64,000 bases of DNA, from positions 1 through 64,000 of IMG/VR virus record IMGVR_UViG_3300036828_000142, one strand, 5' to 3'. The DNA comes from a virus. The notes under the pieces were generated by a model, which saw nothing but the letters and a program-made list of their open reading frames with translations, had not been told where the DNA came from and ran no database searches. This document shows positions 1-64,000 of the stretch, piece after piece. The translations under genes and the position numbers were made by a program. Numbering within the stretch: the stretch's first letter is position 1; every line of letters starts with the position of its first letter.

Positions 1-71
1 ACGCCATCATCGAACTCAGCCCCATCCCACCTACCAAGACCGAGGAACCCCGATGCCCGGCTTCACCCTGA
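1..71 (+). CDS. C-terminal end of an upstream gene (partial)
   Basis: An open frame enters from the left edge at base 3 and stops at TGA 69-71, encoding a tail that begins AIIELSPIPPTKTEEP. It overlaps the start of the SSB gene by 19 bases, a common arrangement in this window. Nothing in 22 residues identifies the protein. The frame could be fortuitous. Confidence 0.4.
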   Translation, partial: AIIELSPIPPTKTEEPRCPASP

Positions 72-571
72 ACCACGTCGCGATCAGCGGCAACCTGACC
101 CGCGACCCCGAGCTACGCACACTCCCATCCGGAGCCACCCTCTGCGAACTCCGCCTCGCCGTCAACGAACGCAACAAAGACGGCAACGGCAACTGGACCG
201 ACCGCGCCAACTACTTCAACGTCACCATCTGGAAAGGCATGGGCGAATGGGTCGCAGGAAACATGAAGAAAGGCGACGGGCTCGCGGTCACCGGCAGACT
301 CCGCTGGCACGAGTGGGAGAAAGACGGCAACAAGCGCGAAGCCATCGACATCATCGCCGACGCGATCAGTGTGGGACGCGCAAACACTGGTAGCAGCCCG
401 ACACGCGAGAACCCCAACGTCCGCCAAGCCCACACCCAAGAATCCGACATTCCCGTAGACACCACCGACATCAGCCCCACCTCCTACGGCGACCCAGAGG
501 ACGACATCCCCTTCGCTCACGATGTGTACCCGTTCGAGTTCGATCCCTGGCACACGCATGCCAACCGATAG
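53..571 (+). CDS. ssb: Single-stranded DNA-binding protein (SSB)
   Basis: 172 aa. Residues about 5-110 form a typical bacterial or phage SSB OB fold, with NLTRDPELR near the N-terminus, an ANYFNV strand and the GDGLAVTGRL strand. The protein should coat single-stranded DNA during phage replication and recombination. The usual acidic tip is present but not terminal: EDDIPF lies around residue 150 and is followed by about 20 more residues, so partner docking may differ from host SSB. The ATG follows GACCGAGGA (38-46), the start-proximal block that recurs through this genome. The gene overlaps the next one by 14 bases. Confidence 0.93.
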   Translation: MPGFTLNHVAISGNLTRDPELRTLPSGATLCELRLAVNERNKDGNGNWTDRANYFNVTIWKGMGEWVAGNMKKGDGLAVTGRLRWHEWEKDGNKREAIDIIADAISVGRANTGSSPTRENPNVRQAHTQESDIPVDTTDISPTSYGDPEDDIPFAHDVYPFEFDPWHTHANR

Positions 572-950
572 CTACGACCCGATCCCCGAAGCTGTGCGAG
601 CGCTCCGCCACACCCACACGATCCCCTCCGACCCGAACTACCTCGGTGGCCACACCCACTTCGGCTACGACCCCGGCCACGACCAGGGCGCAGCGATGTT
701 CGCCGCCGAAACCCGCGAACGAGCGTTTTGGCTGGGGCTACGCGAGGTGCTCCGCGAAGAAGTAACCCTCGCTGAGCGCGACCTGAAGACGCTGGCCTAC
801 GCGCTGTTCCGCTCGAACATCGACTGGGCTGAGGCCGCACGCACCTGCGGCGATTCCGAGTGCCACGGCGACTGTCGGCACATCGCAGACATCCGCCGGA
901 TCGTGGGCCGCTGGGACGGCGGCATCCTGCCGGGAGGCGAGAGCCAATGA
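558..950 (+). CDS. Hypothetical protein
   Basis: 130 aa starting MPTDSYDPIPEAVRALRHTH; the ATG at 558 overlaps the end of ssb by 14 bases. A GGHTHFGYDPGHD segment is rich in His and Asp, and a C-terminal CGDSECHGDCRH cluster could bind a metal. I do not recognise a family. It ends in the ATGA overlap with the next gene, so it is probably co-translated from the ssb transcript. Confidence 0.7.
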   Translation: MPTDSYDPIPEAVRALRHTHTIPSDPNYLGGHTHFGYDPGHDQGAAMFAAETRERAFWLGLREVLREEVTLAERDLKTLAYALFRSNIDWAEAARTCGDSECHGDCRHIADIRRIVGRWDGGILPGGESQ

Positions 951-1180
951 CCGTAGACCGCACCCTCACCCGAGCAGAACTCGACCGCACCCAATGCGAA
1001 ACGCCAGACTGCGACCACACCGCCCACGACAGCCTCTACCTCCACTCCCACTGCCACCCCGAAACCCCCACCTGGAGCATCTACAACGCCGTCTCCGGAA
1101 CCCTCAGAATCGAATGCGCCGCCTGCGGCAACGAGATCGTTCGCATCGCCGTCGCGGCCGGACCCAGACCCGATGACTGA
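947..1180 (+). CDS. Small zinc-ribbon-like protein
   Basis: 77 aa, starting in the ATGA overlap at 947. Cysteine and histidine pairs (CETPDC, HSHCHPE, CAAC) suggest a single metal-binding knuckle. Function is unknown. It is one of many tiny Cys-rich products in this arm. Confidence 0.65.
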   Translation: MTVDRTLTRAELDRTQCETPDCDHTAHDSLYLHSHCHPETPTWSIYNAVSGTLRIECAACGNEIVRIAVAAGPRPDD

Positions 1181-1505
1181 ACCGAGCCTCCTCGACCGCC
1201 TGATGCGCTGGCTCGGCCTAGCCCGCGAGAAGGCATACCGCGTCTGGAAGTGGCAGGACGACGAAGCGATCCTCGTGAGCACCAAAACCACCCGAGCGTG
1301 GATCGTCCGGATCGACCGCGAAGCCGCCTCCGAAACAGCCGAGGTCGGATTCAACGAGCGCATCGCCGTGACCGAGATCAACCGCAACACGGGAGAGCCC
1401 ATCATCAAGCTGGACGAGCCCGAGAGCTACCACTGGAAACCCACCACGTTCCAGAAAGAGTTCGAGCAGGGCAACATCACACCCGCCGACGAGCGAGGGA
1501 GGTGA
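1173..1505 (+). CDS. Hypothetical protein
   Basis: 110 aa, beginning MTEPSLLDRLMRWLGLAREK with an amphipathic N-terminal helix, then a charged mixed alpha/beta region. It overlaps the previous gene by 8 bases. No family recognised. Its 3' end carries GGGAGGTGA (1497-1505), a very strong ribosome-binding site for the tiny reading frame at 1512. Confidence 0.65.
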   Translation: MTEPSLLDRLMRWLGLAREKAYRVWKWQDDEAILVSTKTTRAWIVRIDREAASETAEVGFNERIAVTEINRNTGEPIIKLDEPESYHWKPTTFQKEFEQGNITPADERGR

Positions 1506-1511
1506 TGCCCA

Positions 1512-1571
1512 ATGGACCAAAACGATGCCTTCCGCCGACTCGGGGAACTAGCCGCCCGCCGTCGCATGTGA
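1512..1571 (+). CDS. Nineteen-residue micro-ORF
   Basis: ATG 1512 to TGA 1569-1571 encodes MDQNDAFRRLGELAARRRM, a short basic amphipathic helix. It has the best ribosome-binding site in the neighbourhood (GGAGGTGA ending 6 bases upstream). Its stop overlaps a GTG (1568) that opens the next gene, the same GTGA coupling used by its neighbours. It may be a real micropeptide or a translational initiator for the gene at 1568. Confidence 0.45.
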   Translation: MDQNDAFRRLGELAARRRM

Positions 1572-1732
1572 CCAAGGCGAAGGTCAGACGCCACCTCCTT
1601 GGCCTTCGCCTCGGCCGCTACTACGTCGGGATCTGCACCCGCACCCAACGCCCCGCGATCCTGCGCTCCGGGCACGGCACCTACTGCGCCTACCACCGCT
1701 GGCGGCTACGACGCGAGCTGCGACATGGGTGA
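1568..1732 (+). CDS. Small basic protein with possible zinc site
   Basis: 54 aa from GTG 1568, basic and containing GRYYVGICTRTQRPAI followed by HGTYCAYHRW. Two Cys and two His could bind one metal. An in-frame ATG at 1505 exists, but the strong ribosome-binding site points past it to 1512, so GTG 1568, coupled to the micro-ORF stop, is preferred. Function unknown. Confidence 0.5.
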   Translation: MTKAKVRRHLLGLRLGRYYVGICTRTQRPAILRSGHGTYCAYHRWRLRRELRHG

Positions 1733-1907
1733 GCCGTTCCTCTACCGCGTGGACGTGGTCGAGCGCCGGACGATGGAGTCTCACGGCGTGGCCGTTCTCG
1801 CACAGTCCGACATCGAAGCGTACGACGCGATCCGCGAGCAGTACCCGCGCCGCCAGTTTGTGATCGTGGACCGAGCAACCGGCGAGGAAGTGGACCTAGA
1901 TGCCTGA
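1725..1907 (+). CDS. Hypothetical protein
   Basis: 60 aa, MGEPFLYRVDVVERRTMESH and a C-terminal VIVDRATGEEVDLDA, predicted as a small beta-rich fold. ATG 1725 overlaps the previous stop by 8 bases. Such short proteins with YRVDVV and IVDRATGEE-like strands are frequent in actinophage accessory arms, but no function is known. Confidence 0.6.
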   Translation: MGEPFLYRVDVVERRTMESHGVAVLAQSDIEAYDAIREQYPRRQFVIVDRATGEEVDLDA

Positions 1908-2223
1908 CAGCCCGCTGGACATGGATCGCCTGCACCGCAAGGCGCACGAGATCAACACCAACCTGAAATCACCCCTGCACCCGCACGAACCCGAGATCCC
2001 GCCCGCGCTCGACTCGGACGGCAGGTGCTGGGTCTGCAAGGCGCAATTCCAAAGCGAGCGGCTCGCTGTGTACGTCGAACGGATCGCAGACGCACGCAGC
2101 CGCGCCGCCGACGCGCCACGTGACGCCTACACGCTCGCGCTTGGACAACTCCGCGTCGTGGAACTGGTTGACGAGACAACGTGGCGTGCCGCGCTCGACC
2201 GACCGCGAGCCCACGATGGCTGA
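1900..2223 (+). CDS. Hypothetical protein with CxxC knuckle
   Basis: 107 aa. The N-terminal half holds a single RCWVCKAQF motif; the C-terminal half is helical and charged. It overlaps both neighbours by 8 bases (ATG 1900; next ATG 2216), so it belongs to the same translationally coupled run. No family recognised. Confidence 0.65.
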   Translation: MPDSPLDMDRLHRKAHEINTNLKSPLHPHEPEIPPALDSDGRCWVCKAQFQSERLAVYVERIADARSRAADAPRDAYTLALGQLRVVELVDETTWRAALDRPRAHDG

Positions 2224-2398
2224 AACACCAGGCGAAACGCTCGTGAGGCTGGCGCAGGAGGTCGTTGACGCGCAAGCCGCGATGAACGTGGATGGCGTGG
2301 GTGTATACGTCCGGGCTGAACTGCGGCGCGACAGGGCTATCGAGGCGCTTCGCGACTGGCTGCGTGACCCCACGCAATGGAGGCAGGCCGATGGCTGA
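2216..2398 (+). CDS. Hypothetical helical protein
   Basis: 60 aa, mostly helical (ETLVRLAQEVVDAQAAMN, then ELRRDRAIEALRDWLRD). ATG 2216 overlaps the previous stop. It could be a small DNA-mimic, adaptor or toxin-type peptide, but nothing specific is visible. Confidence 0.6.
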   Translation: MAETPGETLVRLAQEVVDAQAAMNVDGVGVYVRAELRRDRAIEALRDWLRDPTQWRQADG

Positions 2399-2543
2399 AC
2401 GCCGCGCGTACGTGTGCGACAAGTGCTACGCCAACAAAACCCCGTTGCGCGTGTTCGTCCGCCCCGGCGAAGCCGCTCCGAAATGCCCGCAGCATGGAAA
2501 GATGCGCCTGGAGCGGAACAAGCCGTACACCCGACCAACCTAG
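2391..2543 (+). CDS. Small zinc-ribbon protein
   Basis: 50 aa. YVCDKCYANK and KCPQHGKM give a CxxC...CxxH metal-binding pattern. ATG 2391 overlaps the upstream gene by 8 bases. Possibly nucleic-acid binding; no function assignable. Confidence 0.6.
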   Translation: MAERRAYVCDKCYANKTPLRVFVRPGEAAPKCPQHGKMRLERNKPYTRPT

Positions 2544-2556
2544 ACCGAGGAGCCGA

Positions 2557-3039
2557 ATGCCACCCCACCGCACCGAGGGCGAGCCGCACGACCTCACACC
2601 CAGGGACAAGATCCGATTCTGGGCGAAGGTCGATAAGACCGGCAAATGCTGGCTGTGGACAGGAGCCACCTACGGACCAGGCTACGGGCACTTCAAGCTC
2701 GCAGGGAAAGCACGCGGAGCGCACCGAGTCGCCTGGCTCTTGGCCCACGGCGAATGGCCCAAACTGCACGTCCTGCACACCTGCGACACGCCAAGATGCG
2801 TTCGACCAGACCACCTGTTCATCGGAACCGACGCGGACAACGCCGCCGACCGTGACGCGAAGGGACGCTGGTGGCAACCGAGCCGCGAGGGCGAGGGCAA
2901 CGGCCAAGCGAAGCTGACAGCCGAGCAGATAGCCGAGATCCGAGCCATCGGCGATTCGAGGACGCGGGTGTCCGTCGGAGCGGAGTACGACGTTGCTCCG
3001 CAGACCATCGGCAAGATCGTGAAAGGCCAACGCTGGTGA
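2557..3039 (+). CDS. HNH endonuclease with C-terminal helix-turn-helix
   Basis: 160 aa. Residues about 25-100 match the phage HNH_3-type nuclease: CWLWTGA, GYGHFKLAG, AHRVAWLL, VLHTCDTPRCVRPDHLF (the HNH core) and a conserved N-x3-D-R stretch after it. Residues about 115-160 look like a small DNA-binding helix-turn-helix (LTAEQIAEIRAI... VAPQTIGKIVKG). Such proteins are free-standing homing endonucleases that nick or cut DNA at a recognition site. ATG 2557 is preceded by GACCGAGGAG (2543-2552), so it has its own ribosome-binding site although it sits inside the small-gene run. Confidence 0.9.
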   Translation: MPPHRTEGEPHDLTPRDKIRFWAKVDKTGKCWLWTGATYGPGYGHFKLAGKARGAHRVAWLLAHGEWPKLHVLHTCDTPRCVRPDHLFIGTDADNAADRDAKGRWWQPSREGEGNGQAKLTAEQIAEIRAIGDSRTRVSVGAEYDVAPQTIGKIVKGQRW

Positions 3040-3305
3040 CTCCCAAGCGCACAGAAGGTGCTCCGCACGACCGGCTGACCCGCATCTGCGACGCGATGAC
3101 CGTCGCGATGGCAGAACACCCCGAAGCCGGGCCGACCGACAAAGCGATGATCTTCCTGGACGACGGCCACCGTGGCGGCATCGTCCTGCATGGCTACGAG
3201 TCAGACCTCGACGCGCTCACCGACCTGCTGACCCACCTGGAGGTCCTGTTCCAAACGCAGGGCATCCCGTTCCACATCGTCCCCGTCGAGATCAACCAGG
3301 GATGA
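3036..3305 (+). CDS. Hypothetical protein
   Basis: 89 aa from GTG 3036 (GTGA overlap with the HNH stop). The pattern AMIFLDDGHRGGIVLHGYES followed by DALTDLLTHLEVLFQTQGIP resembles short alpha/beta proteins common in actinophages. Function unknown. Confidence 0.65.
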   Translation: MTPKRTEGAPHDRLTRICDAMTVAMAEHPEAGPTDKAMIFLDDGHRGGIVLHGYESDLDALTDLLTHLEVLFQTQGIPFHIVPVEINQG

Positions 3306-3562
3306 GCAACTGCTCCGCGTGCGGCCAGCACCTGACGTGGGCGCTGACGACCGCCGGGAAGAAAGCGCCGATCAACACCGAGCCGTCGGACAACGGGAAC
3401 GTGCTGATCCTCCAACCCAAGAGCCTCGGTGAGAAGCTCGCGATCACGCTCTCCGGCGACGCGCTCGACCTAGCCCGCAAGCATGGACTGCCCCTCCATC
3501 TCAACCACTATGCTTCCTGCGAGTTCGCGGAGGAGTTCAAGCGCCCGAAGAAGACGACATGA
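3302..3562 (+). CDS. Zinc-finger-like protein
   Basis: 86 aa. An N-terminal NCSACGQHL knuckle precedes a beta region (INTEPSDNGNVLIL), and HLNHYASC near the C-terminus supplies further His and Cys. This layout is common in small phage proteins of unknown role. ATG 3302 overlaps the upstream stop (ATGA). Confidence 0.65.
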   Translation: MSNCSACGQHLTWALTTAGKKAPINTEPSDNGNVLILQPKSLGEKLAITLSGDALDLARKHGLPLHLNHYASCEFAEEFKRPKKTT

Positions 3563-4062
3563 AGCTCTGTGAATGCGGCTGCGGCCAGCCCACGCCAATC
3601 GCGAACCACACACGACGTGCGCTTGGCCACGTCAAGGGACAGCCGATCCGATTCATCCGAGGCCACAACGGCCACCGAGCCGACGCCGATCCGGTCCAGC
3701 GAGGACGACACGAGGCCGAGAAGCGCTACCCCATCGAGGGCCTGTGCGAGAACGGGTGCGGCCGACCGGCGGTTGACCGCCACCACATCGACGGCAACAC
3801 CGCCAACAACGCCCCGGAGAACATCCGGCGACTCTGCCGCCGCTGCCACATGAAGCTCGACGGGCGTCTGCACCAAGACCACCAGCGCGCCCAGGGTGAG
3901 GCACACGGCGGCGCGAAGCTCACCGTCGAGGATGTGCTGGCGATCCGCGCAGCGCGGCCCACAACGCCTCTCACGGTGCTCGCAGAGCGCTACGGCATCG
4001 CGCAGTCAACCGTCAGCGCCATCGCCAACCGACGCCTGTGGAGCCACGTCCCGCTCGCTTAG
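3559..4062 (+). CDS. HNH endonuclease with helix-turn-helix
   Basis: 167 aa. It starts with a CECGCGQPT knuckle and has a second one at GLCENGCGRPAVDRHHIDGN. The latter opens the HNH site, which continues as NAPENIRRLCRRCHMKLDGR. The C-terminal 50 residues (LTVEDVLAIRAARP... YGIAQSTVSAIANRRLW) form a helix-turn-helix like that of the HNH protein at 2557, so the two share architecture. It probably acts as a homing endonuclease. Its TAG stop is also the first base triplet of the dyad promoter element that follows. Confidence 0.88.
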   Translation: MKLCECGCGQPTPIANHTRRALGHVKGQPIRFIRGHNGHRADADPVQRGRHEAEKRYPIEGLCENGCGRPAVDRHHIDGNTANNAPENIRRLCRRCHMKLDGRLHQDHQRAQGEAHGGAKLTVEDVLAIRAARPTTPLTVLAERYGIAQSTVSAIANRRLWSHVPLA

Positions 4063-4086
4063 CACACTACGCTTGCTATGTGAGGC
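4060..4086 (+). promoter_or_regulatory. Dyad promoter/operator element, copy 1
   Basis: TAGCACACTACGCTTGCTA (4060-4078) matches the recurrent 19-bp imperfect palindrome of this genome, and the -10-like hexamer TATGTG is at 4077-4082. It would serve the gene at 4117. No GACCGAGGAG block follows at this copy. Confidence 0.5.
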
Positions 4087-4116
4087 TGTCCGACCTATCG
4101 GGTATCCAGTTCCGGC

Positions 4117-4320
4117 ATGGAGTCCTTCACCGAAATAGCCGTCCGCATGGCGCAGCGCCTAGCCCGCCAGCACGGCTGCGAGCTACACAGCTTCAGCCTC
4201 GATGACGTGGAGATCGACCACGACGACACCGGCACCGAAATCGTGCACGTCGTCGCGACGATCCAGCTAGCACCCGCGCCAGTCCCGGACCAAGTTCCGT
4301 TCCAACTGGACCCGGCATGA
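4117..4320 (+). CDS. Hypothetical protein
   Basis: 67 aa, with a helical N-terminus (FTEIAVRMAQRLARQHG) and a beta C-terminus containing DDVEIDHDDTGTEIVHVVA. First gene behind dyad element copy 1. No family recognised. Confidence 0.6.
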   Translation: MESFTEIAVRMAQRLARQHGCELHSFSLDDVEIDHDDTGTEIVHVVATIQLAPAPVPDQVPFQLDPA

Positions 4321-4523
4321 ACGCCGCGTACGACACGTGCGTGAAACACCTCGACGGGCTCGACTGCCCGATCCACGGCCCGTTCCTGCCTGGCCGAAAG
4401 AAGGCACCGCTTGAGCATCCCAACTTCCAAGACGTTGTGGTCGATCCGACCGTGCCAGAAGTGCGGCAAGGGCGTGAAGTGCGAGCCCGGCTACCCGCAC
4501 GAGGTCAAAGTCGTGTGCGCTGA
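4317..4523 (+). CDS. Hypothetical protein overlapped by a zinc-ribbon frame
   Basis: 68 aa from ATG 4317 (ATGA overlap). Its first half (DTCVKHLDGLDCPIHGPF) looks like a genuine Cys/His-containing protein. Its second half is Arg-rich and low in quality and lies over another frame (4411-4566) with clear CxxC pairs. Either two genes overlap by about 110 bases, or a frameshift joins the two halves. Confidence 0.45.
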   Translation: MNAAYDTCVKHLDGLDCPIHGPFLPGRKKAPLEHPNFQDVVVDPTVPEVRQGREVRARLPARGQSRVR

Positions 4524-4566
4524 CTGCATCGCCAACGCGACCCCCACCCCGCTGAACCCGGCGTGA
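4411..4566 (+). CDS. Small zinc-ribbon protein in overlapping frame
   Basis: 51 aa if started at TTG 4411 (TTG 4435 is an alternative). It contains RPCQKCGKGVKC and VVCADCIANA, a convincing CxxC...CxxC ribbon, and ends in a GTGA overlap with the next gene at 4563, as its neighbours do. Those two features argue that this frame is translated even though it lies inside the 3' half of the 4317 reading frame. Confidence 0.5.
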   Translation: MSIPTSKTLWSIRPCQKCGKGVKCEPGYPHEVKVVCADCIANATPTPLNPA

Positions 4567-4769
4567 CCGACGAACCGCTGTACGTCAGCCTCCAATCCCT
4601 CGGCCTGTACGCACCGAACGGGCTGGAATGCCCCGAGGGCGGCTACCACGCGATCCTCGAACCCGAGCTACAGATCGCCGTCGCGGACGCGCTCGCGGAC
4701 GGGATGACCGACGTGCGCTGCCAGAAGTGCGGCGAACCGGTGGACCTGCGCCCCGTCCACCAGCTTTAG
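4563..4769 (+). CDS. Hypothetical zinc-knuckle protein
   Basis: 68 aa from GTG 4563. LECPEGGYHAI and VRCQKCGEPVDLRP provide Cys and His ligands; the middle is helical. It ends at TAG 4767-4769, the last gene of the first coupled run; the following 214 bases are non-coding. Confidence 0.6.
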   Translation: MTDEPLYVSLQSLGLYAPNGLECPEGGYHAILEPELQIAVADALADGMTDVRCQKCGEPVDLRPVHQL

Positions 4770-4983
4770 CGCAGATAACTTCCGTCGAACGCCGTAGACG
4801 CAACCCCACCCGCGCTGGCACGATTCCCGGCGGGGGCGTCGGTGGTCACCGTGAAACCGGCTGGTCGCTCGACCGCTGGCGCTCTCCCTTCTCCCAACCA
4901 AAGAGACGTGGTGGGTGTCGGCCAATCCCCCGGTACCACGGCCGACACCTGCCGCCTCTCTATGCAGTTGCATTCACCAAGCG
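4770..4983. other. Non-coding gap with a perfect inverted repeat
   Basis: No convincing gene is seen. A perfect 10-bp inverted repeat, GGTGTCGGCC at 4914-4923 and GGCCGACACC at 4940-4949, surrounds a 16-base loop containing the palindrome GGTACC. It could be a terminator or a leader structure for the gene at 4984. A TAGCGCA half-site at 4767 resembles the left arm of the dyad element, but no right arm follows. Confidence 0.5.
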
Positions 4984-5154
4984 ATGCTCACGTTCCAGAT
5001 CCGCCTCGACGGTGGCGTGGACATCACCGGCAGCGTGAGCGACCTCGCTGACCTGATCGGGTGGCTGGCGGTCGCGATCAAGCACGGCGAAGCGACCGCC
5101 GCCTACGTCCCTGACCGGGGGCTGGCGAGCATCCACATCGTCCGCGACGACTAG
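4984..5154 (+). CDS. Hypothetical protein
   Basis: 56 aa, MLTFQIRLDGGVDITGSVSD then a helical stretch and a C-terminal beta strand (GLASIHIVRDD). ATG 4984 lacks a strong ribosome-binding site. Its TAG (5152-5154) shares the CTAG sequence with the stop of the convergent candidate gene on the other strand. Confidence 0.55.
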   Translation: MLTFQIRLDGGVDITGSVSDLADLIGWLAVAIKHGEATAAYVPDRGLASIHIVRDD

Positions 5155-5417
5155 CCAATCGGCTGGTAGCGATCCGTTTGCATTCGGCGACCGCCGAGCT
5201 GATCGACGCGGCGCATCCGGATACGTGGCGATGGTCCGCCGACGCCGTACACCATCGGCCGGGTGCAACGCACCGCCTCGAACAGACGCGGCTTGAACAG
5301 CACCGGCGCGAACTGCGCAGCGGCATCGACCCGCGCGATCTCGTAGTTGACGAGCACAGGCTCGATCTGACGCTGCCCACGCTCCGGCAGGTTCCTGAGG
5401 ATGATCTGGTAGCTCAC
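5151..5417 (-). CDS. Candidate leftward gene, unknown function
   Basis: 88 aa on the minus strand from GTG 5415-5417, beginning VSYQIILRNLPERGQRQIEP and ending TDRYQPIG. It has varied composition, high GC at third positions and a C-terminal region rich in Arg. AGAGG lies only 1-2 bases before the GTG, which may mean a leaderless or poorly defined start. Upstream on its strand is the 5456-5492 hairpin, which would insulate it from rightward transcription. A plus-strand frame (5178-5453) occupies the same DNA, so the assignment is uncertain. Confidence 0.45.
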   Translation of the reverse strand: MSYQIILRNLPERGQRQIEPVLVNYEIARVDAAAQFAPVLFKPRLFEAVRCTRPMVYGVGGPSPRIRMRRVDQLGGRRMQTDRYQPIG

Positions 5418-5455
5418 ACCTCTGTAGAAGGAGCCTTGCGCCCGAACGTGTAAAC

Positions 5456-5492
5456 AAGAACCCCGGCTGAGTGCGCTCAGGACCGGGGCTCT
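5456..5492. terminator. Bidirectional hairpin terminator
   Basis: CCCCGG and CCGGGG arms flank an inner CTGAG-TGCG-CTCAG stem, and the outer bases continue as AAGAA on one side and CTCTT on the other. The structure works in both directions, giving U-containing tails. It separates the 5151-5417 region from the methyltransferase gene. Confidence 0.7.
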
Positions 5493-5594
5493 TGCCTGCC
5501 ACCACTGAACGACCCGGCTTTGGGGCACCAAGGAATGGGTCGCTCGGTGACGATCCCCTGACTACGCGCCAGCCGGGAACCGTCGCGCGGAACC

Positions 5595-5629
5595 TAGCAC
5601 ACATCTGGGGCCCGTGGTAGTTTGCAGGA
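5595..5629 (+). promoter_or_regulatory. Candidate promoter for the methyltransferase gene
   Basis: TAGCACAC (5595-5602) resembles the left arm of the dyad element, and TAGTTT (5618-5623) is a -10-like hexamer 6 bases before GTG 5630. The spacing is longer than in the canonical copies. Transcription would begin at or next to the start codon, giving a leaderless mRNA. Confidence 0.45.
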
Positions 5630-7009
5630 GTGATCCTTCAGGGCGACGCGCTCACGCGCCTGCGCGAGCTACCGACCGGCACCGTCCAATGCGCCATCAC
5701 GAGCCCCCCGTACTACGGGCTCCGTGACTACGGCACGGGCGACTGGACTGGCGGCGACGAAACCTGCGACCACAGCATCGCTCCAACCCGCACGGTCGGC
5801 AACGCCCCGAGCGCCAAGAGCACCCTGACGACGAACAACGGCCGAGGCCCACAACCCGGCGACAAGTTCCACGCCGACCAACGCCGCGAGGTCGCGACCG
5901 ACTGCCCGTGCGGAGCCGTGCGCGTAGACGGCCAACTTGGGCTGGAGGCCACGCCTGGCGAGTACGTCGAGCGGCTGGTCGAGGTGTTCCGCGAGGTTCG
6001 GCGTGTGCTCCGCGATGACGGCACGGTCTGGCTGAACCTGGGTGACGCCTACAGCTCCGGCGGGACTAACCCATCGGTGACAGCACCTGGTCCCAACGCC
6101 CGAGTGGGCAGCACCCAGGATGGTGTGCAGCGCCGGGCGTCGCACGTTCCAGGCGTCAAGATGAAAGACCTTCTTGGCATGCCGTGGACGGTCGCGTTTG
6201 CGCTCCGCGACGACGGCTGGTACCTGCGCAGCGACATCATCTGGTCCAAGCCGAACCCGATGCCCGAAAGTGTGCTCGACCGCCCCACGAGCGCGCACGA
6301 GCACATCTTCCTGCTGGCTAAGAGTTACCGCTACTTCTACGACGCTGAAGCGATCCGCGAAAGCGACAGCGGCCTTCCTGCTGGCGACGGGTTCGCTGGC
6401 CGCTTGGACCACCGGCTGAGCGGCGGACTGGCTGTCGGCGGCACCGAGGAACGGTGGACGCCCGGCGGTGGTCGCAACAAGCGCAACGTGTGGGAGATCG
6501 CGACGCAGCCGTTTCCGCAGGCGCACTTTGCGACGTTCCCCACCAGGCTCGTGGAGCCGTGCGTGCTTGCTGGGAGCAGCCGGACGGCGTGCGGTGTGTG
6601 CGGAGCGCCGTGGCGGCGGATAGTCGAGCGCGTCGAGTCGGGCTTCGACGGCTCGCGGTACGGCGAGCGAGCAGTCGCAGCGTCAGGCGGTGCGATCAGC
6701 GGCGGCACGGCACGATCAACGCTCGGCAGCGCCGGTGGGACCCTGACGGCGGACTATCGCACGGTCGGCTGGGAGCCATCCTGTGGCCACGACGGTACCG
6801 GGCACTGCCTGGTCCTTGATCCGTTTGCCGGGAGCGGCACCGTGGGTGTCGTGAGCGCCTGGCACGGCCGCGAGTTCATTGGCATCGAGCTGAACCCCGA
6901 CTATTGCGCGATGGCGGAGCAGCGGATCATGGTCGAGGGACGCGGTGGCAGGCTCCGAGCACCGCCGGAGCAGATTCCCGGTCAGATGACGCTGCTGCCT
7001 AGCACATAA
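5630..7009 (+). CDS. DNA (N4-cytosine/N6-adenine) methyltransferase
   Basis: 459 aa from GTG 5630. Catalytic motif IV ([12 protein letters not shown]) is at residues about 25-36 and the AdoMet-binding motif I ([10 protein letters not shown]) at about 396-405. The catalytic motif comes first, as in beta-class enzymes of the N6_N4_Mtase family. The long central part contains the target-recognition region and several Cys pairs ([22 protein letters not shown]) that may hold zinc. It methylates an amino group in a specific DNA sequence, most likely protecting phage DNA from host restriction. No cognate endonuclease is next to it, so it appears to be an orphan enzyme. Confidence 0.93.
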
Positions 7010-7028
7010 CGAGCGCGATGGTATAGGC
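7000..7028 (+). promoter_or_regulatory. Dyad promoter/operator element, copy 2
   Basis: TAGCACATAACGAGCGC begins at 7000 inside the methyltransferase 3' end and aligns with the left 17 bases of the element; GATGGTATAGG follows. The downstream block GACCGAGGAG is at 7044-7053, six bases from the ATG at 7059. Confidence 0.55.
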
Positions 7029-7058
7029 TCGTCTGAACCAACCGACCGAGGAGTCGCA

Positions 7059-7349
7059 ATGAGCCGCATCATCCTTTCGCGCTACCCAACCGGCCAGGAA
7101 CACGTCGTCGTTGGGTACGACCACCCGTGCAACGGGGCGTTCTGGCAGGAGTTCGTCAAGCAGCCGTCCGAGGACGAGATCGTTCGTGACGGCGGGTTCT
7201 TCCCCGGCATTCCGCTGGAGCACTTCTACGACAGCGTGCCGGAGGACCTACAGCCGCTGATTACCGACCAGGTGATGGCGCTGCTCGCCGAGCACGAAGC
7301 CGACCCGGACTCCGGGTATCACAAGTCCGCCATCGACCTGAGCCGCTGA
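7059..7349 (+). CDS. Hypothetical protein
   Basis: 96 aa. It has a beta-rich start (SRIILSRYPTGQEHVVVGYD) containing HPCNGAFWQEF and an acidic helical C-terminus. It is led by dyad element copy 2 plus the GACCGAGGAG block. No family recognised. Confidence 0.7.
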   Translation: MSRIILSRYPTGQEHVVVGYDHPCNGAFWQEFVKQPSEDEIVRDGGFFPGIPLEHFYDSVPEDLQPLITDQVMALLAEHEADPDSGYHKSAIDLSR

Positions 7350-7615
7350 TGCCACAGCCGCCAATCGACCCGAAGCGCCACCCGCCGGGGTTCGTTGTCA
7401 CTGACGCCGACGGCGTGCTGTGGCTGGTGCTCGACTCCGAGGGCAACGCGACACCCAACCCGGATGGGCAGGCGATCAGCCGCGAGACGTACCCCGAGCT
7501 GTGGGCTGTGATCGGCGAGACGTTCGGAAAGGGCGACGGCGAGACGACGTTCAACATCCCCGACTTCCGTGGTCGGATGCCGCCGCCGCGTGTGCATCCG
7601 GAAGACAAGCCATGA
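7349..7615 (+). CDS. Stand-alone mini tail-collar protein
   Basis: 88 aa. Residues about 40-75 (GQAISRETYPELWAVIGETF and TTFNIPDFRGRMP) match the phage tail-collar domain: sxxxYPxLwaxiG followed by FNlPDfRgR. The same signature occurs in the large tail proteins at 55.6 and 63.0 kb. Here it forms nearly the whole protein, lies far from the tail module next to the methyltransferase, and lacks the C-terminal part of a full collar. It could be a captured fragment, a minor fibre tip or a decoy. ATG 7349 overlaps the previous stop. Confidence 0.75.
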   Translation: MPQPPIDPKRHPPGFVVTDADGVLWLVLDSEGNATPNPDGQAISRETYPELWAVIGETFGKGDGETTFNIPDFRGRMPPPRVHPEDKP

Positions 7616-8040
7616 GCCTTTGGGACATTGCGCGAGAGGTCGTTGACGAGGTGTGCGGCCCGGGCGCGTACGCGCAGGCGAACCGTGGCAACCCTGATCC
7701 GCTGGTGCAGGAGCAGGTTGCGATCAGCGATGCTCGCGGGCTTCCTACCAGCCAGCGGCTGTTCACTGAGCGCGATGTGCAGTCGCTGGTGAACTACGCG
7801 ACCGGCGAGCAGATCGGCGAGCACCTCGACATCGGCGCGCTGATCGAGCTGACCACCAACATGGGACACCCGTTGGACGAGACGATGCACGGCGACCTGA
7901 AAGACGAGTGGAAGGTCACGCACGCGACCGGCTGGCCCGACCCCGTGCACTTCACCGACCGCGAGAAGGCGATCACGTTCCACCAGGAGCACGGCGGCTT
8001 GCTGTGGCATCGCTGGGTCACAGAATGGACCGAGGCATGA
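7612..8040 (+). CDS. Hypothetical protein
   Basis: 142 aa from ATG 7612 (ATGA overlap). It is helical and acidic, with DIGALIELTTNMGHPLDETM in the middle and an aromatic C-terminus (HHxxG..WHRWVTEW pattern). Position between the collar fragment and the gene at 8037 suggests the same transcript. No family recognised. Confidence 0.65.
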   Translation: MSLWDIAREVVDEVCGPGAYAQANRGNPDPLVQEQVAISDARGLPTSQRLFTERDVQSLVNYATGEQIGEHLDIGALIELTTNMGHPLDETMHGDLKDEWKVTHATGWPDPVHFTDREKAITFHQEHGGLLWHRWVTEWTEA

Positions 8041-8519
8041 GCCCTACCGCGTACGCTACCACCACCGTCCCCGTCGAACGTTCGCAGGGCGAGATCCGGA
8101 AGCTGCTGCAAGACCACGGCGCGGCCCGGCTTGCGTTTGGTGAGGAGCGCGACGGTGACCGCCGGTGGGCAGCGATCACGTTCACCACCCAAGCTCACGG
8201 CGTGCGCATGCGCGTGCCGCTGAAGCAGGTCAACGAGCACGACGTGCGAGCCCGCGCCGTCCGCGCGCACACCAAGACGGTGAAGGACATCCGCGACGAG
8301 ATGTACAAGCAGGAGGAGCGCCGCATCTGGCGTGTTCTGGCATGGAACCTCAAGGCGCGGCTCGTTGCGGTGCAGGAGGGCTTAGAGAGCTTCGAGGAGG
8401 CGTTCCTGCCGCACCTGATCAACCCGCGCACCAACCGGACCGTCTACGAGGAGTTGGCGCACGACGGCCGGGTCGAACTGGACGCACCGCTGCTGGCGCT
8501 GCCGGAGACAGTTGGGTGA
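8037..8519 (+). CDS. Conserved phage hypothetical protein
   Basis: 160 aa. It begins with TTVPVERSQGEIRKLLQDHG and continues with a small beta sheet (WAAITFTTQAHGVRMRVPL) and long charged helices carrying ERRIWRVLAWNLKARLVAVQ. This arrangement recurs in many phages and prophages of varied hosts, often near replication or methylase genes, but I know of no established function. Confidence 0.75.
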   Translation: MSPTAYATTTVPVERSQGEIRKLLQDHGAARLAFGEERDGDRRWAAITFTTQAHGVRMRVPLKQVNEHDVRARAVRAHTKTVKDIRDEMYKQEERRIWRVLAWNLKARLVAVQEGLESFEEAFLPHLINPRTNRTVYEELAHDGRVELDAPLLALPETVG

Positions 8520-8665
8520 ACGTCCGCTTCGAGCACCGCTCGATCTGGATTCGCGTCGGTCCGTGGCTCGGTCGGATAGCGTGGGGCCCAGGCTGGTTTG
8601 AGCACTCCAAGCACTGGAGCGGCTGGCACCGCTGGAACGATCCGACAACGTGGGGAGACTGCTGA
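8516..8665 (+). CDS. Short Trp-rich protein
   Basis: 49 aa from GTG 8516 (GTGA overlap). It is extremely rich in Trp and aromatic residues (IWIRVGPWLGRIAWGPGWF then HWSGWHRW). It could be a small membrane-interface or scaffold peptide. No family recognised. Confidence 0.55.
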   Translation: MNVRFEHRSIWIRVGPWLGRIAWGPGWFEHSKHWSGWHRWNDPTTWGDC

Positions 8666-9228
8666 TGAGCCAAACCGAAGCTCAAGCACGCGCCATCGAG
8701 TTCGCTGTCGAGAAGCGCGTGCCGTTGCTCGCGCTCGACATCGACGGCACCGTCCGCCAAGGCAAGGACGACCCGCTCGGCCGGTTCGTGAACGGGCCGG
8801 AGGATGTCGTCGTGTTCCCCGAGGCGGTCGAGCAGATGCGCCGGTGGAAACGCAACGGCGGCAGGATCATCGGCGTGAGCAACCAGGGCGGGATCGCGCT
8901 CGGGCTCGTCACCTACGCGAAGGTGCAGCAGGCGATGACCGAGACGTACAACCAGGCCGACAAGCTGTTCGACAAGCTCGCGTGGTGCAGCCATCACCCC
9001 AACGCTGAGAACCCCGAGATGGCGTGGTGCTGGTGTCGCAAACCATCGCCAGGGCTGCTGATCGAAGCCGCGCTCGACATCGCCCACCGCTACGACGAGA
9101 TGTACCCGCCGCACCTCGGCCTGTTCGTCGGTGACCGCTCCGAGGATGAGGAATGCGCGCGGCTGGCTGGGTTCCCGTTCATGTGGGCAGCCGACTGGCG
9201 GGCCCAGTCACACCGGTCCGAGCTGTGA
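8665..9228 (+). CDS. HAD-superfamily phosphatase (HisB-N/GmhB-like)
   Basis: 187 aa. The catalytic DxDGT motif is at residues 25-29 (LALDIDGTV), motif II is SNQGG near residue 72, and the GDRSEDEECAR acidic loop is near residue 153. A CxHHPxxxxxxxxxCxCRKPxPGLL stretch matches the zinc loop of histidinol-phosphatase and heptose-bisphosphate phosphatases. The enzyme removes phosphate from a small molecule, perhaps a sugar or nucleotide. Its overlap with a glycosyltransferase gene suggests a joint role in sugar metabolism for virion or DNA glycosylation. Confidence 0.88.
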   Translation: MSQTEAQARAIEFAVEKRVPLLALDIDGTVRQGKDDPLGRFVNGPEDVVVFPEAVEQMRRWKRNGGRIIGVSNQGGIALGLVTYAKVQQAMTETYNQADKLFDKLAWCSHHPNAENPEMAWCWCRKPSPGLLIEAALDIAHRYDEMYPPHLGLFVGDRSEDEECARLAGFPFMWAADWRAQSHRSEL

Positions 9229-10247
9229 CGATTGCACTCGTAATGATCGTCCGTGACGAAGCTGACACCATCGTTCGCTGCCTGGAGTCTGTGCGGGGGC
9301 TGGTGGACGGCTACGTGATCGTTGACACCGGCTCAACCGATGACACCGAAGCGCTGATCGCAAGCTGCGGCATTCCCGGCGAGCTGCACGAACGCGAATG
9401 GGTGAACTTCGGTCACAACCGCACCGAACTGATGCAACTCGCGCACGGCACGGCCGACTGGCTGCTGCTGCTCGACGCCGACCACACTGTTACGCACGAC
9501 GGCCCACCCGAACTGAACCTCGCGGCTGACAGCTACATGCTCCGTCACGCCGACGAGCCCGAGTATTGGATCAAACGGCTCGTGACTGGTGACAAGCACT
9601 GGCATTTCGTGGGCGCGACACACGAGTTCATCGCGACCGACGAGGCGGAGCGCCCGTCGCAACGCCTGGAGTCGATCACCGTTCACCACCACGGCGATGG
9701 TGGGCACCGGTCGGAGAAGTTCGAGCGCGACCTGGTGCTGCTCCGCGACGAGCATCAGCGCGAGCCCGAGAACGCCCGCACGGTGTTCTACCTCGCGAAC
9801 ACGCTCCGTGACCTTGGCCGCAACGACGAGGCCGTTGACTTCTACCTCCAGCGTGCGCACATGGACGGGTGGGACGAGGAGGAATACTGTGCGATGTACG
9901 AGGCCGGGAAGCTGCGCGGGAACATCGAACTGCTGCTGAGCGCGTGGAGTTTCCGCCCGACCCGCGCGGAGCCGCTGTACGAGATCGCGTGGCGGATGCG
10001 ACGCCGCCGGTACTGGGCTGCTGCGTACATGGTCGCGGAGCGCTCCCAGCGCATCCCGATGACCCAGGACGCGCTGTTCGTCCACCGCTGGGTGTACGAG
10101 TGGGGTTGCGAGTTCGAGCTGTCGATTGCCGCGTGGCACGTCGGCGAGATCGAGCAGGCACGCGAGTCGTCCGACCGGCTGCTGGAGTGTCCGACGTTGC
10201 CGCCGAGCTACCGCGAGCAGGTGATCGAGAACCGGGAGTATCTGTGA
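9225..10247 (+). CDS. Family 2 glycosyltransferase with helical repeat tail
   Basis: 340 aa from GTG 9225. The GT-A fold is clear: ALVMIVRDEADTIVRCLESV at the start, VIVDTGSTDDTEALI, and LLLLDADH as the metal-binding acidic motif, then GATHEFI. Residues about 175-330 are TPR-like helices (ARTVFYLANTLRDLGRNDEA and later repeats). It resembles SunS-like or WaaE-like transferases and would move a nucleotide-sugar glycosyl unit onto a protein, a saccharide or modified DNA. It overlaps the HAD phosphatase by four bases. Confidence 0.9.
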   Translation: MTIALVMIVRDEADTIVRCLESVRGLVDGYVIVDTGSTDDTEALIASCGIPGELHEREWVNFGHNRTELMQLAHGTADWLLLLDADHTVTHDGPPELNLAADSYMLRHADEPEYWIKRLVTGDKHWHFVGATHEFIATDEAERPSQRLESITVHHHGDGGHRSEKFERDLVLLRDEHQREPENARTVFYLANTLRDLGRNDEAVDFYLQRAHMDGWDEEEYCAMYEAGKLRGNIELLLSAWSFRPTRAEPLYEIAWRMRRRRYWAAAYMVAERSQRIPMTQDALFVHRWVYEWGCEFELSIAAWHVGEIEQARESSDRLLECPTLPPSYREQVIENREYL

Positions 10248-10678
10248 GCGGCCCGCCGCCCGCCGATCTGATGGACTGGCCGAAGGCCGAGCTGGTTCGC
10301 GAGCTAGAGCGTCTGCGCGCTGTGATGCGCGAGCACTCCGAGCAACTGCACGATCCGGCGCGCAGCGGCGGCGACAGCGTCGGCGGCTCCCCGCACGGTC
10401 GGGGCGATTCGCTGCTGGACACGCGCGGAGCGGTGCTGCTCGACTACAACGAGGTGATCCTGGTGGACACCAAGCAGGTCGATGTTCCGTCGATGGCGAT
10501 GATTCTGGAGGGGCGCGTCAACTACTCCGCGCAGCGCGTCAAGCAGATGTACCTGTTCGGCCCTGACGGCGCGGCGGGGATCGTGACGCAGTTGTTCGGA
10601 CTCGCTGCGCGTGCTGGCGGGAGGTTCGCGGCAGAGTTCGCAACGTGCGTGGATCAGCGAAGCAAGGAGATGCCGTGA
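10244..10678 (+). CDS. Hypothetical protein
   Basis: 144 aa from GTG 10244 (GTGA overlap). It has a coiled N-terminal helix (WPKAELVRELERLRAVMREH), a Gly/Ser linker and a C-terminal domain with VLLDYNEVILVDTKQVDVPS. The central part resembles short phage proteins of unknown role. Confidence 0.65.
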   Translation: MSGPPPADLMDWPKAELVRELERLRAVMREHSEQLHDPARSGGDSVGGSPHGRGDSLLDTRGAVLLDYNEVILVDTKQVDVPSMAMILEGRVNYSAQRVKQMYLFGPDGAAGIVTQLFGLAARAGGRFAAEFATCVDQRSKEMP

Positions 10679-11115
10679 ACGACACGCAGATGACGCTGGC
10701 TGGCAACACCGACGCGCAGGTGTGGGCGACCGAGTTCCTGAAGGTCATAGTCGATCAGTCCGTGACGATTGACGAAGGGCTGATGCTCGGCTGGTTCGCG
10801 AACGCGATCATGTCCGGCTACGACGAGGGTGTGCGCGCTGAGCGCAAACGCGGGTTCGATGACCGGGTTCGCGAGATCGCTTACCAGGCGGCTGGCGCGG
10901 GGGCGTGGGCGGTGATGCACGAAGCTCCGCACGTGGTGATGCCCGACCAGGCGGTCACCGAGGGCGTGGAAGCGATCCTCGCCGAGTTTGGTGTCAAGGG
11001 CCACAAGTCCGGCAGCTCGTGTTGCGGCGCGGAGATGCGACTGGAGACGGGCGACGACGGGATGGACTACGGCGTGTGCAGCGCCTGCGGGCGACCGGCG
11101 GACGGGAACGCATGA
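10675..11115 (+). CDS. Hypothetical protein with C-terminal zinc ribbon
   Basis: 146 aa from GTG 10675, with AAGGAG about 7 bases upstream. The N-terminal 110 residues are helical. The last 35 contain SSCCGAEMRLET and GVCSACGRPADG, a CC...CxxC ribbon. Function unknown. Confidence 0.7.
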   Translation: MNDTQMTLAGNTDAQVWATEFLKVIVDQSVTIDEGLMLGWFANAIMSGYDEGVRAERKRGFDDRVREIAYQAAGAGAWAVMHEAPHVVMPDQAVTEGVEAILAEFGVKGHKSGSSCCGAEMRLETGDDGMDYGVCSACGRPADGNA

Positions 11116-11297
11116 GCACAGTTAGCGAGCGGCCCGTGCCGACATCGAAGGGCTGCTGGTACTTCATCACGATCACGGAGTGCGTCCTGTGTGGCTATGG
11201 GACGGAGGACCGGGAGCGGCGCACTGACCCTCGTCCTGAGGATTGGAAGGATCGCCACAGGTATGTGCAGGATGCGTGCGGGTGGCATTTCGTATGA
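11112..11297 (+). CDS. Small zinc-binding protein
   Basis: 61 aa from ATG 11112. CWYFITITECVLCGYGTEDR and a terminal ACGWHF give four Cys and two His. This short layout (ExCxxCG...C.xH) occurs in actinophages; function unknown. Confidence 0.6.
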   Translation: MSTVSERPVPTSKGCWYFITITECVLCGYGTEDRERRTDPRPEDWKDRHRYVQDACGWHFV

Positions 11298-11752
11298 GCG
11301 ACTACGACAGCCGCCCGGAGACGCGCGAGCACATCGCGAAGGTGCAGGAGCTGCTGGAGGAAGCCATCGGCGATCTGCGCTACCGCCTGGCGATGCACGA
11401 CCTCTCGAAGCTGGAGGAGCCCGAGCTGGCGACCTTCAACGAGTACACCCCGAAGCTGGCCGACAGCACCTACGGCTCCGAGGAGTACCAGCGGTTCCTG
11501 GTTGGGATGGGCGAAGGGTTGAAGCACCACTACGCCGTCAACGACCATCACCCCGAGCACTTTGAGAACGGGATGCGCGACATGGATCTGATCCAGGTGT
11601 TGGAGATGCTCGCCGACTGGAAGGCAGCGACGCTCCGTCACAAGAACGGGAGCTTGCGACGCTCCATCGAGCAGAACGCCGAGCGGTTTGACTACGGCCC
11701 GGAGGTCCGGCTGTTGCTGTTCAACACCGCAAACCGGCTGGGATGGCTGTGA
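11294..11752 (+). CDS. DUF5662-like protein
   Basis: 152 aa from ATG 11294. The motifs YRLAMHDLSKLEEPE and KHHYAVNDHHPEHFENG match the DUF5662 family of phage and bacterial proteins, an all-helical fold whose conserved His and Asp suggest a metal site. The gene at 12546 carries a second, more divergent copy. Function unknown. Confidence 0.75.
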   Translation: MSDYDSRPETREHIAKVQELLEEAIGDLRYRLAMHDLSKLEEPELATFNEYTPKLADSTYGSEEYQRFLVGMGEGLKHHYAVNDHHPEHFENGMRDMDLIQVLEMLADWKAATLRHKNGSLRRSIEQNAERFDYGPEVRLLLFNTANRLGWL

Positions 11753-11886
11753 GCTGGCTGCCGTCGATTGCGCTGCTGCTGATGGGCGCGGCCGTGTCGC
11801 AGGACATCGAGCTGCACCTGACCGCCGGGACGATTCTGGTGGTCGTGGCGCTGCTGCTGATCGCGGTCGGGAAGCGAAGCGCATGA
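11749..11886 (+). CDS. Small two-helix membrane protein
   Basis: 45 aa from GTG 11749 (GTGA overlap; ATG 11743 in the same frame is an alternative). Two hydrophobic segments (WLPSIALLLMGAAV and TILVVVALLLIAVG) flank a short polar loop, and a basic KRSA tail follows. It could be a holin-like or superinfection-related membrane peptide. It ends in ATGA with the next gene. Confidence 0.6.
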   Translation: MSWLPSIALLLMGAAVSQDIELHLTAGTILVVVALLLIAVGKRSA

Positions 11887-12170
11887 TCTGCTCGGATTGC
11901 GACGGCACGGGCGTGAGTCACGACCCCGAGTGGCTGGACGACCCGCCGGTCGATACGTGCGCGACGTGCGGCGGCTCAGGAGTCGTATGCCGACCAGGCC
12001 AGCCGGTTCACGACCTCACGCGATACCCCGACGGTGTCGCGGTCTGCACCGTTTGCAAGAAAGTGGTCGAGTTCCCAGGGCGCGAAGGTGAGCCGCCGTC
12101 GGGGACATGGGCTCGGTGGAAAGAGGCTGTACGGATGGCCCATCGACAGCCGCTTCGGGGCAGCGGATGA
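11883..12170 (+). CDS. DnaJ-type zinc-finger protein
   Basis: 95 aa. MICSDCDGTGVSHDP and CATCGGSGVVC are two CxxCxGxG repeats as in the DnaJ cysteine-rich domain, and AVCTVCKKVV adds a third CxxC. The family uses such motifs to bind unfolded protein or nucleic acid; the role here is unknown. Confidence 0.7.
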   Translation: MICSDCDGTGVSHDPEWLDDPPVDTCATCGGSGVVCRPGQPVHDLTRYPDGVAVCTVCKKVVEFPGREGEPPSGTWARWKEAVRMAHRQPLRGSG

Positions 12171-12382
12171 CCTTCACACAGGACCTCGCTCGCGAGCACG
12201 CGCTACGTCGCCTCGACGCTGTTGCCACTGCTTGCACCAGCCCGCCTGTTGTGATCGGCTCGATTCAGGAGTTCCGAGAGCGGTTCGGACCCTGCGACGA
12301 CCGGAGCGCACGGCCGATGCCTCAGCACGGCTCGCGTTGGTACACCGAAAGCCAAGACGAGGAATGGTGGGGCGACGCCTGA
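12167..12382 (+). CDS. Hypothetical protein
   Basis: 71 aa from ATG 12167 (ATGA overlap), with a helical N-terminus and an acidic Trp-containing C-terminus (ESQDEEWWGDA). No family recognised. Confidence 0.55.
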   Translation: MTFTQDLAREHALRRLDAVATACTSPPVVIGSIQEFRERFGPCDDRSARPMPQHGSRWYTESQDEEWWGDA

Positions 12383-12549
12383 TGGCCGGTTCGGGATTGC
12401 AGGTGCGGCTGCTGGCGTTCATCGCTGCGCTGCTCGCTGACGCCGTGTTCGTTCGCCGCCAGCCGTGGCCCGTTGTCGTGGGCTGTGTCGCATACCTGCT
12501 GCTGATCCTGCTGCCGATGGCCCACGCGAGCCGAAGGCGCAACCGGTGA
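12382..12549 (+). CDS. Small membrane protein
   Basis: 55 aa from ATG 12382, which overlaps the previous TGA by one base (TGATG). Two transmembrane stretches (VRLLAFIAALLADAVFV and VVVGCVAYLLLILLPM) are followed by a basic ASRRRNR tail. Confidence 0.6.
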   Translation: MAGSGLQVRLLAFIAALLADAVFVRRQPWPVVVGCVAYLLLILLPMAHASRRRNR

Positions 12550-13391
12550 CCTTGGGACGCCAAGCCGAAGGAGGCGCGGATCGTGGAGAGGACGCTCCCA
12601 GCATGCAACGATCCGCGCCGCATCTTGGGTGGCTGGTGTGCGGGCTCAACGGCCACGTTTGGGGCGAGTGGACGACCGCGTCAGCAGTTCCGACCAAAGC
12701 TCGCGAGTGCTCACGCTGCGGCAAGCGCGAGACGTTGTGGCTGAGCACCCACGGCGACCGGCGTGCCGAGGCTCGCGTCCCAGCCGTCGAGTTTGACCCC
12801 GACCGCCCGACCGTGATCCAACGATCCTGGGCCGCGCTGTCGAGGGCGGCACGCTGGTTGGCGGGGTTGGTCGCGGCAGGCGCTCGGATCGTCGCAGGGT
12901 GGCTTACAGCAGCCCGCAGAGCCTCCCGGCCGCACTGGGAGTACGCGAAATACGTCGCCCGGCACAAGCGGTTCGTGTACGTCGCCGGTCGCCAGCTCAA
13001 AGCGCCGTGGTGGCGGCTCGTGATCCACGACCGCTCGAAGCTGAGCCGCGCGGAGTGGGGGCCGTACGTTCGCATGTTCTACCGCCCCGACATCCCACGC
13101 CGCGAGAAGCAGGCGGCGTTTGACAAGGCGTGGCTGCACCACCAGCATCACAACCCACACCACTGGCAGCACTGGCGGCTAGCCCAAGATGACGGCGAGC
13201 TGATCGTCCTGGAGATGCCGGAGAAGTTCGCTCGCGAGATGGTCGCGGACTGGTGCGGCGCGGGCCGCGCGATCACCGGCCGCTGGGACGCGCAGGGGTG
13301 GTATGCGTCCGGTGCTGGCGGCAAGATGGAGCTGCATCCCGCCACCCGCAAGCTGGTGGAACGACTACTGACCGAGGAGAGCCCACAATGA
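12546..13391 (+). CDS. DUF5662-like protein with N-terminal zinc ribbon
   Basis: 281 aa from GTG 12546 (GTGA overlap; ATG 12603 is possible). Residues about 35-65 hold a ribbon (GHVWGEW ... RECSRCGKRE) and residues about 80-120 are hydrophobic and helical. Residues about 130-280 match DUF5662: HWEYAKYVARHKRFV, LVIHDRSKLSRAEW, KAWLHHQHHNPHHWQHW and the C-terminal HPATRKLVERLL. It is a second member of this family within 1.3 kb. Function unknown; the His/Asp pattern suggests metal binding. Confidence 0.78.
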   Translation: MTLGRQAEGGADRGEDAPSMQRSAPHLGWLVCGLNGHVWGEWTTASAVPTKARECSRCGKRETLWLSTHGDRRAEARVPAVEFDPDRPTVIQRSWAALSRAARWLAGLVAAGARIVAGWLTAARRASRPHWEYAKYVARHKRFVYVAGRQLKAPWWRLVIHDRSKLSRAEWGPYVRMFYRPDIPRREKQAAFDKAWLHHQHHNPHHWQHWRLAQDDGELIVLEMPEKFAREMVADWCGAGRAITGRWDAQGWYASGAGGKMELHPATRKLVERLLTEESPQ

Positions 13392-13804
13392 GTGCCAAGT
13401 GCGTGTTCGAGGACGAAGCCATCTCGGTGGACAACGACTACCGCTGGGTGAAGGCCGCGTGGGAGAAGATCACCCGCAACGGAGCAGGCGGCACGCACGC
13501 GATCCGGCTGGCGGACCGAACCGCTGAGCGCTACGCCTGCCGCTGGTGCATCGACAAGCGCGCCGTGGCCCACGTGCAGCACACCGACGTGCCGAAGGAC
13601 TGCCGCTGCATGTTCTGCGACGGCGCGATCACCATTGCGACCGACTACCGCGAGGTGTCCGGGTGGGAGCGTCTGTGGCGCGGCGGCGCTGGCGGTACGA
13701 ACGGGCTGCGGCTGCGAGTCACGTTGGGGCGCTACGCCTGCCATGAGTGCATCGACAAACAGGCGGACGGCGTGGCGGCGGAGCAGCAGGCGCTCGCGAT
13801 ATAG
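13388..13804 (+). CDS. Tandem-duplicated zinc-module protein
   Basis: 138 aa made of two similar halves. Half one reads KCVFEDEAISVDNDYRWV then GAGGTHAIRL and RYACRWCIDK. Half two reads RCMFCDGAITIATDYREV then GAGGTNGLRL and RYACHECIDK. Each half has a Cys site at its start and a CxxC at its end, so each probably binds one zinc, although the first half has FE where the second has FC. A gene-internal duplication is the simplest origin. Its TAG stop begins dyad element copy 3. Confidence 0.72.
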   Translation: MSAKCVFEDEAISVDNDYRWVKAAWEKITRNGAGGTHAIRLADRTAERYACRWCIDKRAVAHVQHTDVPKDCRCMFCDGAITIATDYREVSGWERLWRGGAGGTNGLRLRVTLGRYACHECIDKQADGVAAEQQALAI

Positions 13805-13830
13805 CGCCTAACGTGCGCTAAGCTGTCAGG
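13802..13830 (+). promoter_or_regulatory. Dyad promoter/operator element, copy 3
   Basis: TAGCGCCTAACGTGCGCTA (13802-13820) has perfect TAGCGC/GCGCTA arms, and TAAGCT (13819-13824) is the -10-like hexamer. GACCGAGGAG lies at 13848-13857, just before ATG 13862. Confidence 0.65.
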
Positions 13831-13861
13831 AATCTGACGGCCCGAACGACCGAGGAGATAC

Positions 13862-14302
13862 ATGACCGTTCTGCAACTAGCTGATGGCGTGCGCTGGTAC
13901 GTCGAGGCTCGCGAGTATCCGTCGGCGCTGATGGCCAAGCGCGCGTGGGAGCTTGCAGAGCGCAAGCTGACCCGCCGACCCGGCGACGAGGGCGTCGGCG
14001 TAACGCGCCTGGGCCCAAACCCCGAGTCGGGGGCGATCCCGTCCGGGATGCACCCACCGAAGCCTGCGGTGATCGTCGTGACTCGCTCAGAGCACATGCT
14101 GAAGCAGGCGCAGCGGCTGCTCGGCGGCGAGGCGTGGGAACCGGCGCATCTGCTGTTGGCTGCGCTGATCAGCCGTCGTGTTGAGATCGAGAAGATCGAG
14201 AAGCAGGGTGGTGGTCGTGTGATCCTGCGGCGACCGGAGGGCAAGGGCGCGCGGATCTTCACGGACGGCAGCGTGGTCGAGCAGCCGCCGGGGCAAGGGT
14301 GA
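13862..14302 (+). CDS. Hypothetical protein
   Basis: 146 aa. It contains an N-terminal WYVEAREYPSALMAKRAWEL segment, a central Pro/Gly linker and a helical AHLLLAALISRRVEIEKIEK region. First gene behind dyad copy 3 with the conserved start block. No family recognised. Confidence 0.65.
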   Translation: MTVLQLADGVRWYVEAREYPSALMAKRAWELAERKLTRRPGDEGVGVTRLGPNPESGAIPSGMHPPKPAVIVVTRSEHMLKQAQRLLGGEAWEPAHLLLAALISRRVEIEKIEKQGGGRVILRRPEGKGARIFTDGSVVEQPPGQG

Positions 14303-14622
14303 AGCCGTGCGCGTCGTGCCCGTGGCGTGTTGACGCGCACTCGGACGCGATCCCAGGGTTCAATCTCGCGCTCGCCGAGGAACTGGACAGGACGCTTGGC
14401 GATCAGCTAGGAGCGCCGATGATGGCGTGCCACGGCAGCCACCAAGACCGCGAGGTGATCTGCGTCGGCTGGCTGTGGCGCTACGGCTGGGACAACATCG
14501 GCGTGCGGCTGAAGCTGATGCGCGGCGACCTACGGCCCGAGGACCTCGAACCTGACGACAGCATCGAGCTGCACGCGACGTTCGAGGAGTTCATCGCGAA
14601 GCTCCGCGACGACGAGGGCTGA
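14299..14622 (+). CDS. DUF6283-like cysteine-rich protein
   Basis: 107 aa from GTG 14299. MKPCASCPWRVDAHSDAIPGF, MMACHGSH and REVICVGWL give the CxxCPWR...IPGF...CH...CxGWL pattern of a phage and actinobacterial family (DUF6283) thought to bind metal. Function unknown. It is followed by a strong hairpin facing the leftward RlpA-like gene. Confidence 0.75.
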   Translation: MKPCASCPWRVDAHSDAIPGFNLALAEELDRTLGDQLGAPMMACHGSHQDREVICVGWLWRYGWDNIGVRLKLMRGDLRPEDLEPDDSIELHATFEEFIAKLRDDEG

Positions 14623-14627
14623 GCGCA

Positions 14628-14670
14628 CGCCGCCCCACCAGTGTGATCAGCACTACAGGGTGGGGCGGCG
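14628..14670. terminator. Bidirectional terminator between convergent genes
   Basis: A perfect 12-bp stem, CGCCGCCCCACC (14628-14639) with GGTGGGGCGGCG (14659-14670), sits between the rightward gene ending at 14622 and the leftward gene ending at 14680. It lacks a U-tract, as many actinobacterial terminators do. Confidence 0.8.
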
Positions 14671-14679
14671 CAGCACATC

Positions 14680-15270
14680 CTACGCTGGACGCCAGGTCAC
14701 GTCACAGAGCCCGCCGCACCCGAGCGCATCCTTCAGATTGACGTTCAGATCGAACGTCCGACCGGCGACGTACGGCCCGTGGTCATCCATCGTCGCGGTC
14801 ACGCATGTCGAACCGTTGCAGATCACGATGCGCGCTCCGCACGGCAGGATCAACGACGCGAACTGATACCCCGACTGCGCCGGAGCGCCGCACGCGCCGG
14901 TGCCGGACAGGTCGTAGTAGCTCGCGAGCGCCGACTGCATCGCCGGAGCGGGAGCAGGCGCGGGATCTGCCGCTGGCTGGTTCGGGACGAAGTGGTGCGC
15001 CACGTGTGTGGCTGCCGGGTAGGCGACCGGTCCGATCATCCGGTGCAGCACGCTCGTGGACGTAAGCACCCGCTCGTCGGTCGGCGGTTCGTGGCAGGTG
15101 CGGTTCGCGCCCATCAGCTTGCAACCGGCGGCGCGGAGGCCGAGCTGCTGAACCACGTGCGCGTAGGCGTGGTAGTAGGCGTGCTTCTGGGTGTGTGAGA
15201 GGCGCGCGTTCGCGGCTCCAGGCACAGCGACGGCCAGCATGATGCTGGCCGCGAGAGTCAAGCGTTTCAT
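14680..15270 (-). CDS. Secreted RlpA-like double-psi beta-barrel protein
   Basis: 196 aa, transcribed leftward. Residues 1-22 form a signal peptide (MKRLTLAASIMLAVAVPGAA then NA before the cut). Residues about 112-196 match the RlpA/DPBB fold: SALASYYDLSGTGACG, LPCGARIVICNG, CVTATMDDHGPYV and GRTFDLNVNLKDALGC. The fold binds or cleaves peptidoglycan glycan strands in several families. Residues about 23-65 are a separate helical segment. Its product would be exported by the infected or lysogenised host, suggesting a role in lysis, cell-wall remodelling or exclusion. ATG is preceded by CAGGAG, and a long structured leader lies upstream. Confidence 0.82.
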   Translation of the reverse strand: MKRLTLAASIMLAVAVPGAANARLSHTQKHAYYHAYAHVVQQLGLRAAGCKLMGANRTCHEPPTDERVLTSTSVLHRMIGPVAYPAATHVAHHFVPNQPAADPAPAPAPAMQSALASYYDLSGTGACGAPAQSGYQFASLILPCGARIVICNGSTCVTATMDDHGPYVAGRTFDLNVNLKDALGCGGLCDVTWRPA

Positions 15271-15420
15271 TCGACTCCTGACGGTCTGAGGTCACTGATC
15301 AGCAGCCTGGGTGTAGGCCCTCTACTCGCTTACGTTCGAGGCACCCGAGCTACATGGCCGTGTGGTGCGGCTCCTTTCGTGTGGCTAAACGGCCGATAAC
15401 GAAGCGCCGCACTCTATCAC
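15271..15420 (-). promoter_or_regulatory. Structured leader of the RlpA-like gene, candidate riboswitch or attenuator
   Basis: On the minus strand this 150-base leader can form a GGCCGT/ACGGCC stem (15389-15394 with 15356-15361) and a GGGTG/CACCC stem (15342-15346 with 15309-15313) that contains an inner CTCG/CGAG stem (15337-15340 with 15325-15328). A GTAG/CTAC pairing competes with the second. Actinobacterial cell-wall genes with RlpA or Rpf domains are often under c-di-AMP riboswitches, but I do not see that riboswitch's conserved core here. Confidence 0.4.
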
Positions 15421-15440
15421 CAGTTGTGCGCTATGCTCCA
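15415..15440 (+). promoter_or_regulatory. Dyad promoter/operator element, copy 4
   Basis: TATCACCAGTTGTGCGC precedes the -10-like TATGCT (15432-15437). The left arm is degenerate but the GTGCGCTAT right arm is intact. The next gene (15467) has a variant start block, GACCGGGAGGAG. Confidence 0.5.
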
Positions 15441-15466
15441 AACCGATTCCGACCGGGAGGAGAGAG

Positions 15467-15700
15467 ATGCCGCCGAAGCCGAAGCAGCGTGTCCATGCGA
15501 CAGACGGCCAAGGCCGACCGACTGACGTGACGTTCACCGGCGACTCTGCGTTGCAGTGCCCGGCGTGCCTCAGCGATCAGGTTGAGTCCATCGGCGCTGT
15601 TGGTTTCGTGCCGGTCGGCGACTCGCTGAACCCGGATGCTCCGGTGCGCCGGATGCGCTGCCGGGCGTGCGGTGGGCGTTGGTGGAGGCCGGGGCTGTGA
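15467..15700 (+). CDS. Zinc-ribbon protein
   Basis: 77 aa. LQCPACLSDQVESIG and RMRCRACGGRWWRPG form a CxxC...CxxC ribbon with a terminal WW typical of nucleic-acid-binding ribbons. Strong GGGAGGAG ribosome-binding site upstream. Confidence 0.7.
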   Translation: MPPKPKQRVHATDGQGRPTDVTFTGDSALQCPACLSDQVESIGAVGFVPVGDSLNPDAPVRRMRCRACGGRWWRPGL

Positions 15701-15927
15701 TGGACGAGTCCAAGATCCCCGCGATCCACCGCTACCACCCGTGCATCTGGGCGTTCAAATGCCCAACGTGCCGAGCCCGTGTCGGTGAGCAGTGCGTCGG
15801 CGGCGAGACACACAAGCGGCGGATCAACCTGGGTGACGGGCGACCGCCGAAGCCGATCAAGGGCGATGTCGGGTCCGTGCGTGACATTCCAGGCGGCGCG
15901 TTTGAGATGAACCGCAGGCGGCACTGA
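15697..15927 (+). CDS. Actinobacterial-type zinc-finger protein
   Basis: 76 aa from GTG 15697 (GTGA overlap; ATG 15700 follows immediately). FKCPTCRARVGEQCVGGETH matches the CPxCxAxxGxxCxxxxGxxHxxR finger frequent in actinobacteria and their phages. Probably DNA binding. Confidence 0.68.
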   Translation: MMDESKIPAIHRYHPCIWAFKCPTCRARVGEQCVGGETHKRRINLGDGRPPKPIKGDVGSVRDIPGGAFEMNRRRH

Positions 15928-16181
15928 TGACCCGCCGGTTCTACGCCAGCCACCGTCGAGCGTGGACGCCGCGCTTCTGGCCGAACGCTCTGCTAAGCAC
16001 AGCGGTCGTGCTTAGCACCCTGACGTTCGCGAGCCTGACGCCGCTCGAAGGGGTCGCGGCCGGGTTCGGCGTCGGGGTCGTGTTCGGTGTGGGACGCTGG
16101 GAGCTGTGGAAGTGGATGCACCCCGTGATCGAGCCCGCCGAGTACATCTCCGATCTGCGCCGCAACGCGCACCTGAACTGA
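15927..16181 (+). CDS. Small membrane protein
   Basis: 84 aa. A basic N-terminus precedes two hydrophobic helices (LLSTAVVLSTLTFASL and VAAGFGVGVVFGVG), followed by an amphipathic C-terminus. ATG 15927 overlaps the preceding TGA by one base. Confidence 0.6.
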   Translation: MTRRFYASHRRAWTPRFWPNALLSTAVVLSTLTFASLTPLEGVAAGFGVGVVFGVGRWELWKWMHPVIEPAEYISDLRRNAHLN

Positions 16182-16459
16182 TGCCTCAACCGCCAGCGAT
16201 GAGAGCGGCTGAGCGCGTGATTGCCGACTTGACCGCCGAGAACGAGCGGCTGAAAACAGAGGCCGTATGGCTGAACCAGTTCGTGCGCTGGGTTGCGGGC
16301 CACAAGTTGATCGACGGCGTGTACGCCGACGACGAGCACCCGTACGAGGAATGGGTCACGCCGGACGGTGACGAGGAGGACTTCAACAACACGCACGACC
16401 GCGCGGTGGAGTTGTTGAGATTGCTTGAGGTATCGGCCCGTCAGCAGAGCAGTGAGTGA
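16181..16459 (+). CDS. Coiled-coil hypothetical protein
   Basis: 92 aa. AERVIADLTAENERLKTEAV is a clear short coiled coil; the rest is acidic. ATG 16181 overlaps the preceding TGA. No family recognised. Confidence 0.6.
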   Translation: MPQPPAMRAAERVIADLTAENERLKTEAVWLNQFVRWVAGHKLIDGVYADDEHPYEEWVTPDGDEEDFNNTHDRAVELLRLLEVSARQQSSE

Positions 16460-16917
16460 TGGCGTTTAGACAGACCGGCATCTGCGTGGAGTGTGGTAAC
16501 GAGCGCCGGATCAAGGCTCGTGGTCTGTGCGGTGCCTGCTACAACCGCGACTGGGCTAGGGACCACAAGGACGAGTACCAAGCCAGCAACCGGCGCTGGA
16601 AGGCTGCGAACTACGACAAGGTGCTGGAGGAGCGGCAGCAGCGGATACGCGACCCAGCGAAGCGCAGGGCACATGTGGCGGTGCAGCACGCCATTGAGGA
16701 GGGTCGCTTACAGCGCCAGTCGTGCAGGATCTGCGGGGCCGAACTAGCCGAGGCGCACCACGCCGACTACTCCAAGCCACTTGAAGTAGATTGGCTCTGC
16801 CCTCTGTGCCACGTAGCTGAGCACGTTCGCTTACGAGATGTTGCCCGGTCAGCAGGGCAACGGACGGATGGGAACCGTCTAGGCGGGGTTAGGGTGATGA
16901 ACCGAGATGAAGGCTGA
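16456..16917 (+). CDS. HNH-like zinc-binding endonuclease homologue
   Basis: 153 aa from GTG 16456 (ATG 16459 also in frame). N-terminal CVECGNERRIKARGLCGACY is one zinc knuckle. The C-terminal half has CRICGAELAEAHHADYSKPL and WLCPLCHVAEH, the HHxDYxxPLxVxWLCxxCHxxxH pattern of a common phage HNH-superfamily protein. Nuclease activity is plausible but some members are thought to be inactive. Confidence 0.75.
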   Translation: MMAFRQTGICVECGNERRIKARGLCGACYNRDWARDHKDEYQASNRRWKAANYDKVLEERQQRIRDPAKRRAHVAVQHAIEEGRLQRQSCRICGAELAEAHHADYSKPLEVDWLCPLCHVAEHVRLRDVARSAGQRTDGNRLGGVRVMNRDEG

Positions 16918-17218
16918 CCGCTCTCCCGGCGAAGCCCGCCCCGCTGCTACCGCTGACGACACTGTGGTCTTCCGGATGCCGGAGATGGATGCCACGCTGT
17001 CCGACGTGCCGCCGAGACAGCCGCGCCGCCTGGGTAGACGCGCCAGTCGCAGGCGTTGGGAAGGGTTCAGCAGCGTCGAGGTGTACTGCCTGCTCGACAT
17101 CCTCAAGGAGCTGGATCGTCGCCACCAGTTCGCTCGTGGGATCGAGCCCGAGCGGTCGCTGATGGCGGAGCTTGAACGCGAATGCCGACGGCGTGGGATC
17201 GTCGGCGAGGATGAGTAG
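16907..17218 (+). CDS. Hypothetical protein
   Basis: 103 aa. Basic middle (PRRLGRRASRRRWEGFS) followed by helices (VEVYCLLDILKELDRR). It overlaps the previous gene by 11 bases. No family recognised. Confidence 0.55.
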   Translation: MKADRSPGEARPAATADDTVVFRMPEMDATLSDVPPRQPRRLGRRASRRRWEGFSSVEVYCLLDILKELDRRHQFARGIEPERSLMAELERECRRRGIVGEDE

Positions 17219-17220
17219 CT

Positions 17221-17502
17221 GTGAGCGAGTCGCTGACGGTCACGCACTGGCGCGAACGCGCGCAACGCGCCGAGGCGCAGCTAACCCGGCAGAAGGAAGA
17301 CTCGTTCCGGGTGCTCGTCAGCCAGCGAATCGAGCTTGAGGCCGAGATCCCGTTGACGGACGCGGAACGCCGGGCTGTGCTGCACGCCATCGACCGGATG
17401 CTGTGGCTGCATGCGCGCGATCCCGAGCGCGACGTGCTTGAGGCCGGTCGCAGAAAGATCGCCGAGCCGAACACGCTCAGGAAGTTCGTCAATGGCCGAT
17501 GA
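17221..17502 (+). CDS. Helical hypothetical protein
   Basis: 93 aa from GTG 17221, almost wholly charged helix (HWRERAQRAEAQLTRQKEDS and later PLTDAERRAVLHAIDRML). Possibly a coiled-coil adaptor. It overlaps the next gene by 11 bases. Confidence 0.58.
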   Translation: MSESLTVTHWRERAQRAEAQLTRQKEDSFRVLVSQRIELEAEIPLTDAERRAVLHAIDRMLWLHARDPERDVLEAGRRKIAEPNTLRKFVNGR

Positions 17503-17689
17503 GGACAAGGGCTGGGTGATCGCCGAGCAGGTCTGGGGCGACGGGACACGCGAACGCCAACGCCGCGTGCTGGTCGTGTACCGCGCGAACGGCGGAACAG
17601 CCGACAGCGAAGGACCGGCGCTCTACTCGCGCGAGGAGGTTGAGGAGTTCATCGCTGACCTTCGCGCCGCTGCTGAGGGGCTGTGGTGA
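17492..17689 (+). CDS. Hypothetical protein
   Basis: 65 aa from ATG 17492. Mixed beta start (GWVIAEQVWGDGTRERQRRV) and a C-terminal helix (SREEVEEFIADLRAAAEG). No family recognised. Confidence 0.58.
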   Translation: MADEDKGWVIAEQVWGDGTRERQRRVLVVYRANGGTADSEGPALYSREEVEEFIADLRAAAEGLW

Positions 17690-17976
17690 TGCTCGTCATC
17701 GAGGTGTGGAACGGCTACTGCTGGAAGGTCGTGGGGCGGATGAAACCGGGGGTGCGGCACACCGTGCTTGATCACAACCGAGGGGTGCTGCTGCACCTCG
17801 TGATCGAGCCGGAGCGCACCACGGTCCGCGCCACCACCGAGCCGTACGAGGTGCTGCTCGAACTGGGCCCGGCCGACGAGCCGTGGGAGCGTCTGCTGCG
17901 CGCGAACTGGATGCCCGAGTCGATGCTCTGCCGCCTGCATCACCAGAAGCAAAAGATTCACACGCCTCCAGTCTGA
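17686..17976 (+). CDS. Hypothetical protein
   Basis: 96 aa from GTG 17686 (GTGA overlap). Beta-rich, with WNGYCWKVVGRM and VLLHLVIEPERTTVRATTEP, ending in a CRLHHQKQKIH stretch. It closes the 15.5-18.0 kb run. Confidence 0.58.
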   Translation: MMLVIEVWNGYCWKVVGRMKPGVRHTVLDHNRGVLLHLVIEPERTTVRATTEPYEVLLELGPADEPWERLLRANWMPESMLCRLHHQKQKIHTPPV

Positions 17977-18186
17977 GAGCGGTAAGCTGCCCCGGCCGCG
18001 AGAGCACCGTGGCAACTCTGAATAGCTGACTAGTACCACTGTCTGTGTGTCGAGTGGTGAACGTCTGGGTGCACAGACAAAGTGGCGGGATTGGAGGGGG
18101 CCGATAGCTGAGGTTTCGGGGCAGGACCAAGTAGTCCGGGGGATGTAGGACCAACAGTCCGGGGGAAACCAAATCGAAAGGGCAAG
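17977..18186 (+). promoter_or_regulatory. Long structured leader with apparent pseudoknot and twin hairpins
   Basis: A -10-like TAAGCT (17983-17988) could start a roughly 190-base leader. Within it ACCACT (18035-18040) pairs with AGTGGT (18053-18058). GTCTGTG (18041-18047), inside that loop, pairs with CACAGAC (18072-18078), which is an H-type pseudoknot layout. Two near-identical units then follow: GGAC-CAAGTA-GTCCGGGGGA (GGAC at 18124) and GGAC-CAACA-GTCCGGGGGA (GGAC at 18148). They end shortly before the start codon at 18187. Function is inferred only. Confidence 0.5.
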
Positions 18187-18969
18187 ATGAACCTGAAGCA
18201 CAATCTCAGGCTGCTCCTGGTTGGAGTAGTCAGCACTGGCGTGATCGTGGCCGGTGTCGCGAGCGCGGACGCGCATACCACCGCCCATCACAAGGCCGCA
18301 GTCGCTCACAAGACCTTCAAGGGACCGAAGGGTGATCGTGGTCCAGCGGGTCCTCCCGGCCCCGCAGGTCCGAAGGGTGACACTGGTCCCGCAGGTCCGG
18401 CAGGCCCGGCAGGTCCGGCGGGCGCGATGGGGCTGATTGGTCCAGTCGGTCCAGTCGGTCCGGCAGGCGGAATCGGTCCGGTTGGTCCGGCGGGCCCCGC
18501 AGGTCCAGCAGGTCCGAAGGGTGATACCGGCGCGGCTGGTCCAGCAGGTCCGCAGGGCGCTACCGGTCCGGCAGGCCCGAGCAACACCTCGGAGTTCACG
18601 TTCAAGGGCGACACCAGCACGCCGACCACGCTCGTGTCAATGGACGATGGCGTGAAGCTGAACGCCTCGTGTGACGCGCTTGGGCGTGTGACGCTGATCG
18701 CCGTGGCGACGAACGTCGCACCGGGCATTCTGACTGAGCGTGACGGGCTGAACTTCAACATCACGCCGAGGTTCGGCACCGCGAACACCACCGCTGTCGT
18801 GCTGCTCTCGCCGCTCAGCTCGGCAAGCTCACGCGCTGACGTGACGGTGCACTACGTCTCCAACGCAGGACAGGACACCACCATCAACGTCGCAGCGGTC
18901 GATCTGGCCGACGGGCCGAACGGCCTGAGCGAGGCTTGCGTCGTGTTCGGAACGGCAACCACGTTCTGA
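18187..18969 (+). CDS. Secreted collagen-like protein
   Basis: 260 aa. Residues 1-29 are a signal peptide (basic NLKHNLR, then [19 protein letters not shown]). Residues about 44-136 are an uninterrupted Gly-X-Y collagen repeat rich in GPAGP and GPKGDTG. Residues about 137-260 form a beta-rich C-terminal domain with two Cys (NASCDAL and SEACVVF) that could bridge. Collagen triple helices act as rigid stalks. Because of the export signal this protein probably decorates the host surface or medium rather than the virion. It has a dedicated structured leader and a strong terminator, so it is an isolated unit of the moron type. Confidence 0.85.
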
Positions 18970-18981
18970 GCAAATGACCCC

Positions 18982-19016
18982 GACCCCCAGGATGCAAGTG
19001 GACCTTCCTGGGGGTC
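18982..19016 (+). terminator. Hairpin terminator of the collagen-like gene
   Basis: Perfect 10-bp arms GACCCCCAGG (18982-18991) and CCTGGGGGTC (19007-19016) with a 15-base loop, just after the TGA at 18967-18969. Confidence 0.8.
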
Positions 19017-19037
19017 GCGTGGTCGCCGACTGAGCGG

Positions 19038-19043
19038 TAGGGT
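19038..19043 (+). promoter_or_regulatory. Candidate -10 element
   Basis: GAGCGGTAGGGT matches GAGCGGTAAGCT upstream of the 18187 leader, with the hexamer TAGGGT at 19038-19043. It lies 8 bases before TTG 19052, again allowing a leaderless or near-leaderless transcript. Confidence 0.35.
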
Positions 19044-19051
19044 CCAGCGCG

Positions 19052-19222
19052 TTGGATGAGCGCTACAACACCACAGCGAGGGACGGGGCTCTGCTGTGGC
19101 GCGAGTCGCGAATGACCGTGGACGGACGCTGGGTGTGGCGGTGGATCAGCGAGTGGAAGCCCCGGCCCGAGCAGCAGCACCGCACGATCTTGATACCGGT
19201 CGCGGAGGAGCGCACGACGTGA
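19052..19222 (+). CDS. Small hypothetical protein
   Basis: 56 aa from TTG 19052 (or 36 aa from ATG 19112). It reads DERYNTTARDGALLWRES, then a Trp-rich DGRWVWRWISEWKPRP segment. It ends at TGA 19220-19222 in a GTGA overlap with the next gene, the junction type used throughout this arm, which supports translation. Confidence 0.5.
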   Translation: MDERYNTTARDGALLWRESRMTVDGRWVWRWISEWKPRPEQQHRTILIPVAEERTT

Positions 19223-19461
19223 GCAGCATGCGGCTGTTCTACTCGCCGCTGGACGAGGAGACGGACCGCCACCAAGCGCGCGTCTACCGCGCCCTGTTCC
19301 AATGCCGCTGCCGGTGTTGCGGACGGTTCGCGAGAGAGCGGCTGTTGCAGTTCGGCGCGATCTGCGACTACTGCGTCTACGAGGACCAGCGCCCTGCGAT
19401 CAGACAGAAAGTGGAGCAGGCTCGTCGGTGGTGGAAACTGGTCGGCCGTGATACTGCCTGA
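19219..19461 (+). CDS. Zinc-finger protein
   Basis: 80 aa from GTG 19219. CRCRCCGRFARERLLQFG and ICDYCVYEDQ provide CxC..C...CxxC ligands in a compact finger, with helical flanks. Function unknown. Confidence 0.62.
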   Translation: MSSMRLFYSPLDEETDRHQARVYRALFQCRCRCCGRFARERLLQFGAICDYCVYEDQRPAIRQKVEQARRWWKLVGRDTA

Positions 19462-19548
19462 CCGATCACGCCGTCTGTAGCGTTACCATGCCGCACAAAT
19501 GGCGCTGGGCGACGCAACTCCCAGAGAGGGGTAGAGGGGACGGGCGCG

Positions 19549-19854
19549 GTGCTGGAAAGAGGTCTTGCGGCTGACTTGCCGCGAGGTCATCCCGACGAGT
19601 TCACAGGGTTGGCGATGACACCGGCAGAGCAGATTCGCGTCCTCTTGCAGCGCAAAAAGTCGCAGGGGATCACCGACTGGCAGGTTGTCTGGCCGTGGGC
19701 TGTCGCGCGGATACGCTGGCCGCACGACCGTGACGAGCGGCACGAGTGGAAGCTCACGATCCAGTGGGCGGAGCCCGCGTACCACTCCGCGTTCGAGGGC
19801 AGGCTGTGGGTCGTGGACATGGGCGCGCTGATCGTCTACCCAGTCACCCTGTAA
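19549..19854 (+). CDS. Hypothetical protein
   Basis: 101 aa from GTG 19549; ATG 19615 would give 79 aa and match the well-folded part beginning TPAEQIRVLLQRKKSQG. The C-terminal part is beta-rich and aromatic (WQVVWPWAVARIRWPHD). Start uncertain; no family recognised. Confidence 0.55.
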   Translation: MLERGLAADLPRGHPDEFTGLAMTPAEQIRVLLQRKKSQGITDWQVVWPWAVARIRWPHDRDERHEWKLTIQWAEPAYHSAFEGRLWVVDMGALIVYPVTL

Positions 19855-19879
19855 GCCTAAGTCGTGTGCTATCCTCGGG
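19852..19879 (+). promoter_or_regulatory. Dyad promoter/operator element, copy 5
   Basis: TAAGCCTAAGTCGTGTGC then TATCCT (19870-19875) as -10. The TAA is the stop codon of the preceding gene. GACCGAGGAG at 19888-19897 precedes GTG 19904. Confidence 0.55.
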
Positions 19880-19903
19880 GGAAACCTGACCGAGGAGGAT
19901 GCA

Positions 19904-20449
19904 GTGACCAAAGACGAGATGATCGACGCCGCCGTCGCGGTGGTCGAGCAAGAAGCTCGGGAGGCGTTAGCCAAACCGAGGCCGATGACCAACGACGGGT
20001 TCGTTACAGCCCACGCTGTCGCGAGCAAGCTCGTAGCAGCAGGCGTGATCACCCACGACCGTCTGGACAGCAAGGGCATGTGGGAGCGCGAGGCTGCCCG
20101 CAAGTCGGTGGACGGCAAAGCCAAGCGTCTGCTTGACGCCGAGGCCGCGAAGCCGAACGCTCGCGTCCGGCGGTTCTCGTCCACGAAGGACGCGCCGCCC
20201 CGGCTGACGGGCACGCGCGGCAGGGGCTACGGCAGAGAGGTGACGTACACCTCAGCCGAGCTACTCGCCAAGGCGGAGGAAGTGACCGTGCAGGCCGAAG
20301 CGAAGGATCAGGCCGACGAGCTACGGATGGACAACGCGCTCGAACAAGCAGCGGCGCTGGGACTGCCCGCCGGTCGAGCCCGAGCGCTGACGATCACGTT
20401 CACCGTGGACGAGTTCGTGACGCTGCTCCAGAAGGTGGTGAGCGGCTGA
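19904..20449 (+). CDS. Hypothetical helical protein
   Basis: 181 aa from GTG 19904, with ribosome-binding site GAGGAGG. The N-terminal 90 residues read like a small DNA- or adaptor-binding helical domain. A basic linker (RVRRFSSTKDAPPRL, TRGRGYGREV) leads to an acidic coiled C-terminus. It is led by dyad copy 5. No family recognised. Confidence 0.65.
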   Translation: MTKDEMIDAAVAVVEQEAREALAKPRPMTNDGFVTAHAVASKLVAAGVITHDRLDSKGMWEREAARKSVDGKAKRLLDAEAAKPNARVRRFSSTKDAPPRLTGTRGRGYGREVTYTSAELLAKAEEVTVQAEAKDQADELRMDNALEQAAALGLPAGRARALTITFTVDEFVTLLQKVVSG

Positions 20450-20766
20450 TGTCGCACGACTATCACGAAGGGCTTGAGAACTACGACGCCCGCCAGATCC
20501 TTCACGACCGCTGCAAAGAGTGCGAGCACCGAGGCAAGGACCTCGTGATGGCGCTCGCGCACATGGACAACAACACGTTCGCGAAGGCGTGGAAACGCGC
20601 CTACGACTGGCTGGCATCCACCGGCGACTACGACGCCGTGGGTCCGGTCAGCTTCGCCGAGGTGGACCTCCTGAACGTGCTGTGGGGCGTGCAGGTGCAG
20701 CTAGAGCGACGCGGGGTGCCGCTGACCGGCCAGCCGCCGACCGGAGCGCGCGATGCCTCTGCGTGA
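20449..20766 (+). CDS. Hypothetical protein with CxxC
   Basis: 105 aa. RCKECEHRGKDLVMALAHMD carries one CxxC and a nearby His; the rest is helical. ATG 20449 overlaps the preceding stop by one base. Confidence 0.6.
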   Translation: MSHDYHEGLENYDARQILHDRCKECEHRGKDLVMALAHMDNNTFAKAWKRAYDWLASTGDYDAVGPVSFAEVDLLNVLWGVQVQLERRGVPLTGQPPTGARDASA

Positions 20767-20965
20767 CCAGGACGGCAGCCCGACCAACAGCGTCGGTGTC
20801 GTGATCCCCGACGGCGTGACCATCGTCCGCATCGAGGTCCGGCACGCCCAGATCAGCTTCTACGACGCCGAGGGTCGCGAGGCGCTGCTCGTCCAACGCC
20901 ACGAGTATCCCGGTGCGGGGCTCGCACTCCAGTTGGCCGACCACGTGAAGGTGGCGGAACAATGA
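20753..20965 (+). CDS. Hypothetical protein
   Basis: 70 aa, beta-rich (VGVVIPDGVTIVRIEVRHAQ). It overlaps the previous gene by 14 bases and the next by 4. No family recognised. Confidence 0.58.
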   Translation: MPLRDQDGSPTNSVGVVIPDGVTIVRIEVRHAQISFYDAEGREALLVQRHEYPGAGLALQLADHVKVAEQ

Positions 20966-21246
20966 CCGTCGTGGGGCATGGCACCGCCCAGTACGACGAC
21001 GCCCAGGCCGAACGTCAACGCCGCCGCGCGCCGGAGCCGGGGCCGGTCGAGCCCGAGCTTGAGCCGATCCCAAAGCCATCACGCCGGGTTGGGCAGACCG
21101 CCCAGAAGACCGGGTACGCCTCGCTGGGATGTGGGTTCTGGATCGTCACGCCGATCCTGGTGACGCTCGGGATCGTGGTGGACGCTCGCATCCTGTGGAT
21201 CGGGATGATCGCCTACGGGCTGCTCGTCGGAATGACCCGCAAATAG
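20962..21246 (+). CDS. Small membrane protein
   Basis: 94 aa. A charged Pro/Glu-rich N-terminal half precedes two hydrophobic helices (GFWIVTPILVTLGIVV and ILWIGMIAYGLLVGM). The membrane topology would place the acidic N-terminus on one side. No family recognised. Confidence 0.6.
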   Translation: MTVVGHGTAQYDDAQAERQRRRAPEPGPVEPELEPIPKPSRRVGQTAQKTGYASLGCGFWIVTPILVTLGIVVDARILWIGMIAYGLLVGMTRK

Positions 21247-21252
21247 CGGCAA

Positions 21253-21275
21253 GAACGCACGACGAGCGCTAGCAG
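21253..21275 (+). promoter_or_regulatory. Dyad promoter/operator element, copy 6
   Basis: GAACGCACGACGAGCGCTA (21253-21271) retains GCACGACGAGCGCTA; the hexamer position holds TAGCAG. It lies 27 bases upstream of GTG 21298. Confidence 0.4.
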
Positions 21276-21297
21276 ACGCTCGCAATCCTGGGAGACT

Positions 21298-21504
21298 GTG
21301 GGTCTGATGGACCCCGAGCACATCGACGCGATGCTCAGCGAGGGCATCGCGTTCGACACCATCGAGGATCGGATCGAGCAGACGCGGCTGCACGCCGAAG
21401 CCAAGAGCGCGCTCTGGCTCTATGCCTGGGTGGGGCTGGATCGTGACGAGCAGCGCGAGGTCGTGCGCGAGATGCTTGCGGTTCTCTCCGCCGACTTGTC
21501 CTAA
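21298..21504 (+). CDS. Small acidic helical protein
   Basis: 68 aa from GTG 21298 (ATG 21307 possible). All helical and acidic (DPEHIDAMLSEGIAFDTIED). Its TAA stop is the first part of dyad copy 7. Confidence 0.55.
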   Translation: MGLMDPEHIDAMLSEGIAFDTIEDRIEQTRLHAEAKSALWLYAWVGLDRDEQREVVREMLAVLSADLS

Positions 21505-21529
21505 CACGCATCGTGCGCTATGATGTAGG
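21502..21529 (+). promoter_or_regulatory. Dyad promoter/operator element, copy 7
   Basis: TAACACGCATCGTGCGC then TATGAT (21519-21524) and GTAGG. GACCGAGGAG follows at 21553-21562, before ATG 21568. Between the two blocks is a small CCAG(TT)GGCTGG hairpin. Confidence 0.65.
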
Positions 21530-21567
21530 TACAGCCAGTTGGCTGGATTCCCGACCGAGGAGACACG

Positions 21568-21744
21568 ATGAGCACCACCACTACCGAGCGCGTTGTCAGC
21601 GCCGCCTACATCGACCAAGCCTCAGCTTCGCGCAAGCGGACTCCGGACTGGCTGGTGACGGTCAAGCAGGGCTCGACCGTTCAGACCCACCGCTTCCACG
21701 ACGAAGACAAGGCCAAGGCGTTCGCCGCCGGTGGCGCGAAATGA
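21568..21744 (+). CDS. Small hypothetical protein
   Basis: 58 aa, MSTTTTERVVSAAYIDQASA then RTPDWLVTVKQGSTVQTHRF and an Ala-rich end. It is preceded by the full promoter/start-block pair and ends in the ATGA overlap with the next gene, so translation is likely despite the short length. No family recognised. Confidence 0.68.
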   Translation: MSTTTTERVVSAAYIDQASASRKRTPDWLVTVKQGSTVQTHRFHDEDKAKAFAAGGAK

Positions 21745-22028
21745 GCGCCTACACGACGCGCATCCCCACGGCCGTGTTCGAGCGTTTGCCGATGGTGATG
21801 AAAAACCACCAGAACGGCGACCCGTTCGACGTTCGCATCCAGGCGTTTCCGGGCGACGACGGCGAGTCGATGTTCTCCATCGACGTTTACACCAACGCGG
21901 TGACCGTCGATCCAAATGATCGTCGCCAGAGGTCGTATGTGGAGGCCAAGCGCACGAGCTACTTCTTCAATGAGGACGGCGGCTTCGATGGCGAGCCGCA
22001 AGTCACGACCACGAGGTACCAGGGATGA
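21741..22028 (+). CDS. Hypothetical protein
   Basis: 95 aa from ATG 21741. Beta-rich, with DPFDVRIQAFPGDDGESMFS and YVEAKRTSYFFNEDGGFDGE. It is part of the run driven by dyad copy 7. No family recognised. Confidence 0.62.
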   Translation: MSAYTTRIPTAVFERLPMVMKNHQNGDPFDVRIQAFPGDDGESMFSIDVYTNAVTVDPNDRRQRSYVEAKRTSYFFNEDGGFDGEPQVTTTRYQG

Positions 22029-22327
22029 GCGCCACCCGCCAACAGCCCAACGCCGCGCACACCAACCCGCGTGTGCTGAACCCGGACACCATCGACCACA
22101 GCGCCGTCTACCGTGCGCTGACAGCCGACCGGGGCAAGTACAACGCCTCCGAGCAGGAGCTGCACGAGCACTACGCGAGCAACGCCCGCGCATGCGGCCA
22201 CGCTGACGATTGTCTGAAGGTGACGTTGCCGGTCAACTGGCCAACGCTGTGGGGCAAGCCGCTCTGCACGTGCGGTCGCGGCGAGCCGTGGATTCACCCA
22301 CGCGACCGGGCGGCGATTGCGATATGA
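22025..22327 (+). CDS. Hypothetical protein with Cys cluster
   Basis: 100 aa. RACGHADDC and PLCTCGRGEPWIHP suggest a C..C...CxC..H metal site after a polar N-terminus. ATGA overlaps at both ends. Confidence 0.6.
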   Translation: MSATRQQPNAAHTNPRVLNPDTIDHSAVYRALTADRGKYNASEQELHEHYASNARACGHADDCLKVTLPVNWPTLWGKPLCTCGRGEPWIHPRDRAAIAI

Positions 22328-22626
22328 GCGCCGAGTTCTGGGTAGCTGACGCGCCTGTCGTGTACAGGGTTCGCAAGACCGAGGGCGGCGATATGCGCGG
22401 CCCCGGCGTTCTAGTCGTCCGCTGCGAAGACAGCGACGACAACTGTCAGCAGGCGCTGCTGGAGATCCAGCACGACGGCGACACGCTGCGGCTCGTCCAG
22501 TTCGACGGTGACCTCGACGCAAGGAAGGTGATCGAGGTCGATCAGTCCGCGATGCGCTACGCCAACCGACCAGTCAGGATTTGGCGGCGCATCTGGGACG
22601 TGGCGATGGGAGGAACCGATGCCTGA
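22324..22626 (+). CDS. Hypothetical beta-rich protein
   Basis: 100 aa from ATG 22324, predicted mainly strands (PGVLVVRCEDSDDNCQQALL and LRLVQFDGDL), ending in an amphipathic helix. No family recognised. Confidence 0.6.
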   Translation: MSAEFWVADAPVVYRVRKTEGGDMRGPGVLVVRCEDSDDNCQQALLEIQHDGDTLRLVQFDGDLDARKVIEVDQSAMRYANRPVRIWRRIWDVAMGGTDA

Positions 22627-22975
22627 CTTCCACTACGACCAGGAACCCGACGCGCCGTTTGCTGGTGCTGGCCAGCCGCTGTTCTTCAAGCGCGTGTGGG
22701 GCGGGAACCCGCAGGAGCCATTCGAGCGCGACGGGATCGTGTACGTCTCGATGGCTCCTGCTGAGCCCGTCACGATCTACGGGTACAGCATCCGCCTGAC
22801 TGGCGAAGATGCCGACGCGGCACGCTACGCCTGGTCGATGCGCGAGAGCTTCTGCTCGTGGTGCTACTCCACGATGGAGCCGCGCGGCGAACCGGGGTTC
22901 GTGCCGCTCGCCGAGGTGCAGGAAATCACCCGCGACGAGTTCGAGGCAGCCGCTGCCGAAAGGTGGATGACGTGA
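22619..22975 (+). CDS. Hypothetical protein
   Basis: 118 aa. It has YGYSIRLTGEDADAARYAWS and SFCSWCYST with a possible CxxC metal site, and an acidic helical end. It overlaps the upstream gene by 8 bases. Confidence 0.6.
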   Translation: MPDFHYDQEPDAPFAGAGQPLFFKRVWGGNPQEPFERDGIVYVSMAPAEPVTIYGYSIRLTGEDADAARYAWSMRESFCSWCYSTMEPRGEPGFVPLAEVQEITRDEFEAAAAERWMT

Positions 22976-23358
22976 GAGAGCACTACCAGCTTGCCCGCGA
23001 GCCGATCCCCGCCGACCGGTGGGTGGACGTGTACGGGTGGAGCATCGAGGAAGCCGCGAACATGGACGGCCAGTCCAGTGAGGTGCGGCTCTACCACGTC
23101 GCCGCTGACGGCACCAAACGCGACCTCGCGCCCAACAAGGACGGCGGCTTCGAGTTCGGCTACGGCGGCACAGGACCGCACGAGAGCGCCCGCGCCATCG
23201 TCGGCGACATTCAGGCCACCGAGCCTGAGCTTTCGCCTCAGGACCTGCGAGAGACGGTCCCAGAGGTGTTTGAGGATGTCCACGACGCCGAGCAGGTGAT
23301 CGTGTACCTGACGGACGTGCGGATGCGGCTGGGTCTAGACCCCGAAGCTGACGGGTAG
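22972..23358 (+). CDS. Hypothetical protein
   Basis: 128 aa from GTG 22972 (GTGA overlap). Mixed beta and helical, with DVYGWSIEEAANMDGQSSEV. Its TAG stop (23356-23358) is also the start of dyad copy 8. Confidence 0.6.
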   Translation: MREHYQLAREPIPADRWVDVYGWSIEEAANMDGQSSEVRLYHVAADGTKRDLAPNKDGGFEFGYGGTGPHESARAIVGDIQATEPELSPQDLRETVPEVFEDVHDAEQVIVYLTDVRMRLGLDPEADG

Positions 23359-23383
23359 CGCACGACGGGCGCTATACTCGCGC
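23356..23383 (+). promoter_or_regulatory. Dyad promoter/operator element, copy 8
   Basis: TAGCGCACGACGGGCGCTA (23356-23374) has matching TAGCGC/GCGCTA arms and TATACT (23373-23378) as a near-consensus -10. A variant start block, GACCCGAGGAAGG, precedes ATG 23413. Confidence 0.68.
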
Positions 23384-23412
23384 CTGTGCAATCCCGACCC
23401 GAGGAAGGTCCC

Positions 23413-23886
23413 ATGTCCGAAGACAACGGCAGCGTTCCGCTGCCGCAGGCGAGCGAGATCGCCTTGCAGCTACACGCGCTGGTCACCGACCGGCAAAACG
23501 CGCTTGCGCAACATGACCTCGTGCGCGACAAGATCGTCACCGAGCTACGCACCTACGAGAAGACGCTGGCAGCGCTCACTGGGGAGCCGAAGAAAGCGGG
23601 GAGGCCAAAGGCGAAGGCGGCGACCGAGAGCACCGCGAAGAAAGTCGGTGACGAGCGTCTGGCTGCCATCGAGCAGCTTGTACGCGAATACGCCGAAGAT
23701 CACGAGGAGTTCCGCCAAGTGGATCTGCGCAGCGCGTACGGCACGTTGCCGGACGGCGGCTCGTTCACCTCCGGCATGTCAGCCATCGCGTTCGAGGAAC
23801 TGCGCCAGCGCAACGTGCTGCGCGTCGCGAGGGTTGACGGCAACTCGAAGTTCTACCGGCTGACCCGCGAAGCGCTGAAGCCATGA
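23413..23886 (+). CDS. Putative winged-helix-like protein
   Basis: 157 aa from ATG 23413. Residues 1-60 are coiled (IALQLHALVTDRQNALAQHD then RDKIVTELRTYEKTLAAL), followed by a basic linker KKAGRPKAKAATESTAKK. The C-terminal 70 residues look like a winged helix (FRQVDLRSAYGTLPDGGSFT... FEELRQRNVLRVARV). It could be a phage regulator; the linker contains a GRPK AT-hook-like sequence. Confidence 0.6.
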   Translation: MSEDNGSVPLPQASEIALQLHALVTDRQNALAQHDLVRDKIVTELRTYEKTLAALTGEPKKAGRPKAKAATESTAKKVGDERLAAIEQLVREYAEDHEEFRQVDLRSAYGTLPDGGSFTSGMSAIAFEELRQRNVLRVARVDGNSKFYRLTREALKP

Positions 23887-24350
23887 CCGCCTCACGAAAC
23901 GGTCGCGTTGACGCGAGCCTGTTCGGTATCTCCGACTCCGAGATCCTCGGGATCGTGGACGACCTCGCCGACGAGAACGGGTGGACGGCAACCTACGACG
24001 TGCGCGTTCAGCTCGGCGAGAAGATGGACCAGTCCGACCGCAAGTCCGGGATCGGCCCGCGTCTCGCGTGGCTGCGCCGGTACGGGTGGCTGGAGCGTGG
24101 TGAGCGGGAGAAGATCGAGCAGTCTGACGGGACGTGGGTGTGGACGCAGCGGTGGCGGCTGTCGGCGATGGGCCACGCGCTGCTGGACAACCCCGACCTC
24201 AGCAAGGCCATCGAGTCTGCGCTCTCCAAGCTGAACCCGGCGCAGCGTCTGGCGCTCACCCGCGAACTGGGTGACGCTGGTAACACGACCGCCCCGGAGA
24301 TCCGCGCTGCGCTGCGCCGCCAGTGGCAACGCTCGATGCACCTGCGATGA
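23883..24350 (+). CDS. Putative winged-helix DNA-binding protein
   Basis: 155 aa. SEILGIVDDLADENGWTATY and RLAWLRRYGWLERGEREKIE with TWVWTQRWRLSAMGHALLD read as helix-turn-helix plus wing, as in small phage regulators. The C-terminus (LNPAQRLALTRELGD) is helical. ATGA overlap with the previous gene suggests the two are expressed together. Confidence 0.65.
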   Translation: MTASRNGRVDASLFGISDSEILGIVDDLADENGWTATYDVRVQLGEKMDQSDRKSGIGPRLAWLRRYGWLERGEREKIEQSDGTWVWTQRWRLSAMGHALLDNPDLSKAIESALSKLNPAQRLALTRELGDAGNTTAPEIRAALRRQWQRSMHLR

Positions 24351-24736
24351 GTTCGGACCCGACCGTCAGAGCCGACCGGCTGCTCGCGACACGAGCCCAC
24401 CTCCACCGCAACCACTGGAAGCAGGTGACGAAGGGCGTGGACGGGCTCGGCTCGTGGATTCACCGGCCCCGCAAGCTCGGAATGATCCACTCGGTTGCCT
24501 ACGAGATGGACGGCGAGCTGTGGGAGCACGTGTCGCTGTCACGCGAGGACGGGAAGATGCCGACGTGGGAGCAGACACGAGACGTTTTCCACGAGGTGTG
24601 CGGCCCGAACGCGCTCGGGATCATCGTGGTCCCCCCGAAAGAGGAACACGTCAACATCGCCGAGGTTGCGCACATCTGGCACTGCCTGACTCGTCGCCCG
24701 CTGCCGGACTTCACGCGCGGGCTCGGGACGATCTGA
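24347..24736 (+). CDS. DUF7694-like phage protein
   Basis: 129 aa from ATG 24347. EHVSLSREDGKMPTWEQTRD, FHEVCGPNALGIIVVPPKEE and HVNIAEVAHIWHCL with a LPDF ending match a family widespread in phages next to replication or accessory genes. No function is established. Confidence 0.78.
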   Translation: MSSDPTVRADRLLATRAHLHRNHWKQVTKGVDGLGSWIHRPRKLGMIHSVAYEMDGELWEHVSLSREDGKMPTWEQTRDVFHEVCGPNALGIIVVPPKEEHVNIAEVAHIWHCLTRRPLPDFTRGLGTI

Positions 24737-24738
24737 TC

Positions 24739-24957
24739 ATGCAGACATGGCATATACGCATATCCAGGCGCAGGCGCATGTCCAAGCGCGACCGCAACCG
24801 CGAACGTGAACTGCTGCTGGACATCGCCCGAGAGGCCGAGTGGGTCGCACGCGGGCGGGCGATCTCCCGGCAGGCGTCGTACAACTGCATCCCCGACCTG
24901 CTGACGGCCTTCGCTGCATATCGGGCGTGGCGTGACAATCTGAGCCATCAAACGTAG
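24739..24957 (+). CDS. Small basic protein
   Basis: 72 aa from ATG 24739, very basic at the start (WHIRISRRRRMSKRDRNRER) and helical after. Possible nucleic-acid binding. ATG 24778 is an alternative start. Confidence 0.5.
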   Translation: MQTWHIRISRRRRMSKRDRNRERELLLDIAREAEWVARGRAISRQASYNCIPDLLTAFAAYRAWRDNLSHQT

Positions 24958-24991
24958 GCCGCGTCTCTGGCTGATCCTCGCCGCGCCGAGC

Positions 24992-25111
24992 ATGCTGCTC
25001 GCGGTGCTGTTTGCTGTCCGTCTCGCGTTCCTCTGGGCTGCTGTTCTCGCGGTCCTGGCTGTCGCTCTGGTGATGCGCGCGTGGGAGGAGCGCAATCCGC
25101 CTGACGAATAG
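24992..25111 (+). CDS. Small membrane peptide
   Basis: 39 aa from ATG 24992: LLAVLFAVRLAFLWAAVLAV then LAVALVMRAW and an acidic end. The hydrophobic frame is open back to 24936, but with no ATG or GTG there. One or two membrane helices. Its TAG (25109-25111) begins the next promoter-like element. Confidence 0.45.
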   Translation: MLLAVLFAVRLAFLWAAVLAVLAVALVMRAWEERNPPDE

Positions 25112-25138
25112 CTCGCCAGCGGCCATACGCTGTGTGGC
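25109..25138 (+). promoter_or_regulatory. Leaderless-type promoter
   Basis: TAGCTCGCCAGCGGCCA then TACGCT (25126-25131) keeps the 17-base spacing from TAGC to the -10 seen in the dyad copies, but the right arm is lost. Only seven bases separate the hexamer from GTG 25139, so the transcript should start at the start codon. Confidence 0.45.
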
Positions 25139-26920
25139 GTGCCGCTGATCGCGCCCAGACGAACGCAGCCGCCCAAGCCACAGCAGCCGCAGAACCGTGG
25201 CGGCGGCACCGCAGGCGGGCAGTTCGCAGCGCTGCACCCGCGTGGGCGTGGTGGGAAGTGGATCGCCAAGCCCGGCGACGGGTACGGTCCTCAAGGTCCG
25301 CATCAGACGACGGCGCAGCTTCAGCAACGACTGAACCAGCTCGGGTTCCACGTGCCGATAGACGGCAAGTACGGACCAGCGACCGCGAACGCGGTTCAGA
25401 CCTTCCAAAAGCGCTACGGGCTGAGTCCGAGCAAGGGCGTGGATGCCGCGACGATGGTGTTCTTGCAGAACCCACCGGCGCAAACGGTCGCGCAGATCCA
25501 GAAGTCAAAGGCCACCTCGAAGTCGTCCTCGAAGTCCACCAGGCGCGTGAGTGCCAGAACCGCCAGCGCGGGCACCCCGAGCACGCGCACGCCGGGCACG
25601 AGCACGTCGAGCAGCCGCTCAACGAAGACGATCACTCCAGCCCAAGCCGCCCAGCAGCTCACCGTCAGCGCCGACACGAAGGCCGCGATCAAGGCCGAGG
25701 TCGCTGCCGCTTCCGAAACGCACCAGGCTGGGACGGACACGAACGTCAAGACCGCCCAGCACGACGCTGCGCAGGCGCAGGGCGACGCCGCCCGCGCTCA
25801 GAAGCTCGCCAACGCGGCCAAGGCCGCAGCAGTCGGCGGCACTGCCCAATCGAAGAAGACCGCCAAATCAGCAGAGCGTGTGGCCAAGACCGCTCAGAAA
25901 GACGCGAAAGGAGCCATCAAGGCCGTGAAAGCGCTCAAGCAGCAGATAGCGAAGCAGAAGGCCGCGCGGATCGCGGCCGACCAGGCGCTGATGGCAGGCG
26001 AGTACGCGGGGCTGGCCACCGGGAAGCCGCACAAGCCGAGCGGAGGCAGCAAGACGATGAAGCTGACGGCACCAAAGAAGGGCAGCAAAGCGCCATCGCG
26101 GACGGGCAAGGTACAGGTCGCGACCTCTGCCGAGAACTCAACCGAGCGGCCCGAGTTGGAGGAAGGCACCTGGACCGGCGGCAACGGTGTCGCTGACACG
26201 ACCACCGTTGCGTTCGGGTACGGCGGCGACACGTCAATGTCAATCCCTGACGGGCGTGAGCAGACACCCGACAGTGACCGGCCGATCTGGACGCGATCTG
26301 GTATCCGCCTGCTGCCGAGCTACACGATCCCTGATGGGCGCACCGAGGCTTCCGTGCCACCGGGCACGAACTTCACGATCCCTGACGGGCGAAACGTGCC
26401 GGAGGCCCTGGCCGTCCAGCTAATCGAGGCTGTCGCCGCGCGCAAAGCAGCCACGACCGGCCAGGAGTTCACCAGGGCGTTCGCACGCGAGCGTGTGCTT
26501 CGCGCCAGGCTGACCGAGGGGCTGTGGGACGAAGCGAAGCATCCGCGCGGCCGGGGTGGAAAGTGGATGGAGGTGCTGAACAAGCTGATGGGCGGCACTG
26601 GAGCCCCGTCGAGGCTGCACGTCCGGCATCTGGAGGACAGGGGCGACGACTACCTGAACGCTCGCCTGCACCCCAGTAGTGATGCGACCGAGAGCGAGCG
26701 CAAGGCGATCCGGGCGATCCAGGCGAGACGCCGGTCGGTTGCGGGCAGAGTTCGAGCGCTGCCGACCGGAATGACCAGCGCAGCGCGGCCACTGTCCCAA
26801 GCCCAACGACCCCTCTCCCAAGTCCAGCGTCCGCTGTCGCAGGTGCAGAGGCCGCTGTCGAAGATCCAGCGTCCGCCGACGCAGCGGTCGCTCGCGAGCA
26901 TCCAGAAGCCGTTGTACTGA
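25139..26920 (+). CDS. Peptidoglycan-binding-domain protein, probable structural or lysis protein
   Basis: 593 aa from GTG 25139. Residues about 26-42 hold the motif LHPRGRGGKWI. Residues about 55-110 are a PG_binding_1 domain (TAQLQQRLNQLGFHVPIDGK then YGPATANAVQTFQKRYGL). Residues about 115-300 are a long Ala/Lys/Thr-rich coiled stretch. Three PDGR segments follow at about 365-425, then a second HPRGRGGKWMEVLNKLMG near residue 465. The C-terminus repeats PLSQVQRPLSQVQRPLSK. No catalytic domain is visible, so it may anchor to the cell wall. The HPRGRGGK motif recurs in the gene at 28406. Confidence 0.7.
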   Translation: MPLIAPRRTQPPKPQQPQNRGGGTAGGQFAALHPRGRGGKWIAKPGDGYGPQGPHQTTAQLQQRLNQLGFHVPIDGKYGPATANAVQTFQKRYGLSPSKGVDAATMVFLQNPPAQTVAQIQKSKATSKSSSKSTRRVSARTASAGTPSTRTPGTSTSSSRSTKTITPAQAAQQLTVSADTKAAIKAEVAAASETHQAGTDTNVKTAQHDAAQAQGDAARAQKLANAAKAAAVGGTAQSKKTAKSAERVAKTAQKDAKGAIKAVKALKQQIAKQKAARIAADQALMAGEYAGLATGKPHKPSGGSKTMKLTAPKKGSKAPSRTGKVQVATSAENSTERPELEEGTWTGGNGVADTTTVAFGYGGDTSMSIPDGREQTPDSDRPIWTRSGIRLLPSYTIPDGRTEASVPPGTNFTIPDGRNVPEALAVQLIEAVAARKAATTGQEFTRAFARERVLRARLTEGLWDEAKHPRGRGGKWMEVLNKLMGGTGAPSRLHVRHLEDRGDDYLNARLHPSSDATESERKAIRAIQARRRSVAGRVRALPTGMTSAARPLSQAQRPLSQVQRPLSQVQRPLSKIQRPPTQRSLASIQKPLY

Positions 26921-26929
26921 GAGGAAGCC

Positions 26930-27304
26930 ATGACTGTCGTAGAGCTAGCGCCCGACCCCTGGTACCAGCTTCAGGAGGCCGTAGACACACGGCAGGCATC
27001 CACCGGCATCGAGTTCGTGCGCGCCTACGCACGCGAGCGGGTGCTCCGCCGCCATCTCGAAGAACGAGACGTAAGCACCAAGGAGCGCGCGACGCTGGAG
27101 AAGAAGGGTCACGCGATGCCCGGCGGTCGCTACCCGATCAAACACGTCGGCGACCTGAAGGCCGCGATCATGGCGTTCGGCCGGGGCAACCCGCCGGACA
27201 AGGCCGCGATCAAGGCGCACATCATCAAGCGCGCGAAGGACCTCGGGCTGACGAAGCTGCTGCCAGCGACGTGGGGTGCCGCCGCTGCTACCGCTACTGC
27301 CTGA
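26930..27304 (+). CDS. DUF6582-like phage structural protein
   Basis: 124 aa from ATG 26930. KKGHAMPGGRYPIKHVGDLK, AAIMAFGRG and HIIKRAKDLGLTKLLP form a module that recurs in actinophage capsid-maturation and minor structural proteins. The first 45 residues repeat a segment of the preceding protein: here TGIEFVRAYARERVLRR, there TGQEFTRAFARERVLRA. The two neighbours therefore share a duplicated domain. Confidence 0.7.
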   Translation: MTVVELAPDPWYQLQEAVDTRQASTGIEFVRAYARERVLRRHLEERDVSTKERATLEKKGHAMPGGRYPIKHVGDLKAAIMAFGRGNPPDKAAIKAHIIKRAKDLGLTKLLPATWGAAAATATA

Positions 27305-27315
27305 CCATGTGATGA

Positions 27316-27543
27316 ATGATCTTGGCCGCTATCAGCGACCCGACGCTGCTGGGGCTCGCCGCGATTGTCACTGCTCTCGGCGGGGTGGCTTCGACCGTTA
27401 TGGCGTTACGCAGGACCCGCAGCGAGGATCACGAAGCGTGCTTGGAGCACCTCAAGGAAGCTCGCGCCGAGGCCGAGGCGTATGCGCAGGAGCTGCACAA
27501 GCTGAAGATGGACAAGCTGGACAAGGAGGGGGATGAGGGCTAG
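27316..27543 (+). CDS. Membrane protein with coiled coil, holin candidate
   Basis: 75 aa from ATG 27316. One hydrophobic segment ([20 protein letters not shown]) is followed by a long charged helix ([20 protein letters not shown]). One transmembrane helix plus a charged coiled tail fits some actinophage holins. It overlaps the next gene by 11 bases. Confidence 0.55.
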
Positions 27544-28048
27544 CCGCATATTTGCTGCGACCGGCGGCGCGGCGTTCCTGTCCGCAGGCGGGCTCGCAAC
27601 GGCCGCAGCAGTGTCAAGCTCCGCACCGCCGCCGGTCAAGACGGTGACGGTGAGCCTGTCGCCTGGGCCACGCGGACCGCGCGGTGCGACGGGACCGGCG
27701 GGACACACTGGCGCAACGGGACATTCTGGCGCGACCGGCGCAGCCGGGACGACCGGTGCGACCGGGCCGCAGGGTTTGCAAGGTCCGCAGGGCCTGAAGG
27801 GCGACACGGGTGCGACTGGTCCAACTGGCCCTGGTGGAACTGGCAGTGGTGCAACTGGTCCAACGGGCCCGGCTGGTGCTACCGGTCCGCAGGGTGCGAC
27901 TGGTCCTGCTGGTGCCACGGGACCACAAGGACCTGCTGGCAGCTTCTCGTGTTACACGGGCTACTCGCCGGGCATCCTGGTGATCAACCAGCCGGGTGGG
28001 AAGGTGAGGATCTATACGTGCATCGAGGACGGCGCGGGTCGTCGGTGA
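27533..28048 (+). CDS. Exported or membrane-anchored collagen-like protein
   Basis: 171 aa. Residues 1-32 look like a signal or anchor ([20 protein letters not shown]). Residues about 45-135 are Gly-X-Y repeats rich in GATGP and GPQG. Residues about 136-171 hold two Cys in a small cap ([20 protein letters not shown] ... YTCIEDG). Together with the collagen-like gene at 18187 it is a second phage collagen with an export signal. It sits between holin-like genes. Confidence 0.75.
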
Positions 28049-28051
28049 GTG

Positions 28052-28201
28052 GTGATCGAGCATGTCCGAACCGTCATCCTGCTCGTTGCTGCTGTCGGCT
28101 GCCTGGTGTACGCATTCATCCCACCGGGCAACCCGCAGTGGATCGGCACCGCCGGGGCTCTGCTGGGTGGTGAGGCGCTTGCGCGAGCCCGGCACGCATG
28201 A
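28052..28201 (+). CDS. Small two-helix membrane protein, holin candidate
   Basis: 49 aa from GTG 28052. TVILLVAAVGCLVYAFIPPG is one membrane helix and IGTAGALLGGEALARA may be a second, short one. It ends in an ATGA overlap with the next membrane protein, forming a cluster of three small membrane genes. Confidence 0.55.
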   Translation: MIEHVRTVILLVAAVGCLVYAFIPPGNPQWIGTAGALLGGEALARARHA

Positions 28202-28401
28202 GCAAGAAGGCGTTCCACTGGGTGCTGCTCGGCTACGTGATCCTCGCGGTCGGCTTCGGGATTGTCGCCGGGCTCGTTGTCTCGGAGATTCACCGTCTCG
28301 ACGCGACACAGAAGAACCTGCGCGCGCTGGCGTGCCAGCTCGACCGGCATGTCAACGCCGACGAGCGGGTAATGCCGCCCGACGACCTGTGTCACCGCTG
28401 A
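28198..28401 (+). CDS. Single-span membrane protein
   Basis: 67 aa. Basic start, one helix (WVLLGYVILAVGFGIVAGLV), then a periplasm-type helical tail (HRLDATQKNLRALACQLDRH). An N-in topology with an outer coiled tail would suit an accessory lysis or spanin-like protein, but no lipobox or partner was found. Confidence 0.55.
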   Translation: MSKKAFHWVLLGYVILAVGFGIVAGLVVSEIHRLDATQKNLRALACQLDRHVNADERVMPPDDLCHR

Positions 28402-28405
28402 GGCC

Positions 28406-30064
28406 ATGAGACGCATCCGCCGCCTGCGCGAGGCCGGGTTCACCGAGCGCCTGCACCCACGTGGGCGCGGCGGGAAGTTCGAGGACGTGCTCGGGAAGCT
28501 GGAGCACGAACCGACCGGGCCGAGGCTGCTCGCGCTCCCGAAGCCCGAGCAGGTCAAACGCGAGGCCGCAGCCCCGAAGTCGCTGTTGCCGGGCGACAAG
28601 CCGACGATGTTCGAGTCGCACGTCTGCTCGAAGTGCGGTGGCGAGGGCAAGATTTGGACGTACTCGAACGTGATGGGCGGCACCTGCTTCAAGTGCGGTG
28701 GTCGTGGCCGGACGCTGACCCCGCGCGGGCAGAAGGCGCAGGCGCACTACCGCGATCTGCTGTCCACCCGCGCTGACGAGCTGAAGCCCGGCAACAAGAT
28801 TTGGGACAGCGGCGTGCCGGGGTTCACCAGCTCCGGTTGGAAGACGGTGCAGAGCGTCACTCCCAACAGCGACGGCACCTTCAACGTCAAGGCCGAGGGC
28901 GGTGGGCTCACGAACGCGCCTGCTGGCAAGAAGTGGCGGACGTTGCACACGGCGGAGGAGAAGAAGGTCGCGGCGGACGCAGCGAAGGCGTTCCAGGCGA
29001 CGCTGCCGGGCCCGAAACCCAAGAAGCCCAAGCCGAAGGCATCCACAAAACCCAAGAAGCCGCCAGCGCCGAAACCGCCGACCGCGAAGCAGATGGACCT
29101 CGTCAAGAAGCTCGCGACCGAGCATGGCCACGACGTTCCGGAGAGCATGTCGCGGGCCGAGGCGTCGCAGTTCATCGACACGCACCTGGCGCTCCCGAAA
29201 CCTGGCGCGGCACCGAAGGCCGACGTGATCGAGGGCGAGGCGACCAACGTCAAGGGGAAGCTGATCTCCGCCCGGTACAAGGAAGGTCCGTACGGCGCGC
29301 AGCCGAAGGCGCTGATCGAGGATGAGCGCGGGTTCCGGGTGTACGGCACGCTCCCGGCGAAGCTCGGCGACGAGCTATCGAAGCGGGCTGCCGCGACCGG
29401 CGATCCGAACTGGGAGAACTACCTGAAGGCGCACCCGACCGGCATCCACCTGACGGGGGCTACGAAGAAGTCGCAGAAGGACTCGGCGTTCGGGTTCTAC
29501 TCCAAACCGAAGAACGCTGGGTTCCACGAGATCCAGGAGGCAGCCATGCCGTATAGCTTGCGAGGCACGACCGTGATCCGCGAGGACACTGGCCAGGTCG
29601 TCAAGAAGCACCCGGACGAAGCGCGGGCACTGGCCCACCTGCGCGCTCTGAAGGCCAACGTCGAGAGCCAGGAGGCCGTGTGGCGTGCGCTCGATGAGCA
29701 CGCGCAGGAGTGGTTGCCAACCGAGGAGCAGCTCGCGCTCCACGAGTCCGTTCAGACCGCTGCGCTGTCCTCCACACCGTCACCGTTCTCCACGAGCACC
29801 ACAAGCAACTGGATCGCCCGCGTCGGAGGACTACCGGCATATATCCAGAACGTCGCGAAGGGCATCATCAAGTCGGGCAAGACCGAATCCCAGGCGATCC
29901 AGATGGCGATTGGCGTGATGAAGAACTGGGCCAGCGGACGCGGCAAGGTCAGCCCCGAGGTGCGCGCCGCCGCAGCGAAGGCGCTCGCCCAGTGGGAAGC
30001 GAAGAAGGCCGCGTCGCACGCCAAGACGGCGGCGAAGGCAGCGGTCGCAGCAGCCAAGTCCTAG
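28406..30064 (+). CDS. Large zinc-finger protein with HPRGRGGK motif
   Basis: 552 aa. Residues about 15-30 carry LHPRGRGGKFEDVLGKLE. Residues about 72-100 form a DnaJ-like finger (CSKCGGEGKIW and CFKCGGRGRTL). A Lys/Pro-rich linker follows (about 195-225). Residues about 270-370 form a beta domain (RYKEGPYGAQPKALIEDERG and later DSAFGFYSKPKNA) that resembles, tentatively, HIRAN or OB-like modules. Residues about 470-530 form a helical module (NWIARVGGLPAYIQNVAKGI) often found at the end of actinophage minor head proteins. It probably belongs to the virion. Its TAG stop begins dyad copy 9. Confidence 0.65.
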   Translation: MRRIRRLREAGFTERLHPRGRGGKFEDVLGKLEHEPTGPRLLALPKPEQVKREAAAPKSLLPGDKPTMFESHVCSKCGGEGKIWTYSNVMGGTCFKCGGRGRTLTPRGQKAQAHYRDLLSTRADELKPGNKIWDSGVPGFTSSGWKTVQSVTPNSDGTFNVKAEGGGLTNAPAGKKWRTLHTAEEKKVAADAAKAFQATLPGPKPKKPKPKASTKPKKPPAPKPPTAKQMDLVKKLATEHGHDVPESMSRAEASQFIDTHLALPKPGAAPKADVIEGEATNVKGKLISARYKEGPYGAQPKALIEDERGFRVYGTLPAKLGDELSKRAAATGDPNWENYLKAHPTGIHLTGATKKSQKDSAFGFYSKPKNAGFHEIQEAAMPYSLRGTTVIREDTGQVVKKHPDEARALAHLRALKANVESQEAVWRALDEHAQEWLPTEEQLALHESVQTAALSSTPSPFSTSTTSNWIARVGGLPAYIQNVAKGIIKSGKTESQAIQMAIGVMKNWASGRGKVSPEVRAAAAKALAQWEAKKAASHAKTAAKAAVAAAKS

Positions 30065-30089
30065 CGCACGACCTGCGCTATGATGTAGG
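30062..30089 (+). promoter_or_regulatory. Dyad promoter/operator element, copy 9
   Basis: TAGCGCACGACCTGCGCTA (30062-30080) is the best palindrome of the set (TAGCGCA/TGCGCTA, 7 bp, 5-base spacer), and TATGAT (30079-30084) is a near-consensus -10. Confidence 0.7.
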
Positions 30090-30091
30090 GC

Positions 30092-30144
30092 GGTTGTGGT
30101 TCGGGGTGGGTACCCAACGGGCGGCACCCCGATCAACCACAACC
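30092..30144 (+). promoter_or_regulatory. Long leader hairpin
   Basis: GGTTGTGGTT plus CGGGGTG (30092-30108) pairs with CACCCCG (30125-30131) and AACCACAACC (30135-30144). This gives a 17-bp stem interrupted by a 3-base bulge, directly between dyad copy 9 and the AAGGGAGG ribosome-binding site of the gene at 30157. It replaces the usual GACCGAGGAG block and could control translation. Confidence 0.65.
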
Positions 30145-30156
30145 AAGGGAGGCACG

Positions 30157-30309
30157 ATGACCCTGAGGGTCTACTACGTGCTGGCATCCGGCCGCACGAA
30201 GGTCTACCACGGACCGAGCTGCTTGTGCTTGAGAATGCACGGGCCGTACAACGGGACGGTCACGCAGCCACCGGGTCTGCGGGCCTGCGGCTACTGCGGC
30301 GGCAAGTAG
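30157..30309 (+). CDS. Small Cys-containing protein
   Basis: 50 aa: RVYYVLASGRTKVYHGPSCL and LRACGYCGGK. This Hxx(S)C...H...CxxC layout resembles the short metal-binding half of Ada-like or phage HxC proteins. Ribosome-binding site AAGGGAGG. Own promoter, hairpin leader and terminator make it a single-gene unit. Confidence 0.62.
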   Translation: MTLRVYYVLASGRTKVYHGPSCLCLRMHGPYNGTVTQPPGLRACGYCGGK

Positions 30310-30315
30310 CGCAAG

Positions 30316-30337
30316 GCGGGGGTCCTCGGACCCCCGC
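30316..30337 (+). terminator. Hairpin terminator
   Basis: GCGGGGGTCC and GGACCCCCGC are perfect arms (30316-30325 and 30328-30337), giving a 9-bp stem with a CTCG loop. It lies between TAG 30307-30309 and dyad copy 10. Confidence 0.82.
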
Positions 30338-30367
30338 TAAGCGCACGATCTGTGCTAGTATTGTTGG
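30338..30367 (+). promoter_or_regulatory. Dyad promoter/operator element, copy 10
   Basis: TAAGCGCACGATCTGTGCTA then TAGTAT (30356-30361) and TGTTGG. GACCGAGGAG at 30388-30397 precedes ATG 30404. Confidence 0.68.
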
Positions 30368-30403
30368 TGCGGGCAGGTGTCCGCATCGACCGAGGAGCAG
30401 AGC

Positions 30404-31960
30404 ATGACCCCCACACTCAAGACCGTTTACGAGCGCCAGCAGGACGCCGCCGAAGCGCAGCGCCAAGTGTCCGCTCTCTACGAAGACATCTACTGGAGCC
30501 TGGAGCCCAAGGCACGCGCGAGCGCCAACCTCCACGAGCACCCCGACGTGCTCATGGCGCAGGCCGCTGCTGAGAAGCTGGCCGTCGAGGTTGCGCACCT
30601 GCGCGACCTCGTGGGTGGGCGCGTGTTCCGCGTCGTTGACTCGAAGCTGAGCGCGCTGAACGAGCGGATCGCCAAGCTGAACAAGAAAGCCGTCAAGCTC
30701 GGGACCGACCCGATCCTGCTGACCGCCAGCTACGAGAAGGACCAGATCAAGCGCATGGTCATCACCAACCCCGAGAGCTACCAGGCGGTTGGGTTCATGG
30801 ACGGCATCAACGGCCACGACGAGGTCATCGACTTCACGTACGTCACCGTTGACGGACCCACGCCGATGCTCCCCGGATTCGTGTTCATCGCGACCCTCGA
30901 TCACGACACCGACGACGACGAAAACGTCGGCATCCGCCGCGCGCCAGTCGGCACCGGACTGATCAACCACATCGGCGAGGAAGCCGCCAAGGCCGTCGAA
31001 GCAGCCGACCTGACCGCCTACCGGCACGCCGACCCCGACTGCGACCACTGCAAGCTGGACCGCAAGCGCAAGCAGACGTACGTGCTGTTCGAGGTCGCGA
31101 CCGGCGAACTGCGGCAGATCGGCACCAACTGCGTCAAGGACTACATCCCCGGCGCGAACAACCCCGAGCGCGTCGCAGCGTGGGCAGAGTGGCTCCACGG
31201 CCTGTACGCCGACCTCGGCTTCGAGAGCGGCGACGACGGGTTCGGCGACATCGGCGTCGGCGGTGGACGGATCGCGATTCCCACGCAGAGCTACCTGAAC
31301 AACGTCGCGGCGGTCATCCGCGAGATCGGGTGGACACCCCGGTGGAACAAAGACGGCTACGGCGACTTCGCCCGCAACTACGGCGCGACCGCTGACCGCG
31401 CGAAGGACAACTACCTGGAGCGCAACGCGAAGCTGCGGATCGAGGTGATCTCCGCTGATGTTGAGCTTGCGACCGTGGCGCTGACATGGGTCCGGGACGA
31501 CCTCGCTGAGCGCGACGAACTGAACGAGTTCGAGCACAACCTCACGACGTACGCCAAGAGCGACTATCTGCCCGAGAAGGGCGACGGGTTCATCGCGTCG
31601 ATCATCGGCGCGTACCAGCGCGAACTGGCTCGCAAGCTGGAGGCCGAGCAGGCCGCGAACTCCGAGTGGATCGGCCAGGTCGGAGATCGGATCAAGGGAC
31701 TGAGGTTCACCGTCACGTTCGTCCGGGGCTTCGAGGGTCAGTACGGCACCCGCTGGATGACCAAGGGCTACGACGCGGACGGCAACGGTCTGATCTGGTG
31801 GGGTGCCGGTGGAATGGACCAGGGCGTCACGTACACGTGCTCCGCGACGGTCAAGGCGCACGAGATGGACAAGTTCAATGGCGGCGGGAAGGTCACGCAG
31901 GTCACGAACCTGCGCTCGATCACCCCGGTTGAGGCAGACCCGGCGCAACAGACCCTCTGA
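30404..31960 (+). CDS. Large zinc-binding protein of unknown function
   Basis: 518 aa from ATG 30404. Residues 1-100 are coiled. Residues about 205-255 contain CDHCKLDRKRKQTYVLFEVA and IGTNCVKDYI, a CxxC...C metal-binding region. The C-terminal 90 residues (IKGLRFTVTFVRGFEGQYGT then GNGLIWWGAGG) resemble a small OB-like or HIRAN-like beta domain. Proteins of this type occur in phages and plasmids but have no assigned role; nucleic-acid binding is my inference. It is controlled separately by dyad copy 10. Confidence 0.7.
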   Translation: MTPTLKTVYERQQDAAEAQRQVSALYEDIYWSLEPKARASANLHEHPDVLMAQAAAEKLAVEVAHLRDLVGGRVFRVVDSKLSALNERIAKLNKKAVKLGTDPILLTASYEKDQIKRMVITNPESYQAVGFMDGINGHDEVIDFTYVTVDGPTPMLPGFVFIATLDHDTDDDENVGIRRAPVGTGLINHIGEEAAKAVEAADLTAYRHADPDCDHCKLDRKRKQTYVLFEVATGELRQIGTNCVKDYIPGANNPERVAAWAEWLHGLYADLGFESGDDGFGDIGVGGGRIAIPTQSYLNNVAAVIREIGWTPRWNKDGYGDFARNYGATADRAKDNYLERNAKLRIEVISADVELATVALTWVRDDLAERDELNEFEHNLTTYAKSDYLPEKGDGFIASIIGAYQRELARKLEAEQAANSEWIGQVGDRIKGLRFTVTFVRGFEGQYGTRWMTKGYDADGNGLIWWGAGGMDQGVTYTCSATVKAHEMDKFNGGGKVTQVTNLRSITPVEADPAQQTL

Positions 31961-31991
31961 CGCGCCCGCAGCCTCCCTACGGGCACGCGGC

Positions 31992-32031
31992 TCCCCAGGC
32001 TGGCACCTACTACCTGTTGCCTTCCTGGGGA
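31992..32031 (+). terminator. Hairpin terminator
   Basis: TCCCCAGG (31992-31999) and CCTGGGGA (32024-32031) are perfect arms around a 24-base loop, following the TGA at 31958-31960. A shorter GCCCG/CGGGC hairpin lies just upstream. Confidence 0.65.
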
Positions 32032-32046
32032 CGCCTGCGCAGCGCG

Positions 32047-32052
32047 TAAGCT
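32047..32052 (+). promoter_or_regulatory. Candidate leaderless-type -10 element
   Basis: GCGCGTAAGCTG carries TAAGCT at 32047-32052, nine bases before ATG 32062; the same hexamer is used in dyad copy 3. Confidence 0.35.
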
Positions 32053-32061
32053 GAAGCGGCC

Positions 32062-32316
32062 ATGAGCGTGCTCCAGTCAGATCCATCCCAGGTCTGGCTG
32101 GAGCTTCCGCTGTACGTGGACATGGAGAACCCTCGCTTGTACGTGGACCTCGCGCCGACCGCGAACCCAGCCGCAGCGCAGCCTCCCGCCGGACCGACCG
32201 GACCCACAGGACCGACCGGACCTACTGGCCCTGCCCCAGACCCAGCCGGGCAGTGGGTGTGGAGCATGACGAACCTCTCCTGGGAGCCGTACCCCTACGA
32301 TCCATCTGGGAACTAG
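32062..32316 (+). CDS. Short collagen-like virion protein
   Basis: 84 aa. It has a beta N-terminus (VWLELPLYVDMENPRLYVDL), then [15 protein letters not shown], then a C-terminal WVWSMTNLSWEPYPYD. It looks like a small fibre or tail-spike attachment protein. Its stop begins the next promoter-like element. Confidence 0.65.
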   Translation: MSVLQSDPSQVWLELPLYVDMENPRLYVDLAPTANPAAAQPPAGPTGPTGPTGPTGPAPDPAGQWVWSMTNLSWEPYPYDPSGN

Positions 32317-32343
32317 CGGGCAACCACGCCTTAGCATCCGGGC
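32314..32343 (+). promoter_or_regulatory. Leaderless-type promoter
   Basis: TAGCGGGCAACCACGCC then TTAGCAT (hexamer TAGCAT 32332-32337), 6 bases before ATG 32344. The TAGC to -10 spacing matches the dyad series; the right arm is degraded. Confidence 0.42.
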
Positions 32344-33045
32344 ATGGCCGTCAGCCTAACCGGCCCGTGGCTTATGAAGCGCGGCGCGCTCACACCGGCC
32401 TACCGGGGAACGTTGCGGAACGCTGACGGGTCGCCCATCGACCTCTCCGGCGTCGATCACGTGGACTTCGTGATGCGCGAGCGGCGCACGTTGACCCCGG
32501 TCGTGGAGGCGCAGGCCAGCGTGTTGCAGGAGGGCGACGCGGTGACCGGCACGGACGTGGGGCTCTGCGAGTACGACTGGTCGCTGGGCGACACCGACTC
32601 CTCCGGGGTCTTCAACGCCGAGTTCGCGCTCTACGACGCCAACGGCAACGTGATCGCCAGAGTCCCGAGCGACGGCTACCAGGAGATCCAGATACTCGGC
32701 AACCTGTCCGCCGCTCCGGTCCCGGACACCAATCTGCCGGTCACGTTCGACTTCCACATCTACTACGGCGACGTGTGGAGTCAGGCGTACCGCCTGCTTC
32801 AGCAGGGCATCCCGGTCGATCTGACGGGCTCGACGGTCGCCTCGTCCGTGGTCGATGCGCAGGAGGTCGTGACGCCGCTAACAGTCACGATCCTCGACGC
32901 CACCGACGGCCAGCTCCAAATCTCCGCGCTACCGGGCGCGCTCGCGGTCGGTAGCTACGACTACGACATCCAGGTGACGGACGCCACCGGACCCATCACC
33001 TGGATCAAGGGCCAGCTCGTGGTCGATCCGGATGTAACCCCATGA
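32344..33045 (+). CDS. BppU-like two-domain baseplate or adhesin protein
   Basis: 233 aa. Two beta-sandwich halves are visible. The first, about 18-118, includes [28 protein letters not shown] and DGYQEIQI. The second is at about 128-233 ([20 protein letters not shown] ... [14 protein letters not shown]). The first follows the pattern of the N-terminal domain of phage baseplate upper protein (BppU). It probably helps attach host-binding fibres. ATGA overlap with the next collagen-like gene. Confidence 0.68.
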
Positions 33046-33608
33046 GCACCGGCAGCGTCCAGGTGATCGGCTCCGACGCGACCGTCGAGGTCACCCCGGC
33101 CGTGCGCGCGGAGGTCGAGATCGTCAAGTCCGCCGGTCCGCAGGGTCCGCCCGGCCCGACCGGCCCGACCGGACCGCAGGGCTTCGCCGGACCGACGGGA
33201 CCGGCTGGACCAACTGGACCTGGAGCAGAGTTCGGACCGTGGGTGCCGCTGACGCTTGCTAACGGGTGGGCCATTCAGCCCAATGTAGGCGGCGGCATCG
33301 CTCCCGCCTATCGCTTAGAACCGGGCGGCGTTGTCCGACTGAAGGGGAGCCTCGACCCGAGCAAGTCAACCAGCCAGGAGTTCGTTGTCGATCTACCTCT
33401 CACGGCCGTTCCAAAGGCTCCGAGCAGCCCGTTCCAGACCTGCATGGCACTGGACGCAGCCGGAACAACCATGATGCTCGCGATGGTCAACCCTTACGAC
33501 AACGGTGATGGCACGGGACACATCTGGTTGGGGCACGTTGATCAGTCGCCTCTGACCGACATGATGTGGGTGGGGTTGGATGGCATAGCCCCCTGGGTTT
33601 CTGCGTGA
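33042..33608 (+). CDS. Collagen-like tail fibre protein
   Basis: 188 aa. Residues about 28-62 are Gly-X-Y ([17 protein letters not shown]). The C-terminal 125 residues are a beta domain ([20 protein letters not shown] ... [10 protein letters not shown]) typical of phage fibre tips. A short CTGCGT/ACGCAG hairpin overlaps the stop. Confidence 0.72.
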
Positions 33609-33625
33609 GCACGCAGGTCGCGATC

Positions 33626-33653
33626 TAGCGCATAGCGTGTGCTAGGTTGTTGG
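33626..33653 (+). promoter_or_regulatory. Dyad promoter/operator element, copy 11
   Basis: TAGCGCATAGCGTGTGCTA then TAGGTT (33643-33648) and GTTGG. GACCGAGGAG at 33678-33687 precedes ATG 33694. Confidence 0.66.
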
Positions 33654-33693
33654 TGCGCACGACATTGGTGCGACATCGACCGAGGAGATTCAG

Positions 33694-33918
33694 ATGACCG
33701 ACGAGAACTGCACCTGGCTGATCGAGGTCGCGTCCGGCAACCCCGAGCCCGACTTCCCCGAGGACCTATACCGCACCGTCGAGTGCGGCGGCAAGTTGAC
33801 CTTCAACGAGTACGGCTCCTGGACCTGCGAGTACGGCCACGAACACGTCAGCTACGACGACCCGGCACGCGACGCTTACGAGGCCGAGCAGGTCTTTCGG
33901 GAGCGCCAAGAGGGCTGA
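33694..33918 (+). CDS. Small acidic protein
   Basis: 74 aa. ENCTWLIEVASGNPEPDFPE, VECGGKLTF and WTCEYGHEHV contain three Cys and two His, a possible ribbon in an acidic frame. Driven by its own promoter/start-block pair. No family recognised. Confidence 0.65.
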   Translation: MTDENCTWLIEVASGNPEPDFPEDLYRTVECGGKLTFNEYGSWTCEYGHEHVSYDDPARDAYEAEQVFRERQEG

Positions 33919-33920
33919 GC

Positions 33921-33948
33921 TAGCGCACGATTGGTGCTAAACTGTAAG
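33921..33948 (+). promoter_or_regulatory. Dyad promoter/operator element, copy 12
   Basis: TAGCGCACGATTGGTGCTA (33921-33939) then TAAACT (33938-33943) and GTAAGG. GACCGAGGAG at 33959-33968 precedes ATG 33975. It is only 295 bases from copy 11. Confidence 0.68.
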
Positions 33949-33974
33949 GCGTGACCACGACCGAGGAGCACGCA

Positions 33975-34301
33975 ATGAGCTTTGACGAGTACGACCCCCG
34001 CGACGGCGACGATGTCTACGACGCCTGGGTCGAAGCGCAGCACGAGAAGTGGGCGGACACCGCCACCGAGTGCGGCAACTGCGGCGAGCTTTGGCAGGCG
34101 GGCGAGCACCGCGCGACCAGGATCGACCCCGGCTACTACGAGCAGCCGACCTGCCCGCGCTGCGGCGAGTGGAGCATCGGCGACCCGGAGAAGGAAGACG
34201 ACGAGTCGGACGACGAGCCGGTCCCAGCCGACACTGGGTGGATCAAAGACCTGTTCGCTGAGCAGTTCCCCGCCGACCCGTCCGAGGAGAAGCCGTTCTG
34301 A
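33975..34301 (+). CDS. Zinc-ribbon protein
   Basis: 108 aa. TECGNCGELWQAGEHRATRI and PTCPRCGEWSIGDP form a classical CxxC...CxxC ribbon in an acidic context. The C-terminal tail (DESDDEPVPADTGWIKDLFA) is acidic and may mimic nucleic acid. Confidence 0.68.
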   Translation: MSFDEYDPRDGDDVYDAWVEAQHEKWADTATECGNCGELWQAGEHRATRIDPGYYEQPTCPRCGEWSIGDPEKEDDESDDEPVPADTGWIKDLFAEQFPADPSEEKPF

Positions 34302-34621
34302 TGGGCTACGACATCGTCACTCTCGAAGATTGCGCGTCGTGCTTCGGCGTCTACGACGTTGAGGGCTCGAAGGGCGACACGTACGTTGTCCAGTTCCACG
34401 GCGAGACGGGCGTGCACTGCACCTGCCCCGGCTTCAAGTACCGCCAGGACTGCAAGCACGTCAGCTACGTCTACAAGACCGCGTGCATGCAAAACCCCCA
34501 GTACAACAGCGGCAAGCCTGACCCGGCGATCCGCCCACGCGACTACACGTACGACGCCTTCTCGAAGACGCCGTGCCCCGCGTGCGGCGGACCGACGGTC
34601 TACGTCCGGCGAGCCGTCTGA
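34301..34621 (+). CDS. SWIM zinc-finger protein
   Basis: 106 aa. VHCTCPGFKYRQDCKHVSYV is a CxCxnCxH SWIM finger, known in DNA-binding and protein-interaction contexts such as recombination mediators. TPCPACGGPTVYVRR adds a C-terminal ribbon. Short N-terminal part: DCASCFGVYDV. Likely nucleic-acid binding. It overlaps the zinc-ribbon gene by one base. Confidence 0.78.
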   Translation: MGYDIVTLEDCASCFGVYDVEGSKGDTYVVQFHGETGVHCTCPGFKYRQDCKHVSYVYKTACMQNPQYNSGKPDPAIRPRDYTYDAFSKTPCPACGGPTVYVRRAV

Positions 34622-34622
34622 C

Positions 34623-34841
34623 TTAGGCGACGCGCCCGTTGGTGATCTGCGTGATCACCTGTTCGAGCACCTCGGCCTGGGTGAACGGCTTCGCGTCGCT
34701 CGGCCAGTTGCTCCAGCGTTGCGCCGAGGATGAGCGCTTGAACCGACGCCACACGCCGGGCTCGGTCCGCTCGTAGAGCACTTCGGTCGTGCCCTGGGTG
34801 GGGTGTCGAACGCTGATCGACACGTCTGCCTCGTAAGCCAT
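34623..34841 (-). CDS. Leftward hypothetical protein
   Basis: 72 aa on the minus strand: AYEADVSISVRHPTQGTTEV then WRRFKRSSSAQRWSNWPSDA. Ribosome-binding site AAGGAG lies about 6 bases before the ATG. It is convergent with the SWIM gene and divergent from the membrane gene at 34923. A -10-like TAGCCT on the minus strand (34898-34903) could drive it. Confidence 0.62.
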   Translation of the reverse strand: MAYEADVSISVRHPTQGTTEVLYERTEPGVWRRFKRSSSAQRWSNWPSDAKPFTQAEVLEQVITQITNGRVA

Positions 34842-34897
34842 GTGGGCTCCTTGGTAGTTGGGGTGCCTCGACCCGTTGGGTCTGGGCTGGATCGGTG

Positions 34898-34913
34898 AGG
34901 CTAGCAGTAGAGT
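34898..34913. promoter_or_regulatory. Divergent promoter pair
   Basis: The plus strand holds TAGAGT (34908-34913) 9 bases before GTG 34923. The minus strand holds TGC-TAGCCT (34898-34903) facing the leftward gene. The two share a central GCTAGC palindrome. Confidence 0.4.
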
Positions 34914-34922
34914 CGCCGGTCG

Positions 34923-35126
34923 GTGGTGACCGACACGCCGTTCTACATCCTGCTCACGGTCGTCGTCTACAACGCGCTTGTGTTCGGGGGTGGGTGGTAC
35001 GGCGAAAAGCTGCTCTACCGCCACCGGCACCGCATCGCTCGCACGGTGCTCCAGGAGTCGCGGCTGCCGTGGCGCTGGCGTGAACGGATCGTCGGCGCGC
35101 TCTACTGGCTGTACCCGCAGCACTAA
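34923..35126 (+). CDS. Small membrane protein
   Basis: 67 aa from GTG 34923 or 34926. One hydrophobic segment (FYILLTVVVYNALVFGGGW), then a basic amphipathic tail (RHRHRIARTVLQESRLPWRW). No family recognised. Confidence 0.6.
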   Translation: MVTDTPFYILLTVVVYNALVFGGGWYGEKLLYRHRHRIARTVLQESRLPWRWRERIVGALYWLYPQH

Positions 35127-35165
35127 AGCGCCAAATCCGTCTGTGGCAGCGCAGAAAACGGGTCT

Positions 35166-35171
35166 TAGTAT
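35166..35171 (+). promoter_or_regulatory. Leaderless-type promoter of the head operon
   Basis: TCTTAGTATCGCG holds TAGTAT (35166-35171), the same hexamer as dyad copies 10 and 13, seven bases before ATG 35179. No ribosome-binding site lies in the gap, consistent with leaderless translation of the capsid operon. Confidence 0.45.
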
Positions 35172-35178
35172 CGCGTCA

Positions 35179-36666
35179 ATGAGCGCTCTCGCTGAAAACA
35201 CAGAGATCCCTGCTGACGTAACCGTCCTGCGAGAGAGCATGTACGCGCTCTCGCGCGACACGGTGGAGTTTCCCGAGGAGCTGGCTGAGCAGCGTGTCGA
35301 GCGGCTCGTGAGCCGTGGGCTGAGCCTGGAGGAAGCGACCTCCGCCGAGGCGGACGAGCGCTCCAAGCTCGTGCCGCTACACATCCTGCGCCCGTGCCTC
35401 GGCAAGGGCCGTGGCCGTCACGTCTACGAAGCGGACATGCTCCAGGAGAACGCGCACAAGTTCTCCGGCTGGCGGCAGTACATCGACCACCTCTCCCCCG
35501 AAGCGCGCAAAGCTGCGAAGGGGCTGCCGCGCTCGATTCGTGACCTTGGCGGCAGGATCGTGGAGAGCTACTGGGACCCGGCTGTTCCGCCTGACGAGTC
35601 CAAGGGGTTCGGGCAAGGCGCTGTCGTTGGGTGGTCGCTCCCGACACCGTTCATCCGCGAGCTTGCTGGAAACGACCCCGAGCTGGTTGAAGCGTCGATC
35701 TCCGCGAACGCCACCGGCGTGCAGCCCACGATGCGCGACGGACGCCGGGCGTGGCTGGTCGAAGGGATCGAGGATCACGGAAGCGTTGACTGGGTGACCG
35801 AAGCCGGTGCTGGTGGCCGCGTCGTCCAACTGATGGAGGCTGCCTACAAGGAGGACGGGATGAGTTTGCTGGAGTCCATGACCGACGAGGAGTTCGTCGC
35901 CTACGTCGAAGAAGTTCGCCCGCACCTGCTGGCAGAGCAGACCGACGCTGCCGACGAGGCCGAGGACGCCGCCGACAGCGGCGACGACGAGCTTGCGGAG
36001 ATGGTCGCGAAGCTGAAGAAGCGCAACCCGAAGCTCTCGGACAAGCAAGCGAACGCGCTGGCCAAGCAGGCGCTCAGCAAGGAGTCCAGCGCCAGCAGCA
36101 CACAGGAAGCCAACACAGAGGAGACGGATATGGGTGTCACCCCAGAGGCGCTCCAGGAAGCTCTCCACAGTGAGGACTTCCAGGGGTCGCTGAAGACGCT
36201 GGTCGAGGCCGCAATCGCCGACGAGCGCGAGCTGATCCGGGCTGAGGCGCGTGCCGACGCTGACCGCCAGCTTGCGTTGCGTGACATGCGCGACGCGGCG
36301 CACCGGCAGATCGCCGAGGCGAAGCTCCCGGAGGCGTTCGCGAAGGGCACTCGGTCGCTGTACGAGATCACCGACGACGGGCCGACTCCGGCGCTCGACA
36401 TCGTGGACGACGTGGACGACGACGGCAAGGTGACCAAGAAGGCAGCGGAGAAGCTCACCGAGTCCGTCGCCACCGCAATCGGCGAGCAGCACGATTTGCT
36501 GGCGGCAGCGAACCCGACGAAGGTGCGCGGCCAGGGCGTCGGCGCTCCCGCGAAGCGCAGCGAGGGCGAAGGTGGCGACGAGCCGCCCAAGCCGGGTGAG
36601 GGCACGCTTTACGGCGCTGTCCTCCAGGAAGCAGGAGTCGATCCCGCGACGGCGTGGGACGACTGA
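35179..36666 (+). CDS. Capsid maturation protease fused to scaffold
   Basis: 495 aa. Residues about 60-235 match actinophage prohead proteases: GWSLPTPFIRELAGNDPELV, EASISANATG and, most tellingly, EDHGSVDWVTEAGAGGRVVQ. Residues about 235-320 are acidic. Residues about 318-495 form a helical, acidic scaffold-like region (VTPEALQEALHSEDFQGSLK). The enzyme should cleave scaffold and capsid N-termini during prohead maturation. A strong internal ribosome-binding site and ATG at 36130 allow separate production of the scaffold. Next come decoration and capsid genes in canonical order. Confidence 0.85.
   Translation: MSALAENTEIPADVTVLRESMYALSRDTVEFPEELAEQRVERLVSRGLSLEEATSAEADERSKLVPLHILRPCLGKGRGRHVYEADMLQENAHKFSGWRQYIDHLSPEARKAAKGLPRSIRDLGGRIVESYWDPAVPPDESKGFGQGAVVGWSLPTPFIRELAGNDPELVEASISANATGVQPTMRDGRRAWLVEGIEDHGSVDWVTEAGAGGRVVQLMEAAYKEDGMSLLESMTDEEFVAYVEEVRPHLLAEQTDAADEAEDAADSGDDELAEMVAKLKKRNPKLSDKQANALAKQALSKESSASSTQEANTEETDMGVTPEALQEALHSEDFQGSLKTLVEAAIADERELIRAEARADADRQLALRDMRDAAHRQIAEAKLPEAFAKGTRSLYEITDDGPTPALDIVDDVDDDGKVTKKAAEKLTESVATAIGEQHDLLAAANPTKVRGQGVGAPAKRSEGEGGDEPPKPGEGTLYGAVLQEAGVDPATAWDD
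36118..36123 (+). promoter_or_regulatory. Internal ribosome-binding site for the nested scaffold
   Basis: GAGGAG (36118-36123) lies 6 bases before an in-frame ATG (36130) within the protease gene, a near-ideal Shine-Dalgarno placement. Confidence 0.65.
36130..36666 (+). CDS. Nested scaffolding protein (internal start)
   Basis: 178 aa in the same frame as the protease, starting MGVTPEALQEALHSEDF. It is predicted to be coiled and acidic, as phage scaffolds are. The situation parallels the nested scaffold of lambda (Nu3 within C). Residues about 100-140 (VDDVDDDGKVTKKAAEKL) and an acidic Pro/Gly-rich C-terminus follow. The evidence is the placement of the internal ribosome-binding site plus the domain boundary. 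Confidence 0.62.
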   Translation: MGVTPEALQEALHSEDFQGSLKTLVEAAIADERELIRAEARADADRQLALRDMRDAAHRQIAEAKLPEAFAKGTRSLYEITDDGPTPALDIVDDVDDDGKVTKKAAEKLTESVATAIGEQHDLLAAANPTKVRGQGVGAPAKRSEGEGGDEPPKPGEGTLYGAVLQEAGVDPATAWDD

Positions 36667-36698
36667 GGCCAACCGGGTAACGGAAAGGAGCACACGAC

Positions 36699-37076
36699 AT
36701 GCCGTATAACCGCCCAGGCCCAGGCGTCTACGTCACCAACGGTGCCACGGCGATCACGCACGGATTGCCGTGCACGGTCGCGAACTTCGTTGGCGTTGCG
36801 GTCAAGCAGCAAGCACAGCCGTGGACAGCGGGATTCCAGTCCCCGGCGATGATCCAGCCGAACGAGCCGTTCTACATGATCACGAAGGGCGTCGTTCAGG
36901 TGCCGTCAACCGGGCTGACGACCCCCACGAAGGGCGAGGCGGTGTACGTCAACCCCGACGGCAGCCTCGCTGCGACCGGCACGGTCAAGTTCGGCCGCAT
37001 CACGGAGGTCGGCGGAAACCGTGGCACTCCGCCAAACAGCGTCCGGATCGACCTCGACGCAAAGGACTCGTTCTAA
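36699..37076 (+). CDS. Capsid decoration protein (DUF2190-like)
   Basis: 125 aa. The beta-barrel pattern GVYVTNGATAITHGLPCTVA, FVGVAVKQQ, YMITKGVVQVP and KGEAVYVNPDGSL fits phage head decoration or cement proteins. It lies between protease/scaffold and major capsid, the usual place. Ribosome-binding site GGAAAGGAG is 9 bases upstream of ATG. Confidence 0.8.
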   Translation: MPYNRPGPGVYVTNGATAITHGLPCTVANFVGVAVKQQAQPWTAGFQSPAMIQPNEPFYMITKGVVQVPSTGLTTPTKGEAVYVNPDGSLAATGTVKFGRITEVGGNRGTPPNSVRIDLDAKDSF

Positions 37077-37182
37077 GAGCTGAGCAGGACTTCTCGACCC
37101 TCCCAGGTTGCCCCCCCTGAGGATGTGGCTGACGCCGACAGGCGCTTAGTGGGCTCGGATTGGCCATGAACAAGGAGCAAAG

Positions 37183-38238
37183 ATGAACGGCAACCCATAC
37201 GGTGAGTTCGGCAGGCCGATCCGCCTGCTGGAGGCGTACAAGGAGTGGCGCGACGAGCGGATCTTGCAGGAGGCGGACTCGAAGGCTGACTTCGCGTCGT
37301 TCCTGTTCGGGCCGGTACGCCAGTCGATGTGGACTGGCTACAGCCGCGCGCAGGCGCAGTACCAGCGGTACACCCGGCAAGAGAACGCCCCCGACTTCCG
37401 CCAGCGGCGGCTGCGCGGCCTGAACGGCCTGCTCGGGATCGGGTACGTGGGTGACCACGGCAACTACCCAGGGATGAAGCGCACCGAGCGCCCACCGGCC
37501 ACCCTGTCGGTGGACACGTACGGCGGCGTCTACCAGATCACCCGCCAGGCAATCATCAACGACGACTCGAACGAGCTGCTGAACCGCAACCCGGCCGACA
37601 TGGGCTACGCCGCCGGGGTGTTCATTCTCCAGACCGTGATCGCGATGATCGAGAACCCCGGCAACGCGCCGGACGGCCAGCCGTTCTACTCAACGACCCG
37701 TGGCAACCAGGTCGTCACCCCGCTCGCGGAAGACTCGCTCGCGGACGCGCTCGCGTTCATGGAAGGCCAGATTGACGACGACGGCAACCAGATTGTCGTC
37801 ACCCCGTCGGTGCTGGTCGTCAAGAACGCGCGGATGCAGATGATCGCCCAGCGCATCCTGAACTCCACCCAGACCGGCACGAACGTCCAATGGGCGGGAG
37901 CGCCCGGCGTGGGCTCGGCAGTGATGGACAAGGGCACGATCAACCCGCTCGCGGGCATCCTCCCGGCCGACGGGGTGCTGCGTGACCCGTGGTTCCACGA
38001 CGCCAATGACTGGTATCTGTTCGCTGACCCGAACGATGTGCCAGGGTTCGCTGTGGGCTTCCTGAACGGTCAGGCAGAGCCTCAGGTGATGTTGCGCGAT
38101 CCGATGGTCAGGATGGCGCTCGGTTCAGGAACCGACCCTTACCAGTTCGAGCTGGATTCGGTGGACTTCAAGGTCCGGTCGGACTATGGCGTCGGGGTGA
38201 TCGACCCGCGCGGCGCGTACCGCTCAATCGTTCCCTAA
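37183..38238 (+). CDS. Major capsid protein
   Basis: 351 aa. The HK97-fold pattern is seen in ATLSVDTYGGVYQITRQAII, a long helix (GYAAGVFILQTVIAMIENPG), TPSVLVVKNARMQMIAQRIL and the C-terminal beta part (FKVRSDYGVGVIDPRGAYRS). Order protease-decoration-capsid and a terminator after the gene support the call. ATG 37183 has AAGGAG 7 bases upstream; a six-codon frame (ATG 37167) ends over the start as ATGA. Confidence 0.88.
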   Translation: MNGNPYGEFGRPIRLLEAYKEWRDERILQEADSKADFASFLFGPVRQSMWTGYSRAQAQYQRYTRQENAPDFRQRRLRGLNGLLGIGYVGDHGNYPGMKRTERPPATLSVDTYGGVYQITRQAIINDDSNELLNRNPADMGYAAGVFILQTVIAMIENPGNAPDGQPFYSTTRGNQVVTPLAEDSLADALAFMEGQIDDDGNQIVVTPSVLVVKNARMQMIAQRILNSTQTGTNVQWAGAPGVGSAVMDKGTINPLAGILPADGVLRDPWFHDANDWYLFADPNDVPGFAVGFLNGQAEPQVMLRDPMVRMALGSGTDPYQFELDSVDFKVRSDYGVGVIDPRGAYRSIVP

Positions 38239-38263
38239 GCGCACGCAACGGATACCGGCTGGA

Positions 38264-38301
38264 GTGCCCTAGCAGGCGGCGAGCTGCCGCTTGCAGGGCA
38301 C
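38264..38301 (+). terminator. Terminator after the major capsid gene
   Basis: GTGCCCT (38264-38270) pairs with AGGGCAC (38295-38301), and the stem continues inward as AGCAGGCGGC with GCCGCTTGC (one G-T wobble), giving a hairpin of about 16 bp. It lies 26 bases after the stop codon. Confidence 0.78.
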
Positions 38302-38311
38302 GATGGCTCGT

Positions 38312-38342
38312 TTGTGATCTTGGCATCGGCCGAGGGTAGCCT
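38312..38342 (+). promoter_or_regulatory. Candidate promoter after the capsid terminator
   Basis: TTGTGA (38312-38317) and TAGCCT (38337-38342) are separated by 19 bases, upstream of the gene at 38373. Weak -35/-10 similarity only. Confidence 0.3.
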
Positions 38343-38372
38343 TCAGGCGGTATCCCCGAAATGGAGGCGGCA

Positions 38373-38813
38373 ATGAGTCCCAGAGGGTCAGACGCAGAAG
38401 CAGCGGGTCAGGAGCTTGAGGCCCGCACCGGATTCGCGCCGAACGCGGAGCAGATGATCGCGGACAACCAGGAGCGCTTCACCCAGGAGCTTCGCGCTGC
38501 GAGCAACCGGCCGCTGAACCAGGAAGCGACCGACGAGATGGACGAGGACGAGGCGCAAAGCTACCTCGATGACGCGGAGGCGACGGTCCTTGACTACGCC
38601 GTTCGTGGCCCGTTCGTGGTCGTCGTGTCCGAGGACGAGGACGGCGAGATCCACAAGACCGCTCACGTGGTGAAGGGCAAGGAGAAGGCTGCCGAGCGCC
38701 TGACCCGCACAGCGGGCCGGGGGCAGGACGAGACGGACGAGGAAGCCGAGAAGACGACCTCGCGCAGCTCGTCGCGGCGCACCACCGCAGCGGCTTCTTC
38801 CAGCAGCGAGTAG
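38373..38813 (+). CDS. Hypothetical acidic virion-module protein
   Basis: 146 aa from ATG 38373, chosen over ATG 38361 because GGAGG lies 5 bases before it. A polar N-terminus is followed by VLDYAVRGPFVVVVSEDEDG and a Ser/Thr/Arg-rich tail. It occupies the slot after the capsid gene where small head proteins sit. No family recognised. Confidence 0.6.
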   Translation: MSPRGSDAEAAGQELEARTGFAPNAEQMIADNQERFTQELRAASNRPLNQEATDEMDEDEAQSYLDDAEATVLDYAVRGPFVVVVSEDEDGEIHKTAHVVKGKEKAAERLTRTAGRGQDETDEEAEKTTSRSSSRRTTAAASSSSE

Positions 38814-38819
38814 GTCCTG

Positions 38820-39404
38820 TTGGGCGTCATAGCGCCTCCCTCGATGCTGCCGCCCACGGTGGCGGACATCACGTCGTGGAGCCGGGTGAACTTCGCCGGG
38901 CTCGACAACCCGTACAGCGACGTTGACGTGGCGCGGATGATCGCTCGTGCGTGCGGCTACCTCCAGGCGATCACGGGACGGCCGATTGACGACACGATGC
39001 CGCCGAACCTGGTGACCATCGCCCAGGACGCGGTGCAGCTCCGGGTCGAGCAGGAAGCGATGCAGTCCCAAGAGGACTACGTGGACACGCTCAACGACGA
39101 CGCGATCCAGAGCTTCACCGCAGGCAACTACTCCGAGACGCGCAAGGAGCCCGGCCGTCTGCGCTACACGGGCGCGACGACCGGCATCCCGGACATCAAC
39201 CCGAACGCCGCGCTGAACATGGACATGTGGCTGCTGATGACGCCCGACATGCAGGAATACTGGCGCTACGTCATCCAGGGCACCGGCGCTGTCGCGTTCG
39301 AGGTCACCGAGGCGGACTGGGCGAACTACGACGGGCTGTACCCGTACAGCTTCGGGGTCGGCATGGCCAGAGGAGCCTATGACGCGAACACCTGGGGCGC
39401 GTAG
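38820..39404 (+). CDS. Head-tail connector (adaptor) protein
   Basis: 194 aa from TTG 38820, or 186 aa from ATG 38844. TVADITSWSRVNFAGLDNPY, SDVDVARMIARACGYLQAIT and APNLV-type helices resemble the gp6/gp15-type adaptor that binds the portal ring. The ribosome-binding site is weak for both starts. Position directly before the stopper-type gene supports the call. Confidence 0.65.
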   Translation: MGVIAPPSMLPPTVADITSWSRVNFAGLDNPYSDVDVARMIARACGYLQAITGRPIDDTMPPNLVTIAQDAVQLRVEQEAMQSQEDYVDTLNDDAIQSFTAGNYSETRKEPGRLRYTGATTGIPDINPNAALNMDMWLLMTPDMQEYWRYVIQGTGAVAFEVTEADWANYDGLYPYSFGVGMARGAYDANTWGA

Positions 39405-39406
39405 CT

Positions 39407-39805
39407 GTGTCGTTCCAGGGGTGTCTCGTGGACCGTGCGCGGCGGGTCGTGCGAACCCCAACACCAGTGCGGGTGGAGGGCACCACCCAGTTCGAGACGT
39501 TGCACGACCCGTGGTTCAAATGCCGCTTCGTCTACAACGCCGCGCCGGAAGCTGACGACACGCAGGGCGGTCGCCGCCGGGTGCCGCGCACCGGCACGAT
39601 CATGTGCGGGCTGCGCGACCAGGACGGCAACACGCTCGCGATCAACGGCAGCGACCGGCTGGAGGTCAACTCCAGCGAGCTGGGCCGCGCGATCTTCGAG
39701 ATCACGTCCGACGGCGAACCGATCCGCAAGAAGAAGAAGATGCTCGGGTGGATGGCGAACGTCACCAGAGTCGAGGAGCACCAGTTCGAGAGGGCCGAGC
39801 CGTAG
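39407..39805 (+). CDS. Putative head-tail stopper protein
   Basis: 132 aa from GTG 39407. Beta-rich (KCRFVYNAAPEADDTQGGRR then LAINGSDRLEVNSSELGRAI), size and position consistent with head-closure proteins. It ends TAG 39803-39805. Confidence 0.6.
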   Translation: MSFQGCLVDRARRVVRTPTPVRVEGTTQFETLHDPWFKCRFVYNAAPEADDTQGGRRRVPRTGTIMCGLRDQDGNTLAINGSDRLEVNSSELGRAIFEITSDGEPIRKKKKMLGWMANVTRVEEHQFERAEP

Positions 39806-40329
39806 CCGACCAGGTCAGGTTCATCACGAAGTACATCGGGCCGAACCTCTCGGACCTGTTCGACTCCACTCCGGCGGAGCGCGCCGCCAAGCGGATGGCC
39901 AACACCGGTGGCAACAGGCTGCACGAACGGATCAGAGAGAACACGCCGGTTCGCACCGGGGTGCTGCGCGAAAGCTGGCTTCGCACCCCGACCGAGAACA
40001 TCGGCAACCGCTACGAAACCCACGTGCGCACCGAGGTGGACTACGCGCCGTACGTCAACTACGGCACCGGCCTGTGGGGGCCCGAGCACCGCAAGTACCT
40101 GATCGAACCGATCCCCCCGAATCAGCTTCTCTCATGGCGTGACCCGGTGAGCGGGCGCAGAGCATACGCACGCTACGTGTGGCATCCCGGCAGCCCCCCG
40201 GCGCACATGATCGAGTACGGCGCAGCGAAGACCGAATCGGAGCTGGGCACGATCATGGACGGCGACCTGCAACTGTTCAAGACCGAGATGGAGGCGCTTG
40301 CGGTCAGCGCGCAAGCACGCTCGCATTGA
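39748..40329 (+). CDS. HK97 gp10-like tail-completion protein
   Basis: 193 aa if begun at GTG 39748. The folded part starts near residue 19 with VADQVRFITKYIGPNLSDLF and includes RENTPVRTGVLRESW and YAPYVNYGTGLWGPEHRKYL, the hallmark of gp10-like neck or tail-completion proteins. No canonical start lies at the natural boundary: GTA at the GTAG junction and GTC nearby are the closest codons, so the true start is uncertain. Confidence 0.72.
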   Translation: MDGERHQSRGAPVREGRAVADQVRFITKYIGPNLSDLFDSTPAERAAKRMANTGGNRLHERIRENTPVRTGVLRESWLRTPTENIGNRYETHVRTEVDYAPYVNYGTGLWGPEHRKYLIEPIPPNQLLSWRDPVSGRRAYARYVWHPGSPPAHMIEYGAAKTESELGTIMDGDLQLFKTEMEALAVSAQARSH

Positions 40330-40898
40330 GCACCACGACACCACCGCTTGACTCGGGCCGGGCGCACCAGGACGCGCTGCGTAGCGTCAAGCGCTACGTC
40401 GCCGTCGCGCTCGGCGACGACTGGGAAGTGCGGATCTCCCGCGAGGAGGGAGCGTTTGCGAGGCCGTTCGCTCGCGTCTGGCAGGTTGCCGGGACAACGT
40501 ACCCGCTGACCGGCGGGCGGTGGGTCGCGGACATGGTCCAGCCGTTCGTGGTCGCCGCCTACCCGGAGCAGGGTCGTAACCCGGACGAGGCGCTGCTGAA
40601 AGCGCAGCGGGTCGAGAACTGCCTGTACCGCGCGTTCCGCGTCGGCGTCGAGAACGGCCGGGCGATGCGCGTGCCGCTGTACAACTACTACCACACGAAG
40701 AACTGGGACCAGGGCGTGTGGTACCCGAGGGCGTTCATGCGCGTCAATGACCTCTCCACCCAGCCGTTCGTGGACCCGGACGAGGACACGCTGTGGGCTG
40801 TGATGTGCGACGTGCGGCTGGCGTGGCGGCGGGTCGCTGAGACGATCCCCGACTCCCCGATCCTGGAGAGCGTGCAAGTAATCCCATCTGTGGGATGA
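40326..40898 (+). CDS. Tail terminator-type protein
   Basis: 190 aa from TTG 40326 (TTGA overlap). HQDALRSVKRYVAVALGDDW, a beta region (VRISREEGAFARPFARVWQV) and RVENCLYRAF occupy the position of the tail terminator between gp10-like and sheath genes. A small ATCCCA/TGGGAT hairpin overlaps the stop. Confidence 0.62.
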   Translation: MSTTTPPLDSGRAHQDALRSVKRYVAVALGDDWEVRISREEGAFARPFARVWQVAGTTYPLTGGRWVADMVQPFVVAAYPEQGRNPDEALLKAQRVENCLYRAFRVGVENGRAMRVPLYNYYHTKNWDQGVWYPRAFMRVNDLSTQPFVDPDEDTLWAVMCDVRLAWRRVAETIPDSPILESVQVIPSVG

Positions 40899-40911
40899 GC
40901 AAGATCGCGCC

Positions 40912-41517
40912 TTAGCTTCGCAGGGGGCAGCTCCGGTAGTTGTGATCGGGCTGGTGGCAGACAGAGCACCGTTGCGATCCGCTGCGCCCACCCTGCGGAC
41001 AGGTCAGGACGTTGTGACCCGTTCCTCCGCACCCGCTGCATCTCCACGGCTCGAACAGGGGCCCACGCTCCGCTGGGAGCGGATGTCCTCTGCCGCGCAT
41101 CGTGACTCCCGCCTGATGCAGCATTCTGATCACTTCGCTATGTGGTCTTTGTAGGACCGTTCCGATTGCTGGGGTTGCCATCCCTTGTTCGTATAGCTCG
41201 ATTGCCTGCTTGCAGTCCAGGTTCCGCTGTGCAGTTTGCGCCGCGATACGGGCGAGGTGCGCGTCGGCGCACGCCTGGCAGTTCTGGCTCGGCACACGGC
41301 GCGGGTCTGTGCGTGCGTGGCCGCAACGATGCCAGTCGTGGGGGTGGGTTAGCCCGGCTGCGGCAAGCGCCGCTCTCCAGCTACCGAAACGTGCCTGAAC
41401 GACTCGTAGGCTGGGTCGCCAACGTGCTCGATCCCACTCCACGCTGGTGGGTGCGCGAGCGTTCACCGCGTGCTGCTGTAGCGCCGTGATGATGTCCGCG
41501 TTCGTGTAGTAGTCCAT
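40912..41517 (-). CDS. Leftward zinc-knuckle protein with homing-endonuclease-associated repeat
   Basis: 201 aa on the minus strand inside a rightward operon. Residues about 25-55 (VEWDRARWRPSLRVVQARFG followed by SWRAALAAAGL) match the HNH-associated helical repeat used for DNA recognition. Residues about 68-85 have CGHARTDPRRVPSQNCQAC. Residues about 157-198 are two CCHC knuckles (CSGCGGTGHNVLTC and CSVCHQPDHNYRSC). No catalytic HNH core is seen, so it may be a DNA-binding relic or regulator derived from a mobile element. Orientation and content mark it as a late insertion. Confidence 0.7.
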   Translation of the reverse strand: MDYYTNADIITALQQHAVNARAPTSVEWDRARWRPSLRVVQARFGSWRAALAAAGLTHPHDWHRCGHARTDPRRVPSQNCQACADAHLARIAAQTAQRNLDCKQAIELYEQGMATPAIGTVLQRPHSEVIRMLHQAGVTMRGRGHPLPAERGPLFEPWRCSGCGGTGHNVLTCPQGGRSGSQRCSVCHQPDHNYRSCPLRS

Positions 41518-41562
41518 TTGGGGGCATCGTTCCAGATGGCGCGGACTGAATCCGTTTGCTGT

Positions 41563-41590
41563 GTTGGCTGTGAGTGCGCTTAGTATCGGC
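41563..41590 (+). promoter_or_regulatory. Dyad promoter/operator element, copy 13
   Basis: GAGTGCGCT then TAGTAT (41581-41586) and CGGC. The right arm GTGCGCT is intact and the left arm weak. It would restart transcription of the tail operon downstream of the leftward insertion. Confidence 0.45.
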
Positions 41591-41631
41591 TCCAGCCCGC
41601 CCTGTGGGGTTCACAGAGAGGAGCACACGAG

Positions 41632-41913
41632 GTGTCAACGGAATCACCAGAGCCGGAAGCTGCGCACACGTCAGCGCGCAGTAGCAAGAGCAAGCAGGAG
41701 CAGACCACCAAGGCGGCTGAGACGGGCGCACCGAGCCTGCCTGACATGCCGGTCAGCCAGTTGATCGAGGGCGCGACCGCGTACCTCGGGTGCTCGTCGT
41801 GGACAGCAAAGGGCGCGCTACGCGAGCACGAGCCCGACGAGATGATGAGCGTGGACGCGGCCAAGGCCGAGATCGAGAAGTGGCGCACGACGCCACTGGA
41901 TAAGGGGGAGTAA
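41632..41913 (+). CDS. Small tail-operon protein
   Basis: 93 aa from GTG 41632, with GAGAGGAG about 12 bases upstream. A polar Ser/Glu/Lys N-terminus precedes PVSQLIEGATAYLGCSSWTA and VDAAKAEIEKWRTTPL. It sits directly before the sheath gene. No family recognised. Confidence 0.62.
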   Translation: MSTESPEPEAAHTSARSSKSKQEQTTKAAETGAPSLPDMPVSQLIEGATAYLGCSSWTAKGALREHEPDEMMSVDAAKAEIEKWRTTPLDKGE

Positions 41914-41916
41914 CGG

Positions 41917-43401
41917 ATGCCTGGTTCGTTCTCCAAGGACGCGCGGCCGGTCAGGCCAGGCGCGTACTTCAACTGGGAGGCGCAGCCGACCACCACGATC
42001 CCGCCGAACATCGGCTCGGTCGTGGCGCTGGCCATCATCCACGACTGGGGTCCGACCGAGCAGATCGTTCCGTGCCTGTCGCTCGGGGATTTCCAATCGA
42101 AGTTCGGGCCGTCCACCGATACCCCCGGCTACGCGGCGGTGATGCAGTGCTTCAAGGGTGAGGGTGTCGGCGGTCGCGGTGGCGCTGGCGAGGTTCTCGC
42201 CTACCGGATGATCGGGGCGTCTGCCGCAGCGGGCACCATCGACCTCGACAACTCGTCTTCGGCTGCTGCGATGAAGCTGACGGCGCTGTACGACGGGTCC
42301 TACAGCGACAACCTCGGGGTGCGGGTGCGCGTCTCCAGCGTGATCACGAGCACCGACGTGCTGATCACCCTGAACGGCACGATCATCGAGCAGCACACAG
42401 CCGACGCTTCGGGCACCACGCCGATCCAGACGATGGTCGATCAGATCAACCAGACCTCGAAGTGGGTCACGGCCGAGGTGACGACAGACGGTACCGCGCT
42501 GGACACCACGACCCCTAGCCAGATCCAACCGTTCGCCGGTGGCGACGACGGCGCGACGCTGCTGCCCGCCGACTGGATGGACACGCTCGACGCGCTGAGC
42601 GCCGCGCGCTTCTCGCTGTTCGCCCCGTTCGACCTGACGGACTCCTCGATCCTGGCGTCAGTGCAGACGTGGAGCCAGTCGCTGAACACCACCGGCAAGC
42701 GGTTTATGACCGTGGTCGGCGGCGACCTGACCGACACCGCAACCTCCGCCATCGACCGCTCCACCGCAATGTCGGGGCTGCCGGGCGACGGCGGCGGGGA
42801 GAACATCGTCAACCTGGGCGTCGGGTCGCTGGTAGACGACCAGCTCGGCGAGCTTTCAACCTCGCAGCTCGCGCCGCGCATCGCTGGAATCCTCGCTGCT
42901 CGCGGCGAGTCGATGAGCCTCACGTTCGCCCGCATGCAGGGCACGACCGCCGGGGTGCTGCCTTCGGACTCCGACGTGTCGCTGTGCTTCGACGGTGGCG
43001 TGGTCGTGTTCGGGATGGACTCCAACGCCGCCTCCCCGATCCGTGTCGAGAAGGGCCTGACGACCTACGTCGGCGGCGATGACTCCAAGCCGTACCTGAT
43101 TTACCGCAACCCGAAGTTCGTGCGCACGATGCAAGGGATCGAGACGGACATCACCGACTGGGCGACCGCTTCGGCCATCGGCCTGTTGCAGGTCAACGAC
43201 CAGACCAGAGCGATGGTTGTCGGCTACGGGCACCAGGTGATGGACGCTCGCGCCGGGCTCGGCGTCATCCAGGACGGGTTCACCGTCGGTGTTGACCCGA
43301 TCCCGCCGCCGACTGACGACGACGAGTTCATCGCGGTGGTGTACGGGATCGCGTTCGGCCGCTCGGTCGAGCAGATTTACAACACCGTGTACATAACGTG
43401 A
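41917..43401 (+). CDS. Contractile tail sheath protein
   Basis: 494 aa. The N-terminal RPGAYFNWEAQPTTTIPPNI, GSVVALAIIHDWGP and the DGSYSDNLGVRVRVSSV segment match the XkdK/gp18 sheath family. The C-terminal part (DVSLCFDGGVVVFGM ... AIVYGIAFGRSVEQIYNTVY style ending) is also typical. It polymerises around the tail tube and contracts on host binding. It establishes this phage as a myovirus. Confidence 0.93.
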   Translation: MPGSFSKDARPVRPGAYFNWEAQPTTTIPPNIGSVVALAIIHDWGPTEQIVPCLSLGDFQSKFGPSTDTPGYAAVMQCFKGEGVGGRGGAGEVLAYRMIGASAAAGTIDLDNSSSAAAMKLTALYDGSYSDNLGVRVRVSSVITSTDVLITLNGTIIEQHTADASGTTPIQTMVDQINQTSKWVTAEVTTDGTALDTTTPSQIQPFAGGDDGATLLPADWMDTLDALSAARFSLFAPFDLTDSSILASVQTWSQSLNTTGKRFMTVVGGDLTDTATSAIDRSTAMSGLPGDGGGENIVNLGVGSLVDDQLGELSTSQLAPRIAGILAARGESMSLTFARMQGTTAGVLPSDSDVSLCFDGGVVVFGMDSNAASPIRVEKGLTTYVGGDDSKPYLIYRNPKFVRTMQGIETDITDWATASAIGLLQVNDQTRAMVVGYGHQVMDARAGLGVIQDGFTVGVDPIPPPTDDDEFIAVVYGIAFGRSVEQIYNTVYIT

Positions 43402-43423
43402 GCTAAGAAGGAGGTGAGCTTCT

Positions 43424-43972
43424 ATGGCTGAGGTTGGATCAAGTGAGGGCCTATATCGCATCTCAGGGATGTACGGCTACGCGATCATGGACGGTTTCGT
43501 GAGAGCGGAGATAACGAACGTGGTAGCGACGATCACGATTGCGAAGGTCGAGATCCCGCTCGTTGGCGCGACCCGCATGGGCATCAAGCCGGGCCGGGAG
43601 ACGCGCGACGGCACGTTCAACATCCAGAAGATCGACACGCACTGGGAGAAGTACATCCACAGCTACATGTCCCAGAGCCTTGCGCAACGCCGGGCGCTGC
43701 GCGGGACGCAGGCGGGCTCGATGCGGTCGTTCTCGATGCAGGTGTGGTTGGACGACCCGGATGCGCTCGGTGCCGAGGTGTGGCAACTCAACGGCTGCAT
43801 GCTGTGGGACCTGCCGTTGGGGTTCGACATCACCGTTGACGTGATCGACCGTTCGCTCAGCTTCGGCTGGGAGACAGAGAAGCCGTTGCAGAGCTTCGAG
43901 ATCATCGAGGGGCAGACAAACCCGATCACCGGCCAGCCCGCGATCCGGTACCTCGACACGCTGAGCGGCTAG
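43424..43972 (+). CDS. Tail tube protein
   Basis: 182 aa. It matches the XkdM-type tube: ATITIAKVEIPLVGATRMGI, KPGRETRDGTFNIQKIDTHW and the C-terminal FEIIEGQTNPI. Ribosome-binding site AAGGAGGTGA is 10 bases before ATG 43424, the strongest in the window, fitting a high-copy structural protein. Confidence 0.9.
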   Translation: MAEVGSSEGLYRISGMYGYAIMDGFVRAEITNVVATITIAKVEIPLVGATRMGIKPGRETRDGTFNIQKIDTHWEKYIHSYMSQSLAQRRALRGTQAGSMRSFSMQVWLDDPDALGAEVWQLNGCMLWDLPLGFDITVDVIDRSLSFGWETEKPLQSFEIIEGQTNPITGQPAIRYLDTLSG

Positions 43973-43979
43973 GTCCGTC

Positions 43980-44447
43980 GTGATCGTTGATTACGAGAGG
44001 GACGCCTGGCTCGCCGGATTCGCTGACGGCGAGGGCTGTTTCATGCTGGTGCAGAAGCGCCAGGATGTTCAGCAAGGAGGCAAGATCGTCCGGTATGACG
44101 TGATCGGCGTGCAGCCGTGGTTCCAGCTTGGACTACGGGCCGACGACCACGCTGTGCTGTTGACGCTTTCGGAGGTCTTCGGCGGGTGCGTGAACTACGC
44201 ACGACGCGCCGACGGAGACGCAAGGAGAGCGCGGCAGATTTGGACGGTCAGCGGCAAGGCCGACCTCCAACGACTCGTGGACTACTTCGAGCGCTTCCCA
44301 TTGCGTACGAAGAAGGCCCGTGACTTCGAGGTTTGGCGACAGGCGGTCGATATCTACTGTGCCGAGGGCGCTCGTGATAGCAGGCTCCCCCCGCTACGGC
44401 AGGCACTGATGGAAGGCCGCGCGTTCATCGAACAGGTAGCTGCCTGA
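43980..44447 (+). CDS. LAGLIDADG homing endonuclease
   Basis: 155 aa from GTG 43980. DAWLAGFADGEGCFMLVQKR is the LAGLIDADG helix with the catalytic Asp, followed by the beta saddle (VQPWFQLGLRADDHAVLLTL, GGCVNYARRADG, QIWTVSGKADLQRLVDYFER). A single motif means it should work as a homodimer. It separates the tail tube gene from the next tail gene. Its first residues MIVDYERDAWL match those of the following gene (MIVDYERAWL), so the element has incorporated or copied the start of its neighbour. Confidence 0.9.
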   Translation: MIVDYERDAWLAGFADGEGCFMLVQKRQDVQQGGKIVRYDVIGVQPWFQLGLRADDHAVLLTLSEVFGGCVNYARRADGDARRARQIWTVSGKADLQRLVDYFERFPLRTKKARDFEVWRQAVDIYCAEGARDSRLPPLRQALMEGRAFIEQVAA

Positions 44448-44653
44448 TGATCGTGGACTATGAAAGAGCCTGGCTGGAGTTGAAAGCCTATGTCGTGGAG
44501 AAGAACTCGCACGGTCAACGGGACCTTCTCTCAAAGATGAGCCGCATCGAGGTGCAGTGCCGCCTGCCTGAAGGCGAGCGCAACTTCGACCCGACCCCCC
44601 TGGAACAACGGCCCTCTGCACGAGCACTCCGCGAGGTGACGCGGCATGGCTGA
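44447..44653 (+). CDS. Small tail-module protein
   Basis: 68 aa, MIVDYERAWLELKAYVVEKN then MSRIEVQCRLPEG. Short proteins with an (x)WLELKxxVxE-x-H start are typical of small actinophage tail genes of unknown role. Its 5' end is duplicated at the start of the homing endonuclease gene upstream. Confidence 0.65.
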   Translation: MIVDYERAWLELKAYVVEKNSHGQRDLLSKMSRIEVQCRLPEGERNFDPTPLEQRPSARALREVTRHG

Positions 44654-44698
44654 TCTGTCAAACCGTCGCGAGGCCATGCGCCCCGAAGGAGCAGTCCC

Positions 44699-45328
44699 AT
44701 GCCAGACACTGAGGACGTTCGCGTCCAAGAGCCTCCTGAGCCGCCCCAGCGGCCCGTAGCAGGCCGTCAACGGCAGCAGGAGCAGGAGCAGGCGCTGCCG
44801 CCACCGACCGCCCTTAGGGGGCGGGAGGAGCGCTCACAGGACGAGGAGCGCACCACGTCGGAGGTGCTGGCGGAACTCGCCGCCGACAAGCAGGTGTCCG
44901 AGAGCGAGGTGACCTCCGCGCTGGAGTGGTTCCTGTCGGAGGAGCCCGACGAGGAAGCCGAGCCGACGCACGTCATCGAGATCAACGTCGGGGTGGGTGA
45001 CAACCCGAAGTGGGTGCAGTGGATCGTCCGGCCCGTGGACTCCGACGAGCTGCGCCGGATTCAGCGCACCACGTCAGCGCTGCGTCGTCGTGGCCGTCAG
45101 GACGACCTCGCTATCGACCAGCTCGGGAACCTGAAGGTGATCATGGCCGGGTCTGTCGATCCTGACGTGGAAGCGCTCGCGCGGAGTCGCGGCGTCACGC
45201 CGGAGGCGCTGCTCCAGACGCAGTTCCGCCGCAAGCCTGGGCTGATCGCCCAGCTCGCGAACCAGATCATGGCTCTGTCCGGGTTCGATGACGAGGACGT
45301 GCGGGACGCGCTGAGCGCAAAAAACTGA
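44699..45328 (+). CDS. Tail assembly chaperone, short form
   Basis: 209 aa. A disordered Gln/Glu/Pro N-terminus precedes HVIEINVGVGDNPKWVQWIV and a helical C-terminus. This gene lies between tube and tape measure, the place of the XkdN or G-type chaperone. It ends GCA AAA AAC TGA, where the slippery heptamer A AAA AAC (45319-45325) allows -1 slippage into the following frame. Confidence 0.8.
   Translation: MPDTEDVRVQEPPEPPQRPVAGRQRQQEQEQALPPPTALRGREERSQDEERTTSEVLAELAADKQVSESEVTSALEWFLSEEPDEEAEPTHVIEINVGVGDNPKWVQWIVRPVDSDELRRIQRTTSALRRRGRQDDLAIDQLGNLKVIMAGSVDPDVEALARSRGVTPEALLQTQFRRKPGLIAQLANQIMALSGFDDEDVRDALSAKN
45319..45325 (+). promoter_or_regulatory. Programmed -1 ribosomal frameshift site
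   Basis: A AAA AAC is a canonical X XXY YYZ heptamer in the correct phase, immediately before the TGA (45326-45328). The downstream frame is open from the slip site to TAG 45583-45585. Confidence 0.82.
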
Positions 45329-45585
45329 TCAAGGCCGGGGGCGAAGCACAGATGCTGTTCCTGGCCTGGAGGTACGGCGGTGAGGACCCCTATAGGACGT
45401 ACAACGGCCTTGACGTGGACTACCGCCCGCTCGGCCATCCAGACCAGGAGCCGCGTTTGCCGCGCTACCCATCGCGGCTGCGGCACTTCCTGTACGGCGC
45501 GGGGCTGTACGCCTCCGAGATCGAAGCGAAGCTCGCTGCCGGTGGCCAGACCGCGAGGGTCGCGAAGGCGATGGGGAGGGGCTAG
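45325..45585 (+). CDS. Tail assembly chaperone, frameshifted extension
   Basis: After -1 slippage the ribosome reads LIKAGGEAQMLFLAWRYGGE and continues through YPSRLRHFLYGAGLYASEIE to the TAG at 45583, adding about 86 residues to the 209-aa chaperone. ATG 45352 lies in the same frame, but with no ribosome-binding site. The short and extended forms together chaperone the tape measure during tail assembly, as in most long-tailed phages. Confidence 0.78.
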   Translation: MIKAGGEAQMLFLAWRYGGEDPYRTYNGLDVDYRPLGHPDQEPRLPRYPSRLRHFLYGAGLYASEIEAKLAAGGQTARVAKAMGRG

Positions 45586-45588
45586 CTA

Positions 45589-48500
45589 GTGGCCGTCAGC
45601 CTCGAAGCGACGTTCATCCTCGTTGACAAGGCGTCGTCAAAGCTGAAGGAGATCGCGGCGCAGGCGAAGCTGACCGACAAGGCGCTGCGGGACATGGGCG
45701 GCGGCGGCAGCACCGGCATGGCTGGGTACCAGCGAACGTTCGCGCCTGTGACTCAGGGCATCGGCAAGATCACCTCGGCCACCGAGGACCTGAACGCTGC
45801 GACCAAGGACACGCAGAAGACAGCGGACGACACCAGCAAAACGGTGCGGGTGCTGGGCATGAACTTCGACCGCACGAGAGGGCTGCTCAGCAACCTCACG
45901 TCCCAGTTCCGCAAACACCGTGACGAGTCCGGGCGGCTGTCGGGCATCTTCAAAACGCTCATAGGCCACGTCACGAACTTCGGCAAGGGGATCGACAACG
46001 CCGCGCGGAACATGCTGAAGAACCACCCGGCGCTGGTCAACTTCGCATCGAGCCTCGGCGGGGTCGCCGGAGGGGTGAAGGGGCTCGTCACCGCGCTGCC
46101 GCTGCTGGCGACCGCTGCTATCGCGGCGGCACCGGCGATAGTCGCGCTCGGCGGTGCGATTGGTGCGCTCGCGGGGTCGCTCAGCTTCGCGGCTGGTGGC
46201 GGGGCGCTACTCGGCGGCGGGCTGCTCGGCAGCTTCGCGGTGGGGCTCGGCTCCGTCGTGGCTGTCGCGAAACCCGCGATCACGCAGCTAACGAACTACC
46301 GCAAGGCTGTGACGCAGCTCCAGACGGCGGAGCAGACGGGGAACGTGACGGCGATCAAGACCGCCCAGACGCGGCTCGATGCGATCAGCAAGCTGAACCC
46401 TGGCGTCCAGCAGCTCTCCCAGAACCTGAGCGGGATGGAAGCGGCGTGGAAGAAAGCGACCGCGCCCGGCCGCGCCGCGTTCTTCGACCTGGCGAACACC
46501 GCTATCGGCACGTTGCGCAAGAACATGGGGTTCTTCGCGACCGAGGCGGACAAGAACACCAAGGCGGTCGCGGACGCTTTCAAGAAGAACCTCGGGCCGC
46601 TCGTGGACACGCTCAAGCCGATGGTCACGATGCTCGGGAGCATCTTCCGCACGAACCTGCCCGGCTTCATGGCCGGGGTCACGAACATCTTCAGGGGGCT
46701 CTCGAACATCCTGAAGGTCCTGGAGCCGCAGCTCAAAACGTTCGGTGGCGGCTTTGACCGCATGACGAAACGGTTCGATGAGTGGACCAGCTCAGCCAAG
46801 GGCCGGTCGTCAATCAAGCTGATGGGCGAGGAGTTCAAGCAGTGGGGGCGCATCCTCGGTGGGGTCGCGCGCATCCTCGGTGACGTGCTCGGAGCCGGAG
46901 CCCGCGCGAGCCAGGGAACCATCAAGAACTGGGCGGACTCGATCCAGAAGTTCGCCAACGCGCTGGGTGGCAAGGGCGGCACCAAGGGTGTCCAGAACTT
47001 CTTCCAGGAGGCGATGAAGAACGCCGGGAAGCTCGTCAAGCCGCTGGAGAACATCGCCAAGTCGCTCGCTCAGATGTACACGATCTACAAGCCGTTCGGA
47101 AACGTGCTGATCAGCGTGCTCGGCAAGTTCCCGCCAGCCCTGATCACCGGCCTGGCGACGGTGTTCCTGGCTTCAAAAGCGGCGATTGGCGCGAAGGCGG
47201 GGTACAGCGGCGTGCGCGGCGCGCTGTCCGGCTTTGCGGGCAAGGGCACACCAACGGACCCGATGTGGGTCAGGATCATCGGCAGCGGCGGCTCAGGGCT
47301 CAGCGGGCTTACCTCGACCAAGGAGGAGGCGGTAGCCGAGCAAGAAGCGAAGGGCGGGTTCTTTAGCCGGATGAGGAGCCGTGTCGGCGGCCTGTTCGGA
47401 CGAGGCACGGCAGCGGAGACGGCGGTCAGCGAAGCAGAGCCGCTGCTCGCCTCTGGCGTGGCGGCGGAGGGTGGTGGGCTGTTCTCCAAGCTGCTTGGTG
47501 GAGCCAAGGGGCTGTTCAGTGGCGGCGCGTTGATGCGCGGTCTTCGCGGCGGGGCCACCGGGCTTGCGCTGTCGGCTGGGATTCCGCTGGTCGAATCGCT
47601 GCTTCCCAAGGGCGTCAAGAACGTGCTGAACACGAAGGTCGGCAGAGGGCTCACAACGGTCGGTACGGACGCGGCGACTGGTTTGGCAATTGGCGGTCCG
47701 TGGGGCGCGGCGGCAGGCGCGGCGCTCGGTGGCGTCCAGGCGATGGGGTGGAACCCGCTCTCCGCGAAGGGGCGCGACAAGTTCGTCAAGGACATGGGCA
47801 CCATGTGGGGCGGGATCAAGAAGGGCGCGGGTGCCGCGTGGTCGGGGATCACCAGCGTCGCCGGTACCGCTGCCGGGTTCGTCAAGAAGCACTGGGAGAT
47901 CGCCGGGGCGCTCGCCGGACCCATCGGGCTTGGTGTCACCGAGGGGATCAAGCACTTCGGGGCGATCAAGAAGTTCGCGTCGGGCATCCCCAGCTTCTTC
48001 AGCCACATCTTCGGCGGGCTCGCGGGGATCATCACCGCTCCGTTCAAAGCAGCGTTCGGGTTCCTGTCAGGGCTGCCGAGCAAGATCGGCGGGGTCGCGA
48101 AGAACATCGGCAAGGCAGCCTGGGGCGGGATCAAGTCCGGCGCGCAAACGGTCGCGCACGCTGCCAGTGGCGGCTTCCACGCGGCCACCCACGCGGTCGG
48201 TGGGGCTGTCAGCGGTGGGCTCCATGCCATCTCTAGCTTCTTCGGGGCGGACGGCGGCAGGGTGCCGTTCTCCGCGCCGGTCCTGGTCGGCGAAGCGGGG
48301 CCCGAGGTGCTGCACCTGCCGACCGGCTCGCGGGTGACGCCGCTGAGCGGCCCGCACGCGGGTGGGTCGTGGCCGATGTTCGGGATGCAGACCGGGTCGC
48401 CGGTGCGACTGCCGCAACCAGGCCCAACCCCTGGCGGCGGTGGACTTGGTGGAGGTCTGGGAGGAGTCCTCGGGGTTGACCTGTCGCCGCAGGGAATCGG

Positions 48501-50424
48501 GCAGCTTGTCAGATCCATCAACACGCTGACGGACGCGCTGACGGGCCGCAACAGCTTGCAAAGCGCGCTGCAAGACGTGGGGACCGCGTTCGATGACACC
48601 AGCCAGAGCGCCCAGAACGACTGGCAGGCCATCGAGACGGCGACCAAGACCGCGCTGGACAACATCTCCGGGCAGCTCACGACAGCCAACGACACGCTCT
48701 CCAAGAGCTACGACACGCTCGTCTCGAACATCCAGAAGGCGATGAACAACGGGGTCAACGCCACCGAAGCCGGGGTCAACAAAATCTTCGAGGCGATGGC
48801 GAAGGCGTTCCAAACGCTTGGTGTCAGCACCAGCGCGTCGAAGCGTCTCTCGAAAGCCGGGTTTGGTGGCAAGGCGAAGAAGAACGCGACCGGAGGACGC
48901 CTCCCCGGCGAGCCCCAGGGTGACCACCTGCCGCTGCTCGGGCGCGGCGGGACTCTGCTCGGGATCGCCGACGGTGGCGAACTGGTCGTCAACCGGCACA
49001 CCGAGAAGCGCGTGGACTCGAAGCTCGCGGCGTACGGCACCACCCTCGGCCGCGAGGTCGCCGGAGAAACCAGGCCGCACTTCGCTGAGGGCGGGCGCGT
49101 CCCCGGCTACGCGACCGGCGGTGTCGTTGGCCAGGTGAACCAGTTCTTCAGCAAACGTGGGTGGAGCAAAGCGGCCATCGCGGGCATCCTCGGCAACGCC
49201 TGGCAGGAGTCCACCGGCAACCCGAACACGGCCGGTGGCGGAATGTGGCAGCAAATCTCCAACTTCGGCAGTGGAACCGGCGGCTCGCTGGAACACCAGA
49301 TGGAGACGATGTACCCGCAGATCGCGAGCCTGCGCGGGTCGATGAACTCCGCGACCCCGGCCGGAGCGGCAACGATCTTCGAGTCGCAGTTCGAGCGGGC
49401 CGGGATACCAGCGCTGTCGAACCGCATCCGCTACGCGCAGGAGGCGTTCGCGGGGAAGCTCGGCGCGGGACTGACCGGCGGCAGCGGGTCGTTCGCAGGC
49501 TCCGTCCCAACGATCAGAGCCCCGAAGATCGGCGGGTTGCTGCCAGGCGAGATTGCGCAGTTGGGCCAGCAGGGGATCAACCTGGTCGCCGCTGCCGCGA
49601 ACTCAACGATCCAGGCAGCGGGACTCCGGGCAGGCGGCGGCATGGGCGGCGCGGGCGCAGCACCAATGACCGGGCCGAAGGCGGTGCAGGCGATGGTCCG
49701 CGAGGCCGACAAGATCGCAAGCCGCCGGTACAACTACGAGTGGGGCGGCGGGCATGGTGCCATCGGTGTACCCGGCCACGGCACCGGCCACGGGTCAGGA
49801 CCCGGCGTTGGGTTTGACTGCTCAGGCACCGTCTCGGCGGTGCTGCACGCAGCGGGGCTGCTGAACACGCCGCTGACCTCCGGGCCGCTGATGAGCTGGG
49901 GTGCCCCCGGACCTGGCAAGCACGTCACGATCTGGGCGTCGCCGGTCCACACGTTCATGGCGATGAACGGCCACTACTTCGGCACCAGCGGCTCGAACCA
50001 AGGCGGCGGCGCTGGGTGGATCGGACAGTTCCCCGAGTCGATGCCCGCCGTTCGCCACCCGCCGGGGCTCGCGACGGGCGGACGGGTCAGCGACCGGTGG
50101 GCCGGGCTTGACCCCGTCGAACAGATGCGCCAGAAGCGCAACCCGTACGCGATCCTGCCCGACAAGGGGTTCGCGGGCGGTGGTCGCATCCCGTGGTTCG
50201 CGTCCGGCGCGGACTTCATCGCCCGGCGTCCGCAACTGATCGGGGTGGGGGACCATCCCAGCGGCGAGCGGGTTCAGGTCACGCCGCAGAACCAAAACCC
50301 CACGACGGGCCGTCCGGTCAGCATCACGATCCAGAGCATCGTCGTGAACCGCAAGGGTGACGTGAAGAAGATCGTGGACGAGGAGATGCGGCTGCTCGCG
50401 CAAAGCCTCGGAGGTGAGGCCTGA
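45589..50424 (+). CDS. Tape measure protein with tail lysozyme and NlpC/P60-like domains
   Basis: 1611 aa from GTG 45589. The N-terminal 130 residues are coiled. Residues about 150-230 are Ala/Gly-rich and hydrophobic (AATAAIAAAPAIVALGGAIG). Long helical and glycine-rich regions follow. Residues about 895-930 contain a GEAGPEVLHLPTGSRV module. Residues about 1182-1300 match the phage tail lysozyme (FFSKRGWSKAAIAGILGNAW, QESTGNPN). Residues about 1375-1490 resemble an NlpC/P60 peptidase: YEWGGGHGAIG, then FDCSGTVSAVLHAAG with catalytic Cys near 1411 and VHTFMAM with His near 1454. It sets tail length and opens the cell wall during infection. Confidence 0.93.
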   Translation: MAVSLEATFILVDKASSKLKEIAAQAKLTDKALRDMGGGGSTGMAGYQRTFAPVTQGIGKITSATEDLNAATKDTQKTADDTSKTVRVLGMNFDRTRGLLSNLTSQFRKHRDESGRLSGIFKTLIGHVTNFGKGIDNAARNMLKNHPALVNFASSLGGVAGGVKGLVTALPLLATAAIAAAPAIVALGGAIGALAGSLSFAAGGGALLGGGLLGSFAVGLGSVVAVAKPAITQLTNYRKAVTQLQTAEQTGNVTAIKTAQTRLDAISKLNPGVQQLSQNLSGMEAAWKKATAPGRAAFFDLANTAIGTLRKNMGFFATEADKNTKAVADAFKKNLGPLVDTLKPMVTMLGSIFRTNLPGFMAGVTNIFRGLSNILKVLEPQLKTFGGGFDRMTKRFDEWTSSAKGRSSIKLMGEEFKQWGRILGGVARILGDVLGAGARASQGTIKNWADSIQKFANALGGKGGTKGVQNFFQEAMKNAGKLVKPLENIAKSLAQMYTIYKPFGNVLISVLGKFPPALITGLATVFLASKAAIGAKAGYSGVRGALSGFAGKGTPTDPMWVRIIGSGGSGLSGLTSTKEEAVAEQEAKGGFFSRMRSRVGGLFGRGTAAETAVSEAEPLLASGVAAEGGGLFSKLLGGAKGLFSGGALMRGLRGGATGLALSAGIPLVESLLPKGVKNVLNTKVGRGLTTVGTDAATGLAIGGPWGAAAGAALGGVQAMGWNPLSAKGRDKFVKDMGTMWGGIKKGAGAAWSGITSVAGTAAGFVKKHWEIAGALAGPIGLGVTEGIKHFGAIKKFASGIPSFFSHIFGGLAGIITAPFKAAFGFLSGLPSKIGGVAKNIGKAAWGGIKSGAQTVAHAASGGFHAATHAVGGAVSGGLHAISSFFGADGGRVPFSAPVLVGEAGPEVLHLPTGSRVTPLSGPHAGGSWPMFGMQTGSPVRLPQPGPTPGGGGLGGGLGGVLGVDLSPQGIGQLVRSINTLTDALTGRNSLQSALQDVGTAFDDTSQSAQNDWQAIETATKTALDNISGQLTTANDTLSKSYDTLVSNIQKAMNNGVNATEAGVNKIFEAMAKAFQTLGVSTSASKRLSKAGFGGKAKKNATGGRLPGEPQGDHLPLLGRGGTLLGIADGGELVVNRHTEKRVDSKLAAYGTTLGREVAGETRPHFAEGGRVPGYATGGVVGQVNQFFSKRGWSKAAIAGILGNAWQESTGNPNTAGGGMWQQISNFGSGTGGSLEHQMETMYPQIASLRGSMNSATPAGAATIFESQFERAGIPALSNRIRYAQEAFAGKLGAGLTGGSGSFAGSVPTIRAPKIGGLLPGEIAQLGQQGINLVAAAANSTIQAAGLRAGGGMGGAGAAPMTGPKAVQAMVREADKIASRRYNYEWGGGHGAIGVPGHGTGHGSGPGVGFDCSGTVSAVLHAAGLLNTPLTSGPLMSWGAPGPGKHVTIWASPVHTFMAMNGHYFGTSGSNQGGGAGWIGQFPESMPAVRHPPGLATGGRVSDRWAGLDPVEQMRQKRNPYAILPDKGFAGGGRIPWFASGADFIARRPQLIGVGDHPSGERVQVTPQNQNPTTGRPVSITIQSIVVNRKGDVKKIVDEEMRLLAQSLGGEA

Positions 50425-51614
50425 TGGCCGACTACGACCTCGGGACCGGCGCGGGGCTGCACTACATGGGGGTGGTCGAGAACTACAACGCGCTGCCGGA
50501 CACGGCCAAGACCGGACAGTGGTACGTCACGACCCACAACGTGATGTGGGTGTGGGAGGGCGCTGCTTGGCAGATCGCCGGGCGCTACAACCAGTACACC
50601 TGGGGGGCCCGCTACAAGGCGGGCATCGCGTCGGACCAGTATTACTTCAACCAGATCACGAAGGGCAAGAAGTCCTCCGCCGCCAAGCGCTACGAGCGCG
50701 AGGTCAAGGAAGGCAAGAAGCTGAGCCGCCGCGACCCGCCGCCAGCGCCAGCGGACGGGTTGAAGGTCATCCTGACGGGGATCGGCAACGGGCTGACGGT
50801 GGATCAGAACGGCCGGGCGCTGCTCCCCCAAGCGTTCGTGTTCCAGTGCTCCCCGCTGGAGCAGTACACGCTCGCGCACACGTTCAACTTCGGGACCTAC
50901 GACACCGTGGACGACGACCAGTTCGCGCGGCGTGGCTCCCGGCAGCTCAGCACCTGGCAGTTCGACACGATGGTGATGTACCTCGGCGCGACCGCACACG
51001 ACAAGCACTACCTGCCGGGCTGGGTGCCGTATCCGATCAAAGAACCGGGCGGGCAGCAGATGCAACGCCCCGAGTGGTATGTCGATCAGCTTCGCAACCT
51101 GTTCGTCGCCGGAGCACCGTTCCGCTACGTCGCGACGTTCAAGGGCTCGACCACGATCCACCGCACGTACGCGGTGCTGACCGCCTTCAACGAGGACTAC
51201 CGCCACGGTGAGGGCGACGCGATCTACCTGTCCGCCGTCAGCTTCATGGAGTGGCGCGACCCCAGAGGCACCCCGCCGCGCCACGGCGCGAGGCTCCCGG
51301 CGCACATCCGCTTCCGTGAGACAGGCGGGCGTTACCTCGCCTACGACGTGAAAACGAACCGGATGGTCAAGACCCGCTCGAAGACGAACGGCACGACGTT
51401 CATGGACCTCGCACGCGACTTCTACGGCGACGCGGGGGACTGGCGCACCATCGCGAAGGCGAACAAGTGCCACGGCGGCTCGGGCAGCCTCCCGATCTTC
51501 AAGCAGTGGTTCCCGCACCGCCTGGCGAAAGGCAAACCGAACGTCACCGTCGTCGTGCCGACCAGCCCGACCCGCAAACCCGCTGAGCGCCGGACGGCGC
51601 AGAAGAAGGGGTGA
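50424..51614 (+). CDS. LysM-containing tail/baseplate protein
   Basis: 396 aa. Residues 1-100 include GVVENYNALPDTAKTGQWYV. The middle is a beta region (AFVFQCSPLEQYTLAHTFNF), and residues about 310-360 are a LysM-like module (GTTFMDLARDFYGDAGDWRT then IAKANK). It corresponds to the XkdP-type protein between tape measure and baseplate hub. It probably links tube tip and hub and contacts peptidoglycan. Confidence 0.78.
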   Translation: MADYDLGTGAGLHYMGVVENYNALPDTAKTGQWYVTTHNVMWVWEGAAWQIAGRYNQYTWGARYKAGIASDQYYFNQITKGKKSSAAKRYEREVKEGKKLSRRDPPPAPADGLKVILTGIGNGLTVDQNGRALLPQAFVFQCSPLEQYTLAHTFNFGTYDTVDDDQFARRGSRQLSTWQFDTMVMYLGATAHDKHYLPGWVPYPIKEPGGQQMQRPEWYVDQLRNLFVAGAPFRYVATFKGSTTIHRTYAVLTAFNEDYRHGEGDAIYLSAVSFMEWRDPRGTPPRHGARLPAHIRFRETGGRYLAYDVKTNRMVKTRSKTNGTTFMDLARDFYGDAGDWRTIAKANKCHGGSGSLPIFKQWFPHRLAKGKPNVTVVVPTSPTRKPAERRTAQKKG

Positions 51615-51617
51615 GCG

Positions 51618-53270
51618 GTGCCTGCGGTCAAAGCCAAGGATCGTCACAAGGAGGTCCAGCGCCACAAGAAGGTGACCGCTGCTGACGTGGGGTTGACTGA
51701 CGAGGACGCCGCCAGGGTTCACCGCAACCAGAAGCGGGCGACGAGCCACCTCCAGGATGAGCTTCGAGCCCCGGACTTCTGGAAGACGAGGCTGCGGACG
51801 TTGGTGCGGTGGGAGGGGCACACCATCGACATCTCCCGGCTGTGCGACACGCTGACGTGGCAGGATCAGTCCTCCGACGATCTGCGGAACATCAACACGC
51901 AGGCGGCGATGACGGGCTCGCTGACGCTGCACAAACCAGCGTTGCGGGAGTACGACCGGCTCGCGCCGTTGATCTTCCCCGGCGAGTCGTTCTCCGCCCG
52001 GATAACGAAGGACCGCACGTACCTCAAACCTGGTGCGATGGGCTCGCAGATCATCTGCCAGGTGGGGTACGGCAACACGTACACGAACCTGTGGGTGATG
52101 CGGGTCGTGCCGGGCTACAACGCCAACACGGCCGAGCAGGTCACCCTGTCGGACGGGTCGTGGACGCTGTCGCTCGCCGACGAGCTGTGGAACCTCGCTC
52201 AGAACGTCGCGGACTACAAGTACACGAAGGGCAAGAAGATCCGCCCGAACGGGTGGCGCTGCGACGAGATCGCGCACGACCTGTGCCGCCGCTACCGCAT
52301 CCCCGTGCGGTTCCTCGCCCAAGGCACCGCGTACTTCGGGCTCACGCACGCGCAGACGACGCTGACCTCCCCGATCCACGTCATCACCGAGGCGTACCAC
52401 GAGGAGACGAAACGCACCGGCCGGACGTTCATCATCCGCTGGGGCGCTCCGAACAAGCAGTTCCCCGTCGGCGCTCTGGAGGTCGTTCCGATGCGCCGCA
52501 ACCGGCTGCTGTACGCGCTGCGCGAGCAGCTTCTCGAAGCGACGCTCGGTCGCAGCCAGAGCGCTGACTTCGCGACGGTGATCGAAGCACGCGGCCAGAT
52601 CGTCACCGGCACCAAGAAGAAGAAGACGAAGAAGGTCACCTACACCGCTTTGAACAAGCGCGCGATCCGGCGCAACGGGTGGGTGCGCAAGACGATCAAC
52701 TTCGGGAAGGTCGAGTCCGAGGCGGAGCTGAAAATCCTCGCGACCCGGATGCTCGCGGTCAGGCTGACGCCGGTGCGCACGGCCGAGCTGACGAACCCTG
52801 GGATCGCGACGATCCGACGCGGCGACGCGGTGCGGATCAACCTGCCGGAGGAGGGCTACACCAGCGTCAAGCTGCTGCCGTACGCCGAAGTGCAGGCCAA
52901 GATCAGCCCGGCGCTTCGCCAGGCCGAGAAGCTCGACCCGTCGCTGTTTGACCTGGCCACCGCAAGCGTCGGCGCATTGGCCCCAAACACCTCCCAGAAG
53001 CTCCTGGACGCCAACGTGCCCGCCCGGCTGCCCGTCGCCGACCAGGGAATCGCGTTCGTCACCTCCGCCGTCCACAGCGCCTCAGCGGGGTCCTACACGA
53101 TGGACCTTCAGATGGGATTCATCGACGTGCTCGACCCTGCCGAGATCCGCGCGCAGGTTGACCAGGCCGTCCGCCGGTACAAGGCCGGTCAGAAGAACGC
53201 GGTGTGGACCGCGAAGCAGAAGGCGGCGGCGGCAGCCAAGAAGAAAGCCCAGGAGAAGAAGGGCGGCTGA
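51618..53270 (+). CDS. XkdQ/gpD-like baseplate hub protein
   Basis: 550 aa from GTG 51618. TIDISRLCDTLTWQDQSSDD, GSLTLHKPALREYDRLAPLI, QVTLSDGSWTLSLADELWNL and the tail-tip region PVFLAQGTAYFG-like follow the pattern of phage late-control gpD or XkdQ hubs. Residues about 330-345 contain a run of KKKKTKKV. The C-terminus is Lys/Ala-rich and disordered. Confidence 0.75.
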   Translation: MPAVKAKDRHKEVQRHKKVTAADVGLTDEDAARVHRNQKRATSHLQDELRAPDFWKTRLRTLVRWEGHTIDISRLCDTLTWQDQSSDDLRNINTQAAMTGSLTLHKPALREYDRLAPLIFPGESFSARITKDRTYLKPGAMGSQIICQVGYGNTYTNLWVMRVVPGYNANTAEQVTLSDGSWTLSLADELWNLAQNVADYKYTKGKKIRPNGWRCDEIAHDLCRRYRIPVRFLAQGTAYFGLTHAQTTLTSPIHVITEAYHEETKRTGRTFIIRWGAPNKQFPVGALEVVPMRRNRLLYALREQLLEATLGRSQSADFATVIEARGQIVTGTKKKKTKKVTYTALNKRAIRRNGWVRKTINFGKVESEAELKILATRMLAVRLTPVRTAELTNPGIATIRRGDAVRINLPEEGYTSVKLLPYAEVQAKISPALRQAEKLDPSLFDLATASVGALAPNTSQKLLDANVPARLPVADQGIAFVTSAVHSASAGSYTMDLQMGFIDVLDPAEIRAQVDQAVRRYKAGQKNAVWTAKQKAAAAAKKKAQEKKGG

Positions 53271-53638
53271 TGCTCCCACCAGAACCGTTCGTGCTCGACG
53301 CACGCCAGGCGCTGCTTGACGCCCAAGCACTGTTCGCGGGGTCGGCGGTGCCGCGCGGGTTCTTCGCCGTGAGCTGGTACGGCACCGCGACCTCCGACGA
53401 ACGCGGAAGCTTCGGGATCGTTGACCCGGTGATGGGGCTCGCTGACTGTGTGGGCGAGGTCGTGGAGGTGACGTACTCGTCGCTGTTCGTCCGCCAGGGC
53501 CAGAAGACCGTGCGGGTGTACGTGATCGGCTCCGAACAGAACCTCGGCACGGACCTCTCGATCACCCGGCGCTGCTACCTGGAGCTGGAGCGGCTCGCGC
53601 TCGACCCGATCAACGCGAGCGTCGGGATCGTGCAGTGA
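53270..53638 (+). CDS. Baseplate-associated protein with DPBB-like pattern
   Basis: 122 aa from ATG 53270 (TGATG overlap). FFAVSWYGTATSDERGSFGI, DPVMGLADCVGEVVEVTY, VRVYVIGSEQ and LGTDLSITRRCYLELERLAL resemble the strand order of RlpA-type double-psi barrels and a recurrent small protein in actinophage baseplates. It sits between hub and first fibre gene. Confidence 0.62.
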   Translation: MLPPEPFVLDARQALLDAQALFAGSAVPRGFFAVSWYGTATSDERGSFGIVDPVMGLADCVGEVVEVTYSSLFVRQGQKTVRVYVIGSEQNLGTDLSITRRCYLELERLALDPINASVGIVQ

Positions 53639-56600
53639 GCGGACGGCTGCAACTCAAAGACGCCCTGAAGTCCCACGGCGAGCAGATCACCCGCCGCCAC
53701 AAGTCCGTCCGCCGCGCGAACGTCACCGGGATCAACCCGCTGACGGTGGAGCTACAGGACCACGACGTGCCGCTGATCGAAGGCGAGGACTTCGAGCTGT
53801 CGCAGTGGGCCGAGGCGTACCAGACCTCCGTGAAGCTCGATGTCGGCGACGTGGTGCTGCTGCACATGGAGGAGCACGACTGGGTGCTGCTCGACATCGT
53901 GTCCGACAAGGACATCGGCACCATCGGCGGCAGCGGCAACGGCAAGACCGGACCGACAGGGCCAGCGGGCCCACGCGGACCGACCGGCGACCAGGGGATT
54001 CAGGGATACCAGGGAGCGACGGGACCGACCGGACCCGCCTCGAACGTCCCCGGTCCCACCGGACCAACGGGTCCCGGCTCGACGGTCCCAGGGCCCACGG
54101 GCCCAACCGGACCGACCGGCGGCACGGGACCGCAGGGCAACATCGGAGGAGGCTGGGCGGAGGTCAGCGGCACCCCACCAAACCCCAACACGCCCAACCC
54201 GGCCCCACCGATGGGGTACCTGTGGGTTGACTCCGCCGAGGCCGTCCAGACCGGCGACACTGGGCCCACAGGACCGACTGGGCCAACGGGTCCTCCGGGG
54301 ACGCCGGGCACGGCGGTGCTGATGGACAAGTGGCATTACGTCGGCGGGACGGGCGAGCCGACGTTCCAGAACGGCTGGACGAACTACAGCGGCTTCCAGT
54401 CAGCATCGTTCCGCAAGTACCCGGACGGCACGGTCCTGGTACGAGGGCTCGTGCAGAGCGGCACGGCCGCACCGTCGCTGATCTTCACCCTGCCGACCGG
54501 CTACCGCCCGCTGGGACGGCAGATTTTCGTCAACGACGCCAACTCGGACGTGCACGCCCGTGTCGATGTGGACGTGACCGGCGCGGTGACCTGGATGTTC
54601 GGCGGCACCAACGCCTACGTGGCGATCAACGCCTACTTCGACACCGAGTCGGTCACCTCGTGGCTGACCGGACCCCCAGGAGCGACCGGAGCGACCGGAC
54701 CTGCCGGGCCGACCGGCGCAGCCTCAACCGTGCCCGGACCAACGGGACCGACGGGTCCGACTGGAGCTACAGGCGCGATGGGACCGGCCGGACCGACCGG
54801 CGCAGCTTCGACAACGCCCGGTCCTCCCGGACCGACCGGCGGACCCGGACCGATAGGCGATACCGGACCAGCGGGACCAGCAGGAGGCCCGACAGGCCCG
54901 CCAGGGGGGACGGGACCTGCCGGACCCACAGGACCAACGGGTCCAACGGGGTCGGTTGGTACGTCCTACGCCGCACGACTTACTAGAAGCGCGAGCATCA
55001 CCACCTCGGCCAATGTCTGGCAACGAGTTCCGTTTGACGCGACTGATTTCGATAGCACCTCGTCCGTGCAGATTGCTAACAGCCGGTACGTCTGCCCAAT
55101 AGCCGGGACATACGACGTGACTGTCACCGTTGGAGTCGGTGCGACAGGAGGCTCCCCGAATACGGTCGTGGCCGCTCTGTACAAGAACGGCGCACTTGAC
55201 TCGTTCGGCACCCAACAGCAGGCTGCCAGCACAAACCAAACGATCTCGGCTGTCTACGCAGGCAGCACGCACTGCAACGCGGGGGATTACCTCGAAGGGT
55301 GGACGTACACCAACGCCGCGCTCCCGCTTTACACCGGCGGCTACACGCACATGGAGGTGGCGCTCACGAGCGGCGGCGGACCCACCGGGCCGACCGGCCC
55401 GCCAGGACCAACCGGACCGGCGGGCACAGGCACCACGGGCATCTCGGGCGCGTACGTCGAGGTGGTCGCCGTACCGCCTGACGCCAACAACCCGAAGCCC
55501 GCCCCGCCAGAGGGGTATCTGTGGCTCGACACGTCCGACGTTGCCGCGACCAGGCCGGTGTACGACACCGACCAGATCGGGACCGTCAAGTCGTTCAGCG
55601 GTCAGACGATCCCGGTGAACTGGCTGCTCGCCGATGGAAGCTCGCTGCCGCGCGGCAGCTACCCAGACCTGTTCGCCGCTATCGGCACCACCTACGGGTC
55701 GGTGGACGGCACGCACTTCAATCTGCCTGACCTGCGCAACCGGTTCATCTACGGAGCGAACACTCTGAGCGCGGCAGGCGGGGTGGGCGGCGAGACGACG
55801 CACACGCTGTTGGCGAGTGAGGTGCCCTCGAACTTCGCTTCCAGCGCGCAGTCAGTTTGGAACGCCATATCAGGGGCAGCGCCCCCAGCGGGATCGACCT
55901 ACTGGTACCCGTTGGTGCCCGCTGCTAATGGGGTGACTCAGGGCGGCGGCGCGGCGCACAACAACCTGCCGCCGTACGTGCTGATGGCGCAGATCATCAA
56001 GGCCACCGGGGTGCAGCTCGACTCGGGCTCCGCGCTCGTTGGAGCGACGGGGAAGCGCGGGGCGATTTGGTACATGTACAACGGCACCGGCACGCCGTCT
56101 GCTGGCACGTTCGCGGGGGAACTTGACGGGGATTGGTGCATCCGCAAGACGGACGGGGAGAACTTCGAGCGCGTCGGCGGCGTGTGGGTAGACCAGGGGT
56201 TCACCAACCGGACCACGGCAACAGTCTCAGCGGCGCGGGCCAACCACCAGGCAGCGTTCACGATCTCTACTGCGAACACCTGGATGAAGGTTCCGCTCGA
56301 CACGTTGCAGTTCGATACCACGGGCAGCAGCATGGTGCAGCTATCGAACGGACGGATCGTCTGCCCCGTGGCTGGCTGTTATCAGGTCGAGGGGCAACTG
56401 ATGATCAACAACGCAGCAAGCAGCGGGAATCGTGTCCTGGTGGGGGTTGGAAAGAACGGCACGGTATTGAGCGAGGCCGGAGCTACTCCTCCGGCTGGGT
56501 GGATGGACCCGTGCGTCGCTGATGTGGTTCAGTGCAACGCGGGCGACTACTTTGAACTGTTCGCGTACGCGAACACCGCCGGTACAGCGCTTTACACCGC

Positions 56601-57114
56601 TGCTGGGAACACGCAGGTCAACTACTTGTCTGTCGCGCTGATCTCGGCAGGACCAGGGCCGCAGGGACCGCAGGGACCGCAGGGCACCATGTACTCAACG
56701 CAGCGCGTCCTCGGCAAGAGCGGCGCTTTGCAAAACGTCACGTTCGACGCAACCGTGTCTGACGGAGCAGGTGGCCTGATGCAGTTGTCGATCACACCCA
56801 CCATCCCGGTGTGGTGGGAAGTCTCGGGCCAGGTTGGCTACGTGCTGAAGGTGGACGCTGCATACAACTACCTGTGCGGCTCGCTGAACCTGTCGCCCAC
56901 CGACCAGGACGGGCAGTCCGCGATGTACCAGTACGTCGAGCAGCACAACTCGGTCAACAAGTTCGAGGGTCGTTCGGTCACGCACCTCTATCGGCTGTCG
57001 GCTGGGACGACCTACACCGTGGCCCTGAGGCTCGGTAACTCCGACGGCGGGACTTGGCAGTATTACTCAGGCCCATCGCAGCTCTTGTTGACCGGGAAGG
57101 CGTGGGCACAGTGA
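53635..57114 (+). CDS. Chimeric baseplate/tail fibre protein: OB domain, collagen, C1q-like and tail-collar domains
   Basis: 1159 aa from GTG 53635. Residues about 1-95 look like a gpV/gp5-type OB domain (VTGINPLTVELQDHDVPLIE, VGDVVLLHMEEHDWVLLDIV). About 100-165 and 345-440 are GPTGP collagen stretches. About 443-578 and 861-1007 are C1q-like beta domains, each with a CNAGDY motif (HCNAGDYLEGWTY, QCNAGDYFELFAY). About 645-792 is a tail-collar domain (PVNWLLADGSSLPRGSYPDL, FNLPDLRNRF). About 1018-1159 is a further beta domain. It links baseplate and receptor-binding modules. Confidence 0.8.
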   Translation: MSGRLQLKDALKSHGEQITRRHKSVRRANVTGINPLTVELQDHDVPLIEGEDFELSQWAEAYQTSVKLDVGDVVLLHMEEHDWVLLDIVSDKDIGTIGGSGNGKTGPTGPAGPRGPTGDQGIQGYQGATGPTGPASNVPGPTGPTGPGSTVPGPTGPTGPTGGTGPQGNIGGGWAEVSGTPPNPNTPNPAPPMGYLWVDSAEAVQTGDTGPTGPTGPTGPPGTPGTAVLMDKWHYVGGTGEPTFQNGWTNYSGFQSASFRKYPDGTVLVRGLVQSGTAAPSLIFTLPTGYRPLGRQIFVNDANSDVHARVDVDVTGAVTWMFGGTNAYVAINAYFDTESVTSWLTGPPGATGATGPAGPTGAASTVPGPTGPTGPTGATGAMGPAGPTGAASTTPGPPGPTGGPGPIGDTGPAGPAGGPTGPPGGTGPAGPTGPTGPTGSVGTSYAARLTRSASITTSANVWQRVPFDATDFDSTSSVQIANSRYVCPIAGTYDVTVTVGVGATGGSPNTVVAALYKNGALDSFGTQQQAASTNQTISAVYAGSTHCNAGDYLEGWTYTNAALPLYTGGYTHMEVALTSGGGPTGPTGPPGPTGPAGTGTTGISGAYVEVVAVPPDANNPKPAPPEGYLWLDTSDVAATRPVYDTDQIGTVKSFSGQTIPVNWLLADGSSLPRGSYPDLFAAIGTTYGSVDGTHFNLPDLRNRFIYGANTLSAAGGVGGETTHTLLASEVPSNFASSAQSVWNAISGAAPPAGSTYWYPLVPAANGVTQGGGAAHNNLPPYVLMAQIIKATGVQLDSGSALVGATGKRGAIWYMYNGTGTPSAGTFAGELDGDWCIRKTDGENFERVGGVWVDQGFTNRTTATVSAARANHQAAFTISTANTWMKVPLDTLQFDTTGSSMVQLSNGRIVCPVAGCYQVEGQLMINNAASSGNRVLVGVGKNGTVLSEAGATPPAGWMDPCVADVVQCNAGDYFELFAYANTAGTALYTAAGNTQVNYLSVALISAGPGPQGPQGPQGTMYSTQRVLGKSGALQNVTFDATVSDGAGGLMQLSITPTIPVWWEVSGQVGYVLKVDAAYNYLCGSLNLSPTDQDGQSAMYQYVEQHNSVNKFEGRSVTHLYRLSAGTTYTVALRLGNSDGGTWQYYSGPSQLLLTGKAWAQ

Positions 57115-60100
57115 GCCCCGTCCTCAAATACTGGGATGCGGCGAGCAGTGCGTACCTGCCCGTCAGCATCGCGGGACCACCCGGACCGACCGGGCCGATT
57201 GGACCTCCGAACATCCAGGGGGTGCTGACCGACCCGTCGCAGCTTCCGGCGAACGGCAACACTGGTGACGCCTACGTGGTGCTCCGCACCGCTCCGGGCG
57301 GCCCAGGACCTACGGGACCGACCGGACCAACAGGACCTCCTGCGACCGTTGCGGTCACGGCCGCGCGGGGGTACCGGAACACTGCGTTTACGCTCGTGGC
57401 GAGCGGGAACAGCTACATACCGTTGGACACGGCGAGCTTCGACACGGGCGGGATGCTCGACCTGCCGAACGGACGCATCGTCGCGAAGGTCGCGGGCTAC
57501 TACGCGGTTGAAGCGAATCTCTACTTCTCTGCCGCTGCCAGCGGCTGCGTCGTCACGATAACGAAGAACCACGCCCAACAGATGACGGTAGGCGTGAATA
57601 CGCCAGGGCAGGTTTCCTCGACTGCGGCCGATGTCCTTTACCTCAACGCTGGGGATTACCTCGAACTGAGCTGCTACAACCAGGGCGCTGCGGTAGCCGT
57701 AACGAACGTTGCTGGCGGCAACTACCTCGCGGTGACAATGATCACCGCAGGCGCGGGACCGGTAGGCCCGACCGGAGCGACAGGGGCGACCGGGCCAGCC
57801 GTCACCCCGCCGTCGGTCGTTGCAGCACACGCCTACCGAGCCGCTGCGTACACGCTGACCTCCCAGGCGTGGCAGGCGATCCCGCTTGACACCAAGGCAT
57901 ACGACACCGGGAACAACTTCAACACGGCCACCGGCAAGTTCGTCGCTCCGGTGGCGGGCTACTACCTGTGCACCGGGATGGTGGGGTCCACGCCGGGTAC
58001 GACGGGAATCCTTGTCGGGCTTCAGCTCAACTCGACCACGCCTGCTACTCGTGGCTCGGCCGCAGCCGCTGTTGGTGCCCCGCTCGGGATCATGGCGGGC
58101 AACGTCGCCGAGGTGATCCACTGCAACGCGGGGGATACGCTCGCACTGGCGTGCTTCCCGGCGGCAGGTGACGTGCTCTACAGCGGGACTGCTGCCACGT
58201 ACCTGACGGTGGTGCTGATCACCGCTGGTGCGGGACCCACCGGACCCGTCGGACCAGCATCGACGGTCCCAGGACCTACTGGTCCCTCGGGGCCTACCGG
58301 TCCAGGAGCTAGCGGGCTGAAGCTCGTGCGGCCAAACGCCAACTACCTGGCGCGACCGAACGATCTCGTGGTCCCGAACAGCAGCATCACCGTCACGCTC
58401 CCCGACGACACGAGCAACGGCGGGTCCGGCACGGTGCCAGACGGGGCGATCATCCAAGTGGTGGGCAACTCCGACTACGGGCAGTGGATCTCGCTGGCGG
58501 TCGAGGGTTACAGCGGGATCTACGGCCCCGACAGTGCGCCGATCAACTACCTGCAAGGCCGGTGGTCGCAGAGCTACACGTTCCTGTATTCCCTCAGTGA
58601 CGCGATGTGGATGGTGCTCGACACCACCGTGCCCGCGATGGGTGTTGCGCAGGTGCAATCCCCGGCAGGAACGGGAGCGGCCGTGCAGGCTCGCGTCGGC
58701 GACTTGGTGATGCCTCGTGGCACGGGTGCGACTGTGACGCTGCCGTCGGGCGGGACGGTCGCTGGCTACACGACGGCGTACACGGGCTCGGTGGTCGAGG
58801 TCGTTGCGCTCGCGGACAACGTGCCTGTCACGCCCGCGCGATCCAACGACCCGCTGGTCCTGCTCGACGGCACCATCTTGCCTGCGGGCGCGGCGTACAC
58901 GGTGCCGATGGGTACGAGCGCGACCTTCCAGTGTGCTGCTGGCTGGGGTCGCTGGCAGGTCGTGAGGCAATCACAGCCGCCCGTGTCGTTCGGTATGACC
59001 GCACCCAACCCCCGGAACGGGTCCACGGTATGGGTGCAAGGGCAGCCAACCGCTCTGTCGGCGATCCAGACCATTGGTGCGAACTCGGCCAGCGGTACGT
59101 CCGTATCGTTGGGCACCCACCAGCCGGGGGACATGATCATCATGGTCGCGCGGCGGGCGAACAACACGCCGCCAACGATCCCGGCTGCGGGCGGCACCGT
59201 GCCGCCGTGGACGCAGATTTTCGGGGCTACCGGCGTGAACACCCTGAGCCACGTCGTCGCCTTCACGATTGCGACAGCCAGCAACCATACGTCGGGCACG
59301 TGGACGAACGCGGCCAACGTCGGGATGATGGTGTTGCGCGGCAACCGTGCGCTGAGCATCGGGGCGAGCGCCTCGGGCTCGGGCGCGACTTCCGCCGTCA
59401 CCTTCCCAGCGCTGACGTTGCAAAGAGCCGACGGCACATCGTGGGGTCTGCGTATCCACAACCGGGCCGGGACCGGTAACACGATGGTGAACCCGCCTGC
59501 GCCGTGGCTGAACGTGTGGACGCAGCCTTCCGGTTCAAGCGCCCTCCTGGGACTGTGGGTCGCGGCACCGATCAGCGCCAACCCGACCGCCGACCTGGTG
59601 ACGGGCGGGTCGAACGCTGCGTGGGAGGCCGACACCATCGAGATCCTCGTCGCGCCGCCACCGACACCGCCCGTGCCGGTGCTCAACCTGTGGGATGGGC
59701 TGAAGTGGGAGGTGGCGTCGCCGTCCGGCACAGCGAGCGGCGACCTGGGTGGAAGCTACCCGAGCCCGACGCTGGCGATTCCCCGCGCCAGATCAAAGAC
59801 GCTCTCCATTCCGGCTTCGATGACGAATGGCAGTGTGACCGTCACGACTTCGGGGTGGACGCTGGGCAACGGCATGGCGGTCAGCGGCAACGGCATCGCA
59901 GTTCCACGCGCCGGTTATTACAGAATCTGGGGCCAAGTCACGATTGCACCCGTGGCTTCGGGTACTGGTGCCTACATACAGCTCACACCACAACTGAACG
60001 GAGCCAACACCCAAGATGGCATCGGCACAATGGCGCTCACCCCGAACACTTCATACGCCAGCGTGACCTGTTTCGATGAGGTCCACTGCAACGCTGGCGA

Positions 60101-60188
60101 CGTGCTGACGCTCCAGTTCACCAACGCAACGGGTGTAGCGCTCAACTCAAACGGCGGCGTGTTTGTCGCGGAGTATGTGGGGCAATGA
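57111..60188 (+). CDS. Collagen/C1q-like tail fibre protein
   Basis: 1025 aa from GTG 57111 (GTGA overlap). The first residues SPVLKYWDAASSAYLPV match those of the collar protein at 62894 (SPVMKYWDENAQAYVEL), a likely docking tag. C1q-like domains lie at about 82-213, 238-374 and 893-1025, each ending near a (C/L)NAGD motif. Short collagen linkers separate them. About 402-620 and 624-855 are other beta domains. SGDLGGSYPSPTLA near residue 880 is a common fibre linker. Function: host-surface binding. Confidence 0.78.
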   Translation: MSPVLKYWDAASSAYLPVSIAGPPGPTGPIGPPNIQGVLTDPSQLPANGNTGDAYVVLRTAPGGPGPTGPTGPTGPPATVAVTAARGYRNTAFTLVASGNSYIPLDTASFDTGGMLDLPNGRIVAKVAGYYAVEANLYFSAAASGCVVTITKNHAQQMTVGVNTPGQVSSTAADVLYLNAGDYLELSCYNQGAAVAVTNVAGGNYLAVTMITAGAGPVGPTGATGATGPAVTPPSVVAAHAYRAAAYTLTSQAWQAIPLDTKAYDTGNNFNTATGKFVAPVAGYYLCTGMVGSTPGTTGILVGLQLNSTTPATRGSAAAAVGAPLGIMAGNVAEVIHCNAGDTLALACFPAAGDVLYSGTAATYLTVVLITAGAGPTGPVGPASTVPGPTGPSGPTGPGASGLKLVRPNANYLARPNDLVVPNSSITVTLPDDTSNGGSGTVPDGAIIQVVGNSDYGQWISLAVEGYSGIYGPDSAPINYLQGRWSQSYTFLYSLSDAMWMVLDTTVPAMGVAQVQSPAGTGAAVQARVGDLVMPRGTGATVTLPSGGTVAGYTTAYTGSVVEVVALADNVPVTPARSNDPLVLLDGTILPAGAAYTVPMGTSATFQCAAGWGRWQVVRQSQPPVSFGMTAPNPRNGSTVWVQGQPTALSAIQTIGANSASGTSVSLGTHQPGDMIIMVARRANNTPPTIPAAGGTVPPWTQIFGATGVNTLSHVVAFTIATASNHTSGTWTNAANVGMMVLRGNRALSIGASASGSGATSAVTFPALTLQRADGTSWGLRIHNRAGTGNTMVNPPAPWLNVWTQPSGSSALLGLWVAAPISANPTADLVTGGSNAAWEADTIEILVAPPPTPPVPVLNLWDGLKWEVASPSGTASGDLGGSYPSPTLAIPRARSKTLSIPASMTNGSVTVTTSGWTLGNGMAVSGNGIAVPRAGYYRIWGQVTIAPVASGTGAYIQLTPQLNGANTQDGIGTMALTPNTSYASVTCFDEVHCNAGDVLTLQFTNATGVALNSNGGVFVAEYVGQ

Positions 60189-62230
60189 GCAGCGGCAATC
60201 TATACGTGGGGGATCTCTACATCCGGGAGGGTGGCACCTGGCAGGAGGCCGGGCTAATCCAGGGCGGACCTGGACCGTCTGGACCGACTGGGCCGACGGG
60301 ACCGGCCGGTCCGTCGAGCCTGGGGCTGTCCTATGCGGCCAGGGCGTACCGCGCGGGGGCGTTCACAGTGAGCACAGGCAGCGCCTGGACCGCCATCCCG
60401 GTGGACACCATCAGCCACGACGCCAACGGCTGCATTGCCACCAACAACGGCTGGTACACATGCCCGGTGGCCGGGGTCTACGACGTGGCCGTCAACCTAT
60501 ACATCAACACTCCTGGCACGACCTACGTCAACCAGGCGGTCGGCATCTTCCTGAACGGCTCTGTAGTCAGCATGTTCAACATCGACGTAGCGATGAGTTC
60601 GTACGGCGGACTGAGTCATTCCGACAAGATCAAGTGCAACGCGGGCGACCGCCTGCAACTGGCGGCGTTCATCTCGTCCGCACCACAGGCACTGCTTATC
60701 AACGGGGCCTGCAACTTCCTGTCCGTGTCGCTCGCGAGCGGCGGCGGACCCACTGGACCCACCGGACCGGCGGGAGGGCCAGCAGGCCCAACGGGACCGA
60801 CAGGACCGACCGGCCCGGCTGCAACGACGACCGCCGCGCGGGCGTATCGCCAGGCGGCGTTCACCACCACCGCAAGTTGGACGAAGGTGCCGCTGGATAC
60901 CGCCAGCTTCGACACCCAGGGCAACATGCTCAACCTCGTGAACGGCCGGATCGTCTGTCCGGTGGCAGGCATCTACGCGGTGGACGCGAACCTTCTCGTC
61001 CCAACCAGCGCTACCGGGACGTATACCAACATCGCTGTCGGGATCAACAAGAACGGCAGCCAGATCGCGCAGAACTACTCCACGCCTGCGATTGCGAACT
61101 TCGGGTCAGCAACGATCTCGGACAAGGTTCAGTGCAACGCTGGGGACTACCTCGAACTGTTCGTAATCGACTCGCAGGGCGGCGCGCTATGGCAAGGCTC
61201 GCCAGCGAACTACCTGTCCGTCGCGCTGCTCACAGCGGGGCAAGGACCGACAGGACCAGCGGGACCGGCGGTAGGACCAACAGGCCCGACTGGACCGACT
61301 GGGCCGACGGGTCCGCCAGCGACCGTCACAGTCACGGCGGCGCGCGCATACCGGAACGCGGCGTTCACGCTTCCTGCTGGAGCGTGGACGAAGATTCCGC
61401 TGGACACTGCCAACTACGACGTGGCCAACAACATGCTGAACCTTGTCAACGGCCGATTGGTGTGTCCGACGACAGGGCTCTACGACATTGCTGCTATGGC
61501 CCAGCTAAACATGCCGGGGACCGCCACGCAAGTAACTATGGGCGCTGCGATCTACAAGAACGGTGGCGTGGTTACGGAGTCGGCGTCCATCGTCACGATG
61601 TCGGGCTACGCAACTGCTGTTGTCTCCGACAAGATCCAGTGCAACGCAGGGGATTACCTCGAACTGTGGGCGTACAACCAGCAAGGTCTGGGTGTCGGGG
61701 CCTATACGATGACTACGTTCCTCGCGGCGGCGCTGATCACAGCGGGCGCAGGACCGCCTGGCCCGCCGGGACCGCCCGGTGGGGTGCAGCCAGCGATGAG
61801 GATGACGCTTGCGAACAGCATGGCGATAGCGCTGAACGTCGCGACGATGCTTGCGTTCGACACTCCCGGTTGGGCGCAGGGCGGAATGATCCGCTCGCCG
61901 AACGGTGGCTTCATCGTGCCGGTCGCTGGGGTCTACCAGGTCATCTGCAACATGCTCTGGAACACAGACATCGCGACTGGGCGCGTGGACTACATGATCG
62001 TCAACTACACCCAGCAGGGGCTGGCTGGTGGCGACGTATCCAGCGCCTTTGGCGGCGGCGGCATTTTCGCTCACGTCAACGGCCAGTATCAGTCGAGTAG
62101 TTTCTCCGGGCTCGTACAAGCCAACGCGGGCGATGTGCTCGGCGTGGTGCTGATGAACCGTGCGGGGGCGGGGACGATCTACGGCGTCGGTAACTGGACG
62201 ATGGCGCACTGTGTCCGAGTGAGCAGCTAA
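60185..62230 (+). CDS. Collagen/C1q-like tail fibre protein, four C1q domains
   Basis: 681 aa. The N-terminus (SSGNLYVGDLYIREGGTWQE) is a short docking strand. C1q-like domains at about 50-186, 215-352, 380-522 and 537-681 alternate with GPTGP or GPPGPPG linkers. The domains share ARAYR-AAFT, IPLDTA-FD, NGRIVCPVAGIY and CNAGDYLEL. The last copy is divergent (QANAGDVLGVVL). The repeats invite recombination between fibres. Confidence 0.78.
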   Translation: MSSGNLYVGDLYIREGGTWQEAGLIQGGPGPSGPTGPTGPAGPSSLGLSYAARAYRAGAFTVSTGSAWTAIPVDTISHDANGCIATNNGWYTCPVAGVYDVAVNLYINTPGTTYVNQAVGIFLNGSVVSMFNIDVAMSSYGGLSHSDKIKCNAGDRLQLAAFISSAPQALLINGACNFLSVSLASGGGPTGPTGPAGGPAGPTGPTGPTGPAATTTAARAYRQAAFTTTASWTKVPLDTASFDTQGNMLNLVNGRIVCPVAGIYAVDANLLVPTSATGTYTNIAVGINKNGSQIAQNYSTPAIANFGSATISDKVQCNAGDYLELFVIDSQGGALWQGSPANYLSVALLTAGQGPTGPAGPAVGPTGPTGPTGPTGPPATVTVTAARAYRNAAFTLPAGAWTKIPLDTANYDVANNMLNLVNGRLVCPTTGLYDIAAMAQLNMPGTATQVTMGAAIYKNGGVVTESASIVTMSGYATAVVSDKIQCNAGDYLELWAYNQQGLGVGAYTMTTFLAAALITAGAGPPGPPGPPGGVQPAMRMTLANSMAIALNVATMLAFDTPGWAQGGMIRSPNGGFIVPVAGVYQVICNMLWNTDIATGRVDYMIVNYTQQGLAGGDVSSAFGGGGIFAHVNGQYQSSSFSGLVQANAGDVLGVVLMNRAGAGTIYGVGNWTMAHCVRVSS

Positions 62231-62240
62231 AGGAGATCGC

Positions 62241-62897
62241 ATGATCCTCGCCCAACTCGACCTCGATCAAGACCCGGCCGTGGTTCTGGTGCTCTACGAC
62301 TACGCGAACGACACTCCGCCGTCGAACATGGTCGAGCCCGAATACGTGGACGTGACCGACGTGAGCCCGATGCCGCAGCCGGGGTTCACGTACGACGGCG
62401 AAACGTGGACTCCGGGGGTTCCGCAACAGCGAGCGGACAACCGCGACTCCATCGAGAACGAGCTGCGCAAGGAGCACGCAGCCAACGAAGCGTTCCTCGT
62501 CTTGGAAGCGCCCACCAGCGACGAGCTGGCCGCGCAGGTGACCGCGCTGACGGTGCAGTGCCAGGGGTTCATCCGCACCTCGTTGCAGGAGTACGACGAA
62601 ACCGTTCCGCCGCCAGCGCGAGTTCCCGGCGAGCGCGCTCTCGATTCCGTGAGCCCGAGCGAAGGTCCAGCCGCAGGCGGTACCGAGGTCACGCTGCGCG
62701 GCTCCGGGTTCACGAACATTGGCGGGGTCAGGTTCGAGGGAGTCGGGCAGACGGGCTGGGCGTGGTCGTTTGAGGTTGTTGACGACGAGACGATCACGTG
62801 CCCCACGCCGCCGATGCCGGTCGGAACGGTGGACGTGATCGCGTTTGACGGCGATCCCGGTGACGCGGTGCTGGAGAACGGGTTCACATACACATGA
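62241..62897 (+). CDS. IPT/TIG-domain tail protein
   Basis: 218 aa from ATG 62241, ribosome-binding site AAAGGAG. Residues about 85-118 form a helix with TSDELAAQVTALTVQCQGFI. Residues about 132-218 are an IPT/TIG immunoglobulin-like domain (VSPSEGPAAGGTEVTLRGSG, FTNIGGVRFEG). The same domain ends the truncated gene at 63708. Probably an accessory adhesin or fibre-assembly protein. Confidence 0.75.
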   Translation: MILAQLDLDQDPAVVLVLYDYANDTPPSNMVEPEYVDVTDVSPMPQPGFTYDGETWTPGVPQQRADNRDSIENELRKEHAANEAFLVLEAPTSDELAAQVTALTVQCQGFIRTSLQEYDETVPPPARVPGERALDSVSPSEGPAAGGTEVTLRGSGFTNIGGVRFEGVGQTGWAWSFEVVDDETITCPTPPMPVGTVDVIAFDGDPGDAVLENGFTYT

Positions 62898-63694
62898 GCC
62901 CCGTAATGAAATACTGGGACGAGAACGCCCAGGCGTACGTCGAGCTGGGGCTACGCGGCGTTCAAGGTCCGCCAGGTCCCGCAGGTGACGCGATCCCAGC
63001 GGGGCACATCATGGCGTTCGGGGGCGTGTCTCCTGCGACCGGGTGGCTGATGTGCGACGGCTCGGCGGTGCTGCGCTCCGCGTACCCGGCGCTGTTCGCC
63101 GCGATCTCCACTCGGTTCGGCGCGGGCGATGGCTCGACCACGTTCAATCTGCCGAACCTCCAGGACCGCGTGCCGGTCGGTGCCAGCGGCACCAAGGCGG
63201 TCGGGTCTACGGGGGGCGAATCGGCGCACACGACCACCATCACCGAGTTGCCCTTGCACAGCCACAACGGGGTGACGGCTGGTGGTACGACCGGCGGCGG
63301 CACGTCGGGCAACACCGACGTGGACCACTACCACGCGGGCACCACCAACGCCGCCGACCGCAGCCTCGCGCACGACCACACGCTCGGCAACAACGCCTGG
63401 GCGACCCTGTTCGACCGGGTTGTCGGCTCTGGCAACTACGCGCAGCTCCAGACCGTCAGCGGCGGCGCTGCCTGGTGGAGCGGCGCGAACTGGACCAACG
63501 GACAGTCCATCTCAATCGACCACCTCCACTCGTTCACGACGAACTGGCAGTCGCAGCAGTACGCCACGAACAACCACAGCCACTCGATCCCCGGCCTGTC
63601 GGTACCGGGGCTTGGTATCGCTGCGCAGGGGGGTGGCGCGGCCCACAACAACATGCAGCCGTACGTCGCGATGAACTACGTCATCAAATACTGA
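62894..63694 (+). CDS. Tail-collar fibre protein
   Basis: 266 aa. SPVMKYWDENAQAYVELGLR docking start, a GPPGPAGD collagen trace, then a full tail-collar domain (GVSPATGWLMCDGSAVLRSA, YPALFAAISTRFGAGDGSTT, FNLPNLQDRVPVGASG). A His-rich C-terminal half follows (HSHNGV, HTLGNN, HLHSFTT, NHSHSIPG). Alternating His residues are typical of fibre tips that coordinate a column of iron ions. Confidence 0.82.
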   Translation: MSPVMKYWDENAQAYVELGLRGVQGPPGPAGDAIPAGHIMAFGGVSPATGWLMCDGSAVLRSAYPALFAAISTRFGAGDGSTTFNLPNLQDRVPVGASGTKAVGSTGGESAHTTTITELPLHSHNGVTAGGTTGGGTSGNTDVDHYHAGTTNAADRSLAHDHTLGNNAWATLFDRVVGSGNYAQLQTVSGGAAWWSGANWTNGQSISIDHLHSFTTNWQSQQYATNNHSHSIPGLSVPGLGIAAQGGGAAHNNMQPYVAMNYVIKY

Positions 63695-63707
63695 CTGAGG
63701 AGCCCGA

Positions 63708-64000
63708 ATGCCCAACCTCTACTACGTCGGGATGCAGCTCTTGGCCGACGACCCGGATGCGCTGCTTGAACGGCTGTCGGCGCTGACCCTCGAAGATGGC
63801 GAAGGGATCACCTCGATCACCCAGCAGCCGGAGAGCGTCCCGGTACCACCCCACCTGTCGCCCATCGTGCCGCCGCCGCCGCCGCTGACCGGACGGACCC
63901 TCAGCCTGGTGAACCCGTCCGAAGGCCCGGTCAGCGGTGGCATCACGATCACGCTGCATGGCAGCGGCTTCACGGGCATCGGCGGTGTTCGCTTCGAGCG
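63708..64000 (+). CDS. IPT/TIG-domain tail protein (partial, runs off the window)
   Basis: At least 97 aa from ATG 63708, ribosome-binding site GAGGAG. MPNLYYVGMQLLADDPDALL then a Pro-rich linker and an IPT/TIG start (LVNPSEGPVSGGITITLHGS and GFTGIGGVRFE) nearly identical in pattern to the domain in the 62241 gene. Confidence 0.75.
   Translation, partial: MPNLYYVGMQLLADDPDALLERLSALTLEDGEGITSITQQPESVPVPPHLSPIVPPPPPLTGRTLSLVNPSEGPVSGGITITLHGSGFTGIGGVRFE

What the first reader, a model, noticed from the sequence alone, without database searches (positions are those of the whole stretch)
17977..18186. Pseudoknot plus twin GGAC hairpins ahead of the secreted collagen gene
The 210-base leader contains a self-consistent H-type pseudoknot (ACCACT/AGTGGT with GTCTGTG/CACAGAC) and two near-identical units, GGAC-loop-GTCCGGGGGA, ending before the start codon. 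Such a compact fold is uncommon for phage leaders and could be a riboswitch, a protein-binding operator or an exported RNA.
Basis: partly seen in the sequence, partly recalled or inferred. Interest (0 to 1): 0.62.

Follow-up and report, generated by a model that had tools for sequence, protein, structure and literature searches.

The report
Structured leader of swappable phage cassette
The stretch ahead of this phage's collagen-like gene is an untranslated RNA leader of an independent add-on gene cassette. Its front hairpins are kept in related phages even where the gene behind is replaced by another secreted protein, and it probably protects and boosts the messenger rather than acting as a riboswitch.

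Summary
The motifs are present at the stated coordinates, but the proposed pseudoknot is not supported. H-type pseudoknots of that size occur in 4.5% of shuffled leaders and 17% of same-length stretches of this phage. A competing nested hairpin (18036-18085) is far more stable and is kept in both related leaders found. The 'twin GGAC hairpins' are a recent 24-nt tandem duplication: one relative (L110) has one copy, the other (L151) none. Rfam gives nothing and the leader as a whole is no more stable than shuffles.

What is conserved: in L110 and L151 a -10-like box is followed within 6-8 nt by an invariant hairpin (GCCGCG-ANNGCAC-CGTGGC), the nested hairpin, and a G-rich Shine-Dalgarno-like tract without a start codon. 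In L151 the same promoter, leader and terminator enclose a different secreted protein, so the leader belongs to a cassette slot, not to the collagen gene. Twelve leaders with their own promoter all carry an orphan SD-like tract, nine of them 72-95 nt before the start codon. Best reading: the 5' leader of an accessory ('moron') cassette, acting as a STAB-SD-like mRNA stabiliser or ribosome-docking leader. That function is inferred, not shown.

The parts
17983..17988 (+). -10-like box TAAGCT; likely start of transcription about 6-8 nt downstream
   Evidence: by eye; same place in L110 (TAGGAT) and L151 (TAAGAT) and TA-N3-T boxes in most other leaders; no sigma-70 consensus pair found by the scan, so inferred
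17995..18013 (+). 5'-terminal hairpin P1: GCCGCG - AGAGCAC - CGTGGC
   Evidence: stem identical in window, L110 and L151; loop varies at two positions
18036..18085 (+). nested hairpin P2: CCACTGTCTGTG ... CACAGAC-AA-AGTGG
   Evidence: z -3.6 against shuffles; both arms kept in L110 and L151, CCACT-to-CAGAC span 43/43/41 nt
   Evidence: present in sequence; chance-level; stem 1 kept in L151, broken in L110
18093..18100 (+). orphan Shine-Dalgarno-like tract GGAGGGGG, 5' end of best 10-mer 95 nt before the start codon, no start codon following
   Evidence: in all 12 own-promoter leaders; 72-95 nt before the start in 9
18123..18170 (+). tandem duplication of a ~24-nt unit AGGAC-loop-GTCCGGGGGA (twin GGAC hairpins), window-specific
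   Evidence: single in L110, absent in L151
18177..18183 (+). ribosome-binding site AAAGGGC of the collagen-like gene
   Evidence: read directly; kept as AAAGGTC in L110
18187..18969 (+). secreted collagen-like protein, 260 aa: signal peptide, Gly-X-Y repeats, conserved 128-aa C-terminal domain
   Evidence: Pfam Collagen PF01391; C-terminal domain in 13 IMG/VR contigs plus L152
18982..19016 (+). terminator-like hairpin GACCCCCAGGA ... TCCTGGGGGTC (no U-tract)
   Evidence: near-identical hairpin closes the cassette in L110 and L151

Best explanation
The 210 bases are the promoter and untranslated leader of an autonomous accessory ('moron') cassette that carries one secreted protein at a time. 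Transcription starts near 17994, so the messenger begins with hairpin P1, followed by hairpin P2, an SD-like G-rich tract that serves no start codon, and then the true ribosome-binding site. Most likely the terminal hairpin and the orphan SD tract (by docking 30S subunits) keep 5'-end-dependent nucleases off the mRNA and raise the yield of the secreted protein, as in STAB-SD and aprE-type 5' stabilisers. Shown: conservation, architecture, exchange of cargo between relatives. Inferred: start of transcription, stabilising or ribosome-docking function.
For: Leader homologous in L110 (71% over 336 bp, E 1e-45) and in L151 (69% over 133 bp, E 2e-11), although L151's gene is a different 583-aa secreted protein between homologous flanking genes and the same terminator. 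P1 stem invariant, beginning 6-8 nt after the -10 box in all three. P2 kept with near-constant span and more stable than shuffles in window and L151. Orphan SD tract in all 12 own-promoter leaders, 9 of 12 within one 25-nt band (2 of 400 shuffles as tight), none followed by a start codon at 9-22 nt (2 of 300 shuffles). A CGA[AG] motif follows the tract in 8 of 12, expected 1.1 (0 of 300). Hairpins at the 5' end and SD sequences without a start codon are known mRNA stabilisers (PMC3997798; PMC4113751).
Against: No transcript data; start site and promoter are by eye and the sigma-70 scan found nothing. Only three close leaders exist, so covariation is almost untestable. The manual P2 alignment was fitted to the structure. 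The first 35-110 nt of other leaders do not fold better than shuffles. G-rich leaders give SD-like tracts easily: in the window the tract itself is matched by 27% of shuffles. The band test excluded three leaders without their own promoter; with them it weakens to 15 of 400. The start-codon test weakens to 11 of 12 (16 of 300) if the interval is moved to 11-24 nt. The CGA[AG] motif was chosen after seeing the sequences.
Confidence: 0.5

Rival explanations
1. Ordinary leader under little selection: only promoter and ribosome-binding site matter, and the similarity to L110 and L151 is common descent in a closely related phage lineage.
For: Whole leader z -0.23; window-L110 alignment folds no better than column shuffles; only two close relatives, both syntenic; far leaders unalignable.
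Against: Conservation is patchy: P1 and the 5' arm of P2 nearly invariant while neighbouring leader diverges; both arms of P2 kept; orphan SD tract in all 12 own-promoter leaders without detectable overall similarity.
Confidence: 0.3
2. DNA-level element: conserved promoter region and terminator act as homology arms for cargo exchange, or the tract and CGA[AG] motif form a repressor or activator site.
For: Cargo exchange between shared leader and shared terminator is seen directly; G-tract plus CGA[AG] is sequence-conserved rather than structure-conserved.
Against: The two arms of P2 are kept while the loop between them diverges; the tract's spacing is tied to the start codon more than to the -10 box (19-104 nt from it).
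Confidence: 0.13
3. Regulatory RNA: a pseudoknot operator or ligand-binding riboswitch that controls the collagen gene.
For: ACCACU/AGUGGU becomes UCCACU/AGUGGA in L151; CCACU has two alternative partners, so a two-state switch is possible.
Against: Broken in L110; chance-level; nested fold about -23 kcal/mol against -15.8 for both bare pseudoknot stems before any loop penalty; no Rfam match; same 5' leader serves an unrelated gene in L151.
Confidence: 0.07

Closest known systems
STAB-SD 5' mRNA stabiliser of Bacillus thuringiensis cry3A
   Same: SD-like tract far upstream of the start codon that does not direct initiation (PMC4113751)
   Different: Here the tract is G-rich, about 100 nt into the transcript in the window clade and behind two hairpins; stabilisation not shown; host unknown
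5'-terminal stem-loop stabilisers (aprE leader; papA and the E. coli 5'-terminal stem-loop studies cited in PMC3997798)
   Same: hairpin at the predicted 5' end of the messenger of a secreted or surface protein
   Different: start site not mapped; sequence unrelated
T4/T2 gene 32 pseudoknot operator
   Same: phage leader with a possible H-type pseudoknot upstream of the start codon (PMC3014915)
   Different: pseudoknot not favoured here; gene product is a secreted collagen-like protein, not an RNA-binding protein; leader also serves another cargo
Phage moron / accessory loci
   Same: apparently self-contained transcription unit in a variable slot, transcribed independently (concept as in PMC6469090 and PMC7067206 abstracts)
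   Different: leader and terminator shared while the cargo gene is exchanged

Membership tests
STAB-SD 5' stabiliser | SD sequence in the 5' UTR that is followed by no start codon | tested here: met
   12 of 12 leaders at 9-22 nt
STAB-SD 5' stabiliser | located at the 5' end of the stable transcript | tested here: inconclusive
   19-37 nt after the -10 box in six leaders, about 100 nt in the window clade and 60-63 nt in two; start sites unmapped
STAB-SD 5' stabiliser | prolongs mRNA life by 30S binding | not testable with these tools
   needs half-life measurement
gene 32-type H-type pseudoknot operator | two coaxial stems kept by covariation | tested here: not met
   stem 1 broken in L110; covariation within shuffles on MAFFT alignment
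gene 32-type H-type pseudoknot operator | bound by the gene's own product | not testable with these tools
   product is a collagen-like secreted protein
known riboswitch or other Rfam family | match to a covariance model | tested here: not met
   no match at gathering score or at E up to 5
phage moron | variable gene in an otherwise conserved neighbourhood | tested here: met
   collagen in window and L110, different gene in L151, between homologous flanking genes
phage moron | own promoter and terminator | tested here: inconclusive
   -10-like box by eye and shared terminator-like hairpin; consensus scans found neither
phage moron | expressed in the lysogen | not testable with these tools
   no expression data

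The most novel reading that the evidence does not exclude
A new family of phage leader RNA elements (5' hairpin pair plus orphan SD tract with a following CGA[AG] motif) that works as a portable expression module: phages exchange the secreted cargo behind it while leader and terminator stay.
Probability: 0.25. Interest if true: 0.55.

Novelty: new variant of a known kind. Interest (0 to 1): 0.35.

Why it matters
If the reading is right, accessory genes of these phages travel with an RNA module tuned for high output of secreted proteins, and cargo can be swapped behind it. That would give a recognisable marker for such cassettes and an example outside Bacillus of a non-initiating Shine-Dalgarno tract used in a leader. 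If wrong, it is still a useful case: an attractive pseudoknot read by eye that dissolves on comparison with relatives.

Tried and rejected
Rfam at gathering and relaxed thresholds: nothing. Pattern scan for twin GGAC/GTCCGGGGGA units in IMG/VR: 23 hits whose sequence contexts show no relation to the leader, taken as chance. Scan for the P1 loop plus ACTCTGA: only L110 plus two unrelated hits. Scan for the 3' leader end: no new leader. Weak leader match in L152 at 4057 lies inside a reading frame, rejected. A P1-loop pseudoknot (AGAG with CTCT) fits window and L110 but not L151. Leader peptide behind the G tract: reading frames differ between leaders with no common start codon or stop, read by eye on the sequences, rejected. 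G-quadruplex: considered because of the G runs, not tested. AlphaFold model of the collagen C-terminal domain (pLDDT 63) gave no significant PDB match. C-terminal domain absent from named phages and from genome contigs apart from 28-29% matches in Levilactobacillus.

Full report
Setting. The window is part of a 72,422-base IMG/VR virus record; G+C-rich, with tape-measure and endolysin-like genes. The leader lies between a short gene ending at 17976 and a 260-aa collagen-like protein with a signal peptide, 18187-18969.

Check of the observation. The quoted motifs are there. A 6/7-bp H-type arrangement is found in 45 of 1000 shuffles and in 305 of 1824 same-length windows of this genome, and the leader as a whole folds like its shuffles (z -0.23). 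The pseudoknot competes with a nested hairpin that uses the same GTCTGTG/CACAGAC helix and pairs CCACT with AGTGG at 18081 instead; that hairpin has -23.4 kcal/mol and z -3.6, whereas the two bare stems of the pseudoknot sum to about -15.8 before loop penalties. The twin GGAC units are a real tandem duplication, with stems of only four pairs.

Relatives. The collagen gene's C-terminal domain was found in 13 IMG/VR contigs. One, L110, has the same gene neighbourhood and a homologous leader. Flanking genes brought in a second relative, L151, whose leader is homologous over its first 130 nt but is followed by a different secreted protein of 583 aa; the flanking genes and the terminator hairpin are shared. 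The leader therefore belongs to the slot, not to the collagen gene. The GGAC unit is single in L110 and absent in L151, so it belongs with the collagen cargo.

What is conserved. In all three, a -10-like box is followed after 6-8 nt by the hairpin GCCGCG-ANNGCAC-CGTGGC with an identical stem. Then comes P2, with CCACTGTCTGTGT invariant, CAGAC invariant at a span of 43, 43 and 41 nt, and a diverged interior. Counting pairs on a hand-made alignment, the pseudoknot's first stem is complete in window and L151 (with one A-U/U-A exchange) and has two mismatches in L110; its second stem, shared with the nested hairpin, is complete in window and L151 and has one mismatch in L110. On the automatic alignment the covariation is not above shuffles. 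With three sequences the structure cannot be settled; the nested form is favoured.

An unlooked-for feature. Leaders of the remoter collagen genes share no detectable overall sequence with the window's, but all 12 leaders with their own promoter have a G-rich SD-like tract well upstream of the true ribosome-binding site. Nine of 12 lie 72-95 nt before the start codon (2 of 400 shuffle sets as tight; 15 of 400 if three leaders without a promoter are included). None is followed by ATG, GTG or TTG at 9-22 nt (2 of 300 shuffle sets; 11 of 12 and 16 of 300 if the interval is 11-24 nt), and 8 of 12 are followed by CGA[AG] (expected 1.1). These tests were designed after looking, so the values are guides. 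In the window the tract is GGAGGGGG at 18093-18100. Relative to the -10 box it lies 19-37 nt downstream in six remote leaders and about 100 nt in the window clade, as if P1 and P2 had been inserted between promoter and tract.

Mechanism. Hairpins at a messenger's 5' end, and SD sequences without a start codon, are known to protect mRNA from 5'-end-dependent decay (PMC3997798); the cry3A STAB-SD is the type case (PMC4113751). The anatomy here fits: terminal hairpin, second hairpin, orphan SD tract, true ribosome-binding site, gene for a secreted protein, terminator-like hairpin. I give this 0.5. Promoter and start site are read by eye (the consensus scan found none), and no function is shown. 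Rivals: leader of no special function (0.3), DNA-level element (0.13), regulatory pseudoknot or riboswitch (0.07).

Verdict. The finding is real as a structured, partly conserved leader, but not as the pseudoknot described. It is most likely a new variant of known 5' stabilising leaders, in a cassette whose cargo is exchanged.

Noticed in passing
L151 4535-2784 (minus strand): 583-aa secreted protein with repeated LEICK/LKICK-type segments that replaces the collagen gene in the same slot; no Pfam or NCBIfam match and no relative in the phage collection.
   Followed up: partly
window 27533-28048: A second small collagen-like secreted protein (171 aa) that starts inside the end of the preceding gene, with no long leader.
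   Followed up: partly
L117 around 4600-5384: In this 122-kb contig the collagen gene sits between homologs of the window's structural genes (33.7 and 35 kb) in the opposite orientation, as expected for a mobile accessory gene.
   Followed up: partly
window 19478-19549: Leader of the next gene contains GGGCGACGCAACTCCCAGAGAGGGG, which resembles the motif before the G tract in collagen leaders and could form a small hairpin or pseudoknot.
   Followed up: no
leaders of L107, L116-L119, L152: CGA[AG] motif 6-12 nt after the orphan SD-like tract in 8 of 12 leaders, with near-cognate codons (ATC, ACG, ATT) where a start codon would be expected; meaning unknown.
   Followed up: partly
window 14680-15270 (minus strand): Secreted protein on the opposite strand with a TMDDHGPYVAGRTFDLN motif that resembles RlpA/double-psi beta-barrel proteins (from memory), 84% identical in L110; no Pfam match.
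   Followed up: no
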